Positions 1 to 53,033 of a stretch of 53,033 bases of DNA are shown here, piece by piece; the stretch's first letter is position 1, and every line of letters starts with the position of its first letter. The stretch is taken from assembly GCA_030549855.1 (NCBI GenBank), contig JAUQQP010000038.1, positions 1-53,033 of the forward strand. The letters are read 5' to 3'. The notes under the pieces are model-generated. The model was given only the letters and a program-made list of their open reading frames with translations, made no database searches and had not been told where the DNA came from. The position numbers and the translations under genes are program-made. This stretch comes from Cyanobacteriota bacterium SRBZ.bins.94.201705. Its GTDB lineage: Bacteria; Cyanobacteriota; Cyanobacteriia; Cyanobacteriales; Cyanobacteriaceae.

Positions 1-425
1 AAACAGTATTTTATAACGGGACGTAAATAAGTACAAGAGTGGTAAGTATTATGGTACAAGTTGCTCGAGGGGAATGGCAAGAAAAAACACTAAAAACCTG
101 GAATCGAATTACAAGGAAGTCTATTTGTATACTAAATATAACACGTATCGTCTCATGAAAGGGGATAGTAATGGCTACAAAAGGGGCACTGTTGGTTATT
201 ATTAATGCAATTACCGCGGCAGAGAGTGCCCCCTAGGGGAAATTGACTATTAATTATAGTTAAGGAAAAGATTAATAAATATCATCGTCACTCATCTTGT
301 CAAACGTCCCATGCTTGTTTATGCTGGATCTAGATGAGTTTTTAATAAAAAAGCTGGCCAAAGAAAAGGGGGGATTCCGTGCTTAAAAAAGTAATGGAGT
401 TGTCACCCACCTTTGGACAGCAGGT
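1..425. other. Upstream region of the ccm cluster, no gene recognised
   Basis: This stretch holds no convincing gene. Two very short ATG frames (51-158 and 171-236) lack recognisable products and are not called. The region is AT-rich and ends in the 25-bp repeat block in front of ccmK2, so it most likely contains the promoter region and 5' leader of the carboxysome operon. Any gene further left is outside the window. Confidence 0.5.
297..325 (+). promoter_or_regulatory. Possible sigma70-type promoter for the ccm operon
   Basis: TTGTCA at 297-302 is followed after 17 bp by TATGCT at 320-325. This is a fair match to a sigma70-type -35/-10 pair and lies about 240 bp upstream of ccmK2, which would give a long leader containing the 25-bp repeats. 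It is a pattern match only. Confidence 0.3.
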
Positions 426-522
426 AGCGGTAGGCCTTGTGCCTGCCATCAGGGGTGGGCCTTGTGCCTGCCATGAGGGGTAGGCTTTGTGCCCCACATC
501 AGGGGGAGGCCTTGTGCCTAAT
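426..522 (+). repeat. Four tandem 25-bp repeats in the ccmK2 leader
   Basis: Four consecutive units with an exact 25-bp step start at 426, 451, 476 and 501. The core is RGGCCTTGTGCCTGCCATC. Within each unit AGGC and GCCT flank CTTGT, giving a small inverted repeat. The last unit ends about 45 bp before the ccmK2 start, so the block probably lies in the leader. A fifth, single copy sits between ccmK2 and ccmK1 at 912-936. Confidence 0.85.
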
Positions 523-566
523 ACCACAGTCGTAGAAAGAAATAGTATCGAAGGAAGGGAACGAAG

Positions 567-878
567 ATGCCAATCGCAGTAGGAATGATCGAAACCCTGG
601 GCTTTCCAGCCGTGGTAGAGGCAGCAGACGCTATGGTGAAAGCTGCCCGTGTTACCTTGGTAGGGTATGAAAAAATCGGCAGTGGCCGTGTCACCGTGAT
701 AGTCAGAGGTGACGTGTCGGAGGTGCAAGCCTCTGTAGCGGCGGGGATTGAATCTGCCAACAGAGTGCCCGGAGGGGAGGTATTATCTACTCATATCATT
801 GCCCGCCCTCACGAAAACCTAGAATATGTACTACCAATTCGTTACACTGAAGAGGTAGAACAGTTCCGTAACTATTAA
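567..878 (+). CDS. ccmK2: Carboxysome shell hexamer protein CcmK2
   Basis: 103-aa single BMC-domain protein that forms the hexagonal facet tiles of the beta-carboxysome shell and lets bicarbonate and RuBP pass through the central pore. The pore-lining KIGSGR motif is at about residues 36-41, and the conserved segment [11 protein letters not shown] is near the C terminus. The length and the short tail ending VEQFRNY match CcmK2 rather than the longer CcmK1. The ATG start follows a strong purine-rich ribosome site (AAGGAAGGGA). It is first in the ccmK2-K1-L-M-N series, all on the same strand with gaps of about 90-110 bp. Identification is essentially certain; the K2/K1 assignment rests on the tail. 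Confidence 0.97.
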
Positions 879-911
879 GTAGTATAAAAGTGAGAATATA
901 GGAAGTCAAGT

Positions 912-936
912 AGTGGTGGGCCTTGTGCCTGCCTCG
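912..936 (+). repeat. Single copy of the 25-bp ccm repeat
   Basis: GGTGGGCCTTGTGCCTGCC matches the tandem units at 426-522. It lies in the 99-bp gap between ccmK2 and ccmK1. Its recurrence in two leaders of the same operon suggests a shared RNA-level or regulatory element, or simple spread of a small repeat. Confidence 0.75.
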
Positions 937-977
937 ACCATGCAAATATTCTAGTAAAAAGGGGAAGAAATAAGCCT

Positions 978-1316
978 ATGTCAATCGCAGTTGGGATGGT
1001 GGAAACCCTGGGCTTTCCGGCGGTAGTGGAAGCGGCAGACGCCATGGTAAAGGCAGCCCGGGTAACCCTGGTGGGTTATGAAAAAATCGGTAGTGGCCGC
1101 GTCACTGTAATCGTCAGGGGCGATGTGTCTGAGGTGCAGGCTTCTGTGGCGGCGGGCATTGAAAACGCCAAAAGGGTAAAGGGAGGACAGGTGTTGTCCC
1201 ATCACATTATCGCCCGTCCTCACGAAAACCTAGAGTATGTCCTGCCCATCCGTTACACCGAAGAGGTAGAACAGTTCAGGGAAAGCGTTAATCCTCGCCC
1301 CTTGAGCCGCCCCTAA
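978..1316 (+). CDS. ccmK1: Carboxysome shell hexamer protein CcmK1
   Basis: 112-aa BMC-domain paralogue of the preceding CcmK2, almost identical through the first 75 residues, including the KIGSGR pore loop. It differs mainly around residues 63-72 and by a C-terminal extension ([12 protein letters not shown]) typical of CcmK1. In related cyanobacteria CcmK1 and CcmK2 both build the main shell facets and can form mixed layers. The ATG start is preceded by GGGGAAG. The near-identical nucleotide sequence of the pair indicates tandem duplication with continuing homogenisation. Confidence 0.96.
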
Positions 1317-1370
1317 AGGGCACCACTACCCTCGCAAGGGCATGTTTTAACTAATTTTGGGCACCTAATT

Positions 1371-1390
1371 GCGCCCCTCTGCGGGGGTGT
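1371..1390 (+). promoter_or_regulatory. Hairpin between ccmK1 and ccmL
   Basis: CGCCCC (1372-1377) can pair with GGGGTG (1384-1389) around a 6-nt loop, with one G-U pair. No strong T-run follows, so it is more likely an attenuator or RNA-processing/stability element that lowers ccmL expression relative to ccmK than a full terminator. This is inferred from position. Confidence 0.35.
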
Positions 1391-1421
1391 CATTTAAATA
1401 CTTTTAGTTACAAATGTCTTA

Positions 1422-1730
1422 ATGCAAATAGCTAAGGTCTGTGGCACAGTTGTTTCAACCCACAAGTCAAAGGCCCTAACAGGAGTAAAGTTGCTCCTGG
1501 TACAGTTTCTGGACGCCACGGGGCAGCCTACGCCCCAGTACGAGGTGGCGGGGGATACTGTGGGGGCTGGCCTCAATGAGTGGGTGCTGGTGACCAGGGG
1601 AAGTTCCGCCCGCAAGGAATTCGGGATGGAGGACCGTCCGGTGGACGCCATGGTGGTGGGGATTATTGATACTGTCACCGTGGGGGGTGATTTGATCTAC
1701 AGCAAAAAAGAGGCTGAAAGGCCTTATTAA
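1422..1730 (+). CDS. ccmL: Carboxysome vertex pentamer protein CcmL
   Basis: 102-aa protein of the EutN/CcmL family, which forms pentamers that cap the twelve vertices of the icosahedral carboxysome. Family features visible are the N-terminal QIAKVCGTVVSTHK strand, the central ARKEFGMEDRPVDA segment and the VVGIIDTV strand near the C terminus. The usual length is about 100 residues. It lies third in the operon after a 105-bp gap containing a hairpin, consistent with much less pentamer than hexamer being needed. The start has only a weak ribosome-binding site, which also fits low expression. Confidence 0.96.
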   Translation: MQIAKVCGTVVSTHKSKALTGVKLLLVQFLDATGQPTPQYEVAGDTVGAGLNEWVLVTRGSSARKEFGMEDRPVDAMVVGIIDTVTVGGDLIYSKKEAERPY

Positions 1731-1823
1731 TCACACCTTTGTAGTTTCTAGATAAGTGGTTATAAAAGTTCTTCTATGTTAGCCCGTTTGGCCGTTTACA
1801 AGTACAAGGAAGGGAGGTAGACT

Positions 1824-3791
1824 GTGAGCTTTCCTATAATGGCTGCTCCCCCAACTCCTTGGTCCAGAAACCTGGCGGAACCAACTATCCATGAGACTGC
1901 CTATGTTCACTCCTTTTCCAATCTCATAGGGGATGTAAGAGTAGGGGCTAATGTCCTCATCGCGCCTGGGACAAGTATCCGTGCTGATGAGGGGACTCCC
2001 TTTTACATCGGTGACAACAGCAATATTCAAGACGGCGTTGTCATCCACGGGTTGGAAAAGGGACGAGTTAAGGGGGATGACGGTAAGGAGTATTCTGTCT
2101 GGATCGGTCGTAATACCTGTATTACCCACCTGGCTCTTATCCATGGCCCCGCTTACGTGGGGGATAATTGTTTTATAGGCTTCCGTTCCACGGTTTTCAA
2201 TGCCAAGGTGGGGCATGGCTGCATCGTTATGATGCATGTGTTGATTCAGGACGTGGAAATACCGCCCGGCAAGTATGTCCCTTCGGGGTCTATCATTACT
2301 ACCCAGCAACAGGCTGACCGTCTCCCGGATGTACAACCTGAGGACAGGGAGTTTGCCGCCCACGTGGTTCAAATCAATGAGGCCCTCGCTATGGGCTATC
2401 AGTGTATCGAAAATGCTGCTTGTCTCAATGCTGTGAGGGCGGAAAATGCCCGCCTTGAGCCTAACAGGCATCTTGGTAATGAAGAAGGTAATAATATGGC
2501 TGTAACTACAGATATTGCTAACCAGGTGCGTTCTTTCCTAAGACAGGGGTATCAAATTGGGGTGGAACATGCGAACCCCCGTCGTTTCAAGACTAAGTCT
2601 TGGTTGACTGCCCCCTTGAAGGCTACCGGGGAGGCCGCTATTCTCCGGGAGTTGGAGTCTTTGCTACGGGAATATTCTGGGGAGTATGTCCGCCTTATTG
2701 GCATTGACCCTAACGCTAAACGCCGTGTAGCCGAGGTTATCATCCAACGTCCTGGAGAAACCCCTTCTGTTGCCATCAACTCCTCCAGTCGGGTAACTGT
2801 CAACAGTAATAACACAGTCGCCTCTAGTGCCCCTGGGAAGGCTAATTGGACTGATGAGGTGCGCGCCCTAATCCAGGCTGGCTATCAAATCGGGGTAGAA
2901 CACGCTGACAAACGTCGCTTTAAGACTAAGTCCTGGCTTACCGCCGGCAGCATCAATACTAAGTCCGTCCAGGAGGCCATTAGCGCCATTGAGGGCTATC
3001 TCCGTCAGTTTGAGGGGGAATATGTCCAGATTGTGGGAGTTGATCCCTCCAGCAAACGTCGTGTTTCTGAAACTATCATCCAACGCCCTGGGGACAGTGC
3101 CAGTACTGCTTCGGTAACAGGCAATACTTCTTCTAGCTCTTCTTCTGCCAATGGCGCCTCGGTGACAATTACGGGCGGCCGACTCAGCCAGGAGGCTATC
3201 GCTCAGGTGCGCTCCCTTTTGGCCCAAGGCTATCAAATAGGCACTGAGCATGCCACGGTTCGTCGTTTTAAGACCAATTCCTGGCAGTCCTGTGCCCCTA
3301 TCCAAAGCAAGAATGAAAGGGAGGTCATTGCTGCCCTGGAGGCTTGTCTGAAAGAACATGATGGGGAGTATGTCCGTCTGATCGGCATTGACCCCACCGC
3401 TAAACGCCGGGTGTTGGAAATGATCATCCAACGGCCTGATGGTGTCCCTGGGGGTAATAATACCGTAAATAGTAAAGTTACAAACGTAAATAACAATGGC
3501 AAAAGTGTAAATGGGGCCGTTGCTACCACTAGTTTGTCCCCGGAAGTGGTATCTCAGGTGCGCTCCCTTTTGGCCCAAGGCTATCAAATAGGCACTGAGC
3601 ATGCCACGGTTCGTCGTTTTAAGACTAATTCCTGGCAGTCCTGTGCCCCCATCCAAAGTCGCAATGAGTCCGAGGTGCTACGGGCTTTGGAGGCCTGTCT
3701 GAAGGAACATTCTGGGGAGTATGTGCGCCTGATTGGTATTGACCCCAATGCTAAACGCCGGGTATTGGAAACCATCATCCAAAGACCATAA
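1824..3791 (+). CDS. ccmM: Carboxysome scaffold CcmM with gamma-carbonic anhydrase and four SSUL modules
   Basis: 655-aa organiser of the beta-carboxysome. Residues 1 to about 210 form a left-handed beta-helix gamma-carbonic anhydrase domain. The zinc ligands H75, H102 and H107 and the cysteine pair C194/C200 are all present, so the domain should be catalytically competent when oxidised. Four RbcS-like (SSUL) modules follow, at about 225-312, 342-428, 454-540 and 571-655, each with a GYQIGxEHAxxRRFKTxSW signature; they link Rubisco holoenzymes into the condensate. Modules 3 and 4 each hold a cysteine pair, modules 1 and 2 none. The start is GTG at 1824 with a strong AAGGAAGGGAGG site. An internal ATG should give the short isoform. 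Confidence 0.97.
2481..2498 (+). promoter_or_regulatory. Internal ribosome site and start for short CcmM isoform
   Basis: GAAGAAGG at 2481-2488 stands 7 nt before an in-frame ATG at 2496, which is codon 225 of ccmM, exactly at the junction between the carbonic anhydrase domain and the first SSUL module. In beta-cyanobacteria a short CcmM (M35 type) is made by internal translation at this junction. Here the product would be 431 aa with four SSUL modules. Confidence 0.75.
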
Positions 3792-3805
3792 TTTTTTCTC
3801 CTAGC

Positions 3806-3825
3806 GGGCGTACTTCTCTACGCCC
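3806..3825 (+). promoter_or_regulatory. Stable hairpin between ccmM and ccmN
   Basis: GGGCGTA and TACGCCC form a perfect 7-bp stem around CTTCTC, 15 bp after the ccmM stop. The downstream sequence is only mildly T-rich (TGTTTGACCTTTTG), so this may be a weak terminator or a 3'-end stabiliser separating the abundant ccmM message from ccmN. Confidence 0.45.
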
Positions 3826-3901
3826 CCCTGTTTGACCTTTTGAATTCCTTTATGCCAAAAACTGGTATCCCACACCAGAGTTAGAGCTACTTGCCCCCCA
3901 C

Positions 3902-4621
3902 ATGTCTATACCTGTCCTTCAAGTCCCCAGTATCCCTAACACCCGCGTAGTAGGAGATGTTACGATAGACCCCACGGCTATCATTGCCCCCGGGGTTATC
4001 TTAAATGCAACTCCGGGCTGCCGCATTGTCATCAAAAGTGGGGCCTGTCTGGGCATGGGGACGATTATTACTGCCATAGGGGGGGATGTGGTAGTGGAGT
4101 CCAATGCCATTCTCGGTGCCGGGAGTTTAATTGTAGGAGCTTGTGTTATCGGAACTCAGGCTTCCTTGGGGGCGCTGGTGACTATCTACAGGGCCGATGT
4201 GCCGGCTAATGCGGTTATTTCTGCGGGGACAATCCTAGGGGATAGCTCTCGGAAACCTCCTTGCCAGTCCCCGCCTCACCCCAGTCCCCCCTCAGCTGCT
4301 CCGGTACAACAGGGGGATGGAAACGAAGACAACCAGTCCCCCCCAACTCCCCCCTCCTCCACAACGACTCAGGAAACTAAACAGGGGGTAGAACAGGAAA
4401 ACACGGAAAACGCAGAGGCAAAGGCGGAAGAGGAAGACCCCTGGCACCAGGAAGAAACCCCCTCCCAGACAAGCTCTGCCGAAAACAGTAATGTCCCACC
4501 AGATGCTTCCTACACGCCCCAGCCAGACACCTCCGCCAAAAAGAGTGTGGTGGGGAGGGTTTATATCAACAAGTTGCTGTTTACCCTCTTCCCTGACAGA
4601 AACAGCAAACCTCCCCTCTAG
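3902..4621 (+). CDS. ccmN: Carboxysome assembly protein CcmN
   Basis: 239-aa adaptor that binds CcmM through its N-terminal hexapeptide-repeat beta-helix (residues about 12-115) and recruits the CcmK shell through a C-terminal encapsulation peptide. A long proline-, glutamine- and acid-rich linker spans about residues 118-210. The terminal amphipathic helix is visible as VVGRVYINKLLFTLFP, the expected encapsulation peptide. It is the last gene of the ccm cluster. Its stop codon overlaps, tail to tail, the end of the convergent ATPase gene. ATG at 3902 is preceded by CCCCCCAC, so the ribosome-binding site is poor, in keeping with low abundance. Confidence 0.95.
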   Translation: MSIPVLQVPSIPNTRVVGDVTIDPTAIIAPGVILNATPGCRIVIKSGACLGMGTIITAIGGDVVVESNAILGAGSLIVGACVIGTQASLGALVTIYRADVPANAVISAGTILGDSSRKPPCQSPPHPSPPSAAPVQQGDGNEDNQSPPTPPSSTTTQETKQGVEQENTENAEAKAEEEDPWHQEETPSQTSSAENSNVPPDASYTPQPDTSAKKSVVGRVYINKLLFTLFPDRNSKPPL

Positions 4622-6384
4622 GCTGGATATATCCTTAAACGACGGTTAGGCTCCTCCCCAAAACTGTCTGAGCGGAGGCGGTAGTGGGCTACTAGCTCGT
4701 GTTGCATTTTTCTGATCCTGGCGTTACGGGGTAATAGTTCAACGGGCTGTCCCCTAGGAATGACAATCTGTTCTACCGCCAGCCGGGCCTCTTCTAAGGC
4801 CTCTAGCTCGTCGTCACTGTCCCCTGTGAGGAACTGTCCCAAATCTAGGGACTGGGGCTTGTTCTCCTCTTCCTCCCCTATCAATTCCCTCAGGGCACGG
4901 ACAATTTGGGGAATACTGTTAGACTTGACTGTCTTGATGGTCAACTGCCTTTCTTTGGCCATCTGCACCAGTTTGGAATTGTTTTTCGCCTGAGAGCGCA
5001 ACGCCAGGATTACGTCTGCACTATCTAGGTCCTTGGTGAGGACAATGGGCATCTTGAACAGGTCGATCACCTGCTCCAAGTTACTTTTCCCTATGCCATA
5101 GGGGTAGACATAGACAGGAAAATCCTCCCCATTAGGCCCCGGGGTGCGGATCTTTCCCCCCTCCCCTTCCTCCTTGTACCAGGACTGGTCTAGCATTTGC
5201 TCAAATTCTGAATGGGCTGCCGTTGTCGGTGGGGGGACTGGTGCCATCTTCCCTTGAGCCCTTAGGCCGGTGGGGGGACGGAAATCAAAAGAACTATGGT
5301 TTACGGTACTGCTATTACTGACGGACGGCAACGAGTTTAATTTTCTTGCTGGCAACAAAGAGGGATCCCTTGTAATGGTCACCTCCCCATTTTCGTTGAT
5401 TTGTCTCAGTTGCGGGATGGGTTGTTTGCCCCGGAGAATGCAGTCTACCGTGTGGGCCACGTCCTCATGTACTACCCACTTTTGTCTTTCCCACATTTCT
5501 ATGGCGATTTGGAAGGTGGGTGGCGCTTTCCTCTCTAACACCGTCTTCTGACAACCCCGCCGTCGCGCCTCCTCATCCCCCAGGGTTACGGACTGGATAC
5601 CCCCCACTAAGTCTGAGAGAGTGGGGTTTTTAATCAAATTTTCTAGACTGTTACCATGGGCAGTGCCTACCAACTGTACCCCCCTTTCGGCAATGGTACG
5701 CGCCGCCAAAGCCTCTAACTCCGTCCCAATTTCGTCTATTATTATCACCTCCGGCATGTGGTTTTCCACCGCCTCGATCATCACCTGATGTTGTAATTCG
5801 GGACGGGCTACCTGCATTCGTCTTGCCCGGCCAATGGCGGGGTGAGGTATATCCCCATCGCCAGCAATCTCATTGGAGGTGTCAATGATCACCACCCTTT
5901 TTCCCAGTTCATCCGCCAATACACGGGCAATCTCCCTCAGGGCAGTGGTCTTCCCTACCCCCGGACGGCCCAACAGAAGGATGGATTGGCCACTTTCCAC
6001 CAACTCCCGAATCATGGCAATGGTGCCGAATACCGCCCTGCCAATGCGACAGGTTAAACCAATTATGTCCCCCTGACGGTTGCGGATACAGGAAATGCGG
6101 TGTAAAGTCCGCTCAATCCCCGCCCTATTGTCACTGCTAAAATGACCTACCCTAGATACACAATAGGCCAGATCTTCCCGGGTTACTAGTTCCTCACTAA
6201 TATATTCTGACCCTTCCGAAAACCGCGCCTCCGGCTGTCTCCCCAAATCCAGGACAATCTCAATGAGAGACTCCTTCTTGGGGTGTTTCTCTAGGGCATG
6301 TCTGATCCTCGGGGGCATTACGTCTAGTAGCTTGTCTAGATCGTCAGTTATCTTTTGCATCTGGGGAGGGAGTTTCAATGTCAT
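4618..6384 (-). CDS. Ycf45-like AAA ATPase with R3H domain
   Basis: 588-aa protein of the Ycf45/SpoIIIAA-like ATPase family, conserved in cyanobacteria and some algal plastids; its exact role is unknown. The Walker A motif GRPGVGKTT is at about residues 138-146 and a Walker B-like VIIIDEIGTE at about 212-221. The C-terminal part (about 420-500) contains a variable nucleotide-binding-like region, and the last 50 residues form an R3H single-stranded nucleic acid binding domain (RKMQHELV, SDSFGEEPNRRLRIYP). The protein probably acts on nucleic acid in an ATP-dependent way. The gene converges on ccmN with a 4-bp overlap. It diverges from lrtA across a 460-bp intergenic region that carries an HLR1-like site. 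Confidence 0.9.
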   Translation of the reverse strand: MTLKLPPQMQKITDDLDKLLDVMPPRIRHALEKHPKKESLIEIVLDLGRQPEARFSEGSEYISEELVTREDLAYCVSRVGHFSSDNRAGIERTLHRISCIRNRQGDIIGLTCRIGRAVFGTIAMIRELVESGQSILLLGRPGVGKTTALREIARVLADELGKRVVIIDTSNEIAGDGDIPHPAIGRARRMQVARPELQHQVMIEAVENHMPEVIIIDEIGTELEALAARTIAERGVQLVGTAHGNSLENLIKNPTLSDLVGGIQSVTLGDEEARRRGCQKTVLERKAPPTFQIAIEMWERQKWVVHEDVAHTVDCILRGKQPIPQLRQINENGEVTITRDPSLLPARKLNSLPSVSNSSTVNHSSFDFRPPTGLRAQGKMAPVPPPTTAAHSEFEQMLDQSWYKEEGEGGKIRTPGPNGEDFPVYVYPYGIGKSNLEQVIDLFKMPIVLTKDLDSADVILALRSQAKNNSKLVQMAKERQLTIKTVKSNSIPQIVRALRELIGEEEENKPQSLDLGQFLTGDSDDELEALEEARLAVEQIVIPRGQPVELLPRNARIRKMQHELVAHYRLRSDSFGEEPNRRLRIYPA

Positions 6385-6494
6385 TCCTGATTTTGTTCTC
6401 TCTTCTTCCTAGTTGACGAAAGACTGTTTTTCCCTTTGACTCGATCATAGCCCAACTGCGCCCATTTTGACCGCCCTTTCCTCCTTCTTCTTCT

Positions 6495-6510
6495 TTTACA
6501 AAACTTAACA
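6495..6510 (+). promoter_or_regulatory. HLR1-like direct repeat between the ycf45-like gene and lrtA
   Basis: TTTACA at 6495-6500 and TTAACA at 6505-6510 are separated by 4 bp, close to the HLR1 consensus (two KTTACA half-sites, 10-bp step) bound by the redox regulator RpaB. It lies 110 bp upstream of the ATPase gene and about 340 bp upstream of the lrtA start. The light dependence known for lrtA makes such a site plausible, but one half-site carries a mismatch. Confidence 0.4.
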
Positions 6511-6847
6511 AAGGCTGAGAAAAAATAAAAATAACTTAAAGTTGACTGTTTTTCCCCCGAAAAAAATGTTACTATAGTTCATAGGAAAAAGAGAAAGAAA
6601 GGGGGCAATAAAAAAAACAAAATCGGCCGCAAAAAATATGTCCTATCGCAACGTTTTCAGGGCGATTTTCTGGTGTAGCAGGCTCAGGTATTAGGGGGTT
6701 TCCCTAGCTCTGTCCTCCTCACCCCCTCCAAGCGGGGAGGAAAGGGGGGGAGAAAAAAAAAACCTCTTGTTAGGGGAAATTCTCTGTACTGTTCCCGTTT
6801 TCTTCCCAGCAACAATCAGTCAAAACCGAAAAAATGGAGTGTCAGTT
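6511..6847 (+). promoter_or_regulatory. Promoter and long leader of lrtA
   Basis: A promoter-like region (TTGACT at 6541, TACTAT/TATAGT near 6570) is followed by roughly 250 bp of untranslated sequence rich in A- and G-runs before the lrtA start. A long 5' leader is known for lrtA genes of other cyanobacteria, where it takes part in light/dark control of transcript stability. The spacing between the two hexamers is longer than canonical, so the exact start site is uncertain. Confidence 0.4.
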
Positions 6848-7420
6848 ATGAAGTTGTTAATCCAGGGAAATAATATCCAAGTCACTGAGTCCATTCGTAA
6901 TTATGTAGAGAAAAAATTAGAAAAGGCGGTTAAACACTTCCAACATCTGGCCACCAAAATGGACGTCCACTTGTCGGTGGAACGCAACGCCCGCATCAGC
7001 AACAAACACAAGGCAGAAGTGACAGTGTATGCCAATGGCACCGTGATTCGAGCCCAGGAAAACAGTGAAAACCTCTACGCCAGCATTGACCTAGTCTCCG
7101 ACAAAATCGCCCGTCAACTCCGTAAATACAAGGAACGTATGTTGGCTAAGAAAACCCACACCACAGAAAAAACTGTGAATGCGGTAGAGGAGAAAATGGT
7201 TGAACCTAGTCTAGTGGGAGATCGTCAGCCCCAATTACCCCCGGAAGTAGTGCGGGTGAAGTACTTTGCTATGCCGGAAATGACTGTGGAAGAGGCCCTG
7301 GAACAGTTGCAGCTAGTGGACCACGATTTCTACATGTTCCGCAACAAGGAGACTGGGGAAATCAACGTTATCTATGAGCGCAACCACGGCGGCTATGGTT
7401 TGATTCAACCTCGCAAATAA
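6848..7420 (+). CDS. lrtA: Long-form ribosome hibernation factor (light-repressed LrtA)
   Basis: 190-aa long HPF/RaiA-type protein that binds the 30S decoding centre in darkness or starvation and dimerises 70S ribosomes into 100S particles. The N-terminal ribosome-binding domain covers about residues 1-100 ([20 protein letters not shown]), followed by a charged linker. The C-terminal dimerisation domain ([20 protein letters not shown] to GGYGLI) covers about 133-187. The ATG at 6848 is chosen over an upstream in-frame start at 6767 because GGAG precedes it and the family begins at this residue. In relatives the transcript accumulates in the dark, hence light-repressed transcript A. Confidence 0.95.
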
Positions 7421-7591
7421 GACCTTCCTCTGGTGACTTAGGGGGGGCCGGTTTTCATTCTCTACGGGAATCCTCACCAAGGCCGGTTCTCCCTCGCCTC
7501 CCCCCCAGTCGTCTTCATCCCCCAAAAACAATAACAGCACCAGGGCAACTGCCAACACTACAAGGGTGATTGCCATTTTTTTTTTTGTCAC
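7313..7591 (-). CDS. Possible small single-span membrane protein
   Basis: A minus-strand frame of up to 92 aa (GTG at 7591; alternatively ATG at 7576) begins with a plausible membrane segment ([19 protein letters not shown]) followed by an acidic glycine-rich stretch. The last third runs antisense through the 3' end of lrtA, which is unusual and argues that the real product, if any, may be partly fortuitous. Only the 7421-7591 part is free of other coding. There is no clear ribosome-binding site. I do not recognise a family. Confidence 0.3.
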
Positions 7592-7712
7592 TACATCTTC
7601 ATCCTAACCAATGTAAAGTTTTATTGCAACTCTGGCGTCTTCTTTGGGGAGAAGATATAAGCGCAACTGTTATAAGCTATTTATTGTTAAAAATTGTGTG
7701 TGAGGAAGAAAA

Positions 7713-9113
7713 ATGGTACTGTCTTTGTCTTCTGCCCCCTCAGTGGACTTGTTGCCAGAGAAACTGTTTGGTACTGATGGCATTAGGGGTAAGGTAGGGG
7801 AGTTGTTGACACCCCATTTGGCCTTGACGGTGGGGCTAGCAGCGGGCAAGGTTTGGCGGGAGTTTCACCCTGGTGGCGTAGTAATTGTGGGCCAGGATTC
7901 TCGCAATTCCAGTGACATGCTCAGCTCAGCCATTGCCGCGGGGTTGACGGCCATGGGTTTTGAGGTTTGGCATTTGGGCCTATGTCCCACCCCTTGTGTG
8001 GCCTATCTTACCAAGACTACAGAAGCTATTGGCGGTGTCATGATTTCTGCCAGCCACAATCCCCCCTCTGACAATGGTATCAAGTTTTTTGGCAGCGACG
8101 GCAAAAAGCTGGATTCCCTCCTAGCCGCTTCCATGGAAGATACCATCCGTCAGATTTACTATGGCCATATTACCCCCCGTTGTACCTCCGCCGGTCGCCT
8201 TTTACCACAACAGGATTTGACTGCCTCCTATAGCAAGTTTCTCCTGGACTGTCTGCCTGGGGGGCTAGATTTTTCGGGATTGCGTATTGTCCTGGATTTG
8301 GCTTGGGGGGCCTCCGTAAAATTAGCTCCTTCCCTTTTTGAATCCCTGGGCGCAGAGGTGATTTGTCTCCACTCTTCCCCCGATGGCGCTCGCATCAATG
8401 TTCAGTGTGGCTCTACCCATCTGGACAAGTTACAACAGGCGGTGAGGGAAGAGAAGGCAGACTTAGGTTTCGCTTTTGATGGAGACGCCGATCGGGTTAT
8501 GGCGGTGGATGCCCGAGGAAGAGTCGTCTGCGGTGACTATATTCTCTATCTTTGGGGCAGACATCTCCAATCATTAGGCTTGTTGCCTGATAACCTCCTA
8601 GTGGCAACAGTTATGGCCAATCTGGGCTTTGAAATGGCTTGGCGAAAACTGGGGGGTCAATTAATCCGCACCCCCGTGGGCGACCAACATGTTCAAGAGG
8701 CTATGTGGAATACTGGGGCCATGTTAGGGGGAGAACAGTCTGGCCATATCATCTGCCATCATTTTCACTATTCCGGTGATGGGCTGCAAACTGCACTACA
8801 TTTGACTTCTATTGTCAAACAAAGTGGCGGCAGTTTAGCCGAGTTGGTGGACAACAGTTTTTCTCGTTATCCCCAAGTCCTGAAAAACGTCCGGGTGGAA
8901 AATCAAAAGAAACGGGCCAATTGGCATAACTGTGATGCTATCCAAAAGGCTATTGCCCAGGCTTCCTCTGCCCTCGGCCAAGGGGGGAGAGTTTTAGTCC
9001 GCGCCTCTGGTACTGAGCCTCTCATTCGCATTATGGTGGAGGCTGAAAGCCCCGATTTGACAGAATACTGGAGTAACTACCTAGCCACTGTGGTGGCCGA
9101 AAGTCTGGCTTAA
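7713..9113 (+). CDS. glmM: Phosphoglucosamine mutase GlmM
   Basis: 466-aa alpha-D-phosphohexomutase that converts glucosamine-6-phosphate to glucosamine-1-phosphate, feeding UDP-GlcNAc for peptidoglycan and lipopolysaccharide. Seen in order: the N-terminal LFGTDGIRG motif (about 18-26), the catalytic phosphoserine loop [12 protein letters not shown] (serine near 114), the metal-binding DGDADR loop (about 255-260), GGEQSGH (sugar-binding, about 341-347) and the phosphate-binding [14 protein letters not shown] near the C terminus. The length is normal for the family. GAGGAAG precedes the ATG. The gene converges with the DUF3153 gene, sharing 4 bp at the stops. Confidence 0.95.
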
Positions 9114-9889
9114 ACTCCTTCCTTTGTCCCCTCTACCAGGGGCATTTTTTTGTATTTCAAATGGTATCCCAAGCTCACGAAGACTATGATGCCTATGGTT
9201 CCCAATCCCACGTAATTAGGCACCCAAAATACCGCCTTTATCCTGTTTATTTTTCCTGGGGATAGTTTTATTTCGTACTCCCCTCTTCCTATTTTCTCCC
9301 ACTTAAATGAGCTATTTCCTACAAACTTTGCTACCAGGGGAAATTTGAATTTCACCCTCAAATCCATTAAATCTTCCCCAGAAATAATTACGTTACCCTC
9401 TTTGTTCACTATGGCTAAAGGGGTCAAATCTGCCTCGAATTTTAGCACATTTCTCTCCAAAAGAAGCCAGTTGTTTTGCTCCAGGCTCAGGTTAGCAGAG
9501 AGGTTAAAATAGTCCGGGCTACTCTTAGGGATTTTTTGCTTATCAGTAGAGGAGGCAAAAAACTTGTTGAATTTTTCCACTAAGTCTTTGCCGTTATAAA
9601 AGGGGATGGCTACCACCAATTCGTAGTCATTAAGGCGTTTACTCCTGCCGTTTAGGGAAGAAGCCCTTTGTTCAATGCTTTTCAGCCAGTCATTGACTTC
9701 CTCGCCACTAAAGTTGACTAGCTGTTGTCCTAATTTCACGTGTTGGATGATTTCCCCCCCATTAGCCTGGGGAAACTGAATACCCACATCATAACGAACA
9801 CAACCACCTAGAAAAATTAGCAGGGACAGCAGTAGTAGGGGGATGTAGCAACGTGCCCGGAGTCGGGGCAAATATGCTCTGTTCAACAT
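9110..9889 (-). CDS. DUF3153 lipoprotein with C-terminal membrane anchor
   Basis: 259-aa cyanobacterial protein of unknown function. The N terminus has a signal sequence ending in a lipobox (IFLGGC, cysteine at about 30), so the mature protein should be lipid-anchored and face away from the cytosol. A beta-rich domain follows, then one predicted membrane helix at about 226-245 ([18 protein letters not shown]) and a short basic tail. This arrangement matches DUF3153 proteins. The first Met is 9889, but [15 protein letters not shown] is unusually basic and the true start could be slightly internal. It ends convergently with glmM and is preceded on its strand by the RNB gene, with a gap of about 90 bp. 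Confidence 0.8.
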
Positions 9890-9979
9890 GTTTGACTGTA
9901 ATCCTCCTGATGTGGGTATTCAGCCCCAATTTTCCCCCTCCTGGCAACTGCTGTCAAGGGGGGTGGGGCGTAGCCTATA

Positions 9980-12274
9980 TCACGTCTCAAGCTCGTTTTC
10001 TGAAACAACAGTGCCACCACGGACAACCACTAGGTCTATTTGTTGACGGTAGTAGTCTACACTTTTCACTTCCACTTCTACCTCATCGCCGAGACGGTAG
10101 ACGACACGATTTCTCCTGCCAACCAAACAGGAGTATTTGGGCACATACTCATACCAGTCATCTTTAAGGGAACTAACATGGACTAGTCCTTCCACTAGTA
10201 GAGGTTCTTCCAGAAACCGTCCTTCTTCTTCTAGGATTTGCACAAAAAAGCCATAGGATTGCACTCCCGTAATTAAACCACGAAAGACTTTTCCGGTACA
10301 ATCCTTCATTTTTTCTGCCTTAGACAGGCCAACTAAATCCCTTTCCGCATCTTCTGCTATTTTCTCTCGTTCGTTGAGATGACTGATAATGGAGTGCAAA
10401 TCGGCTTCTAGTTCAGAGTGAATTTCGGGGGGCAATACATTCCAGTGGATTTGTCCATGACAGGTACTGCTGGTCAGGTCAACCCCTTCTTTTACACGAC
10501 TGGTGCGACGGTCTCTTCCTTGCTCAAATACCTTTTTCAGGATACGTTGATTAATTAAATCTACATAACGTTGTCCGGGAGACAGACAGTGGGTATAGAT
10601 GTCATAGGCCAAACCGAAATGGGGTGCGGGATGTAGGGTGTACTTGTTGGACTTGAGGGAATTGAGGAGTAGATGGTGTAGTACTTTTTCGTGTTCTGAA
10701 TTGCTGAAGGCCAGGGTCAGCCTGTAGTAGTCCATGGGGTAGACTTCATCCTCTTGTTCCAGTTGGAAGGAGAGTCCGAGATTGGCCACTAGTTTCAGTA
10801 GGTCTTCCAATTCATCCCAGTCTGGTTTACCTTGACTGCAGTATATAGCTGGGACTTGTAACTGTTGGAGGTGTTCTGCTACCAGCTGTCCTACCAACAC
10901 CATCAACTCGGTAAAAAGAGATAGAATAGGGAGACTGGGATAAAAGGCGATAGTGCCAATTCTTCCCTCGTCCTTAAAATAGGGAGGGCTTTCCGCTATA
11001 TCTCCACAGTCCAGAGAAATGTCAAACCCTCCTTTTTGCAGACGTTTAGCCCTAACGGCGGGACTGATGTCAAAGAGGAGATGGTTTAACATGGTCAGGG
11101 GCTCTTCCAGGCCTTCCTTGGCACTGTTGGTGGCTATCATGGTTTGTACTTGTTTATAGGTCAACTGGTGGTCTACCCTGACGATACTAGGTTTGATTTG
11201 ATACTCTGTCACTTCACCCCTGTTGTCTAGGGTAATTAAGACGGAGATAGCCAGACGGTCTAAACCCGGAGTAAGAGAAGCGCAGCGGAGAACTTTTTCT
11301 GGCAACAGGGGGATAAGAAAGTGGCCCAGATGGACAGCGGTGCCTCTTTTTCTTGCCTCTCTATCCAAGGGGGTATCTTCTGGCACGAAGTGGGCTACAT
11401 CGGCAATGTGGACACCCAGAATCCATTTACCGTCTTCTGTTTTTTCCAGGGAGAGGGCATTTTCCACCAATAGCTCTCGTTCTGTCGCCACATCTGGTTC
11501 AATGGCAATAGTGAGGAGATGTCTTAAGTCTAGGCGTTTTTCCCACTCGACGGGGGGGATTGTTTCACAGCTGATGGTTTCGGCTTGGGCGAGGACTTTT
11601 TCTGGGAAATCATGGGGCAGGTCGTGTTTTGAGCAGACAATATCAATGTCGGCGATAGTGGAGGCGTCACTGCCTAAAACTCTTAGTACCTTGCCGATAG
11701 GGGGTTTTTGTCCTATGGGGTAGCGCAATATCCCCACATGGGCCAGATGGTCAACCGTTTCGGCCAGTGGGATGCCGTTTTCTCTCAGTTTGATTTCAAA
11801 GAGGAGACGGTCGTCTAGGGGAACAGCCACATATTCTCCATTTTCGTCTTGGCTCACCCTGGCTAAAACGGAGGGGTTTGCCCTTTCCAGGATTACTTTA
11901 ACTTCTCCTTCGGGGCTGCGACGACGGGTGCCTTCTTTAATAATCTTCACCAAGACCCGATCGCCATTCCAGGCATTGCTTAGATGGGTTTCACGGATGT
12001 ATATGTCATCGGCATCCTCGTCATCCTGAATGGCGAAGCAGAAGCCCTTGCTGGAACAGCGCAATTTGGCTTCTACCACGTCTTTTTCTATACACCGGCG
12101 GTATTTGCCGAATTCTTTAGCAATCACCCCAATTCTTTCCAGGACGTCTAGGGCGATTTGTAGTTTTTCGATGTCTTTTTCGTCTTCACAGCCCAATTTT
12201 TTCTCAATTTGCTTTCCGGATACTAGCTTATCTGGGCTTAACAGGGAGAGAATTGTAGCGATAGAGAAGTCCAT
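9980..12274 (-). CDS. RNB-family (RNase II/R-like) protein with altered catalytic aspartate cluster
   Basis: 764-aa protein with RNase II/R architecture: winged-helix-like N terminus (1-65), cold-shock-type OB folds (65-230), RNB domain (about 240-580) and C-terminal S1 domain (about 665-755). RNB landmarks GVHIADVAHFV, DREARKRGT and GLDRLAISVL are present. The usual TIDxxDAKDxDDA metal-binding motif is replaced at about 255-274 by AIEPDVATERELLVENALSL. The HFTSPIRRYxDL motif reads HCLSPGQRYVDL. Exoribonuclease activity is therefore uncertain: this may be a divergent cyanobacterial RNB class or a non-catalytic RNA-binding derivative. The frame is intact around the substitution. Confidence 0.88.
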   Translation of the reverse strand: MDFSIATILSLLSPDKLVSGKQIEKKLGCEDEKDIEKLQIALDVLERIGVIAKEFGKYRRCIEKDVVEAKLRCSSKGFCFAIQDDEDADDIYIRETHLSNAWNGDRVLVKIIKEGTRRRSPEGEVKVILERANPSVLARVSQDENGEYVAVPLDDRLLFEIKLRENGIPLAETVDHLAHVGILRYPIGQKPPIGKVLRVLGSDASTIADIDIVCSKHDLPHDFPEKVLAQAETISCETIPPVEWEKRLDLRHLLTIAIEPDVATERELLVENALSLEKTEDGKWILGVHIADVAHFVPEDTPLDREARKRGTAVHLGHFLIPLLPEKVLRCASLTPGLDRLAISVLITLDNRGEVTEYQIKPSIVRVDHQLTYKQVQTMIATNSAKEGLEEPLTMLNHLLFDISPAVRAKRLQKGGFDISLDCGDIAESPPYFKDEGRIGTIAFYPSLPILSLFTELMVLVGQLVAEHLQQLQVPAIYCSQGKPDWDELEDLLKLVANLGLSFQLEQEDEVYPMDYYRLTLAFSNSEHEKVLHHLLLNSLKSNKYTLHPAPHFGLAYDIYTHCLSPGQRYVDLINQRILKKVFEQGRDRRTSRVKEGVDLTSSTCHGQIHWNVLPPEIHSELEADLHSIISHLNEREKIAEDAERDLVGLSKAEKMKDCTGKVFRGLITGVQSYGFFVQILEEEGRFLEEPLLVEGLVHVSSLKDDWYEYVPKYSCLVGRRNRVVYRLGDEVEVEVKSVDYYRQQIDLVVVRGGTVVSENELET

Positions 12275-12298
12275 TTACTATATCCTTTTCTTACTAGC

Positions 12299-12356
12299 TA
12301 TAATGTAATTGGGGACAGGCGAGTGGCTCAAAGGCCCCCTTGCGGCTTGTCTTTTT
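12299..12356 (+). ncRNA. Candidate short RNA or terminator hairpin
   Basis: TATAAT at 12299-12304 is followed about 7 bp later by GGGGACAGGC. GACAGGC (12314-12320) pairs with GCTTGTC (12345-12351), then TTTTT at 12352-12356. A promoter -10 plus a terminator-like hairpin in 58 bp would give an RNA of about 45 nt. It diverges from the RNB gene start at 12274. The -35 region (TTACTA) is poor. Confidence 0.3.
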
Positions 12357-12674
12357 AACTGGTGATGGGTCTATTACTTTTTTTGGGGGGGTTAAGGCAA
12401 TAAGCCCTTGCTTCAGCTGGGGGCGGATGGTGCTCAGGGCCCGTGGTGTGGGTGGCTACAATTATAAGCCCGTACCTGTCCATGATACACCCGACGGGGG
12501 CATTCTCACAAGAAGGGGACAAGAGGTAGTAGGGCTTTAGGCCATAAACCCACACTCAAGGAGGGGCACCGACGGCCGGGGTGTAGGGGTGTACCACGGA
12601 GGGGGATACTCCTTTCCTTAAGACTATGCCCCATTGCCTATGGTTTCCTCCCTCCACCTGGGGTACTGGCCTAA
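12357..12674. other. GC-rich intergenic stretch, no gene recognised
   Basis: About 320 bp between the RNB gene and the next gene, with runs of G and several short inverted repeats (for example around GGGTGTAGGGGTGTACC at 12575-12595). It does not match the tmRNA, 6S, SRP or RNase P RNA signatures I know, and contains no tRNA. Its G-rich composition on the plus strand differs from the AT-rich intergenic DNA elsewhere, so a structured RNA cannot be excluded. Confidence 0.35.
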
Positions 12675-12715
12675 TATAATTGTACTCAAAATCTTGTCTG
12701 AATGCATTGTTCCCT

Positions 12716-13501
12716 ATGACAGAACCTCGTTTTGCTCTGACCACCGAGCTGATTACTGTCACCGATGGTAATTATATCGTAAGGGCCTCCCTTTGTGCGC
12801 AACAAAATATTATCACAACTGCCCTTGCTGCTGCTCCCACGGTGGAGGAGGCGGAGGATAAAGCCCGCCAGAGGGTTATGGGCTTTTACCACCAGGTACA
12901 ACATCTTGAGAAGGATTTTGAATCTTATGTCCCTACAACTGTAGCAACTGGCCACAAGGAAAAGGTTACAAGCCTGCCGGGGGGAGATACAAGGGGGCTG
13001 ACAACCCATATGGTATCTTCCTACCCTGGTAAAGTTGCTGCGCCGCGGGAAAATACAACCGTTGCCTCCTCTTCCGGGGTAGTTTCTCCTGTGGCGCGGG
13101 AGAATACAACTTTTACCTCCTCTTCTGGGGTAGTTTCTTCTGTGGCACGGGAGAATACAACTGTTGCCTCCTCTTCTGGGGGGATTTCTTCTGTGCCACG
13201 GCCGAGTGGTACTACCACCCACTCTAGTGTTTCCACTTTCTCTTTGTCCACCCAAGAGGGCACCAGTTTTGACACTTCTCCGTCTCTTCAGCAGCCAGCG
13301 GCGGGAGAGGAGGAGAAGGTAGAGACCATTGATTTCAGTAAGATTATTGAGGAGACGACGCGGGAGATGAAACGTCTGGGTTGGACCCAGGAGGATGGTA
13401 AGAAATACTTACTGGAGACCTATGGTAAAAAATCCCGCCATCTCCTAACCGACGAGGAGTTGCTGGAATTTCTCAACTATCTTAAAAGTCAACCTTCATA
13501 G
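12716..13501 (+). CDS. Cyanobacterial hypothetical protein with 17-residue Thr/Ser repeats
   Basis: 261-aa protein, function unknown. Residues 1 to about 75 (MTEPRFALTTELITVTDGNYIVRASL...) form a compact N-terminal domain. A low-complexity Thr/Ser/Val linker contains three perfect-length 17-aa repeats of the type ARENTTxxSSSGVVSxV. The C-terminal 60 residues (FSKIIEETTREMKRLGWTQEDGKKYLLETYGKKSRHLLTDEELLEFLNYL) form a helical module found at the end of several cyanobacterial proteins. ATG 12716 is preferred over the in-frame upstream ATG at 12680, because a TATAAT-like box at 12675-12680 overlaps that codon. Confidence 0.65.
   Translation: MTEPRFALTTELITVTDGNYIVRASLCAQQNIITTALAAAPTVEEAEDKARQRVMGFYHQVQHLEKDFESYVPTTVATGHKEKVTSLPGGDTRGLTTHMVSSYPGKVAAPRENTTVASSSGVVSPVARENTTFTSSSGVVSSVARENTTVASSSGGISSVPRPSGTTTHSSVSTFSLSTQEGTSFDTSPSLQQPAAGEEEKVETIDFSKIIEETTREMKRLGWTQEDGKKYLLETYGKKSRHLLTDEELLEFLNYLKSQPS
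13043..13195 (+). repeat. Three in-frame 51-bp tandem repeats
   Basis: Units start at 13043, 13094 and 13145 with an exact 51-bp step and few mismatches, encoding 17-residue Thr/Ser-rich repeats inside the hypothetical protein. High identity and in-frame length suggest recent slippage; copy number may vary between strains. Confidence 0.85.
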
Positions 13502-13508
13502 ACTGAAG

Positions 13509-13814
13509 TTAACAGGAATCGTCGAAGCGAGTATAAAGACTTCCCTTTTCATACCAGTATTGTTTGATAGGATGATTTGGTGAGGAAAGGGCAGCTTTTG
13601 CTTGATAGAGTAGTACTTGCCGATGGTTTCCTCGCCAAACCCGTTTCAGCACTTCCACGGACAATAACTCACCTCCCAGAGACTTTACACATTCTTCAAA
13701 TTTTTCCACGGCGGAATAATCAAAAGTCTCGAATACCAGCAAGTTATTTCTACAAATCAGGTGCCTGCTTCTGATCCACGCCTGCATTTTTTTACTTGCT
13801 ACTGGAGGCAACAT
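13509..13814 (-). CDS. Conserved cyanobacterial hypothetical protein
   Basis: 101-aa soluble protein without recognised domain. A well-structured look is given by the sequence AWIRSRHLICRNNLLVFETFDY, a central helix AVEKFEECVKSLGG, VWRGNHRQVLLYQAK and an aromatic C terminus (IKQYWYEKGSLYTRFDD). The true start may be the internal Met at 13787 (MQAWIRSRH), as the first nine residues look unstructured and neither start has a good ribosome site. It converges on the repeat-containing gene, with 7 bp between stops. The sequence looks like a cyanobacterial family I have seen, but I cannot assign a function. Confidence 0.6.
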   Translation of the reverse strand: MLPPVASKKMQAWIRSRHLICRNNLLVFETFDYSAVEKFEECVKSLGGELLSVEVLKRVWRGNHRQVLLYQAKAALSSPNHPIKQYWYEKGSLYTRFDDSC

Positions 13815-14070
13815 ATACCCAGCAACCCTGCAAATATTTTTCTCTTAATTTCTCTTGCTTGATTTAGTTTTTTTGGTTAAAACAGGACAATTTTCTTAAA
13901 AAAATAACCGGATTAAAAACCAGGAAAAAACCAAAAATGCCGGCCCTTTTATCATAGGAATTTATGTCCGGCTTATCCAAAATTTATCACATTGTCGTCC
14001 CTTGTAAAAGTGGAGGGGGGAAGAAATGTAAAAAAATTAATTTTGTAAAAAAATGTTAAGTGGAGGGGTA

Positions 14071-15216
14071 TTAGGAGCGCTCGTCGATGGGAATATAGGG
14101 GAGGTTGTGTTCGCCGACGTAAATTTGGGTGGGGCGGAAGATACGGTTGTAGGAGATTTGTTCCTTCCAGTGGGCAAGCCAACCGGCGACTCTAGCGATG
14201 GCGAACATGGAGGTGAAAAGGTCGGGTTTAATGCCCAGTTTTCGATAGACTAGGCCGGAGTAGAAGTCGACATTGGCGTGGATTCCCTTGTGGCCGAGTT
14301 TTTCTTCTACTACCCTTTCTACTTCCAGGGCTATCTCATAGTATTCGTCATAACCGGTGAGTTCAAAGAGTCTTTCAGCCAGTTGTTGGAGGATTTTGGC
14401 ACGAGGGTCTTTTACCTTATAAACCCGATGGCCAAAGCCCATGATTTTCTTTTTGTTTTCGATACAGTGTTCGATGTAGGGACGGACGTTTTTGACTGAG
14501 CCGATTTCTTCCAACATCAACAAGACTTCTTCATTGGCCCCCCCATGGAGAGGGCCGGCCAGGGTGCCCACGGCGGAGGCCACTACGGCATAGGGGTCGG
14601 TGAGGGTGGAGGCGGTTACCATGGCGGAGAAGGTGGAGGCGTTCATTGTGTGTTCTGCATGTAGCATTAGACAAACATCAAAAATTCTGGCCTCCAGGGG
14701 TTCTGGTTCTCTTTCCGTGAGCATGTAGAGGAAGTTAGCGGCGTAGTTGAGATTTTCCTTAGGCTGGACGGGGTCATTGCCTTCTCTAATTTGGGCAAAG
14801 GCGGCCACAATAGTGGGGATTTTGGCCAATAGGCGCACCACTGCTTCCCGGATGTATTCTTCTTCCAGCTGGGCTTTGCGGGAGTAGAACAGGCCCAAAG
14901 CGGCGGCGGCGGTTTGCAGGGCGTCCATGGGGTGTCCTGTTTCGGGGAAGCATTTCATCATGTCTCGGATTTGGTATTTAATGCGGCGATGACGATTTAT
15001 ATCTTCCTGAAAGCGGTTTAATTCTTCCCTGGTGGGCAACTTTCCCCAAATCAGGAGATAGGCTGTTTCTAGGAAGGTGCTTTTTTGCGCCAACTCTTCT
15101 ATGTTAATACCTCTGTATTCCAGTATACCCCTCTGGCCGTCCACATAGCTGATACTGGATTTAGCCACAGGCACTCCTTCTAGGCCGGGTCGAAATTCAT
15201 ATGTGTATTCTGTCAT
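14071..15216 (-). CDS. gltA: Citrate synthase
   Basis: 381-aa type II-like citrate synthase of the short bacterial form, condensing oxaloacetate with acetyl-CoA at the entry of the (cyanobacterial, open or GABA-shunted) TCA route to 2-oxoglutarate. The catalytic elements are present: MLHAEHTMNAS, GPLHGGANEEVL with the first catalytic histidine, MGFGHRVYKVKDPRA with the second, and the aspartate in VDFYSGLVY. The N terminus (YEFRPGLEGVPVAKSSISYVDG) is characteristic of cyanobacterial enzymes. GTGGAGATTGTGAAAT precedes the ATG. It is followed downstream on its strand by AT-rich non-coding DNA and preceded by sixA. Confidence 0.96.
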   Translation of the reverse strand: MTEYTYEFRPGLEGVPVAKSSISYVDGQRGILEYRGINIEELAQKSTFLETAYLLIWGKLPTREELNRFQEDINRHRRIKYQIRDMMKCFPETGHPMDALQTAAAALGLFYSRKAQLEEEYIREAVVRLLAKIPTIVAAFAQIREGNDPVQPKENLNYAANFLYMLTEREPEPLEARIFDVCLMLHAEHTMNASTFSAMVTASTLTDPYAVVASAVGTLAGPLHGGANEEVLLMLEEIGSVKNVRPYIEHCIENKKKIMGFGHRVYKVKDPRAKILQQLAERLFELTGYDEYYEIALEVERVVEEKLGHKGIHANVDFYSGLVYRKLGIKPDLFTSMFAIARVAGWLAHWKEQISYNRIFRPTQIYVGEHNLPYIPIDERS

Positions 15217-15270
15217 ATTTCACAATCTCCACTAGGTGTATCTCATTTTTGAATCTATCCCATGTTGTGC

Positions 15271-15765
15271 TCAATCAATTATCCATTTAGGACTTACTAG
15301 GAGGAACATTTCTGCCCTTCCCAGGGGGTTGTTCAAATCGGGGACATTTAGTCCAATGATACCGGCCTTTTTGAGGATAATTTTCTCTTCACTTCTTCCC
15401 CAGATGAGAAGTTCTGCCCATTGGCTCAAATCTGGTTGGTGTCCTACCCAGGCCACACTTTCTGCATCGTGGTATGGGGATGTTTGTAGCCAGTGGATCA
15501 ATTCTAGGAGATTTCCCTCCGGCATTAGTGCGGGGTGTTCCACCACTTCCTTACTCAGCTTGGCCTTTTGGAGGATGATAGCCGTTTCCCTTGCCCTTAC
15601 GTAGGGGCTAGTGATAATTACGTCGAATTGGATGTCTTTCTGGCTTAGTTTTTCTGCCACCTTTTGTGTTTTAGCGATGCCTTTTTTGGTCAGGATTCTT
15701 TCCGCATCCTCCTTATCGGGACTTCTTAATTCCGCGATACCGTGACGCACTAGATATATTTTCAT
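15271..15765 (-). CDS. sixA: SixA-like phosphohistidine phosphatase
   Basis: 164-aa histidine phosphatase superfamily protein, SixA branch. The N-terminal catalytic RHG motif (KIYLVRHGIAE, histidine 8) and the second catalytic histidine in VGHQPDLSQW are visible, with FDVIITSPYVRARETA as the expected central segment. SixA proteins remove phosphate from phosphohistidine in phosphorelay or PTS-type proteins. I chose ATG 15765 over an in-frame GTG at 15783 because the family begins at MKIYLVRHG and the GGAG near the GTG overlaps it. It lies upstream of gltA in the same direction. A small-RNA-like cassette lies about 230 bp upstream of it, on its strand. Confidence 0.9.
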   Translation of the reverse strand: MKIYLVRHGIAELRSPDKEDAERILTKKGIAKTQKVAEKLSQKDIQFDVIITSPYVRARETAIILQKAKLSKEVVEHPALMPEGNLLELIHWLQTSPYHDAESVAWVGHQPDLSQWAELLIWGRSEEKIILKKAGIIGLNVPDLNNPLGRAEMFLLVSPKWIID

Positions 15766-15997
15766 TATTCTCTTTTTTTCCACTCCTTTTACAGTTTATT
15801 TCCTTCCATCTAGGATATAACAACTAATCATATCAGTGATTTCTAGGCTATTTTGGGGTTTAGGCATTACCGGTATTTTTGCCCTACATCTTTTTACAAA
15901 TTGTTGCTAATCTTTTTTATTTTCAACGCACTTAATCCCCATAGCACACCAATAACCCCTTTTTTCTTACCTCTGAATATTGCTAATTTTTGTATAT

Positions 15998-16119
15998 AAA
16001 AAAATGCCCTGCCCAAATGTCTTGGCAGTCCCTCAGCCTGCCGTCGAAATGTTCCGTCCCTCTCGCCCCCCCATACCCTACTATTATAAGGTAAGAAGAA
16101 CAGGGATTTTGTCAAGGGG
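15998..16119 (-). ncRNA. Small-RNA-like cassette, copy 1 (long form)
   Basis: On the minus strand: TTGACA (16110-16115), TATAAT (16083-16088, spacing 21), a 31-bp longer spacer than the other copies, then the conserved core GGCAGGCTGAGGGACTGCC followed by AAGACATTTGGGCAGGGC and a T-run (15998-16004). The core can fold as GGCAG/CTGCC or as CTGCC/GGCAG next to the T-run. It matches copies at 20168-20256 and 23544-23634. It lies between divergent sixA and livM, pointing toward sixA. The rest of the sixA-livM gap (15784-16236) holds nothing else I recognise. Confidence 0.6.
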
Positions 16120-16236
16120 GGGAGGGTTATATCATGGCGATGTAGACATAGTGGGAGTTGAGAATAACAAACTGGTGGGGGGTGGATTAGAATCTAATAG
16201 TACTGAAGAAGACCATTTAGCCGTGGAGAGAGAAAG

Positions 16237-17358
16237 GTGGTTGAATATTTAGTTTTCTTGACGATTTCTGCAAGTGTATATGCGCTGTTTGCCCTGGGGT
16301 TGAATTTACAGTGGGGGTTTACAGGATTGATTAATTTTGGGCATGTGGCTTTTTTGACCATTGGCGCCTATGTAACTGTGTTGTTGGAGATGCGTCTAGG
16401 GGTACCAATGTTTATATCGGTGTTGATAGCAGTATTAGGCTGTTGTTTGTTTGGTTTAATTATTGGTTTTAGTAGTATAAAACTGAGGGAGGATTATCTG
16501 GCAATTGTGACTATTGGGGCGGGGGAATTAGTGCGTTTGATAGTACAAAATGAGGAAAAACTGACAAATGGAACGTTTGGTTTGCAGGGATACAATTTGC
16601 CTTTAGGGGGTTTTCAGCCGAATTTTTTGGGGAAACTGGTGATGATTGCCGCCCTAACGTTGTTGGCGATTTTTGCGCTTTGGCAGTTGTTAAAAAATAT
16701 AAAATTGCGTTTAAAATTGGCACAGGAAATCCAGGGGAAAAGTTTTCAACCTCCCAGTCGTTTTAGTACTTATTTCTGGGGTGCTGTTGCCATTATTCTG
16801 GTTTTAATCTGTTATATAAACGGGGTAATTGCCCTTTATAACTACACCTATAAGGCGGGTTTGATGTTGCTGACTTTAATTGCCTTGGCGGTGGTTTACT
16901 GGGGGTTGGAGACTTTGGTGCATTCGCCATGGGGTAGGGTGTTAAAAGCCATTAGAGAGGATGAGGAGGTGGCGACTTCTCTTGGGAAGAATGTGTTTTG
17001 GTATAAACTGCAAGCCTTCATGTTGGGGGGGGGTATTGCGGGGATTGCAGGTGCTTTTTACAGTTGGCAGCTGACTACTATTTACCCTTCTAGTTTTGAG
17101 CCTTTGATGACCTTTAATGCCTGGATTATTGTAGTACTGGGAGGTGCAGGAAACAATGCGGGGGTATTGTTGGGGGCTATTATTTTCTGGGCTTATGATT
17201 CTCTAACCCGGTTTATTTTTAGTAATATGCCCTTTTTCACCTCGGCACAGGTAGCCTCTTTTAGGGTGATGGTTATTGGTTTAATTTTAATGCTATTGAT
17301 GCTTTGGCGTCCTCAGGGGATTCTAGGCAAAAAAGGGGAATTATCCCTCAATGTGTGA
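16237..17358 (+). CDS. livM: Branched-chain/neutral amino acid ABC transporter permease, LivM type
   Basis: 373-aa inner-membrane permease of the HAAT family. Multiple hydrophobic helices are seen, with the family signature GLNLQWGFTGLINFGHVAFLTIGAY near the N terminus and the EAA-like cytoplasmic loop SPWGRVLKAIREDEEVATSLGKN at about 230-252, which contacts the ATPase subunit. The extended loop at about 160-180 (LKNIKLRLKLAQEIQGKSFQ) is longer than in LivM of enteric bacteria, as in cyanobacterial neutral amino acid (Nat) systems. The start is GTG 16237 after GAGAGAGAAAG. The LivH partner lies at 18300, separated by infC on the opposite strand. Binding-protein and ATPase genes are not in the window. 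Confidence 0.88.
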   Translation: MVEYLVFLTISASVYALFALGLNLQWGFTGLINFGHVAFLTIGAYVTVLLEMRLGVPMFISVLIAVLGCCLFGLIIGFSSIKLREDYLAIVTIGAGELVRLIVQNEEKLTNGTFGLQGYNLPLGGFQPNFLGKLVMIAALTLLAIFALWQLLKNIKLRLKLAQEIQGKSFQPPSRFSTYFWGAVAIILVLICYINGVIALYNYTYKAGLMLLTLIALAVVYWGLETLVHSPWGRVLKAIREDEEVATSLGKNVFWYKLQAFMLGGGIAGIAGAFYSWQLTTIYPSSFEPLMTFNAWIIVVLGGAGNNAGVLLGAIIFWAYDSLTRFIFSNMPFFTSAQVASFRVMVIGLILMLLMLWRPQGILGKKGELSLNV

Positions 17359-17469
17359 TTGTATAGGTGTGATTGTTTTTGGGGTTATTTGCTGTTATTA
17401 TTTAGAGCTAGTGGGAGAATTATTTTGCCCTGTCGACGGTTTTGGGGGCTTGTCTATATCCCTGGGGTT

Positions 17470-17519
17470 AGTAGGGATAGGGGTTGTCTCTACCCAGGGG
17501 TGGGGGTAGGGGTTGTTTT
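17470..17519 (+). repeat. Dispersed GTAGGGATAGGG/TTGTCTCTACC repeat
   Basis: TAGGGATAGGGGTTGTCTCT followed by ACCCAGGGGT, with a second partial unit directly after. Related copies are at 30943-30975 and 39085-39118. It lies in the G-rich 263-bp gap between livM and infC, where the two genes converge and no gene is present. Confidence 0.55.
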
Positions 17520-17621
17520 TGCTCAAATGGGGGGTTGTTGTTGCCCGGGGGGTTTCCCAGGAAGGTGAAAGATTTTCTTCCATCCACCCGGGGGTTTATC
17601 TTGTTGTTAGTGGGGGGGTAA

Positions 17622-18167
17622 TTAGGATTGGGATTTTTTGGGGGATAGTAACATGATTATGTTTTTGCCTTCTTTTTTAGGTTTTTGTTGGACTTCTGCC
17701 ACGTCTGCCAAGTCTTTTGCGAGTCTTTCTAACAATTCTTCTCCGAGATGGGTATGTTGTGCTTCCCTGCCGCGGAAGTTAATAGTGGCTTTGACTTTAT
17801 CGCCGGCGCCCAAAAAGCGTCTTGCTTGGTTGAGACGCACCTGGTAGTCGTGTTCGTCAATTTTATAACTCATTTTGACTTCTTTGATTTCGGCGGTATG
17901 TTGTTTTTTGCGGATTGCCCTTGCCTTCTTCTCCTGTTCAAACTTGAATTTTCCGTAGTCCATTATCTTACAAACAGGAGGATCGGCATTTTCGCTTACC
18001 AGCACCAAGTCTAATTCTCTTTCTTCCGCCAGACGAATAGCCTCTTGAGTGTCAAAAATCCCCAATTGCTCGCCATTGGTATCAATAAGTCGAACTCTGG
18101 GGTAGCGGATGTTTTCATTGATTTTGGGCAAATCCTTTTGGTTGGTTTTTTTGTTGCTATAAGTCAC
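17622..18167 (-). CDS. infC: Translation initiation factor IF-3
   Basis: 181-aa IF-3, which binds the 30S subunit, prevents premature 50S joining and checks the start codon. The N domain ([22 protein letters not shown] to [16 protein letters not shown], about 16-85) and C domain ([27 protein letters not shown] to the C terminus) are complete. The first possible start is GTG at 18167 without a good ribosome site. infC genes often use a rare start codon for autoregulation, so the real start may differ by some residues. The usual rpmI-rplT partners are absent; instead the gene sits between the two liv permease genes on the opposite strand. Confidence 0.95.
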
Positions 18168-18299
18168 AGGCGTTGACTGTCTTCTCCAATGAGCAAAATT
18201 ACTTATTAACGAGTGAGAGGATAGGGTTGATTAATTTGATTCTAATGATTATTATAATGGCTTGTTGCCATTGTTTAGAGAACCCCTTGGGCGGAAGAG

Positions 18300-19154
18300 A
18301 TGGATGGGACAGTTATTCAGACATTTATCAATGGTATAGCGGTGGGAAGTGTGATTGCCTTAGCGGCGGTGGGGTTGACGTTAACCATGGGGATATTGCG
18401 TCTTTCCAACTTTGCCCATGGAGATTTTCTCACCCTTGGGGCATATTTGACTTGGTGGTTAAACGAAAGGGGGATAAATTTTTGGCCATCTTTATTGCTG
18501 GGGATGATGGGCACTACTGGGGCGATGTTGGTGGCGGAGAGGTTATTATGGAGGCCGATGAGACAGAAGAGGGCTAGTGGTACTAGTTTAATCATTGTTT
18601 CTATAGGTTTAGCGTTGTTTATCCGCAATGGTATTTTGTTTGTGTGGGGTGGGAGTAGTCAAAACTATAGACTGCCGCTGATGGAGGCGTTGGACATTTG
18701 GGGGGTAAAGATTGCCTTTTACTGGGTGGTGGCATTTGTGGTAGCCATTGTAGCCATTGGGAGTTTGCATTTGTTATTACAGAAGACTAAGATAGGGAAG
18801 GGGATGAGGGCGGTAGCGGATAATATAGACTTAGCGAGGGTATCTGGCATTGATGTAGAGCAGATAGTATTATTTACCTGGGTGATAACGGGGATTTTGA
18901 CGGCTTTGGCGGGGGGGTTATACGGGTTGATGACAGCGGTACGTCCCAACATGGGATGGTTTTTGTTATTGCCCATTTTTGCGTCTGTGATTATGGGTGG
19001 TATTGGCAATCCTTATGGGGCGATTGCTGGGGGTTTGATTATTGGCATTGTGCAGGAGATGAGTGTATTTTTGGTGGGGCCTGAGTATAAACTGGGAATA
19101 GCCCTGTTAATTATGATTGTGATTTTACTAGTACGTCCGAGGGGGATTTTTTAG
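18300..19154 (+). CDS. livH: Branched-chain/neutral amino acid ABC transporter permease, LivH type
   Basis: 284-aa permease partner of the LivM-type protein. It shows the LivH signature INGIAVGSVIALAAVGLTLTMGILRLSNFAHGDFLTLGAY at the N terminus and the coupling loop TKIGKGMRAVADNIDLARVSGIDVE at about 161-185. Eight or so hydrophobic helices are visible, with a C terminus ending LLVRPRGIF, as in the family. It probably pairs with the product at 16237 in one transporter for neutral or branched-chain amino acids, the Nat-type system of cyanobacteria. The ATG follows GGCGGAAGAG. A TATAAT-like box at 18254-18259 could be its own promoter. Confidence 0.9.
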   Translation: MDGTVIQTFINGIAVGSVIALAAVGLTLTMGILRLSNFAHGDFLTLGAYLTWWLNERGINFWPSLLLGMMGTTGAMLVAERLLWRPMRQKRASGTSLIIVSIGLALFIRNGILFVWGGSSQNYRLPLMEALDIWGVKIAFYWVVAFVVAIVAIGSLHLLLQKTKIGKGMRAVADNIDLARVSGIDVEQIVLFTWVITGILTALAGGLYGLMTAVRPNMGWFLLLPIFASVIMGGIGNPYGAIAGGLIIGIVQEMSVFLVGPEYKLGIALLIMIVILLVRPRGIF

Positions 19155-19169
19155 ACGGCGGTTACTATT

Positions 19170-20081
19170 ATGACTGAACCTGGTAGAAGGATTGTGTTAA
19201 TATCTCCGGTGCGTGACGAGGAGAAGTACATAGAGAAGACCATCCAGTCGGTGGCCAGTCAGACCATTTTGCCTGTGGAATGGGTTATTGTGGACGATGG
19301 TTCTACGGATGGCACGGGGGAGATTCTGGCGCGGGCTGCGGCGAAATATCCATGGATTCACGTAGTTAGGAAACCGGATAGAGGAAAGCGTTCAGTAGGG
19401 CCGGGGGTGGTGGAGGCATTTTATTATGGTTATGAGAGGCTAAGGACGAAGGAGTACGATTACATTGGGAAACTGGATGGGGATGTAGAGTTTAAGCCCC
19501 AGTATTTTGCAACTCTTTTGTCTTATTTTGAGAAGGACCCCTACTTAGGTGCGGCCAGTGGCAAACCCTATTTACTGGAGGGGGGAAAACTGATTAAGGA
19601 GAGGATGGCGGATGACATGGTGGCTGGGCAGATCAACTTTTATCGTAGACAGTGTTTTGAGGATATTGGTGGTTTTGTGAGGGAGGTACACTGGGATGGG
19701 ATTGCCTTCCACCGGGCTAGGATGAAAGGGTGGCGCACTCGTAGTATTGACGATCCCAATCTTATTTTCATTCACCAAAGGCTGATGGGGTCATCTGAGA
19801 GGGGCATTATTGCGGGGAGATTAAGGTGGGGCAGGGGTCAGTATTTCATGGGTACTCATCCCCTCTACATCTTTGCCATTGGTCTGTATCGCATGTGGGA
19901 GAAGCCCTATATCATTGGTGGCCTTTTGATTGTAGTTGGCTATTTCCTTTCTATGCTACAAAGAAAGCCCCGTTATGATGACCCCGAGTTTCGTAAGTCT
20001 CTTCATGCCTGGCAGATGGCTAGACTTGGACTGGGCAAGCCCTTAGAAACCATCCCTCCTCCTCCTAGTGATGGGCACTAG
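19170..20081 (+). CDS. Family 2 glycosyltransferase
   Basis: 303-aa GT-A fold glycosyltransferase. The N-terminal nucleotide-binding segment ISPVRDEEKYIEKTIQSVASQT, the VDDGSTDGT motif (about 41-49) and the metal-binding KLDGDVE (about 95-101) are present, followed by the acceptor-side region GGFVREVHWDGI. A C-terminal hydrophobic segment (YIIGGLLIVVGYFLSML, about 245-262) suggests membrane association. It starts 16 bp after livH, so it may be co-transcribed, but functionally it belongs with the polysaccharide genes to the right. The acceptor and donor sugars cannot be deduced. Confidence 0.88.
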   Translation: MTEPGRRIVLISPVRDEEKYIEKTIQSVASQTILPVEWVIVDDGSTDGTGEILARAAAKYPWIHVVRKPDRGKRSVGPGVVEAFYYGYERLRTKEYDYIGKLDGDVEFKPQYFATLLSYFEKDPYLGAASGKPYLLEGGKLIKERMADDMVAGQINFYRRQCFEDIGGFVREVHWDGIAFHRARMKGWRTRSIDDPNLIFIHQRLMGSSERGIIAGRLRWGRGQYFMGTHPLYIFAIGLYRMWEKPYIIGGLLIVVGYFLSMLQRKPRYDDPEFRKSLHAWQMARLGLGKPLETIPPPPSDGH

Positions 20082-20167
20082 GGGGGCTCGGTCTCTCCCT
20101 CTTTACCCCTCCATTTGTCAATTATTCCCGTTATTTATACTTTTATTATTGATATTTATTCCTATTT

Positions 20168-20256
20168 AAAAAATGCACTGCCCAGATGTTTTGGCAGTCC
20201 CTTCGCCTGCCGCCCTCATTGTATTCTAGCAACAGCGCCCCCTATTTGTCAAGGGG
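20168..20256 (-). ncRNA. Small-RNA-like cassette, copy 2
   Basis: On the minus strand: TTGACA (20247-20252), 18-bp spacer, TAGAAT (20223-20228), then about 8 bp later GGCGGCAGGCGAAGGGACTG, CCAAAACATCTGGGCAGTGC and a T-run ending at 20168. The predicted RNA is about 48 nt. It can fold with GGCAG pairing either to the central CTGCC or, alternatively, CTGCC pairing to the distal GGCAG before the T-run. It starts 10 bp downstream of the stop of the 1017-aa gene, on the same strand. Confidence 0.65.
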
Positions 20257-20265
20257 TTAGGGGAT

Positions 20266-23200
20266 TTACCAGCCAGGGCCATCATAGGGGGAGAGAGGTT
20301 CGATGGTAGGATCAGAAATAGGCTGGTCTAGTGTCCAGAGTTGGATGGAGTCGTTGTATTGCACGGAGTTATCGGTGTAGCCGCCGGCGTAAAGTCCCCA
20401 GTGGGCGCGCAAAAGGTGGTGGGAGGGGCCGTCATTGAGTCTGCCTCCCCTAGCCCTAATGATGAGTTGGCCATTCATCCAGACATACATGACTCCTTGT
20501 TGATAGTCTAGATAGGTAGTGAAACGCACCCATTGTCTGAGGGGCATTGTGGGAGAATTGACATATTCCCAGCCGTTGCCCTCCTGATAGCCACCCAAAG
20601 GCGCCTGTAGGTGGTTAAGTCGGACTCGGTTGCGGGAGTCGATGACCAAGACCAAAACCGTGCCCCAGTTGTCCTTGTTGGCGTAGGTAACCAGGTGTTG
20701 CCAGTCGTTGCGTGTTACGTCGGGGTTCCAATCAGCCCACACATAGAATCTGTTGACAAGGGGTTTGGCAGGGACATTCAGATAGTTTTGGGAGACTTCA
20801 TCTACGTGGATAACCGGATAGGGACGATGGTTGGTGGGGGCCGTATTGTAAATCAGCCCCTTGTAAATGCGATCGCCCTCTACCACGGCAACTCCCTCGC
20901 TGGCAGCCTGTTGTGCCGAGATGACCGTCCACATGGAGCTTTTGTCTGGGAGGAGTTGCCCTGTGTCAGAATAGTTTTGGGTGTGGGCATGCCATTGTCC
21001 TATGACATATCCCTCTTCAAACCCGGAATGCCAAATGGGGGTAACTCCTTCCAAGGACAGCTGGTTGACATTGACTTGGAAGACGCCTAGGGTTTGGGGA
21101 GGCAAACTTTGGCCACTATTGCTAAAGACTTGACTAGGTTCCAGGGTTATGGTATACTGTCCGTTATGGGCTGAGGACCATGTAGGTGTGGGAGATTCTA
21201 TCTGATAGGTAGCCCAGACTGAGCCGTCCTGCCTAAGATTATATCCCACCAGTTTTGCCAGTTGATTGAAGTTATTGGGGCCAGTGACCCGAATATCATT
21301 GTCGTCTAGGGTAGCTAGGTTGAGGCCATGGGGGTGGGCGTAGCTGATGGTAAAGCGGTGATTGCTGTCACTGTTGACTAGTTGTCCCTCCTCGTATATT
21401 TCTAGATGGCGGAAGTAACTGTGGGCATTGGCATTGGCATCATCGTCATTGATGAGAATGAGGTATTGGACGTTGCCAGTAAAATAGTCCCCTACTCTGA
21501 TATAATAGGTGCGCCAACCCTCTGTGTATCTCCTGGCATATAGTTTTCCGGAAGTGCCTTCTCGCCAGTATTCATTCCCTGCTATCTGGTAGGCAAAGGC
21601 AACTCCATTGGCTAGACTGTTATCATTGTCAAAGGCGATAGCATGTATCTCGCCCAACTGGCCGCTGTAGAATTCCAGGGTGAGGACTGTATCTGGGGTG
21701 ATAGTACGGGGTAATTCGATTTTCTTCCAGGTGTTGCCGGTGAGGATTAATCCTTTGCCCCCATCTACAATTGTATAACTGCCTGCCAGGTCTTCTCTAG
21801 GGTCATAGCCGGTGATGTCAAAGTCGCTGAAGTTGATTTGTTGTCTGTTATACTTGGCCTTCTCATTGCTAACCACTACATTGTTCAGCTGTACTGTGGC
21901 GGCAGGCGTCCAACTGTCATAAATCTTTACATTTCGGAAGGCACTAAAGGAGTTAATATCCCTAGTATTGCCGTCGTCGTTGATAAAAATGAGAGAATTG
22001 AAACTTCCCCGGTAGTATTTGCCCAAATCGATTGTAATTTTCTGCCATCCCTCCCCCTGATATTCTACAGGAAAATAATTGTCGCGAGTGGCATTACCAA
22101 AGAGATTAAATATTACATCCTGGTTGGTGAGGGAGTTACCGGTGGTAGAAATGCCTATACCCTTTAGCCATCCCCTCTGATTGCTGTTGAATTCAAACTC
22201 GAGAATTGTAGTGCGATTGGGGGTATTGATGACGGTATAATTGAGGGGGATAGCCTTCCAGGTTTTCCCCTTTAGGGTGAGAGTCTTGCCTTCCTCCTCT
22301 ATCAGATGGATTTTGGAAACATCTCTAGTGGCAAAGGAGGTAATATTAGCCTTGTTGAAGTCTATAAAGCTGTTGACATGTACAGTAGCGAGGGTAAAGC
22401 CTGGGATAAAGTTACCCCTGCTGTCGCCAACCTGATTATCTTGTAGGATGAAATGATAGACACCACTGTCATTCAAATCCCATCTCCCATCCTCGGCAGT
22501 GATGGCGTAGGTGACTGTTACACTATGACTGTTGTTATTTTTTATCTCGACTATTTTAGCTAACTGTTCAAATCCATTTTCCCCCCTTACTATAATGTCT
22601 GTGTCATCTATAGTTGACAGGTTTAGGGAAAGGTTGTCTGTATAAGTTACAAAAAAACGATACTCGCCGTCATTAAAGACAGAGACAGGCATTTCAACAG
22701 TTGCCTGAGGAAAAGTGGTATCCTCTTCATAGAGACGAATATTACGGAAATAACTTTCAGAATTGGAATTAGTCCCATCATTATCATTGATTAGTACTAG
22801 AGAGTTAAAGTTTCCCGTATAGTAGTTACCCAGTGGGATAGTGAATTGTTGCCAATCGTCTTGCTGATAGGCGTAGTCATATTTAAAGTTTCCCAATCCA
22901 TTTACGTCTTCACTACCTGTTAATCTAAATTTTAAGTCCCAATGGGAGTATATGTTATCAGTTTCTATTCCTATTCCTTGGATTTCTCCTACTCCTTGAC
23001 TGCGGAATTCAAAACTCAATAGTGTATCCTCAGTTACATTGTATGGGTAATCAATTTTTTTCCAGGCATTTCCGGCAATTTTTATGCCATTGCCTTCTTC
23101 TAGGATTTCATAGTTTGTCTCTCTACCGTCTTCTCCATCTTGATAACTGTAGGGGGTGATGCTTACTTGGTTTAAGTCAATGGCTTGTGGGTATTCAGCA

Positions 23201-23319
23201 ATATAACTACCACTTCTCCCACTTTCTATCCCACTTTCCAGGTTACTGTCATTTTGGAGTATAAACTCTGTTGCTATTATCTGGTTTATGTTACTTCCCA
23301 CGTCTGTGGTTATAATCAT
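20266..23319 (-). CDS. Large modular carbohydrate-binding/polysaccharide-lyase-like protein
   Basis: 1017-aa modular protein. Three copies of a carbohydrate-binding-like beta-sandwich occur at about 50-198, 320-467 and 495-643; each has GxTWKxI, a WxxFTIPLGxYYTG-like strand and LVLINDxD...YFRxxxIYE. Two shorter Ig-like modules occur at about 205-315 and 650-750 (LSLNLSTIDDTDIIV). The C-terminal domain, about 760-1017, is concanavalin-like and resembles PL13/PL20-type lyases (HSGFEEG, RFYVWADWN, YLDYQQGVMYVWMNGQLI). There is no classical signal peptide, so secretion by a type I route or a cell-surface role is inferred. GAGG precedes the ATG. Small-RNA-like cassettes flank the gene on both sides. 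Confidence 0.75.
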   Translation of the reverse strand: MIITTDVGSNINQIIATEFILQNDSNLESGIESGRSGSYIAEYPQAIDLNQVSITPYSYQDGEDGRETNYEILEEGNGIKIAGNAWKKIDYPYNVTEDTLLSFEFRSQGVGEIQGIGIETDNIYSHWDLKFRLTGSEDVNGLGNFKYDYAYQQDDWQQFTIPLGNYYTGNFNSLVLINDNDGTNSNSESYFRNIRLYEEDTTFPQATVEMPVSVFNDGEYRFFVTYTDNLSLNLSTIDDTDIIVRGENGFEQLAKIVEIKNNNSHSVTVTYAITAEDGRWDLNDSGVYHFILQDNQVGDSRGNFIPGFTLATVHVNSFIDFNKANITSFATRDVSKIHLIEEEGKTLTLKGKTWKAIPLNYTVINTPNRTTILEFEFNSNQRGWLKGIGISTTGNSLTNQDVIFNLFGNATRDNYFPVEYQGEGWQKITIDLGKYYRGSFNSLIFINDDGNTRDINSFSAFRNVKIYDSWTPAATVQLNNVVVSNEKAKYNRQQINFSDFDITGYDPREDLAGSYTIVDGGKGLILTGNTWKKIELPRTITPDTVLTLEFYSGQLGEIHAIAFDNDNSLANGVAFAYQIAGNEYWREGTSGKLYARRYTEGWRTYYIRVGDYFTGNVQYLILINDDDANANAHSYFRHLEIYEEGQLVNSDSNHRFTISYAHPHGLNLATLDDNDIRVTGPNNFNQLAKLVGYNLRQDGSVWATYQIESPTPTWSSAHNGQYTITLEPSQVFSNSGQSLPPQTLGVFQVNVNQLSLEGVTPIWHSGFEEGYVIGQWHAHTQNYSDTGQLLPDKSSMWTVISAQQAASEGVAVVEGDRIYKGLIYNTAPTNHRPYPVIHVDEVSQNYLNVPAKPLVNRFYVWADWNPDVTRNDWQHLVTYANKDNWGTVLVLVIDSRNRVRLNHLQAPLGGYQEGNGWEYVNSPTMPLRQWVRFTTYLDYQQGVMYVWMNGQLIIRARGGRLNDGPSHHLLRAHWGLYAGGYTDNSVQYNDSIQLWTLDQPISDPTIEPLSPYDGPGW

Positions 23320-23543
23320 TTTTCCTCATCTTTGTTCTTTTGTTTTTCTTTTTTCTTCTCCTTTATTTCTCCCCTACTTTATTCTCCCTCTATAATTCCC
23401 CTCTGTTGTCCTTTTTTCTACCTAATTTTCTCTTAAAATCTCCTTATCCTCTCAGTATTATCCCTACTCCCTCCCTTCCCCCTTCTTTCTCCTCCTCAGT
23501 ATTTATACTGAATCTTTGGATTTATTGCTTAGTTTTCTCAAAT

Positions 23544-23634
23544 AAAAAATGCGCAGCCCAGATGTCTTGGCAGTCCTTCCGCCTGCCGCCCATTGCACCC
23601 ATCCTATCACGGCCTGCCCCCTTTTGTCAAGGGG
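23544..23634 (-). ncRNA. Small-RNA-like cassette, copy 3
   Basis: On the minus strand: TTGACA (23625-23630), 18-bp spacer, TAGGAT (23601-23606), then about 10 bp later GGCGGCAGGCGGAAGGACTG, CCAAGACATCTGGGCTGCGC and a T-run ending at 23544. The predicted RNA is about 50 nt. It lies 225 bp upstream of, and in the same direction as, the 1017-aa gene, so it may be an autonomous RNA or a leader with a conditional terminator. Confidence 0.65.
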
Positions 23635-23639
23635 TATTG

Positions 23640-24523
23640 TCAGAGGATTATGGGTGGAGGATAGGGATTAGGGGGTAGTAGGGAGAAAGCTTGTCCTTCT
23701 GGTGGGGATAGGGGGGAATTAAGCGGTTGCTGAAAGAAAAAATTACAAGATGAAGGGAAATTGGAAAAATAGGCCATCATTGCGGGAGTAAGGAGAAGAC
23801 AAAAAAGAAAAGTAACCCAGATATACTGGCAGAAGAAAGAAGAAAACGGATAGATATTACTTGTAGAAGTATCCTGGGGAGGGAAAAGCGGCTGTGGAAG
23901 TATATGGCGGCAAATCCGTGGGGATTGGAAGATTACTGCGGTATTTGTCAAGGGGAAACTTCAACTCTATTTTTTTTCTTTTAAACAGCAGAAACTTAAG
24001 GGATATTGTATGGGGCATTGGCAAACAAAGGCTATGGATTCTACCCTTGAGGTGGATTACAAAAATTTTGTCACTGACACAAAAAGTCGGCAGTAACAAG
24101 AATTTTGGAATTATCAAAGAAGCAGGGAAAAAAATCCCACTGTGAGGGAGAATCACAACCACCTTGGGCAACTAACATAAAATAACGATAAAACAGAAAC
24201 AAATTCATGGCTGGGATTAGAAGACAAATTTCTCAAATAAAACCCGTGGAGGAAAAAATATTGGAAGGGTGTTTAAACAGGGGGGTATTAATAGCCTTGG
24301 CCAGTTGGGGCTATTGTACACTAAAAATTGTAGGCTGGCAAAAACAATTTAAGGGGTAAAGAGGTAACTTTTTGCTTGCCAAAAGGGAGACTGAAAAAAA
24401 AATTGAGAATAGGGCGGAGGGGAATATAATTGGACTGTTAATAAGACTAAGAAGTGAAAAGAAGGGGAGAAGAAACCATGGGGGTATATACTGGTCTATT
24501 GGAAACTGTTATGCCGTAGGAAT
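23640..24523. other. Gene-poor region between the modular protein and a glycosyltransferase
   Basis: No convincing gene. The left edge (23655-23690) carries GGATTAGGGGGTAGTAGGG-type short repeats. One 50-codon frame at 24207-24359 on the plus strand (MAGIRRQISQIKPVEEKILE...) has no ribosome-binding site and is only a possibility. The rest is AT-rich with A-runs. The segment just before 24524 presumably contains the promoter of the next gene. Confidence 0.4.
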
Positions 24524-25426
24524 ATGGAGAATTGTCTAGTTTCCGTGGTAATGCCCGTTTATAATGGGGCAAGATATCTCAAAGAGGCGGTGGAGAGTAT
24601 TCTAACGCAGACTCTGGCTGACTTGGAGTTCATTATAATTAATGATGGCTCTACTGACAAATCCTTGGAGATTTTGGAGGATTTTTGCAAAACAGACTCG
24701 AGAATTAGATTGTTGAATAATCCCAAGAATAGAGGAGTAGTAGACTGTCTTAATGAGGGAATTAGATATGCCTGTGGCAAATACATAGCCAGAATGGATG
24801 CGGATGACATTGCTATAAGTGAAAGACTAGAAAGGCAAATAGAGTTTTTAGAAAATAATCCTGAATATGTAGCAGTAGGTTGTCGGGTATTGGCTATTGA
24901 TGGGGAGGGTTTGCCTATAAGGGTGTTTGGAGACTGTTTCAGTCATGAGGAGATAGACAGGGGAAATTTAAAGGGAGTAGGTAGCATGATAATCCATCCC
25001 ACGGCTATAATCAGAAGAGAGAGTTTAGAAAAAGTTGGAGGTTATCATTATTACCCCTATGCCGAAGATTTGGATTTATTTTTGAGACTGGCGGAAATCG
25101 GCAAACTGGCAAACCTTTCTGAGATTCTCCTGAAATATCGTCTTCATGTAGATAGTATCGGCAGTAAATATCGTCATATCCAGGTGGAGTCTTGTAGGAA
25201 AGCGGTGTTAGATGCTTGTAGGCGAAGGGGATTAGATTTTCCAGAGGATTTTGACATTACAACACCTCGGTTTTCCACAGGGGAGATTTATCGCAAGTGG
25301 GGTTGGTGGAGTTTGAAGGATGGCAATATCAAAACCTCTAGAAAGTATGCCTTGAAAGCGTTAATGGAAAATCCCCTGTTGTTAGATAACTGGCGGCTGG
25401 TATGGTGTTGTCTAAGAGGCTATTAA
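24524..25426 (+). CDS. Family 2 glycosyltransferase (seed of the downstream repeat array)
   Basis: 300-aa GT-A glycosyltransferase. SVVMPVYNGARYLKEAVESIL at the N terminus, IINDGSTDKS (about 39-48), the metal-binding ARMDADD (about 90-96) and YAEDLDLFLRLAEIGK (catalytic base region, about 184-199) mark a rhamnosyl/galactosyl-transferase-like GT2 of surface polysaccharide clusters. The C terminus, LLLDNWRLVWCCLRGY, resembles the usual end of this subfamily. The last 18 or so codons plus stop are the apparent origin of the 1.4-kb degenerate repeat array directly downstream. The ATG follows TAGGA at a suitable distance. Confidence 0.92.
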   Translation: MENCLVSVVMPVYNGARYLKEAVESILTQTLADLEFIIINDGSTDKSLEILEDFCKTDSRIRLLNNPKNRGVVDCLNEGIRYACGKYIARMDADDIAISERLERQIEFLENNPEYVAVGCRVLAIDGEGLPIRVFGDCFSHEEIDRGNLKGVGSMIIHPTAIIRRESLEKVGGYHYYPYAEDLDLFLRLAEIGKLANLSEILLKYRLHVDSIGSKYRHIQVESCRKAVLDACRRRGLDFPEDFDITTPRFSTGEIYRKWGWWSLKDGNIKTSRKYALKALMENPLLLDNWRLVWCCLRGY

Positions 25427-26830
25427 TGACAGTAAAAAACCTCTCTTTGGGATAACTAGTGGTTAGGATGATTTTATCTAGTAGGCTGTTGGCAGTGGAA
25501 GGAAGTGTTGTGGGGGAGTAGTTAGTGTGATGTCATCTACAAGGCTATTATGGTAGGCAAGAAACCCCCTGCAGTGGAAAAATAACTAGGAGTAGGGTGT
25601 TGTTTGTAAGACTACTGGTAGGAAATCCATTGCCTGTGGGATTACTAGTGACAATGGTGTTGTCTAGAAGTCTATTGTATTGGCAGTGGTGATTTTCTAG
25701 TTAGATAACTAGCTGTTGGCATGGTGTTGTCTAATGGTAGCAAAAAAGTCTTTTAACTGTGGGATAACTAGCAGCATGTTGTTGGGAGGCTGTTGATGAT
25801 GATGAGAGAGAGAAACTCATTTTTGGGATAACTGGTAGTCGGCATGGTGTTGTCTGCAAGAGTATGGATGGTAACCACAAACCGCCGGTGGGGAAAACTA
25901 AAATTCTCCCATGGTTAGTGAGTGGTGGCAGTAAGAAACCCCTTGTTGTGGGAGACTAGTAGTCGGCGTGGTGTTGTCTAACAGTAGTAGTAAAAAATCC
26001 ACCCTTGGGGTAAAGCAGCGATGACGGTGAGAAACCCTTTTGTTGAATAACTAGAGGCTGGCATGATTTTGTCAGAGAGGCTGTTAATAGTGGCAAGAAA
26101 TCCCCTGCCTTTGGAATAACTGGTAGCTAGCATGGAGTTGTCTGCGAGTTTGCCGGCGGTTGTGTAATTGGCGGTAAGGCTATTGGTGGTGGTAACAAAC
26201 CCCCATGGATGACTAAACCTCGGCATGGTTTTGTTGTCTAAAAGGCTATTAGCGGTAGCAACAAATAATCCTTTGTTGTGGGATAAATAGTGGCTGACAT
26301 GGTGTTGTTTGTGAGGCTGTTGGTAATGGTGGAAAGTCTTTTCTTAATGACTAGCTGTTGGCTGTTGTCTAACAATGGCTTCTCCCCGCTGGTGGGAAAG
26401 TATTATCCGGTAGGCTATTGATGACAGTAAAGGGGTAACTGGCAGCTGGTATGAGGTTGTCTGTGAGGCTATTGACTTATATATAGTAGAAACTGTTGTG
26501 GGATAACTAGCAGTTTAGTTGGTGTGGTTTTACCCAACAGACTATTGGTAGTAGTAATAAACCCCCTAGGATTGGATGACTAGTAGTTAACATAAACTTG
26601 TCTGCAAGACTACTGGCGGTGGGTGGCAGGAAACCCCTGACTGATGTCTGGTATGGTGTTTTTTGCGAGGCAGCAGGTAATAGCAAGAAATCCCCTGTGG
26701 TTGGATAACTAACTAATGTCTGGTAAAGTTGTCTGGGAGGCAATTGGGGGTGAGAAGAAACCCTTTTGCCTGTAGTGGTGTAATTGGCGGTTAGTATGGT
26801 GTTGTTTAAGAGGCTACTTATGGCAAACAA
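25427..26830 (+). repeat. Degenerate 65-70-bp tandem array derived from the glycosyltransferase 3' end
   Basis: About 17 imperfect units follow the glycosyltransferase stop. The shared core is GATAACTAG, then TTGGCATGGTGTTGTCT, AAGAGGCTATTG and AAGAAACCCC. Anchors resembling GATAACT fall near 25451, 25578, 25641, 25704, 25762, 25827, 25951, 26046, 26115, 26208, 26280, 26348, 26434, 26501, 26575 and 26703. Most steps are 58-75 bp, with some about double. The same anchor and core occur once inside the gene (GATAACTGG at 25385, TGGTATGGTGTTGTCTAAGA at 25398). No gene is recognised in the array or in the remaining gap to 26947. Confidence 0.85.
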
Positions 26831-26947
26831 AGCATACTATTTCCCGCATGATAACACACCCCCCACGGTTTCTGCGGGACAAAGGAGACACATTCTCCTG
26901 GTAGGGTAATTTATGATGTTAGATTATGGCAACAATCAGGTTGAATT

Positions 26948-28318
26948 ATGGGGATAGAAGAAAAAAAGTCTGACATCTCCCTGCAACAACTGGCTATCAG
27001 AGGGAGCATATGGACGATTGTAGGTTATGGTGCTTCCCAATTTATTCGACTGGTCAACAATATTATTCTAACCCGCTTGTTGGAGCCCGAGTTATTTGGG
27101 TTAATGGCATTAGTCTATACTTTCATCACTGGTTTAAACCTATTTTCGGACATTGGCATAAATCCTAGCATAATTAGGAGTCCTAGGGGAGAGGATGCCA
27201 GGTTTTTAAACACTGCTTGGACTTTACAGGTAATCAGGGGTACTACGCTATGGTTAATTTGTTTTGTGATTGCCATTCCTGTTGCAAACTTTTATAAAAT
27301 TCCCCAACTTTCCTGGCTGATTCCCGTGGTAGGCAGTAATACTCTTATTGCTGGATTTAATTCTACTTCTTTAGCAGTTTTAAACAGACGGGTGGAGATT
27401 GGGAAACTCACTATTGTGGAGATAGTCACCCAGGTTATAGCAGTGGTGATTATGATTGCTATAGCCTTGTATAAACCCACTATTTGGGCATTAGTTCTTG
27501 GAACTTTAGTAGCTAATATAGTTAAATTATTTTGGAGTCATCTTCTTTCTTCTACGCCTCATACTTTTCTCTGGGATAGGGATTGTTTAAAAGAATTATT
27601 TTCTTTTGGGCGTTGGATTTTTGTAGCCACTGCCATTACTTTTTTAGCCAATCAAACCGACAGACTTGTTATGGGTAAACTTTTGCCTTTGGAGATTTTG
27701 GGCGTTTATAGTATTGCCTTCACCTTTGCGGATATTCCCAGACAAATAGTCAACCAGTTAAGTAACAAGGTTATTTTCCCTCTCGTCTCTCAACAATTAC
27801 AGGTATTGCCTAAAGCTGTTTTTTTAGGAAAACTCTTGGAGAAGAGAAAGTATTTGTTGACGTTATCCGCCTTATTAGTAGCTTTCTTCTTCTGCTTCAG
27901 TGACATAATAATCGACATTTTATATGATGAGAGATACCAAGATGCTGGGTGGATGTTTGCCATTTTAACCTTGGGTTTATGGCCTCTTATTCTCAGCATT
28001 AGCACAGGTCAAATTCTTCTTTCCATTGGCAAGCCTCAGTATCATACTCTATCTGTTTTTCTCAAGTTTTTATACATGATTACCCTCTTTCCAATTACTA
28101 TTATCAGAGGGGGGATTTTTTGGGGGATTATTGTTATAGGGTTAAACGATTTACCCAACTATTTTGTAAGTATTTTTGGCCTTTGGCGTGAGGGATTTTC
28201 CTTCTTTCGACAAGACTTTCTTCTTACCCTTCTTCTGTTTGGCTTCATGGGAATCTTTGCCTTTTTTCGCCTCTTGCTTGCTTTGTTGTTTTCTATTCCC
28301 CTTCCTTTTTACCTCTAA
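26948..28318 (+). CDS. Wzx-like lipid-linked oligosaccharide flippase
   Basis: 456-aa integral membrane protein of the polysaccharide transporter (PST)/MOP superfamily, with about 12-14 hydrophobic segments. The N-terminal RGSIWTIVGYGASQFIRLVNNIILTRLLEPELFGLMAL is typical. Such proteins move undecaprenyl-linked sugar repeats across the inner membrane for exopolysaccharide or O-antigen assembly. It lies between the GT2/array region and further glycosyltransferase and polymerase-like genes, supporting a Wzx/Wzy-type pathway. There is no strong ribosome-binding site before the ATG. Substrate unknown. Confidence 0.9.
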   Translation: MGIEEKKSDISLQQLAIRGSIWTIVGYGASQFIRLVNNIILTRLLEPELFGLMALVYTFITGLNLFSDIGINPSIIRSPRGEDARFLNTAWTLQVIRGTTLWLICFVIAIPVANFYKIPQLSWLIPVVGSNTLIAGFNSTSLAVLNRRVEIGKLTIVEIVTQVIAVVIMIAIALYKPTIWALVLGTLVANIVKLFWSHLLSSTPHTFLWDRDCLKELFSFGRWIFVATAITFLANQTDRLVMGKLLPLEILGVYSIAFTFADIPRQIVNQLSNKVIFPLVSQQLQVLPKAVFLGKLLEKRKYLLTLSALLVAFFFCFSDIIIDILYDERYQDAGWMFAILTLGLWPLILSISTGQILLSIGKPQYHTLSVFLKFLYMITLFPITIIRGGIFWGIIVIGLNDLPNYFVSIFGLWREGFSFFRQDFLLTLLLFGFMGIFAFFRLLLALLFSIPLPFYL

Positions 28319-28439
28319 TTTTCCCCGGCGGTTAGCTGTTATTCCTTATGCCATGGAGTCTATCTAATTCCACATAAAAACCCCCGGGGTGGTGGGATAA
28401 AATGGGGGGTGTAGGATGATAGACTAGCAGAAAAGGGAA

Positions 28440-29540
28440 ATGAGAGTGACGTTTGTATTGCCCAATTGGGAGGGAAATCTGGCGGGGGGGATTCGTGCCA
28501 ATGTAACTCTGGCGTATCATCTACAAAAGAGGGGGCATGAGGTACAGTTGTATTGTCCGAAAAAGCGTGGGAAGAGTTGGAAACAGAGAATAAAGGATTG
28601 GTTGCAGGGGAGGGGATGGGATGGAAGAGAGGCAAGATTTTCCTATGTGGAAGGGTTAGACATACCGGCAAAAGTGGTTAACCATCTGCCACCCCTGACG
28701 GATGAGGATTTGCCGGATGGGGATGTAGTGGTGGCAACCTGGTGGGAGACAGCGGAGTGGGTAGCGAGACTATCTAGGAAGAAGGGATCTCGTGTGTACA
28801 TGATAAGACATCACGAATTACATGATTATTTGCCAAAAGAAAGGGTAGCGGCAACTTATCGTTTACCATTACATAAGGTGACGGTGTCTAGATGGTTAGT
28901 AGAGGTGATGAAGAGGGAATACGGGGATGAAAATGTAGATTTAGTGCCAGATGCAGTGGATTTAGGGCAATTTTACGCGCCACCACGGGAGAAGAATAAG
29001 ATTCCCACTGTAGGGATGGTGTATTCTGATTTGTATTGGAAGGGGTGTGATATTAGTCTGAAGGCTTTTCGTATAGCAGCGGAGAGAATACCCTCTCTAC
29101 GATTGGTGGCATTTGGCAGTATACCCCCTCAGCCTCAGTTGCCTTTGCCTCCCAAGTGTATCTACTATCAGCAACCCCCCCAAGAGGAGATTAGACATAT
29201 ATATGCCCAGTGTGATGCCTGGCTTTTTGGTAGTAGGGTGGAGGGTTTTGGTTTGCCCATTCTAGAAGCCATGGCTTGTCGTACTCCTGTAATAGGGACT
29301 CCTGCAGGCGCCGCACCGGAATTATTGAGTGGGGGAGGGGGGATTCTAGTCAAACCGGAAAACCCTGAAGATATGGCAAGGGCTATCGAAACAATAGCAC
29401 AAATGTCACAACAAGAGTGGCAAAACATGTCCTCCCTGGCATACAAGACGGCTACCAGTTATACCTGGGATGAGGCGGCAGAATTGTTTGAAAAGGCTTT
29501 GTCTAGGGCAATTGAGCGCACTAGGAGGGGGGAGATATAA
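28440..29540 (+). CDS. GT4-like (GT-B) glycosyltransferase
   Basis: 366-aa GT-B fold glycosyltransferase. The N-terminal domain starts MRVTFVLPNWEGNLAGGIRANVTLAYHLQKRGHEV. The C-terminal donor-binding domain shows VGMVYSDLYWKGCDISLKAF and the EX7E-type element FGSRVEGFGLPILEAMACRTPVIGT (about 262-286), followed by GILVKPENPEDMARAI. It transfers a nucleotide-activated sugar; the acceptor is probably the lipid-linked repeat unit of the cluster. AAAAGGGAA precedes the ATG. Its stop lies 6 bp before the next gene, so the two are most likely co-transcribed. Confidence 0.92.
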   Translation: MRVTFVLPNWEGNLAGGIRANVTLAYHLQKRGHEVQLYCPKKRGKSWKQRIKDWLQGRGWDGREARFSYVEGLDIPAKVVNHLPPLTDEDLPDGDVVVATWWETAEWVARLSRKKGSRVYMIRHHELHDYLPKERVAATYRLPLHKVTVSRWLVEVMKREYGDENVDLVPDAVDLGQFYAPPREKNKIPTVGMVYSDLYWKGCDISLKAFRIAAERIPSLRLVAFGSIPPQPQLPLPPKCIYYQQPPQEEIRHIYAQCDAWLFGSRVEGFGLPILEAMACRTPVIGTPAGAAPELLSGGGGILVKPENPEDMARAIETIAQMSQQEWQNMSSLAYKTATSYTWDEAAELFEKALSRAIERTRRGEI

Positions 29541-29546
29541 TTTATC

Positions 29547-30947
29547 ATGTCACCACAGGCGCAATTGGCACTGATTTTATGGCTACCTGTAGTGTTCTAT
29601 ATTTTTAACAAGTTTCCTCCCAGGAAGGCGGCTATAGTTAGCTTTCTGGGGGGTTTCTTATTTTTGCCAAGGAAGGCGGGTTTCAAGATGCCTTTGATTC
29701 CCGACTATAAGGAGATTTTTGCCACTTGCTATGGGATTTTGATTGCCATTGCCGTTTATGATTTCCGGGTTTTCCGTCGTCTTCGATTCAGTTGGGTGGA
29801 TTTGCCCATATTATTGTATGGTTTTAGCCCCATTTTTTCTTCTCTCACCAATGGGTTAGGCTTATATGATGGCATAAATTCGTCTATAAGCCAGTTGTTT
29901 CAATGGGGTTTACCCTATCTTATAGGTAGATTATATTTGGGTAATCCTTCAGGTTTTAGGGAATTGGCTATAGCTGTTGTCAAGGGGGGACTTTTGTATG
30001 TACCTTTATGCTTATATGAGATTAGAATGAGTCCACAGTTGCATAGAATTGTTTATGGTTATTTTCCCCATTCCTTCTTGCAGACAAAAAGGTTGGGGGG
30101 GTGGCGTCCACAGGTTTTCTTACAACACGGTTTAATGCTAGGATTATTTATGATGACTGCCACTTTAGTAGCTATTTGGTTATGGCAGTCCAAGTCTGTG
30201 AGAAGAATCTGGAATATTCCCATTTCCTGGGTTTGTTTTATCCTCCTGGTTACCTTTATTCTTTGTAAATCCACTGGCGCCTATATTCTTTTTTTGTTAG
30301 GATTAATCTGCCTCTTTTTTCCCCGATTTGCCGCCTTAAATTTGCCTTTACCTTTGCTGATTTATTCTAGCCTCATTGTGCTATATTTGAGTCTATCTGC
30401 CAGTGGCAATTTCCCCAAAGAAGAATTGTTGAATTTTTTATATAGTCAGAGTATAATTGAGCCTGACCGTGTACAGTCTTTTGAATTTAGAATAAATAAC
30501 GAGGAAATCTTGGCGGAGAAGGCGAGGGAGAGATGGTTATTTGGCTGGGGTGGGTGGGGGCGTAATCGCGTTTTTCAGGAAAATTATATGGGAGAATGGG
30601 TAGATGTCACTGTCACCGACAGTCTTTGGATTATTGTCTTTGGTATCAATGGCTTGTTTGGTTTAGCCAGCATTATGGCGTTATTAATTCTTCCCGTTTT
30701 GCTAATCACCTGTTTTCGTTTTCCCCCAAAAACCTGGCTGCTGCCTCGCGTTTCTCCTATTGTGTCTCTTGCCGTTTCTTTGCTTCTCTTTGCCATTGAT
30801 TGTCTTCTCAACAACATGTTTAATCCTATCTTCCCCCTTATCAGCGGCGGCTTATCTGCCTTGTTTCTCCATTCCTCTTCCTTCTCCTCCTCCTCCTTTT
30901 CCCCTCGCCACAGTTTTTCTCTTGCCAACCGTAAAACCCACAAGTAG
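29547..30947 (+). CDS. O-antigen polymerase/ligase-like membrane protein
   Basis: 466-aa protein with about 11-12 hydrophobic segments and a large loop at about 300-350 (PDRVQSFEFRINNEEILAEKARERWLFGWGGWGRNR). The pattern, with a conserved FGWGGWGRNRV element just before a membrane helix, matches Wzy/WaaL-like proteins. It probably polymerises or ligates the exported polysaccharide units, as partner of the flippase at 26948. The C terminus is a serine-rich tail (SSSFSSSSFSPRHSFS). It begins 6 bp after the preceding glycosyltransferase, with GGGGGGAGA as ribosome site. Confidence 0.8.
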   Translation: MSPQAQLALILWLPVVFYIFNKFPPRKAAIVSFLGGFLFLPRKAGFKMPLIPDYKEIFATCYGILIAIAVYDFRVFRRLRFSWVDLPILLYGFSPIFSSLTNGLGLYDGINSSISQLFQWGLPYLIGRLYLGNPSGFRELAIAVVKGGLLYVPLCLYEIRMSPQLHRIVYGYFPHSFLQTKRLGGWRPQVFLQHGLMLGLFMMTATLVAIWLWQSKSVRRIWNIPISWVCFILLVTFILCKSTGAYILFLLGLICLFFPRFAALNLPLPLLIYSSLIVLYLSLSASGNFPKEELLNFLYSQSIIEPDRVQSFEFRINNEEILAEKARERWLFGWGGWGRNRVFQENYMGEWVDVTVTDSLWIIVFGINGLFGLASIMALLILPVLLITCFRFPPKTWLLPRVSPIVSLAVSLLLFAIDCLLNNMFNPIFPLISGGLSALFLHSSSFSSSSFSPRHSFSLANRKTHK

Positions 30948-30975
30948 GGATAGGGCTGTCTCTATACCAGGGGTA
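30943..30975 (+). repeat. Dispersed GTAGGGATAGGG/TGTCTCTA repeat, second copy
   Basis: AGTAGGGATAGGGCTGTCTC followed by TATACCAGGGGT, overlapping the stop of the polymerase-like gene. It is related to copies at 17470 and 39085. Confidence 0.5.
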
Positions 30976-31005
30976 TAATTGGAATGTGGCCTATGGAGGA
31001 GAATG

Positions 31006-32622
31006 ATGTGGAAAAAGAGGGGAGGATGGGGAAGAGGGATAGGGTTATGGCTGGGGAGTATTCTCCTGTGGGGTTGTGTTTTGCAGGCAAGGGAGGAGAA
31101 AAGAGGGGAGGGGAAGAAAAGGGTGGCTATTGGGATTAATTTGAATGGAATTAGCGATTGGTCAACAGAATTTCCCTTTCTAGACCATTTTAAATCATCA
31201 CGACGCTGGGTGACCCAGAGAGAGGGTAGTAAACAGTGGGATACCGGAGAATATGACTCCTTGCAGTTAGATGAGAGAGGATGGGTGAAATCATTGCCAA
31301 AGGGGACAAGGGTTAGTACTATAGTAGGCCATAGTCGTTATTTCCCCTCCGGAAGGTATGTGGTGTTGTATGAAGGGAAGGGAAGGATAGAATACGGCTG
31401 GGGCGCCAAGAAAATAGAAGACGAGTCAAAACCGGGGAGGGATATAATATGGTTGGCAGATAATCACAACAATGGCATTCTACTGACTATCGTCTCCACA
31501 GACCCAGAAAAAAAAGGGGACTATATCCGCAACATAACGATAGTAGCAGAAAAACAGGAAAAACTCAAGAAGCAGGGTGAAATTTTCAATCCCCTGTTTC
31601 TAGAGAAGATAAAGCCTTTTGCTGCCATCCGTTTTATGGACTGGATGAAAACTAACAATTCCCAGGAGATAAAATGGGAAAATCGCCCCAAAATAACCGA
31701 CGCTACCTATTCTATCAAAGGAGTACCTTTAGAGGTAATGGTGGCTTTGGGTAACAGACTGAATAAGGATGTATGGTTTAACATACCCCATCAGGCTGAT
31801 GATGAGTATATAAGAGAATTTGCCAAGCTGGTTAAAAAGACTCTTAATCCCAATCTAAAGGCGTATGTGGAATACTCCAATGAGGTGTGGAATAAGTTGT
31901 TTACACAGTCTGAGTATGCCAGACAACAGGCAAAGAAAAGATGGGGTGATGAAAATGCCTATCTACAATGGTATGGCATGCGGGTAGCCCAAATGTGCGA
32001 TATTTGGAAGACTGTTTTTGACAAGGAAAAAAATAGGGTAATATGTGTAATTTCAACTCATACAGCCAAAAAAGGGACGGAAAAGGAGATATTAGACTGT
32101 CCATTATGGGTAAAAGAGGGGAATAAGCCTTGTTATCAACACCAGATTTCAGCCTATGCCATTGCCGGTTATTTTGGGGGGAGTTTGGGGAAACCGGAGA
32201 ATGAATCCTTGTTACAGTCTTGGTTACAAGAGTCAGATGGTGGCTTTAAAAAGGCTTTTGCCTATCTTTTACGTCAACAGGATGAAACCATGACTACTTT
32301 CTCCTATCATAGTAGAGTAGCCAAAAGTAGAGGACTGGAATTGGTAGCTTATGAGGGTGGACAACATATTGTGGGGATAAAGGGGATAAAAGACAATGAA
32401 AGACTGACTAATTTTTTCATCCAGTTAAACCGTCACCCCCAAATGTATAACCTATACAGGCGACTGTTGAGTGACTGGGAAAAGGCGGGGGGAGGCTTGT
32501 TTCTGCATTTCAACGACATTAGGGAATCTAACAAACACGGTAGTTGGGGTAGTCTAGAATACTTGCAACAGTCTAACTCCCCTAAGTATGATGCTCTAAT
32601 AGACTTTATCAGGAGTCATTAA
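31006..32622 (+). CDS. Secreted GH-A-like (cellulose-binding-type) glycan-active protein
   Basis: 538-aa protein with an N-terminal membrane-targeting segment ending in a lipobox-like LLWGC (MWKKRGGWGRGIGLWLGSILLWGC). The body looks like a TIM-barrel glycosidase of the GH-A type. VEYSNEVWN (about 285-293) would hold the acid/base glutamate and LVAYEGGQH (about 441-449) the nucleophile glutamate. Similar proteins in databases are often labelled cellulose-binding. In a polysaccharide locus it may trim, release or remodel the exported chain. I chose ATG 31006 because GGAGG stands 6 bp upstream; a TTG at 30979 is less likely. The enzymatic class is inference. Confidence 0.7.
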   Translation: MWKKRGGWGRGIGLWLGSILLWGCVLQAREEKRGEGKKRVAIGINLNGISDWSTEFPFLDHFKSSRRWVTQREGSKQWDTGEYDSLQLDERGWVKSLPKGTRVSTIVGHSRYFPSGRYVVLYEGKGRIEYGWGAKKIEDESKPGRDIIWLADNHNNGILLTIVSTDPEKKGDYIRNITIVAEKQEKLKKQGEIFNPLFLEKIKPFAAIRFMDWMKTNNSQEIKWENRPKITDATYSIKGVPLEVMVALGNRLNKDVWFNIPHQADDEYIREFAKLVKKTLNPNLKAYVEYSNEVWNKLFTQSEYARQQAKKRWGDENAYLQWYGMRVAQMCDIWKTVFDKEKNRVICVISTHTAKKGTEKEILDCPLWVKEGNKPCYQHQISAYAIAGYFGGSLGKPENESLLQSWLQESDGGFKKAFAYLLRQQDETMTTFSYHSRVAKSRGLELVAYEGGQHIVGIKGIKDNERLTNFFIQLNRHPQMYNLYRRLLSDWEKAGGGLFLHFNDIRESNKHGSWGSLEYLQQSNSPKYDALIDFIRSH

Positions 32623-32625
32623 ACC

Positions 32626-33564
32626 GTGATAGAAAAGCCTTTTTTCCTAGTAGGGGCTGAACGCTCTGGTACTACATTGGTACGTCTGATGTTAAGTCAC
32701 CACCCCCTTATAGCCTGGGTGGAGGAATTTGAATATGCGGTGGATTTGGTTGAAGAGGGAGGGAGGTTTCCCCCTCTGGCGGAATACTATGACTGGTTGG
32801 AGACTCATCGAATTTTTCAGTCTACCCCTTTTGTCATAGACAGACAGTTAGACTACCCCCGTCTTGTAGACAGTTTCCTATGGCAGAAAAGGGAAAAAGA
32901 GGGGAAACCCATTGTGGGGGCAACTGTACATAGAAACTTTGATAGAATACCCTACATTTGGCCCTCTGCTGCCTTTATCCATCTTATCAGAGATCCAAGG
33001 GATGTGGCACGTTCCTGTATAGACATGGGATGGGCAGGCAATGTATGGTATGGAGTGGATAGATGGTTAGAGGCAGAGTATACCTGGAATCGTCTCAGAG
33101 AAAAAATACCCCCAGACAGGTATGTGGAAATACATTATGAGGATTTGATTGAAAACCCCGTGACGGTGTTGTCTAAGATTTGCCATTTCATGGGGGTAGA
33201 GTATGACGAGGCAATGTTATCCTATCCCAAAGATAGCACTTATAGTTTACCTAATGCCTCCCTAGTAGGACAATGGCGGAAAAAACTGTCTAATTTTGAA
33301 ATCCAGTTAGTGGAGTCTAAGGTGGGAGACTTACTGGTAGAAAGAGGTTATCAAAAAAGCGGACTGCCGCCAACAACAGTAAATCTTTTCACCAGGAAGT
33401 GGTTACAGATAGACAACTGGTGGTATAGACTACAATTCAGAATCAGACGTTTTGGATTGCTTTTGGTAGTAGCGGATTTTCTTTCCCGCAAATTAGGGTT
33501 AAAACAGTGGCAAAAGAGGGTTAAATTAGCTATTAACGAAGTCCAAAAAAGACATTTAAAATGA
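32626..33564 (+). CDS. PAPS-dependent sulfotransferase
   Basis: 312-aa sulfotransferase. The 5'-phosphosulfate-binding loop VGAERSGTTLVRLML at about 8-22 and the 3'-phosphate-binding segment LIRDPRDVARSCID at about 122-135 are both intact. YEDLIENPVTVLSKICHFMGVEYD follows, as in the family. It transfers sulfate from PAPS to a carbohydrate hydroxyl. Its location 3 bp after the GH-A-like gene, and its 4-bp overlap with the following glycosyltransferase, imply that the polysaccharide made here is sulfated. The start is GTG 32626. The C-terminal 60 residues are basic and could be membrane-associating. Confidence 0.9.
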   Translation: MIEKPFFLVGAERSGTTLVRLMLSHHPLIAWVEEFEYAVDLVEEGGRFPPLAEYYDWLETHRIFQSTPFVIDRQLDYPRLVDSFLWQKREKEGKPIVGATVHRNFDRIPYIWPSAAFIHLIRDPRDVARSCIDMGWAGNVWYGVDRWLEAEYTWNRLREKIPPDRYVEIHYEDLIENPVTVLSKICHFMGVEYDEAMLSYPKDSTYSLPNASLVGQWRKKLSNFEIQLVESKVGDLLVERGYQKSGLPPTTVNLFTRKWLQIDNWWYRLQFRIRRFGLLLVVADFLSRKLGLKQWQKRVKLAINEVQKRHLK

Positions 33565-34541
33565 CAAAGGGTGAAGGGGAAAAGCAACAGTCATACCACT
33601 TAGGGGTGGTAATTATAAACTATCGCACACCTCAGCTGACTGTAGACTGTTTGCAGTCTTTGGCGGGAGAGATACCCCAATTGCCTCCCACCATGGTAGC
33701 GGTGGTAGACAACAATTCTGGGGATGACTCCTTAGCGGTGATAAACAAGGCAATCCTGGAGAATAATTGGCAATCCTGGACTATTTTAATCCCCTCTCCG
33801 GTAAATGGGGGGTTTTCTTACGGTAATAATTTAGGCATCAAAGCCATCCACGCAGAAAACTACCTACTTTTAAACAGTGATACCATTGTGCGCCCTGGGG
33901 CAATTAAAATACTACTATCAGCCTTGACTGAATATCCTCAGGCGGGTATAATTGGTCCCCGTCTAGAAGAGTTGGATGGGACTGCACAAATCAGTTGCTT
34001 CCGTTACCGCAATCCCGTTGGCGAGTTTATCAATGCCGCCCAAACAGGCATAATTACCGGGATTCTTTCTAGATATAATGTACCCCTTTCTGTCACCGAC
34101 AGTCCCATTTTTGTCCAGTGGGTGAGTTTCGCATGTGTTCTCATCAGGCGACAAGTAATTGAACAAATAGGCTTGATGGATGAGGGGTACTTCATGTATT
34201 TTGAGGATGTAGACTATTGTCGTCGGGCGAGGAAAGCCGGCTGGGAGGTGTTATACTATCCTTATGCCAGGGTAGTACATCTGCGGGGGCGTAGTAGTTC
34301 TGTAAAAGATGATATAGCTGCCAAAAAACGTCTTCCCTCCTACTATTATGCCTCTCGTTCCCGTTATTTTGCCAAATTTTACGGTATTTTTGGCCTGTGG
34401 TTGGCTAATTTGTTGTGGTTAGCCGGCAGATGTATTTCCCTGTTGCGGGAATTGGTGGAAAAAAAGCCTACTGGTGTTTGCGAAAAAGAGGCGTGGGATA
34501 TTTGGACTAACTGGCTTAATCCCCTGGGTGGTAGAGAATAG
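33561..34541 (+). CDS. Family 2 glycosyltransferase, rhamnosyltransferase-like (WbbL type)
   Basis: 326-aa GT2 enzyme. GVVIINYRTPQLTVDCLQSL at the N terminus, VVDNNSGDDS (about 49-58), NGGFSYGNNLGI (about 77-88), LLNSDTIV (about 97-104) and MDEGYFMYFEDVDYCRRARKAGWEV (about 209-233) are diagnostic of the WbbL/RfbF-like branch that often transfers rhamnose. It overlaps the sulfotransferase gene by 4 bp (ATGA), so translation is probably coupled. A C-terminal hydrophobic segment near 280 may attach it to the membrane. The donor sugar remains a guess. Confidence 0.92.
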   Translation: MTKGEGEKQQSYHLGVVIINYRTPQLTVDCLQSLAGEIPQLPPTMVAVVDNNSGDDSLAVINKAILENNWQSWTILIPSPVNGGFSYGNNLGIKAIHAENYLLLNSDTIVRPGAIKILLSALTEYPQAGIIGPRLEELDGTAQISCFRYRNPVGEFINAAQTGIITGILSRYNVPLSVTDSPIFVQWVSFACVLIRRQVIEQIGLMDEGYFMYFEDVDYCRRARKAGWEVLYYPYARVVHLRGRSSSVKDDIAAKKRLPSYYYASRSRYFAKFYGIFGLWLANLLWLAGRCISLLRELVEKKPTGVCEKEAWDIWTNWLNPLGGRE

Positions 34542-34602
34542 GGGTATGGGTGGGGGGTACAATTTAAATGGGTTTATTGGCAGGGAGAAGGCAAGGGGGG
34601 GG

Positions 34603-35250
34603 ATGGACGAGAAACCCCATTTCATCATTATAGCGGCCCTGAGGTGTAATACCGCTTTAATTCATTAAAAACTATAGAGACAGCCGGGGATTTTTATGAC
34701 ACAATTGAAGGAGCCTAATTTTTTTAGCAACGATGAGGAATATGAAAGAAGAATCCACTGGTATTTGTCTCTTTTTTATAATGCCAAAGGGAGGGATATT
34801 TGCGGCAAATCTAGCAGCCATTATACCAAACTTCCGAAAGGATGAAAAGGCATCTGTCAGATGTAAAACTAATATATCTGATGCGTCATACCATTGACCG
34901 TCTTATTGCTCAGTATATTCATAAATGGACCCAGCGGGTTATTAATACGGATATTAATCTTGCCATTGACACCCCCCCAGATTTGATTGCCCACAGTAGG
35001 TATTCTATGCAAATTAAACCCTACTTTGAGGCCCATGGGAAGGATAAGGTTTTACCGGTTTTTTTTGAGAGGCTGTTGAAAAACCCCCGGGAGGAATTAG
35101 AGAGGATATGCCGGCTCGTAGGTTATAATTCTAGACCAAAATGGCACGATTGGCACCCCATAGGATGCGTTTGCCTGACGATATTTTTTGATACAGATGC
35201 CTATCCTCAAAACTATTAGAAAGAAACTAATACCACAGCAGGTAAAATAG
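34603..35250 (+). pseudogene. Decayed sulfotransferase
   Basis: Remnants of a PAPS sulfotransferase are spread over broken frames. From ATG 34603 the frame reads KPHFIIIAALRCNTALIH, a damaged form of the FIIIGAxxCGTT phosphosulfate loop, then two in-frame stops. The same frame continues QPGIFMTQLKEPNFFSNDEE and YERRIHWYLSLF to KSSSHYTKLP, and stops. A shifted frame (34842-35219) continues VKLIYLMRHTIDRLIAQYIH (3'-phosphate-binding region) to VLPVFFERLLKNPREELERI and CRLVG. A third frame contains RKKLIPQQVK, ending at 35250. At least two stops and two frameshifts plus a probable short deletion make it non-functional. It lies 61 bp after the GT2 gene. Confidence 0.88.
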
Positions 35251-35340
35251 TGGGCAAAAGGTTTTTGGATGATGAAAAAAAAGGCCCCTTAAGGAAGATA
35301 AGTTAAAATGGGGTCTATCTTTGATGAAAAATTAGCTACC

Positions 35341-35411
35341 CTGGGGGAGGGCATAGGGGGGTTTAAACTGTGAGAATTATCACAGGGTTGTAATAGAATC
35401 ACCCCCCCAGG
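35341..35411. terminator. Nested inverted repeat downstream of the Rieske gene
   Basis: CTGTGA (35368-35373) and TCACAG (35380-35385) form a perfect 6-bp stem around GAATTA. The outer arms CTGGGGG (35341-35347) and CCCCCAG (near 35405-35411) can pair around it. It lies about 30 bp after the stop of the minus-strand Rieske gene and on that strand is followed by TAATTTTTC, so termination is possible. Confidence 0.4.
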
Positions 35412-35441
35412 ATTGGCGTGATAAAAAACAGCAGTCTACAG

Positions 35442-36827
35442 TCACATCTGATTTCTTTTGGGGATTAATTGGCCATGATAAAACTCCCTCTCTATTTTAC
35501 CCAAACCGAGATAGGACAGAAAACCAATTAGGGTTAGTAGAGAGAGGAAAATGGAAAGGGAAAAACTATGGTAAAAGCTGAATAGAGGGGTACCAGACAA
35601 GGATAAGCCAAAGACTAACAAACTGAAGAAACGAAGTTTTTTAATAATAGCTAATGCCCCCCTACAACTGGCACAATGTTTGGTGTGAGAGTGATATCTT
35701 TCCAGTAACTCTTCATCCCTGGGGGTAGGAGGGAATGGTTTATCAGAAAATACCTCCCCATACCTGTCTACCCACTTCCTAAATTCGGCTACAAACAAGT
35801 CGGCTTTTGTAGGAAGATAACAAACTTTATTATAGTTGCTAGAACCTCCTTTTTCAGCTAAATATCTTTCCTGATAGTGAAGAAATATTTGGTCCTCTTC
35901 TAGTATTTTATTCTGGTTAATGTGAGAATACCATCTGGGGGTTAATTTCACAAACAATTTGGGTATTTTAGATTTGAATTGGAAAGGGAAAAGGGCAAAC
36001 AATCTACATCTACCCTTAGTAATAGGAGTAGCATAAACTACTGTCATAGTACGTCCTAATTTGGGAGAAGTCAAATCGTGCCACATCAAATTGGGGGCGA
36101 CAAAAGTGGTATACTGGCTTCCTAGTGTACCTTTTCTTGGGCCTTCAGGCCAAAATCCCCTAAAACCCTGTCTATCACTGCTTTCCACCTGTAAATCCAT
36201 ACTAGTGGCATATTGGCGATTGCCTACAGTACCATGGTGAGTATAGGGCACGTGACTGGCATCCAACACATTTTCTAGAAGAGTTAGGGCATCATAGGGC
36301 ACATCCCTAAAGGTTTTAACGATAATCCAATCCTCCTCGTTGTCTATAAGGGGTGTTACCAGTGGCAGAGGGGTGAGGGGGGCATTCTCCTTTTTCCCAG
36401 GATATACAAAAAGCATACCATGAGCGACGGCTGTAGGATAGGATTTTACACAGGCGCGATGGGATTCATGGCTTTTCACCTCTGGACGCTGTTGGGGTAT
36501 AATGGCACAATTGCCCTCACCAGTGAAAGCCCAACCGTGATAGGGACATTCTAACAACCCCTCTTCATTGATTCTCCCCTGACTTAAGGGTACCAAACGG
36601 TGAGGACATTTGTCCGCAAATACTCGCCATTGTTTCCCTTTTTCATCCCACCACACCACCAAATCTTCTTCTAAGAGGGTAAACCGGTGTAGCTTCCCTT
36701 TTTCCAAGTCGTCTAGAAAAAAGATAGGATACCACACCTCCTTGTAATCGAATTTATTTGCGTCTTTACCCCCCACAGGCAGACTTTCCCCTATTACTTT
36801 CCTCTCCAACTCCCCTGTTACAGACAT
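35442..36827 (-). CDS. Rieske non-heme iron oxygenase, pheophorbide a oxygenase/Tic55-like
   Basis: 461-aa membrane-anchored oxygenase. The Rieske [2Fe-2S] ligands are C74, H76, C94 and H97 (CPHR...CPYH). The mononuclear iron site is seen as NVLDASHVPYTHHG, with N186, D189, H192 and H197. A C-terminal CASC motif (HSHTKHCASCRGA, about 375-387) and two hydrophobic segments after it match the PaO/TIC55/CAO-like family of chloroplasts and cyanobacteria. Electrons would come from ferredoxin. Pheophorbide oxygenation is only one possibility; cyanobacterial members act on unknown substrates. The gene diverges from murJ across 88 bp that contain an HLR1-like site, suggesting redox or light control. 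Confidence 0.9.
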   Translation of the reverse strand: MSVTGELERKVIGESLPVGGKDANKFDYKEVWYPIFFLDDLEKGKLHRFTLLEEDLVVWWDEKGKQWRVFADKCPHRLVPLSQGRINEEGLLECPYHGWAFTGEGNCAIIPQQRPEVKSHESHRACVKSYPTAVAHGMLFVYPGKKENAPLTPLPLVTPLIDNEEDWIIVKTFRDVPYDALTLLENVLDASHVPYTHHGTVGNRQYATSMDLQVESSDRQGFRGFWPEGPRKGTLGSQYTTFVAPNLMWHDLTSPKLGRTMTVVYATPITKGRCRLFALFPFQFKSKIPKLFVKLTPRWYSHINQNKILEEDQIFLHYQERYLAEKGGSSNYNKVCYLPTKADLFVAEFRKWVDRYGEVFSDKPFPPTPRDEELLERYHSHTKHCASCRGALAIIKKLRFFSLLVFGLSLSGTPLFSFYHSFSLSIFLSLLTLIGFLSYLGLGKIEREFYHGQLIPKRNQM

Positions 36828-36853
36828 ATTTACTCCTCCTTCTAAACTCTCCT

Positions 36854-36869
36854 GTTACAAATCTTAACA
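36854..36869 (+). promoter_or_regulatory. HLR1-like direct repeat between the Rieske gene and murJ
   Basis: GTTACA (36854-36859) and TTAACA (36864-36869), separated by 4 bp, match the RpaB-binding HLR1 pattern with one mismatch. The site is 27 bp upstream of the Rieske start and 47 bp upstream of murJ. Confidence 0.4.
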
Positions 36870-36915
36870 AAAAGAAAGGGAACATTTTGACGGATAATAG
36901 ACAGAGGAGGTATTT

Positions 36916-38529
36916 ATGACTAGTAAAAACGTGAATAATCAGGGTAAAAAGTCCTTAGCAAAAATAGCGGGAATAGTAGCCATAGCCACGTTAATTAGTA
37001 AGATATTTGGTTTAATTAGAGAACAAATTGTGGCGGCAGCTTTTGGGGTAGGGGCAGTGGTGAATGCCTATGCTTATGCCTATGTAATTCCGGGGTTTTT
37101 GTTAATTCTTTTAGGCGGCATTAATGGCCCTTTTCATAGTGCATTAGTGAGTGTTTTAGCCAGGAAAAATAAGAAAGAAGCTGCCCCTCTGGTAGAGACA
37201 ATTACCACTCTGGTAACCGCTACACTATTGTTAGTAACAATCCTCCTAATATTTTTTGCGGAAAAGTTTATTGATATTCTAGCGCCAGGTTTACAAAACG
37301 AGATTCGCCGTCTAGCTATTTTACAGTTGCAGATAATGGCGCCTTTGGCCATTTTTGCAGGTTTGATTGGCATTGGTTTTGGGACATTAAATGCTTCTGA
37401 GGAATACTGGTTACCCAGCATTAGTCCATTATTTTCTAGCGTGACAATCGTGGTAGGAGTTGGAGGATTATTTTTGTTTTTAGGAGAAGATATCGACGCC
37501 CCTGAGTATGCAAAATTAGGGAGTATAGTATTAGCAGGCACCACTTTGGCAGGGGGAATATGGCAGTGGATAGTACAACAAATGGCACAGATAAAAGCGG
37601 GAATTGGAGGGATAAGATTGCGTTTCGACTTTCGTCAGGAGGGTGTAGCCGATGTTATCAAAGTTATGATACCCGCTACTCTTTCTTCCGGCATGCTGCA
37701 TATCAACGTCTATACTGATTTGTACTTCGCTTCTTACATAGAAAATGCCGCGGCTGCCATGCGTTATGCCAACTTTATTGTCTTGACGCCACTGGGAATT
37801 ATTTCTAACATGATTTTGGTGCCATTTTTGCCGATTTTTTCCCGTCTGTCCACCCCTGACAATTGGGAGGAATTAAAAACTAGAATCAGACAGGGTTTAG
37901 TTTTAACCGCCCTTACTATGCTGCCACTTACAGCAATTTTTATGGCATTAGCCAAACCTATTGTGGGTTTAATTTACGAAAGAGGGGTGTTTAGGGAGGC
38001 AGAATCAGCAATAGTTGCCCCTGTTTTATTTGCCTATGGCTTAGGGATGTTTTTTTACTTGGGCAGGGATGTATTGGTAAGAGTATTTTACGCTTTGGGA
38101 GATGGCAATACTCCCTTTAAAATCAGCGTGATTAATATTTTTCTAAACGCCTTTTTGGACTATATTTTCGTCAAGCCTTTTGCTACTCAGGGGTTAGTTT
38201 ATGCCACCATCGGCGTGAATTTATTTTCCATGGCAACCATGCTTATTATTCTCCACAAACGTTTAAAGGGTTTTCCCTTAGCCGAGTGGGGGTTTATTTT
38301 TTTAGGGTTGACCATTGCTACCATAGCTTCTGGCTTCGCCTGCGGCAGTTTTTATCATCTTTTCTCTTCTATCTTTGGCGACACCACCTTACTATTAAAG
38401 CTGATAGATATTCTTATTTCTTGTCTGATAGGCTTAGGCATCTTTCTGATAATCTGTTTGCCTTTGAAGTTGACAGAGTTGGAAATTCTCTTTAGCCGTA
38501 TTAGCAGTAAATTTTTCAAAAAATGTTAA
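36916..38529 (+). CDS. murJ: Lipid II flippase MurJ
   Basis: 537-aa polytopic membrane protein (about 14 hydrophobic helices) of the MVIN/MOP family that flips lipid II for peptidoglycan synthesis. The N-terminal AKIAGIVAIATLISKIFGLIREQIVAAAFGVG and the segment ALGDGNTPFKISVINIFLNAFLDYIFV (about 396-422) are characteristic. AGAGGAGG precedes the ATG at a good distance. The gene is intact. A 19-bp piece of its 3' region (38425-38443) recurs with one mismatch at 38613-38631 in the downstream gap. Confidence 0.94.
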   Translation: MTSKNVNNQGKKSLAKIAGIVAIATLISKIFGLIREQIVAAAFGVGAVVNAYAYAYVIPGFLLILLGGINGPFHSALVSVLARKNKKEAAPLVETITTLVTATLLLVTILLIFFAEKFIDILAPGLQNEIRRLAILQLQIMAPLAIFAGLIGIGFGTLNASEEYWLPSISPLFSSVTIVVGVGGLFLFLGEDIDAPEYAKLGSIVLAGTTLAGGIWQWIVQQMAQIKAGIGGIRLRFDFRQEGVADVIKVMIPATLSSGMLHINVYTDLYFASYIENAAAAMRYANFIVLTPLGIISNMILVPFLPIFSRLSTPDNWEELKTRIRQGLVLTALTMLPLTAIFMALAKPIVGLIYERGVFREAESAIVAPVLFAYGLGMFFYLGRDVLVRVFYALGDGNTPFKISVINIFLNAFLDYIFVKPFATQGLVYATIGVNLFSMATMLIILHKRLKGFPLAEWGFIFLGLTIATIASGFACGSFYHLFSSIFGDTTLLLKLIDILISCLIGLGIFLIICLPLKLTELEILFSRISSKFFKKC

Positions 38530-39036
38530 TCATTCCCCTTTATTTATAAAACCCACTGCTATCCCATAAACGTGGCAGCCAAAGCAAAACTATTCACAGG
38601 GAAATACTATTACTGATAGGCTTAAGCATCTATAAATTGACCTCAATAAGGAGGCGAAAGAGAAAAGGAAATAAAGTGGCAGATGCATGTTGCCAGGCAG
38701 AAATTGAATATTATCTCAGAGGTGGTTATTGTCTGTTACCCTTGTTGGGGTAGGAAAATTTTTGTATAAAAGGCCACTGTTATTTTCCCATAACAGCAGG
38801 ATATAAAACAACCGCTATTCTTACTGGGAAGAGGGGAAGTGTTGAGGATGTCGAAGAAAGTACTTTTGACAAAAACACAGAAATGGACGAGAATATCAAC
38901 AGCAAAATGGCAAGGCAAACAACAAAGGCAGTAGTCTACAATATGAGGGATTTTTCCAAACCTTTATAAGCCCAAAAACAAGGCAGAGAAAACCAATACT
39001 ACCACGACGCTTGTATACAGAGTGGGGATTATTGGA
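38530..39036. other. Intergenic DNA with weak repeats downstream of murJ
   Basis: No gene recognised. Three related segments of the form ATAAAA(N)CCACTGCTAT...CCCATAA occur near 38545, 38765 and 38803. CTGATAGGCTTAAGCATCT at 38613 echoes murJ codons near its 3' end. This looks like a small, strongly decayed version of the arrays at 25427 and 43284. Confidence 0.4.
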
Positions 39037-39118
39037 ATGGGGAATAGGGAATAAGGAATAGAGATTAGGGATTAGGAATTAGGGGGTAGGCATAGGGCTT
39101 GTCTCTACTTTTGGGTAG
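39037..39118 (+). repeat. Short tandem GGAATAG/GGATTAG repeats and dispersed motif
   Basis: A run of about seven heptamer-like units (GGGAATAGGGAATAAGGAAT, then AGAGATTAGGGATTAGGAAT) leads into GTAGGCATAGGGCTTGTCTC, the third copy of the dispersed motif at 17470 and 30943. Short tandem heptamers of this kind are common in cyanobacterial intergenic DNA. The remaining sequence to 39313 contains the CCCCCGGGGG block near 39270 but no gene. Confidence 0.6.
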
Positions 39119-39313
39119 AAGGTTTGTCTTTCTCCCTGAGGGGTGGTTATGCCAAATTTCTCACAAAGCCCTTCTTCCTATTATTTGAGTAATGTTAAGT
39201 AAACAAGCAATTGGACAGAAAAAGGGCCATTTTATACCATTGTATCACGAATATTAGCTTTTGAGATCCCCCGGGGGGGCATATTGACAGCCTCTATGTC
39301 TAAGAATTGGCGA

Positions 39314-40192
39314 TTAAAAATTGGTAATTAAGAGTTCAAAAATGGCCCCGCGTTTGTCACCTTTTGAGTTAATACTTCTCCTAGCTTTGACTCTTTTTAT
39401 GTTATAGTCTTGGTAAAGTTCATACAGGTATTTTGAATCAGAGTTACTGAGGATAAAATAATTGCCGCTAGCTTGGATAGCGTCACAAAATTTCTTTAGT
39501 CTCATTTGCTGATCAAGGTTGAATTCTTCCGAAGAATAGGAGGTAAAACAGGAGGTGACGCTGAGGGGGATATAGGGAGGGTCTAAATAGAATACCGTAG
39601 GCTTTTTAGCATAGTGAATCGTTTGGGCAAAATCCCCACTGATGATGGTCACTTTTTCCAGATATTTGTGTACAATATTCAGGTTTTCTCTATCACATAT
39701 TTTAGGATTTTTATATCTCCCGAATGGCACATTAAATTCCCCTTTCTTGTTGACTCTGTATAAGCCATTGTAACAGGTTTTATTCAGGAAAAGCAAAAGG
39801 GCAGTTTTACGAATAACAGACTGACAATTATTGGTAGCCAGGCGGTTGAAAAGACACCTCTGTTGAAGATAGAACTTCTTTTTGTCGGCTTCTGTTTTCC
39901 TTTGGTAATATTGCCTTTCTATTTGGGAGAGAAATTCCAGCAAAGTTTTACAATTGTATTTTACAGCATTATAAGCGTCAATAAGATGAACATTTATGTC
40001 GTTGATGATGACGCTTTTCGGACTAAATTTGCTGAGGATGTGAAAGAGAATTGCACCACCTCCAACAAAAGGCTCAATATAGGTAAAATCCGGCCCAAAA
40101 CGGGAGAAAATTGCTTCAAATATCCCGTCTATCTCCCCAATCAACTGTCGTTTTCCTCCCGCCCATTTCAGAAAAGGTTTAGGGGCTGCCAT
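39314..40192 (-). CDS. Orphan D12-class DNA adenine methyltransferase
   Basis: 292-aa (from ATG 40192; an in-frame start at 40210 is possible) Dam/M.DpnIIA-like methyltransferase that methylates adenine N6, most probably in GATC. The AdoMet-binding motif FLKWAGGKRQL is at the N terminus. YIEPFVGGGAILFHIL, TCYNGLYRVNKKGEFNVPFGRY and the catalytic DPPY (about 205-210) complete the family pattern. GGAAGCGGAAAT precedes the chosen start. No restriction endonuclease gene is adjacent, so it appears to be an orphan housekeeping or remnant enzyme. The surrounding repeats and gene-poor DNA could reflect past insertion. Confidence 0.92.
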   Translation of the reverse strand: MAAPKPFLKWAGGKRQLIGEIDGIFEAIFSRFGPDFTYIEPFVGGGAILFHILSKFSPKSVIINDINVHLIDAYNAVKYNCKTLLEFLSQIERQYYQRKTEADKKKFYLQQRCLFNRLATNNCQSVIRKTALLLFLNKTCYNGLYRVNKKGEFNVPFGRYKNPKICDRENLNIVHKYLEKVTIISGDFAQTIHYAKKPTVFYLDPPYIPLSVTSCFTSYSSEEFNLDQQMRLKKFCDAIQASGNYFILSNSDSKYLYELYQDYNIKRVKARRSINSKGDKRGAIFELLITNF

Positions 40193-40332
40193 ATTTCCGC
40201 TTCCAGGCATTACCGATTTCCAATCTCTCCAGCAAAGAAATAAAAGTCAAAGGAGAATACCGGGTGGTCGCTGTTAATTTATAATAAATGTATGTCAGCT
40301 AAAATTGAGAGAAAAAAATTCCAAGAAAAAAG

Positions 40333-40689
40333 ATGCGAGTCTACGTTTTGTTGTACAACCCAGGCACAGACAACGAGGGAATACATAGCCTCCGCATCGG
40401 CAATAAAGACATAATCCTGATGTTTGAATCCTTCGACGATGCTACTCGCTATGCCCTTCTATTAGAAGCCCAGGACTTCCAGCGTCCTTCCGTAGAGCCC
40501 ATAGACAGCCGGGAAGTGGAAGAATTTTGTAAGGAGGCAGGTTATGAGTGGAAATTGGTGACAGAGGGAATGTTGGAAATACCTCCAGAAAGAAATCTAG
40601 AAGAAACCGATTGGAAACCCGATCAACAAGAAAAAATGAGCGAGGAAGAGTTAGAAACAATCCGTCGGCGTCTGGAAAAGCTACTTTAA
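40333..40689 (+). CDS. DUF3110 protein
   Basis: 118-aa soluble cyanobacterial/plant-type protein of unknown function. The family core MRVYVLLYNPGTDNEGIHSL, FESFDDATRYALLLEAQDFQ and PSVEPIDSREVEEFCKEAGYE is clear. The C-terminal 35 residues are acidic and helical (MSEEELETIRRRLEKLL). The ATG is preceded by AAGAAAAAAG. It is followed by murQ on the same strand after about 50 bp, so the two may be co-transcribed, although no functional link is known. Confidence 0.85.
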   Translation: MRVYVLLYNPGTDNEGIHSLRIGNKDIILMFESFDDATRYALLLEAQDFQRPSVEPIDSREVEEFCKEAGYEWKLVTEGMLEIPPERNLEETDWKPDQQEKMSEEELETIRRRLEKLL

Positions 40690-40741
40690 AAAAAAGGCGA
40701 GTCTTGCTACACTACCGTCAAAAATGTCAAGAAGTATCAAA

Positions 40742-41659
40742 ATGTATAGAGGACACCTGTTGACTGAACAAATTAACCCCGCCAGTACCAATCTGGATCT
40801 ATTAACCCCCCTAGAAATTGTCGACCTTTTTAATCAAGAAGACCAAAAAACCATAAAGGCTATTAGTCTAGCAAGGGAAGAAATAGCAAAAACCATCGAG
40901 GTGACAGCAGATAGACTGAGAAGAGGGGGGAGACTATTCTATGTTGGGGCTGGCACTAGTGGCCGTTTAGGAGTGCTGGACGCTGCCGAATGCCCCCCTA
41001 CCTTCTGCACCCCCCCTACCATGGTACAGGCTATCCTTGCCGGTGGTCAAGAGGCTATGATGAGAAGTTCGGAAGCAGTGGAAGACTCCTGGGAAGACGG
41101 CGCCCATGCTATAATCTCCCATGGGGTTGACTGTCGGGATGTAGTAATAGGAATTACAGCCGGCGGTACCACCCCCTATGTCCATGGGGCATTGGCAATG
41201 GCTAGACAAAAAGGGGCTGTTACGGTTGCAATCAGTTGTGTTCCAAAGGAACAAGTATCTATCCCGGCAGACATAGACATTCGTCTCCTCACCGGTGCGG
41301 AAATTTTAGCGGGTTCAACACGATTGAAAGCAGGGACAGCTACCAAAATGGCCTTAAATATCATCTCCACCGGGGTGATGGTACAATTAGGGAAGGTGTA
41401 TGGCAACCGGATGGTGGATGTATCCGTCACCAACAGCAAGTTGTTAGACCGTGCCTTAAGAATTATAGAGGATTTGACTGGTTTATCGCGACCAGAGGCG
41501 GAAAGGCTATTATATGCTAGCAACAAACAGGTAAAGGTAGCCTTGTTGATGCATTGGCAAAACAAAACCAGAGAAGAGGCAGAGGATTTATTAAGACAAT
41601 ATAATGGCCATTTGCGCAAAGCCTTAAATCACCACTATTCCCCGCCACGGCCAAACTAG
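40742..41659 (+). CDS. murQ: N-acetylmuramic acid 6-phosphate etherase MurQ
   Basis: 305-aa SIS-domain lyase-type etherase that splits MurNAc-6-phosphate into GlcNAc-6-phosphate and D-lactate during cell-wall recycling. Seen: the N-terminal LLTEQINPASTNLDLLTPLEIV, the sugar-phosphate loop YVGAGTSGRLGVLDAAECPPTF (about 67-88), GITAGGTTPYVHGAL and NMISTG-like NIISTGVMVQLGKVYGNRMVDV. An in-frame ATG six codons upstream (40724) is possible; 40742 begins at the conserved MYRGHLLTEQ. No neighbouring kinase gene (anmK or similar) lies in the window. Confidence 0.93.
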   Translation: MYRGHLLTEQINPASTNLDLLTPLEIVDLFNQEDQKTIKAISLAREEIAKTIEVTADRLRRGGRLFYVGAGTSGRLGVLDAAECPPTFCTPPTMVQAILAGGQEAMMRSSEAVEDSWEDGAHAIISHGVDCRDVVIGITAGGTTPYVHGALAMARQKGAVTVAISCVPKEQVSIPADIDIRLLTGAEILAGSTRLKAGTATKMALNIISTGVMVQLGKVYGNRMVDVSVTNSKLLDRALRIIEDLTGLSRPEAERLLYASNKQVKVALLMHWQNKTREEAEDLLRQYNGHLRKALNHHYSPPRPN

Positions 41660-41735
41660 TTTTTACCCCTTGCTATAATAAATCCTACTGTTAGTTTTAT
41701 TTGTCCATCTTCAGCCACCATCGAAATAATTATCT

Positions 41736-43283
41736 ATGTTTAGTTTAGCAGACAATTTTGCCATCCTCGTCATTAGTTTGATTGGTTTAGTCATTGTCAT
41801 ATGGGGTTACACTCGGGCGAAACCCTATGGGGAAATTGGTATTTTAGCCTGGCTACAATCTATAGCTTTGATGGCGCCATGGTTGATATTTTTCTTTCTA
41901 CTCAGCTTTGGTGTCTACCTCAATCTAATTGCCGTTATTTTCCTTTTAGTATTGTCAGCGGCTTTTTATATTTATCTCGGGAATAGAATCAGAAATAAGG
42001 CTAAGGAAACCATCAAAAGCGGATTGCGAATAAATCCCCAGCCTCCTGAGAAAACAGGGGAAAATAAGGAAAAAAACGAAATCGCCGGGGAGAGTAACCT
42101 GCAGCTGGAAAAAGGGAATGAGACAACAAGTGCAACTTCTCAATTAGAGACACAACCTCCACCTATACCTGAGGAAGAATTGAAGGAAATCAAGGGAATT
42201 TTTAGTGTCGACACCTTCTTCGCTACTGAGACAATTCCCTACCAAGATGGAGTAATTTTTAAGGGAAATTTGAGGGGTGACGCCGAATTTTCCTATCGCA
42301 CTCTTAGCCAGAAATTAGAAGAGAAATTGGGGGATAAATACCGTTTGTTTCTAGTGGAGACTCCCGAAGAAAAACCAGTAGTTATAATCCTGCCTACTAC
42401 CAACGAGCCTAAGCCCCTTAGTTTAGCACAAAAAAATCTTGCCTTCGCCCTATTCCTGGTAACAATATTTACTACCATGGAGTCTGTTGCCTTCCTTTTA
42501 GGCTTTGACTTGGTAGGAAATTGGCAACGGTATACAGAAGTCTTACCCCTGACGCTGGGGTTGTGGGTAATACTCCTCGCCCATGAAATTGCCCATCATG
42601 TGGTAGGAAGGAGTAGGGGGGTTAAAGTCAGTCTTCCCTTCTTCTTACCATCATTACAGATTGGTAGTTTTGGCGCCATCACCCGGTTTGAGTCGGTAAT
42701 TCCCAACCGTAGTGTTTTATTCGACACGGCTTTTGCAGGACCTGCTGCCGGTTTTCTGGTATCATTGATTATACTGGTTGTGGGTCTGAGTCTGTCTACC
42801 GGCAATGAGGGTTTAGAAGTGCCCACTTTTTTCTTCAGAGGCTCAATTCTAGTGGGTAGTATAGCAAAATTTTTCTTCCAGTCCGGCTTAGAGGCAGACT
42901 CCATCCGTGTACATCCTTTTGCTATTTTAGGATGGCTGGGGCTAGTAATAAACGCCATTAATGTGCTGCCAGCGGGGCAGCTGGATGGTGGTAGAATGGT
43001 ACAGGCTATTTATGGCAGAAAAACTTGTCGTCGTACCACTGTTGGTACACTTATTGTCTTAGGAATAGTTAGTCTGTTTAATCCTATTAACTCTCTCCCC
43101 TTCTACTGGGCTATTATAATTCTATTTCTACAACGGGACTTAGAAAGGCCTTGTTTGAATGAATTGAGTGAACCAGATGATACCCGTGCTGCCTGGGGAT
43201 TGTTTATGATATTCTTATCATTAGCCACCCTCATACCTATCTCCCCTAGTCTTGCCACCCGTTTAGGCATTGGCATACTATAA
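41736..43283 (+). CDS. EGY-type site-2 metalloprotease (M50)
   Basis: 515-aa intramembrane zinc protease. Two or three N-terminal hydrophobic segments are followed by a charged linker (about 88-145). A soluble domain carries the GNLRG motif (about 175-179) typical of plastid EGY and cyanobacterial homologues. The HExxH motif is LAHEIAHHV (about 281-289) and the third ligand region is NVLPAGQLDGGRM (about 409-421). Such proteases cleave membrane-bound regulators or affect thylakoid proteins; the substrate is unknown. Its last codons (SPSLATRLGIGIL) and stop are the apparent seed of the 2.9-kb repeat array that follows directly. Confidence 0.92.
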   Translation: MFSLADNFAILVISLIGLVIVIWGYTRAKPYGEIGILAWLQSIALMAPWLIFFFLLSFGVYLNLIAVIFLLVLSAAFYIYLGNRIRNKAKETIKSGLRINPQPPEKTGENKEKNEIAGESNLQLEKGNETTSATSQLETQPPPIPEEELKEIKGIFSVDTFFATETIPYQDGVIFKGNLRGDAEFSYRTLSQKLEEKLGDKYRLFLVETPEEKPVVIILPTTNEPKPLSLAQKNLAFALFLVTIFTTMESVAFLLGFDLVGNWQRYTEVLPLTLGLWVILLAHEIAHHVVGRSRGVKVSLPFFLPSLQIGSFGAITRFESVIPNRSVLFDTAFAGPAAGFLVSLIILVVGLSLSTGNEGLEVPTFFFRGSILVGSIAKFFFQSGLEADSIRVHPFAILGWLGLVINAINVLPAGQLDGGRMVQAIYGRKTCRRTTVGTLIVLGIVSLFNPINSLPFYWAIIILFLQRDLERPCLNELSEPDDTRAAWGLFMIFLSLATLIPISPSLATRLGIGIL

Positions 43284-46229
43284 ATCCTCTTGCCTGCCAA
43301 TCCCTCCTCTTATTACTAACAGTCTTTCGGTAACATCCTCTAAATAACCCCATTAAACTCCGGGGATTGGCGTATGCTAAATAAATTCAGGTTATGGCAT
43401 TGTTTCTCAATCACTTCAAGTAGCCATCCCGTCGCTGGCATACTTTAAATATCCCCACTAGTTGTCTACCATCAGTATAGTTTAAATAATCCTAACAACC
43501 CCACTACCGGGGTAGCATACTCTTGACAAATCCCAGGCTGCCATCTTCTCGCCTTGATTAGCATGCCTTCAATTTCTCCAAGTAGCTATCCTCTTGTTAT
43601 CCTATGCATTGGCATACATCTACCTGCTAGCCAATCTCTTGTCATGCACAAACCCATTATACCCCCCTATACCTTCTACAACCATCCCAGTGGCTACGGA
43701 TTTGGCATATTCCGAATAGTCTTGGTGGCTACCCCGTGGTGTTGGCATGCCTTACAATAACCCAAAATAGCCATCTGTCTGCCACCAGTTGAAAAATTGG
43801 CATGCCTTAAATATCTCCCTGCTATGCTATGAATGACTGACTCGATTAATTACACCCTAGTGGCTATCCATATAGCCATTGACATGCCTTGAAAAAAAAG
43901 TCGGTATACTCTGAAATCCCCCCAATCTGTTTGGAAATTGGCATGGCAAGAATAATCCAGTAGCCATATTCTCGCCACTCGTTTAGACACTGACAGGCTT
44001 TAAATCCCCCTAACAGTCACCCTCTTGTTACTGGTTTAGGGGTTGCTATTTCTTCAACCAATCCTAGTGGCTGCCGGCAGGTTACCAAGAAGTTGACACC
44101 CCCCAACCAATCCCAACACGGGGTTGACATGGTTTTAATAATCCCAAGTAGTCACTCTCCTGCCTGTTTAAAAGGAGGCATGTCTTCAATATAACCCCGG
44201 CGGCTATGGGTATTGGCATACTCTCAACAATTCCAACGGCTTTATGTTGAAAAATCGGTGACAACAATGCCTATCAGTCTCCTGTGTCTTATTCCCAAAC
44301 CTGCCAGTTTTCTGTTAAACATTAGTAATCCCAATTAGTCACCCCCTTCTGTGTGGCAGTTGGTATACTCCCAATAAATAACCCCAGCCATTACCCTCTT
44401 GCCATCTTTTTGGCTATAGGCATACCTAGCAATCCCCTTGTCTTTCTGCCTCCTGTTTAGAAACCAGGCATAATACCCCCAATAGTAATCCCAACCAACA
44501 AGAAGTTTTAATCCCCCCAAACTGCCAGTTATGGGTGTGGGAATTGTTATATCACAAGTAGTCTCAGCCACCACATTTTATTGCCTGTTTAGTTGGCATG
44601 GTTTGAATCTTCTCACTTGTCAATCAGAAAACCGCCTACTGTAGTAATGTCAGTGTGGCTATCTGGAAGATTGGTATAATCTGAATGACTTCATTAGTCT
44701 CCCCAGTGTAGCTTTGAATCCCCTCAGTGGCAATTAGGCATTGGTATCCCCCCCATCGCTGCCTTCTTCTTCCCCTTGAGGATTGACATTTTTTCCTAAT
44801 CACTCCAAGTAGCCATCTTTCTGTTAGCCGTTGTATCCACTTATTGTAAATCCCCTTACTAGCCAAAATACCCCGACTAGCCGTGTCGCCAAAAGGGAAA
44901 AGATGATAAAAACTGCCGCAGCCTAGTGGCAACAGTTAACCCTGAAAAAATAAACCCCCAGGTGAGGGGAAAACCCTTTAAACGTCTGTGGATAATCTGA
45001 ATATACCCCACCAGGCTGCCATCTTTTCGCCACCAACAACATGCTTTCAATCAATTACTTCAAGTTGTTATCCATTTAGGCATTGGCATATCTTAAATCT
45101 ACTTTCCAGCCAATCTCCTTTTATCGTTAAGTAGCATAACCCAGACAAACCCATTACACTCCTCGACATGCCATGACTAACCTCAACTAGCTACCCTGAT
45201 ACTAATTGTTTTGGGGTTGACTGAAATACTTCCAACTACCCAATCCCAGTAGCTATCCTACCCCCAACAGATGCCACCCATCTAAGACATAGTCTGAATA
45301 ACTGTATTATTCCCGGTTTTGTTACCACTGAGGAATTGGCATGCTATTAATAACCTCATCAAACCTATCCCTACCATCCGTCATCACACCATGTTGCTAT
45401 GGATTTGCCTGCCACACCACCTCCCCGTTTGAAAACCCAATAATCGCCAACCGTCAGCTTCTTGTCATACTCTATATTCACCCCCAGGTGTTTGCCTTCA
45501 AAGATTTTAAGGAGTTACTTTGTAATATTTGTCTATACCGACACAACTTAAGTCACCTCTTGGCTGTTTCCCACCATTGTTGACATAAATTCCAATCTCC
45601 TAGCTTCAGGGTGTTAACTTTCTCTGAATAACCCCACCAGTTACTCGTTTCTAAAGCCAGTGGAGAGGCAGCCTATTTAAGGGTTGACTGGGATGGGGAT
45701 GAGGGGTAATAATACCGGTGGCTATTTGAGGGGTTGTATACCCCTAATAACCTCAGTAGGCTAGCCTTTTGCCATTTTTCTAGACATTGGTATACTCTAG
45801 ACAACTCTATCACAGCCTCAGGAGGTTGGGATGCTTTCAAGGGGGGGTTGGCATGCCTTAAATCAACTGCTTCCAGTAGCAACCCCCTTGTCGACTGGGT
45901 GTTGATATACCCTATTATCCCATTAGCGGCTATCATCCTCACCAGTAGCCACTCGTTTGGGTGTTGGTATAATTCACATCTTCCCGCTAGCCGACATCTT
46001 TCTGCCACTTGTTTCCTCCCCCGGGGTTAACATGTCTTGCGGGAAAAAGCCAGCTGTTGTCTTCCCCATCTGTAGCCTTCTTTTCGCCACTCCTCTTAGG
46101 TGTTAGCATACTGTTAAATCACCCAGTGAGTGGGGGGATTAGGCTTTTAATGACACCAGCTGCTAGCCTCTTGCTGGATGTTTGAGAATCTAGTATACCT
46201 GGAGTAGTCCAAGTAGTTGCTGATAGATA
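43284..46229 (+). repeat. 2.9-kb degenerate tandem array derived from the protease 3' end
   Basis: Dozens of imperfect units of about 40-60 bp fill the whole gap. Shared words are TTGGCATAC, TTTAAATA, ATCCCAAGTAGCCATC and TCTTGCCACTCGTTTAG. Clear anchors (GGCATAC/GGCATGC types) occur near 43437, 43514, 43559, 43609, 43703, 43743, 43798, 43881, 43939 and onward to the last unit, AGTATACCTGGAGTAGTCCA, about 30 bp before 46230. The in-gene source reads TCTTGCCACCCGTTTAGGCA directly followed by TTGGCATACTATAAATCC (43251-43288). No gene is recognised in the array; open frames on either strand are made of the repeats. Confidence 0.85.
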
Positions 46230-46892
46230 ATGGTAACCGCAAAAACCGTTGGCTTTCTCTCCCTTTGGCTGGGATTTGTTGTCTATGCCATATTCCTCGC
46301 CCCCAACCACATACCCACATCTGATACCATTGATTTAATTGTCAGACTATCTACGGCACAGTGGCAAGAAGAGAATCCTATAATTGTCTGTCTTTTCAAT
46401 ATAATGGGCATTTTACCCCTTGTATATCTTGCCTTTTTATGGTTAGATTATTCCGGCCAGAAAATTAATCCTACCCCTTTCCTAGTGGCTAGTTTCTTTG
46501 TTGGCGTGTTTGCCTTGTTACCCTATCTTGCTTTTCGACAGCCACCCTCCCTCCCTGCAGACAAAAACAAAAATCTAGCTACAACCATCCTCTCCTCCCG
46601 TCTTTTTGCTGTGACTGTTGCCTTTGCCTGTATTTTCTTGCTATTGGTGGCTATTATTAAAGGCGACTGGCAAGATTTCTGGTATCAGTGGCAGAATAGC
46701 AAATTCATCCATGTCATGAGTTTAGATTTTTGCCTGCTTTCCCTGCTTTTACCCGTGGTTGTCTACGACGACTTGACTGCAAGGGGAATAGACAGCAAAA
46801 TCATTTTTTGGGCTATTACTGTTATACCCTTAATTGGCCCCCTTGTATATCTCTTTTTACGTCCACCTTACAAGGGTGAAAAAATCCATTAG
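46230..46892 (+). CDS. Predicted membrane protein, unknown function
   Basis: 220-aa protein with about five or six hydrophobic segments (about 5-25, 55-70, 82-100, 123-142, 165-180, 190-210). Conserved-looking polar motifs are LDFCLLSLLLPVVVYDDLTARG and a C-terminal PLIGPLVYLFLRPP, which recall cyanobacterial and plastid membrane proteins of unknown role. The upstream repeat array reaches almost to its ATG, so the translation start region (CTGATAGATA) is made of array sequence and lacks a Shine-Dalgarno. It converges on the UPF0104 gene with a 4-bp overlap. Confidence 0.7.
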   Translation: MVTAKTVGFLSLWLGFVVYAIFLAPNHIPTSDTIDLIVRLSTAQWQEENPIIVCLFNIMGILPLVYLAFLWLDYSGQKINPTPFLVASFFVGVFALLPYLAFRQPPSLPADKNKNLATTILSSRLFAVTVAFACIFLLLVAIIKGDWQDFWYQWQNSKFIHVMSLDFCLLSLLLPVVVYDDLTARGIDSKIIFWAITVIPLIGPLVYLFLRPPYKGEKIH

Positions 46893-47794
46893 CCATCTGG
46901 ATTTAATCGCCAAGCTAAATAAGCCATGATGGTTTCCGCTAACATGCTGGAGAGGCGAAAAAAAGCCACCACAATAATCACCTTCTCCTCACTCAACACT
47001 CTTCCCCCCAGAATGGCTAATACCACCGCCTCGAATACCCCCAATCCCCCCGGCGCCCCCGGTATAATTAAACCTAGTAACCACCCTAGACTAAATGCCA
47101 TTGTAACCACTGGTACAATACTCGCCTTTAGGGGTATAAATGCCATTAGCAAAACAGTAAATGCCATACCTCTTATTATTAAAAATACCACCTCCCCTAA
47201 CAAAGGTTTCAGGGGATACTTTACTAGTTGCTTCTGATGACCTACTTTACTTATCTTCTTAGTTTTTTCTAGAATAAAGTTGATGAATTTGGGGTTGATG
47301 CCCATGAGGCAAATGGCTATAAATCCAGTTGCAAAAAGTAAAATTAATATGGCCGACTCACTTTTAAACCCAGCGAATATGAAAGCAACAACAGTAATCA
47401 ACGTAGAAGCAAAAGCCATCAAAAAAGGCTCAATAATCACGGCGACGGCGGCTAAATCCAAACTATCCCCTTTTCCCTCAATTGCTTTTACCCTCCCCAA
47501 AAGATGCCAAACGTTACCCGGAATGTATTTGGCTATGTTGGTTACTAAGTAGACACATATAGCCGAAAACCCTCTTAGATTTGCCTCGAATAAATCCAAA
47601 ATCCAACTCCAAACCCAGGCAGAAAAAAAATGGCCAACACAGTTTAGTATTAAACTCAAAAAGAGACAGAAGTATACAAGAGAATTTAGGGAAACTTGAA
47701 CTATCTTATGCCAGTTTTCAAAGAGGTTGGCCAGCAGAAAAAATAAGGCAACCCCAAAAACAAACCAACGAGTAAAACGCCTGATTATACTCAT
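46889..47794 (-). CDS. UPF0104/LPG-synthase-like integral membrane protein
   Basis: 301-aa protein with about eight hydrophobic helices. It resembles the membrane (flippase-like) region of lysylphosphatidylglycerol synthase family proteins (UPF0104): YLVTNIAKYIPGNVWHLLGRV near 82-102 and GLIIPGAPGGLGVFEAVVLAIL near 240-262 are the tell-tale segments. Such proteins often accompany glycosyltransferases of envelope biogenesis and may move lipids; a specific role here is not known. It lies directly downstream of the D27-like gene (8-bp gap, same strand), suggesting one transcript. Confidence 0.82.
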   Translation of the reverse strand: MSIIRRFTRWFVFGVALFFLLANLFENWHKIVQVSLNSLVYFCLFLSLILNCVGHFFSAWVWSWILDLFEANLRGFSAICVYLVTNIAKYIPGNVWHLLGRVKAIEGKGDSLDLAAVAVIIEPFLMAFASTLITVVAFIFAGFKSESAILILLFATGFIAICLMGINPKFINFILEKTKKISKVGHQKQLVKYPLKPLLGEVVFLIIRGMAFTVLLMAFIPLKASIVPVVTMAFSLGWLLGLIIPGAPGGLGVFEAVVLAILGGRVLSEEKVIIVVAFFRLSSMLAETIMAYLAWRLNPDG

Positions 47795-47802
47795 TCCAAC
47801 TA

Positions 47803-48465
47803 CTAGACTACCCTAAGGAGGGGACAAGGTTGAGAAGAATTGGAAGCCATAGCCTGACTACAAGTATCTGGCAAACAGGGTTGATGGAATGCCGCCTCAG
47901 TAGCAAAAGGTGGAGGAAACTTGCCAAACACCATCTCACAACTAAAATCCTCAAAATTAGGAGTCATAGTCAGGGGAATCCCAAGATAGTCTGTGAAAAA
48001 TTTCTGTGTAGGCAATTTACACATGTTGATACACATCGCCACACAACCACTGGCTTCTAGATAACGACATTTATGAATATATACCCCACTTCTCTGACGA
48101 CGAATCTCCCCACTGTCGCCAACAATTTCTACCTCCCTCACTTCCGATTTTCCCACCAGCCATTCAAACAAAATAGTGGCAAAGATGGCATTAGACTCAC
48201 ATACCCATTTGGAGGGGGGAAAAAAAGTGCGAATCAAAAATACCACCGGGGAGGGGATTAAAGACTTCAAAACCCTTTCCACCAATTCCTGTTGCTGCTG
48301 CGGATTCCTCCCCCTCATAATCTGTTTTGACAAGTCTACAAAACCATCGTACCCCTCCAACCTCACCTTTGTGCCTAAGGCTTTTGCCATTTTCCGCGAA
48401 AACAAGGCAATAAACAGTCTGTCAATCCAATTGTCTTTGTATTCCTTTTTCTCCATGTTAGTCAT
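47803..48465 (-). CDS. DUF4033 protein, D27-like carotenoid isomerase family
   Basis: 220-aa protein of the DUF4033 family, whose plant member D27 is an iron-containing beta-carotene 9-cis/all-trans isomerase. Typical segments are LVERVLKSLIPSPVVFLIRTFFPPSKW, and a cysteine-rich region KCRYLEASGCVAMCINMCKLPTQKFF and PNFEDFSCEMVFG (about 132-185), ending with another cysteine cluster (PCLPDTCSQ). In cyanobacteria the substrate is untested, so isomerase function is inference. The gene reads into the UPF0104 gene on the same strand. Confidence 0.88.
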   Translation of the reverse strand: MTNMEKKEYKDNWIDRLFIALFSRKMAKALGTKVRLEGYDGFVDLSKQIMRGRNPQQQQELVERVLKSLIPSPVVFLIRTFFPPSKWVCESNAIFATILFEWLVGKSEVREVEIVGDSGEIRRQRSGVYIHKCRYLEASGCVAMCINMCKLPTQKFFTDYLGIPLTMTPNFEDFSCEMVFGKFPPPFATEAAFHQPCLPDTCSQAMASNSSQPCPLLRVV

Positions 48466-48596
48466 AAGTTTTGCACTATAGGACTGCCTGAATAAAAACC
48501 CTCATTCTCTAGAGTATAACCCCACAACAGGGGGATTGCTTTTTGGTTAACCCAAATACTAACATAAAAAAAAAAAACAACAACCCCCATGACAGT

Positions 48597-48779
48597 ATGA
48601 CAGAAAAACCATCACCCACTCCTACTACTGACCACAAGACAAACAACAGGGAGTATAGCTATGTTAGACTAGCCATGAGGAATATGGTGCGGAAAAAAAA
48701 CACCTCCCTCAAACATTTCTTCCTCACCGTCATAGGCTTATTAACCTTCCTCGTGGGGATTTCCTATCTCACCCGCTAG
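48597..48779 (+). CDS. DUF3285 small membrane protein
   Basis: 60-aa protein with one C-terminal membrane helix. The conserved core SYVRLAMRNMVRKKNTSLKHFFLTVIGLLTFLVGISYLTR is that of DUF3285, a cyanobacterial family of unknown function. The N-terminal 20 residues are polar and proline/threonine-rich. An in-frame ATG at 48543 would add 18 low-complexity residues encoded partly by an A-run, so ATG 48597 is chosen. It converges with the DUF3611 gene after 6 bp. Confidence 0.82.
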   Translation: MTEKPSPTPTTDHKTNNREYSYVRLAMRNMVRKKNTSLKHFFLTVIGLLTFLVGISYLTR

Positions 48780-48785
48780 AGGCAA

Positions 48786-49361
48786 CTATATGCTAACACG
48801 CTCTAGGAGAATCAGGGAAGTGACAATGCCAGCAAAATGAGCCGCAATTGTGTTAGTATTGGCCTGGATGATCAATAAATCCAGAGAATTGACAAACTGT
48901 TGGGGATTTGGACTAATTAACTGAGGCGCGAGGGTTAGAGACTTAGCTAAACCTATACCTACCAGAGTTTCTGCGCCAATTATAGCAAACAACATCCCCA
49001 CAAGATTTAAAATTAAACCGAGTCTGATAAGCCGTATTGTTTCCGATTTTTTTGGTCTTATAGAGGGGTTGGCATTCTCCAGCCTTCTCCCGATTCTACC
49101 ATACCGGAAGGCAATTATAATGGCTGCCGTAAGTAAAATCACACTGACAAAGGCGGCAAAAACCCCAAGTTGGATACCACTTTTTCTTTCCTGGGTGTTG
49201 AATAAGGCGGGTGTAGCAAATAAGAGAGTAACCCCCGAAATAATACCCAAGACTAATTGCAACCAGAAACTCCAAAAACCCCACCTCTGTAGATTCTTAG
49301 ATACCCTGGCAATGGCGGGTGGCAGTGAGGGGGTTTGTGTAATTTCTGAATCCTTCGTCAT
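48786..49361 (-). CDS. DUF3611 membrane protein
   Basis: 191-aa protein with four predicted membrane helices (about 28-50, 68-88, 112-135, 160-185). FWSFWLQLVLGIISGVTLLFATP and LRLGLILNLVGMLFAIIGAETLVG-type segments match DUF3611, found in cyanobacteria and plastids, function unknown. The N-terminal 25 residues are polar and probably cytosolic. Upstream on its strand (49362-49440) is AT-rich probable promoter DNA shared with the divergent small gene to the right. Confidence 0.82.
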   Translation of the reverse strand: MTKDSEITQTPSLPPAIARVSKNLQRWGFWSFWLQLVLGIISGVTLLFATPALFNTQERKSGIQLGVFAAFVSVILLTAAIIIAFRYGRIGRRLENANPSIRPKKSETIRLIRLGLILNLVGMLFAIIGAETLVGIGLAKSLTLAPQLISPNPQQFVNSLDLLIIQANTNTIAAHFAGIVTSLILLERVSI

Positions 49362-49424
49362 TTCGCTGGCATTAGAGATACTATCTGTTATCCAAGTATA
49401 ACTTTTATCCCTACTAGTTTAATG

Positions 49425-49560
49425 GGTATAACTGGGGGGATTTAATCTTTTCTCCTGTGGGGAATCCTCCCCACATCAGTTACCTGTGGGGAATCCTCCC
49501 CACATCAGTTATTTGTTTAATTGATATAATTGGGGAGACTTAATCTTTTCTCGTATTGGG
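49425..49560 (+). repeat. Paired 29-bp hairpin repeats inside a larger duplication
   Basis: Two perfect 29-bp direct repeats (49454-49482 and 49483-49511) each contain TGTGGGGA-ATCC-TCCCCACA, an 8-bp perfect stem. They are framed by a longer imperfect duplication, TATAACTGGGGGGATTTAAT at 49428 and TATAATTGGGGAGACTTAAT at 49524, both followed by CTTTTCTC. The block immediately precedes the small Cys-rich gene. Confidence 0.85.
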
Positions 49561-49571
49561 GAAACACCATC

Positions 49572-49775
49572 ATGGGTGAGAAAACTGTAAACTGCAAGGT
49601 AGAATGTGTCAATGGTTGTCTTCTAGGGGATGATTGTCCTAATAGGGAATACGTAAAACAAGCCTCCCGCTTTATCGAAAATACCCCCCTGGAGAAAATG
49701 TTGGAAATGGCGGAAGAGGCAAGACTACGCAAATTGATGTCGCCAGCTAAATGGGTTATCCCAGAAGACTTATAG
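49572..49775 (+). CDS. Small Cys-containing conserved cyanobacterial protein
   Basis: 67-aa protein. Four closely spaced cysteines occur at the N terminus (VNCKVECVNGCLLGDDCPN), followed by REYVKQASRFIENTPLEKMLEMAEEARLRK and a conserved-looking end KWVIPEDL. The cysteine pattern could bind a metal or an Fe-S cluster, but no function is known to me. ATG 49572 is chosen rather than an upstream in-frame ATG at 49530, because the upstream part overlaps the promoter-like repeat and the family begins near MGEKTVNC. Confidence 0.7.
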   Translation: MGEKTVNCKVECVNGCLLGDDCPNREYVKQASRFIENTPLEKMLEMAEEARLRKLMSPAKWVIPEDL

Positions 49776-49870
49776 GGAGGAGTTATAGTGTTATAGTGTT
49801 AACAGACACCTCCAGAGGTTTTGCCATCTACTGACAGATGGCATAAACCCCATTCTACCACTAACTGTCC

Positions 49871-50092
49871 CTATTCATCCTCCCACTTTTCTACCACTAG
49901 TAAGTCTCGAATCGGATCTTGCATGGAAAACCCATAGGCTATCAATTCCGATTTGAGGAAAGCCCAATCTCTCCCAAACAATAGGGCTATCTTCCCAATA
50001 TTATCATCAGGGGTGACTATTTTGGAATTGACAAGGGAAGAAACTTGCTGTTGCAACTTCACCATCGGGTGAATAACTTGCTTTCTTGGCAT
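49871..50092 (-). CDS. DUF4327 small protein
   Basis: 73-aa soluble protein. VIHPMVKLQQQVSSLVNSKIVTPDDNIGKIALLFGRDWAFLKSEL and a C-terminal IRDLLVVEKWEDE match DUF4327, a family confined to cyanobacteria with unknown function. It reads away from the small basic frame at 50122. AAGGAAAAATCAGGAAGTGT precedes the ATG, giving a good AGGAAG ribosome site. Confidence 0.82.
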   Translation of the reverse strand: MPRKQVIHPMVKLQQQVSSLVNSKIVTPDDNIGKIALLFGRDWAFLKSELIAYGFSMQDPIRDLLVVEKWEDE

Positions 50093-50121
50093 ACACTTCC
50101 TGATTTTTCCTTACAGTTATA

Positions 50122-50292
50122 ATGAAACCATCAGTCAAAAGACTCGTGGGGGAGAAAATGGTGGCAAGACGCCAGACTCGTGGGGGAAGCCGCAAAAGAC
50201 AAAACAAACACCAACCGCCTACGCCTCCCCCCACCCGTCTGCCTCATCCACACGTTTTATCCCCCCCGGCTTTAAGTCTAGGCGTTTTCTAG
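50122..50292 (+). CDS. Possible small basic protein
   Basis: A 56-codon frame begins MKPSVKRLVGEKMVARRQTR and continues with a very basic stretch and then a proline-rich tail. It diverges from the DUF4327 gene. Against it: no clear ribosome-binding site, a 14-bp direct repeat (AGACTCGTGGGGGA at about 50140 and 50172) inside the frame, and no family recognised. The 120 bp after it form the likely promoter region of menG. Confidence 0.25.
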   Translation: MKPSVKRLVGEKMVARRQTRGGSRKRQNKHQPPTPPPTRLPHPHVLSPPALSLGVF

Positions 50293-50413
50293 TCCTCCTC
50301 AGAAGGGTACTCTTTTGGACTGCTGCCATCCCATTATAACACATTTTGCTAGAATAAATACTCGGTTATTGATTTGATTAGTTGGTTTGACTTTAGTATC
50401 ACTGCCAAGCTAG

Positions 50414-51112
50414 ATGAATTTCACTCCCCCCGCTTCCCAAATCCAGCAGATGTTTGATAGAATAGCCCCAGTCTATGATTTACTCAACGACTGGCTAAGT
50501 CTTGGACTACACAAAGTCTGGAAGCAAATAACTGTTAAAATGAGTAGTCCAGATACAGCATCTGTAGCATTAGATTTGTGCTGTGGTACAGGAGATTTGA
50601 CACTTTTATTGGCAAAGAGGGTAAAAAAGGGAAGGGTAATAGGTGTAGACTTTTCCCCTCGTCTGTTAGCAGTGGCCAAGGAAAAGGCAAGAAGAAAGGG
50701 GTATGATAAAATAGAATGGCTGGAGGCAGATGTTTTACAACTCCCCTTCCCAGACAACAGTGTAGACTGTATCACCATGGGTTATGGTTTAAGAAACGTA
50801 GTAGATATCCCCGCCTGTTTGCGAGAAATATGGAGGGTTTTAAAACCAGGTAAGAAGGCTGCCATTCTTGACTTCCATCAGCCTGAAAACAACTGGTTGG
50901 CGGCAACTCAACAATGGTATCTGGAAAACATAGTAGTCACCGCTGCTTCTTTTTTTGGCAATCGGCAAGACTATGCCTACATCCACCCCAGTATCCAACG
51001 CTTTCCTAACGGGAAACAACAAGTAGCCATCGCCAAACAAATTGGCTTTAGCCAACAAACACACTACCCCCTCATGGGAGGTATCATGGGTGTTTTGGTC
51101 TTGACCAAGTGA
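50414..51112 (+). CDS. menG: Demethylphylloquinone methyltransferase (MenG/UbiE family)
   Basis: 232-aa AdoMet-dependent methyltransferase for the last step of phylloquinone (vitamin K1, the PSI A1 cofactor) synthesis. Class I motifs: VALDLCCGTGDLTLLLAKRV (motif I, about 54-73), VIGVDFSPRLLAVAKEKA, PFPDNSVDCITMGYGLRNV (UbiE signature, about 115-133) and LREIWRVLKPGKKAAILDF. The length fits cyanobacterial MenG. It is followed after 34 bp by the DUF445 gene on the same strand. The start context AAGCTAG is weak. Confidence 0.94.
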   Translation: MNFTPPASQIQQMFDRIAPVYDLLNDWLSLGLHKVWKQITVKMSSPDTASVALDLCCGTGDLTLLLAKRVKKGRVIGVDFSPRLLAVAKEKARRKGYDKIEWLEADVLQLPFPDNSVDCITMGYGLRNVVDIPACLREIWRVLKPGKKAAILDFHQPENNWLAATQQWYLENIVVTAASFFGNRQDYAYIHPSIQRFPNGKQQVAIAKQIGFSQQTHYPLMGGIMGVLVLTK

Positions 51113-51146
51113 TGACAATATTATAGCTTAATCTTAACAGTAGGGA

Positions 51147-52385
51147 ATGCCCATAGACCTAGCTTATTGGTGGCGTTTTCTCCTTCCTCCCCTTGTCGGT
51201 GGTGTCATTGGTTATTTCACTAATGATTTAGCTATTAACATGTTATTTCGCCCCTACAAACCTATTTATGTGTTTGGGCGAAGACTTCCCTTTACCCCTG
51301 GTTTAATTCCCCGCAACCAGGAGAGGTTAGCCAAAAAAGTTGCCGACACCATACTCAATTCCCTTCTAACCCCCGAAGAATTGCAACACATCACCAAGAG
51401 ACTGTTAGCCACCGAAAGGGTAAAAGCCGTTATTTTCTGGTTGTTACAACTGGGATTGAAACAAATCAACCAGAATCGAGAAGAAAAAACTGCTAAAATT
51501 CTGGCGGATATTCTAAGGGATATTTTCGGTGATTCCCTGCCAAAGTTATTAAAAACCATTGCCAGAAAAGGCGACTTCTTAGAAACACAAATAAACCAAA
51601 TTTTCGATAAGGTTTTGCTGGAATTTAAACTCAACGAAAATCAGGCAAGACAACTAGCAGACTGGCTGTTGCAATTTGTCCTTTCTCCTGATATAATCCG
51701 ACAGGGTTTAGTCAATTTTTTGACTGAGCGTAACATAAATGTCATCGACGAAGGATTTAGAGAGAAAACAAGTGGTACCTACTGGGTGGTAGCCAATCTT
51801 TTTGGGGTGAAAAATGCCCTAACTAGACTCAGGAGTTTCTGTTTAGACGAGAAGGAAACGGCTAACACCAGAATTCAGGAGTTGCTATTATCCCTAGAAG
51901 TCAGGAATAGACTAAAGGAATTTTTCCTGGAATTATCCCTCCAAAATCTCCCCGTTGCCACTGTCAAACAGTTAAGGGAAAATATCAATCAGACTGTCCG
52001 TGAATACATCCAGGATAAAGGCCCAGATTTACTCCGTCAACTGAGTGAAAATATAAACTGGGACAACATATCCCTCCTCATTGTACATCGTCTTCAAGCC
52101 TCCAGTGCCGTCACCAGTTCCCTGGAATTTATCAGTGAGGAATTAGCCCTAATCATCGAAAGACATTTGGAAAAAGACTTGGAGACAATTGTAGCCCAAG
52201 TCATCCCCATTCTTTCCCTCGATCAGGTTATCATAGAGCGCATCAAAGCCACAACTCCCCAACAACTGGAAATTGCCACCCAAAGTCTCGTCAAAACCGA
52301 ATTACAGGCCATTGTCAATCTCGGCGGTATCCTTGGCTTTCTCATTGGCCTCCTCCAGGCTATCTTCCTTTGGTTTAATCAATAA
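51147..52385 (+). CDS. DUF445 membrane protein
   Basis: 412-aa protein of the DUF445/YheB family. One N-terminal hydrophobic segment contains the signature [26 protein letters not shown] and [26 protein letters not shown] (about 15-72). A long helical, charged middle region and a C-terminal membrane segment ([19 protein letters not shown], about 392-410) complete it. The role is unknown; the topology suggests a large domain tethered at both ends. It is likely co-transcribed with menG. The ATG is preceded by AGTAGGGA. Confidence 0.88.
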
Positions 52386-52395
52386 AGGGGCAACA

Positions 52396-52466
52396 GGTAA
52401 AAAAATGTTAAAATACCTTTCATTTCCCCCTCCTTTTTCTTTACAATGGTAATTGCATGACAATGG
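52396..52466 (+). promoter_or_regulatory. Promoter-like module 1 of the right-edge repeat
   Basis: GGTAAA (52396) and TGTTAA (52406) form a 10-bp-step direct repeat, TACAAT (52442-52447) is exactly 30 bp after it, and the block ATGGTAATTGCATGACAATGG (52446-52466) follows. The complement of the direct repeat resembles an RpaB/HLR1 site. The surrounding 52457-52681 frame has no recognisable product and is not called. Confidence 0.55.
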
Positions 52467-52630
52467 GTTTTCTGTCAAAAACTGTATTATGTAGAGCTAC
52501 AAAAATATCTAAAGCCCTAGTAGTGGTTTACGGGAGGGGGTTGAGGTTGTCGGTAAACCCAGGCGGAAAATTCATAAGGACAATATCGAGGGCTGTCTTC
52601 TTGGGGCTGTCTTTTCCTACAGAGGCTGGA

Positions 52631-52701
52631 TGTAAAAAAATGTTAAAACACCTTCCATTCCCCTTAGGGTTTTCTCTATAATGGTAATTGCATGACAATG
52701 G
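52631..52701 (+). promoter_or_regulatory. Promoter-like module 2 of the right-edge repeat
   Basis: TGTAAA (52631) and TGTTAA (52641), then TATAAT (52677-52682) exactly 30 bp downstream, then the same 21-bp block as in module 1 (52681-52701). This is the best-conserved copy and has a consensus -10 hexamer. The 250 bp to the next module hold no gene I can support. Confidence 0.6.
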
Positions 52702-52953
52702 TTGTTCTGTGCATATACGTATTACTTATATAAATTTAACATTTACAAAAGGCCAATAGGGTTGTTCAATGTGGTTTGGCCGGGGGGTGTTGGCATTGGA
52801 TTTTACTAACAAGGCCAATAGCCACTGACGGGAAGCAAAAGGATTTGGTTTACCTGGAATAGGAGAAGAAAGTAGCCAACAGGGAAGAAAGTTGGCAGCT
52901 TTCCCCAGCCGTGGTGCTTTTTTAGCAGTAATCCTGTCTCATGAATAATAGCC

Positions 52954-53033
52954 TGTTAAAAAATGTAAAATTTCCTTGCCCCCGTCCCCTGTTTTTCCCT
53001 AAAATATTAGGTAACAATTGCATTAGAATGGGT
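52954..53033 (+). promoter_or_regulatory. Promoter-like module 3, cut by the window end
   Basis: TGTTAA (52954) and TGTAAA (52964), then TAAAAT (53000-53005) again exactly 30 bp downstream, followed by a diverged form of the block (GGTAACAATTGCATTAGAAT). The gene driven by these modules lies beyond the window. Confidence 0.5.

Follow-up and report, generated by a model that had tools for sequence, protein, structure and literature searches.

REP elements associated with RAYT transposases occur in many intergenic, hairpin-bearing copies, and convergent pairs are typical of them. Among cyanobacterial small RNAs (sRNAs), Yfr2 is described as a family whose members lie dispersed over several unconserved loci and have promoters of their own (PMC2662882, PMC6778093); the cited accounts give up to nine copies in one genome (PMC6778093) and a 12-nt loop (PMC2662882). 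NsiR1, a cyanobacterial sRNA of ∼60 nt, is likewise reported to be encoded many times over, with one promoter per copy, and in Nostoc to form 12 tandem copies at one locus (PMC9045159). The FopS sRNAs of Bacteroides are described as a paralogous multicopy family bound by the RNA-binding protein RbpB, with 12–15 copies per genome (PMC11697453). Here, we examined a contig of 53,033 nucleotides (the window) from Cyanobacteriota bacterium SRBZ.bins.94.201705, which carries three copies of a short hairpin-bearing element. On the best reading of the sequence data, these copies appear to belong to an old, genus-restricted family of autonomous sRNA genes that is very large and has two subtypes.

Copies in the window

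Both cassettes reported in the initial annotation were found on the minus strand where it had placed them, the corresponding copies in the family counts being 20141–20216 (copy A) and 23517–23592 (copy B). Pattern matching recovered the proposed TTGACA, 18-bp spacer and TAGAAT or TAGGAT at 20223–20252 and 23601–23630, and downstream of the −10 element both copies contain, in the order described, GGGCGGCAGGCG, a purine stretch, ACTGCC, CATCTGGGC and a T-run. A third copy (copy C) could be identified at 15972–16047. The features are as follows:

20223–20252, minus strand: copy A promoter; −35 TTGACA at 20247–20252, 18-bp spacer, −10 TAGAAT at 20223–20228 (pattern match and family-wide promoter count)
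20193–20211, minus strand: copy A hairpin; 5-bp stem GGCAG/CTGCC with a G facing K-A, the lone pair C-G and a loop of four bases (covariation in 111 copies)
20176–20192, minus strand: copy A subtype-1 segment (CAAAACATCTGGGCAGTG region); sequence-conserved, without covariation (profile and pair tests)
20168–20173, minus strand: copy A T-run, presumed RNA 3′ end (sequence)
20148–20165, minus strand: copy A AT-rich palindromic tail (in-register conservation)
23601–23630, minus strand: copy B promoter; −35 TTGACA at 23625–23630, 18-bp spacer, −10 TAGGAT at 23601–23606 (pattern match)
23569–23587, minus strand: copy B hairpin (family covariation)
23552–23568, minus strand: copy B subtype-1 segment (profile)
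23544–23549, minus strand: copy B T-run (sequence and family T-run count)
23524–23541, minus strand: copy B AT-rich palindromic tail (in-register conservation)
16083–16115, minus strand: copy C promoter region; TTGACA at 16110–16115, TATAAT at 16083–16088, then a long leader (sequence)
16024–16042, minus strand: copy C hairpin (sequence match and covariation)
15999–16004, minus strand: copy C T-run (sequence match)
15979–15996, minus strand: copy C AT-rich palindromic tail (sequence match and in-register conservation)

The 21-bp spacing in the copy C promoter is atypical, the alternative being TACCTT at 16 bp. The window contains five exact matches to TTGACA-N16–19-TANNNT, compared with 1.95 expected (4 of 100 shuffles reached five), and three of the five are those of copies A, B and C. 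Copies A and B flank a gene for a 1017-aa protein as originally described: the −35 element of copy A starts 13 bp past the stop codon, and the T-run of copy B ends 224 bp ahead of the start codon. The label 'carbohydrate-active' given to this gene could not be confirmed, because the protein had no match in Pfam, NCBIfam or PDB sequence searches. Since the remaining copies adjoin other genes, the tie between the element and the 1017-aa gene looks incidental.

Size and distribution of the family

A blastn search with copy A as query hit 16 genomic sites at E⩽0.001. A covariance model (R1), built from 32 copies in two genomes, matched 78 sites at E⩽0.001 within the genome's own 2.87 Mb, in agreement with the multicopy claim, and 50 at the same threshold in a sister species, no further genome of the genus having been found. 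PsbA/PsbD-type proteins mark the source as cyanobacterial. The training alignment of R1 (A1) omitted 2 of 34 regular-expression matches, L011:1808 (judged chance) and L026:2837 (judged weak). No convincing match was obtained in 13 other genomes of the family, nor, under stricter filters and among the matches listed, in a further 289 genomes of the order and 385 of the phylum (the three samples overlap). Plasmid and phage records had no blastn match to the element. A degenerate core pattern retrieved 57 single stretches from a genome contig collection that may omit the window's own genome, mostly from unrelated bacteria, and one from viral contigs; these 58 stretches were taken as chance because none scored above 19.2 bits with R1 (E 1.2).

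Rfam, which the initial annotation had suggested as a means of identifying the RNA, pointed to no related family. At gathering thresholds there was no match within the window; at permissive thresholds two copies matched eukaryotic families only, far below the cut-offs of those families, and a search of 11 further loci at E⩽0.1 returned one tRNA only. Among the open-licence PMC papers listed in literature searches, none describes this family in its title or the start of its abstract.

For the counts below, 89 own-genome matches (E⩽1) and 52 sister-species matches (E⩽0.01) were pooled into 141 copies, of which 111 fitted two gap-free subtypes (65 subtype 1 and 46 subtype 2, 43 of the latter being contained in alignment A3); the remaining 30 were excluded ahead of the counts.

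A conserved, covarying hairpin

Family-wide, the conserved features are a sigma70-type promoter (in subtype 1), a 5-bp stem, a lone pair, a G, an A, the T-run and the AT-rich palindromic tail. The 5-bp stem was paired in 323 of 325 cells in subtype 1 and 226 of 230 in subtype 2, with 40 and 15 double-changed cells compared with shuffle means of 13.5 and 1.6, respectively; it should be noted that R1 included stem 1 but not the lone pair 12–17, so the copies were chosen partly on stem 1. Slid controls were 4.7–49.6% paired, compared with 99.2 and 99.5% in register. The strongest covariation of the element, ranking top in both subtypes, is that of the lone Watson–Crick pair 12–17, a standard pair in 108 of 111 copies. 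This pair lies within the supposed loop, and the 'exposed' purine loop of the initial annotation was therefore not upheld. Around it, G11 (108/111) and K18 (109/111) are near-invariant and A19 (111/111) is invariant, and the four-base loop is biased toward G at its first position and G or A at its last. Mismatches and wobbles comprised 18 G-U compared with 3 A-C, an imbalance that puts the fold on the same strand as the promoter. No excess of further pair types over shuffles could be observed in subtype 1 or A1.

Folding of isolated copies did not favour the conserved hairpin in most cases: mean probabilities were only 0.39 and 0.28 for the conserved stem and 0.07 and 0.04 for the lone pair, and folding z-scores of five copies ranged from −1.95 to +0.40. 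At the T-run position, at least four T were present in 80 of 111 copies, the other 31 having no four consecutive T. A second hairpin ahead of the T-run had no covariation support in either subtype (202/260 compared with 203.3, and 220/276 compared with 217.4), so an intrinsic terminator is not established. Fur-family operators are 15-bp palindromes of the 7-1-7 type. The AT-rich tail agreed with a Fur-like palindrome at a mean of 9.0 of 12 positions in register, the consensus having been chosen from the same copies, and the exact palindrome TGANAATNATTNTCA does not occur in the genome.

Promoters, gene context and synteny

A sigma70-type promoter was found in 42 of the 58 subtype-1 copies with testable upstream sequence, compared with 1.0% of shuffles. 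Among subtype-2 copies, a full −35/−10 pair was present in only 12 of 45 (1.5% of shuffles), and much of this subtype has the box TTTACATTTCTTAA at a fixed upstream distance, together with a −10 element. Twenty-five of the 47 genome sites of the box precede a copy, 23 of them at 56–59 nt; a control pattern had eight sites. The box fits the first half-site (KTTACAWW) of HLR1/RpaB promoters and lies near the activating distance of −45 to −66 given for such sites in the cited account (PMC13421787), but the second half-site of KTTACAWW-N2-KTTACAWW is not matched.

On the basis of an ad hoc ORF caller, 86 of 89 own-genome matches lay outside predicted ORFs; the upstream gene was on the same strand in 39 cases and on the opposite strand in 39, and the downstream gene in 29 and 47 of 76 scorable copies, respectively. 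Neighbouring copies no more than 500 bp apart formed 12 convergent, 10 tandem and no divergent pairs, and reading by eye revealed no shared feature in the sequence that separates the tails of the 12 convergent pairs. Two-sided synteny with the sister species was found for 26 pairs (25 distinct partners); an ungapped comparison covered the 21 pairs whose two copies have the same length. The motifs were better kept than the flanks: identity was 84% in the hairpin, 65% in the segment after the stem and 32% in the downstream flank. In the eight pairs with both promoters found, the spacer (54%) and the upstream region (51%) also exceeded the downstream flank. All 21 typed pairs had the same subtype in both species.

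Alternative explanations

The initial annotation had also read the cassettes as a possible terminator/antiterminator switch or leader in which CTGCC picks between two GGCAG partners and so controls the downstream gene. The 3′ GGCAG does occur in copy A, where the downstream pairing even dominates the predicted fold (P 0.98), whereas copy B has GGCTG at this place. Over the 65 subtype-1 copies, covariation is confined to the upstream pairing. The downstream alternative stands at the level of chance (226 of 325 cells paired; the shuffles average 226.5) and has P above 0.5 in seven copies, and the downstream gene is mostly on the opposite strand, as counted above. A switch is thus very improbable and already contradicted at the family level. 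We also consider it unlikely that the family acts chiefly by base pairing, the unpaired segment that follows the stem (in subtype 1, CAARACACTTGGGCWG) pairing with mRNAs and the hairpin only protecting the 5′ end. That segment is conserved in sequence and not as a hairpin partner, and the multicopy FopS and NsiR1 are described as acting by base pairing (PMC11697453, PMC9045159); however, it differs between the subtypes, whereas the hairpin motif and its invariant bases are common to both, and it is less well kept than the hairpin between syntenic copies.

A DNA-level element, either a REP/MITE-like mobile or chromosomal repeat or the target of a DNA-binding protein, with the hairpin acting as single-stranded DNA and the promoter incidental, would agree with the dispersed intergenic copies, their convergent and tandem arrangement, the conserved palindromic tail and also the covariation, which is possible for a single-stranded DNA hairpin. 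Several observations make it distinctly improbable. The Y1 transposase domain (PF01797), expected of a REP/RAYT or IS200/IS605-type element, was found in neither of the two genus genomes (control positive in 5 of 14), plasmid and phage records are free of the element, and copies are retained at syntenic places. Promoters are kept in subtype 1 and the fixed-distance box in subtype 2, so the mobile family without promoter conservation that the initial annotation had set against an RNA does not describe these copies.

Proposed mechanism

The autonomous, multicopy RNA of ∼50 nt originally suggested is favoured by its own promoter, covarying stem, intergenic sites of mixed orientation and syntenic conservation. 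We therefore consider each copy to be probably a self-contained small-RNA gene (probability roughly 0.8), judging from sequence evidence. Each would yield an RNA of ∼45–50 nt, beginning close to the hairpin, which sits where the transcript's 5′ end is expected, and finishing with the T-run. An RNA-binding protein may recognize this hairpin, with its 5 bp, its G facing K-A, its lone pair and its four-base loop; this mechanism, the one we prefer, is tentative, and the protein partner is a guess. The many dispersed copies could supply dosage, titrating or guiding such a protein, with subtype 1 constitutive and subtype 2 controlled by a response regulator. Taken as a whole, sRNA genes combined with a protein-binding hairpin and dosage form an explanation that we somewhat favour. 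It is conceivable, if rather doubtful, that one genus maintains, in a genome of 2.9 Mb, ∼80 or more dispersed sRNA genes, each under selection of its own, with a new hairpin motif binding an RNA-binding protein and two promoter subtypes giving constitutive and light- or redox-responsive doses.

Comparison with known systems

REP elements and the present family share intergenic, hairpin-bearing copies and convergent pairs, but the latter has no Y1 transposase, conserved promoters and syntenic stability. Like Yfr2 as described, it is cyanobacterial, dispersed at several loci and apparently provided with its own promoters; unlike it, the hairpin lacks the reported 12-nt loop, and the Yfr2 model (RF01701, Cyano-1) matches exactly one locus per genome, none of them a copy. 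NsiR1 is also a many-copy cyanobacterial sRNA with a promoter per copy, but its description, 12 tandem copies at one locus compared with ∼80 dispersed ones here, sets it apart. FopS offers a parallel in multicopy paralogous sRNAs, its bound protein RbpB having a supposed counterpart here, and it differs in phylum and in copy number. An RNA family this large can escape Rfam when restricted to one genus. Its covariation defines a compact RNA motif, precise enough for the design of partner pull-downs, and its two subtypes, two kinds of promoter and many syntenic pairs offer a natural experiment in sRNA evolution. As described, the multicopy sRNA families compared here have no more than ∼15 members (12–15 for FopS, 12 for NsiR1 and up to nine for Yfr2); ∼80 members with promoter and hairpin apparently under selection would represent an extreme of RNA gene dosage in bacteria.

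Copies in the window and size of the family

Three copies of the element were located in the window by sequence and pattern match:

Copy A: 20141-20216, minus strand, promoter at 20223-20252
Copy B: 23517-23592, minus strand, promoter at 23601-23630
Copy C: 15972-16047, minus strand

The element consists of TTGACA, 18 bp, TAGAAT or TAGGAT and GGGCGGCAG, followed by a nine-base stretch, CTGCC, a TGGGC-bearing segment, a T-run and an AT-rich tail. The initial annotation had described copies A and B accurately; in copy C the promoter spacing is atypical and the leader longer.

Using copy A as query, blastn found 16 places in its own genome (G000) at E<=0.001 and, across 60 related genomes, matches only in G000 and in the only other genome of the genus found (G001). 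A covariance model (R1), built on an alignment of 32 copies from both genomes (A1), gave 89 matches in G000 at E<=1 (78 at E<=0.001) and 52 in G001 at E<=0.01 (50 at E<=0.001). Matches were confined to these two genomes in an order-level search of 291 genomes and to G000 alone in a phylum-level search of 386, the larger searches having been run with stricter filters and on overlapping genome samples. At the family level (15 genomes, later model R2), two other genomes gave nothing better than E 0.46 and 0.81. Both G000 and G001 encode PsbA/PsbD-type proteins and thus represent cyanobacteria. The copy counts are lower bounds, because the model missed a further G000 copy (C14:135838) that was spotted by eye beside an upstream box. 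It should be noted that two G000 copies at contig ends (C16:93-166 and C19:38442-38515) share their upstream sequence and begin to diverge inside the hairpin; this pair is possibly an assembly mosaic, and the C16 copy should not be relied on in counts. In addition, window 52956 to the end (minus strand) and the end of contig C7 share ∼160 nearly identical bases with one difference seen, and the two contigs may adjoin or carry a repeat.

A conserved hairpin and a lone pair

Hairpin statistics were calculated on gap-free copies, which fall into two subtypes (65 and 46 copies). The stem formed by columns 6-10 and 20-24 had 323 standard pairs out of 325 in subtype 1 and 226 out of 230 in subtype 2, and double-changed cells (40 and 15, respectively) exceeded the shuffle means (13.5 and 1.6). 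In subtype 2, additional pair types were more numerous than in shuffles; this was not so for the 65 subtype 1 copies, nor for A1, where 463 of 500 shuffles reached the observed number. When position pairs were scanned between 45 bases upstream and 95 bases downstream, 12-17 ranked first in both subtypes. This pair is standard in 63/65 and 45/46 copies, being C-G in 44 and U-A in 19 of subtype 1 (n=64), and A-U in 26, U-A in 13, C-G in 4 and G-U in 2 of subtype 2 (n=46). The remaining high scores in subtype 2 chiefly involved promoter and leader columns, which we read as differences in promoter phase. Together with the conservation of G11 (108/111), K18 (109/111) and A19 (111/111), the scan resolves the nine-base 'loop' into G11, a lone pair enclosing four bases, K18 and A19. 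With the lone pair included, pairing reached 99.5% on A1 and 99.2% on A3 (43 subtype 2 copies), and dropped to 4.7-49.6% after a shift of one to three columns. G-U wobbles outnumbered A-C mismatches (18 versus 3, p 0.0015), and the folded strand is therefore that of the promoter.

Several results count against reading the copies as autonomous sRNA genes with this hairpin. In equilibrium folding, the mean probability of the conserved stem was 0.39 in subtype 1 and 0.28 in subtype 2 (>0.5 in 27/65 and 12/46 copies), and that of the lone pair 0.07 and 0.04; folding z-scores of five copies ranged from -1.95 to +0.40; and a T-run of at least four was found in 80 of 111 copies. We suppose that the hairpin would form first while the RNA leaves the polymerase, or would be held by a protein.

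The proposed switch, in which the central CTGCC pairs alternatively with GGCAG on either side, did not hold as a family feature: its downstream partner was paired in 226/325 cells (shuffle mean 226.5). Downstream pairing dominates the predicted fold of copy A (P 0.98) and exceeds P 0.5 in 7/65 copies. A second hairpin before the T-run had no covariation support in subtype 1 (202/260 cells versus 203.3) or subtype 2 (220/276 versus 217.4).

Promoters, upstream box and tail

Subtype 1 carries CAARACACTTGGGCWG 3' of the stem and subtype 2 CAGGG..CCTG. Full promoters were present in 42 of 58 testable subtype 1 copies (1.0% in shuffles) and were rarer in subtype 2 (12/45; 1.5% in shuffles). The box TTTACATTTCTTAA, allowing one mismatch, occurred at 47 genome sites, versus 8 for the reversed control pattern; 25 preceded a copy (23 of these at a distance of 56-59 bases) and 22 lay elsewhere, including the one preceding C14:135838. 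It resembles the first half of HLR1, the RpaB site, whereas the second half is not matched; its position is near the activating distance described for RpaB/HLR1 in excerpts of PMC13421787. The tails of both subtypes agreed with TGANAATNATTNTCA on average at 9.0 of 12 positions, against 2.3 to 5.5 once the pattern was shifted; this shows register rather than identity because the pattern was derived from the same copies. Exact TGANAATNATTNTCA was absent from G000, and a Fur-type operator in the tail is a lead only.

Genomic context and conservation

Only three of 89 G000 matches overlapped a predicted ORF. Based on our home-made ORF caller, upstream neighbours were on the same strand in 39 cases and the opposite in 39, and downstream neighbours in 29 and 47. 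Neighbouring copies within 500 bp were convergent (12) or tandem (10) and never divergent in G000, where some pairs include partial, low-scoring matches; G001 had two convergent pairs. Convergent G000 copies (for example, C13:26629/26806 and C29:13384/13560) often face each other tail to tail at a distance of about 90-140 bp. The 1017-aa protein at 20266-23319 (minus) had no match in Pfam, NCBIfam or PDB sequences, and the plus strand between its gene and copy B (23320-23500) is strongly pyrimidine-rich. infC (translation initiation factor IF-3; 17622-18167, minus) lies between two opposite-strand branched-chain amino-acid permease genes.

Searches of both genomes revealed no Y1 transposase, and plasmid and phage records gave no blastn match to the element, both of which count against a mobile repeat. 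For 26 G000 matches, a G001 partner (25 distinct partners in all) occupied the same place between homologous ORFs, and 25 more had one-sided synteny only, some of it doubtful. Ungapped comparison of 21 equal-length syntenic pairs showed 84% identity in the hairpin, 65% in the segment, 69% in the T-run, 67% in the tail and 32% in the downstream flank. The median identity of flanking ORFs was 88.6% (203 ORFs). In the eight pairs with a promoter found in both, the -35 and -10 were 96% and 81% identical, and spacer, upstream sequence and leader 54%, 51% and 45%; the contrast is therefore weaker there. Subtype was kept in all 21 typed pairs. The syntenic partner ranked first among 52 for 9 of 26 matches and fourth or better for 17 (lowest, 39), and conversion or saturation blurs many pairs. 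Old, individually selected genes would fit these sequence data better than a recent repeat.

Comparison with known RNA families

According to excerpts of the cited papers, the nearest kinds are Yfr2, with up to nine copies (PMC6778093, PMC2662882), NsiR1, with 12 tandem copies (PMC9045159), and FopS, with 12-15 copies (PMC11697453). The present family resembles them in having many copies and in carrying promoters. Identity with Yfr2 was ruled out by the RF01701 model, whose single match in each of G000 and G001 lies away from the copies; NsiR1 and FopS are likened by description, not by sequence. Beside these, the element forms a very large, genus-restricted family of what are probably autonomous sRNA genes, whose transcription and function we infer, with a newly defined hairpin.
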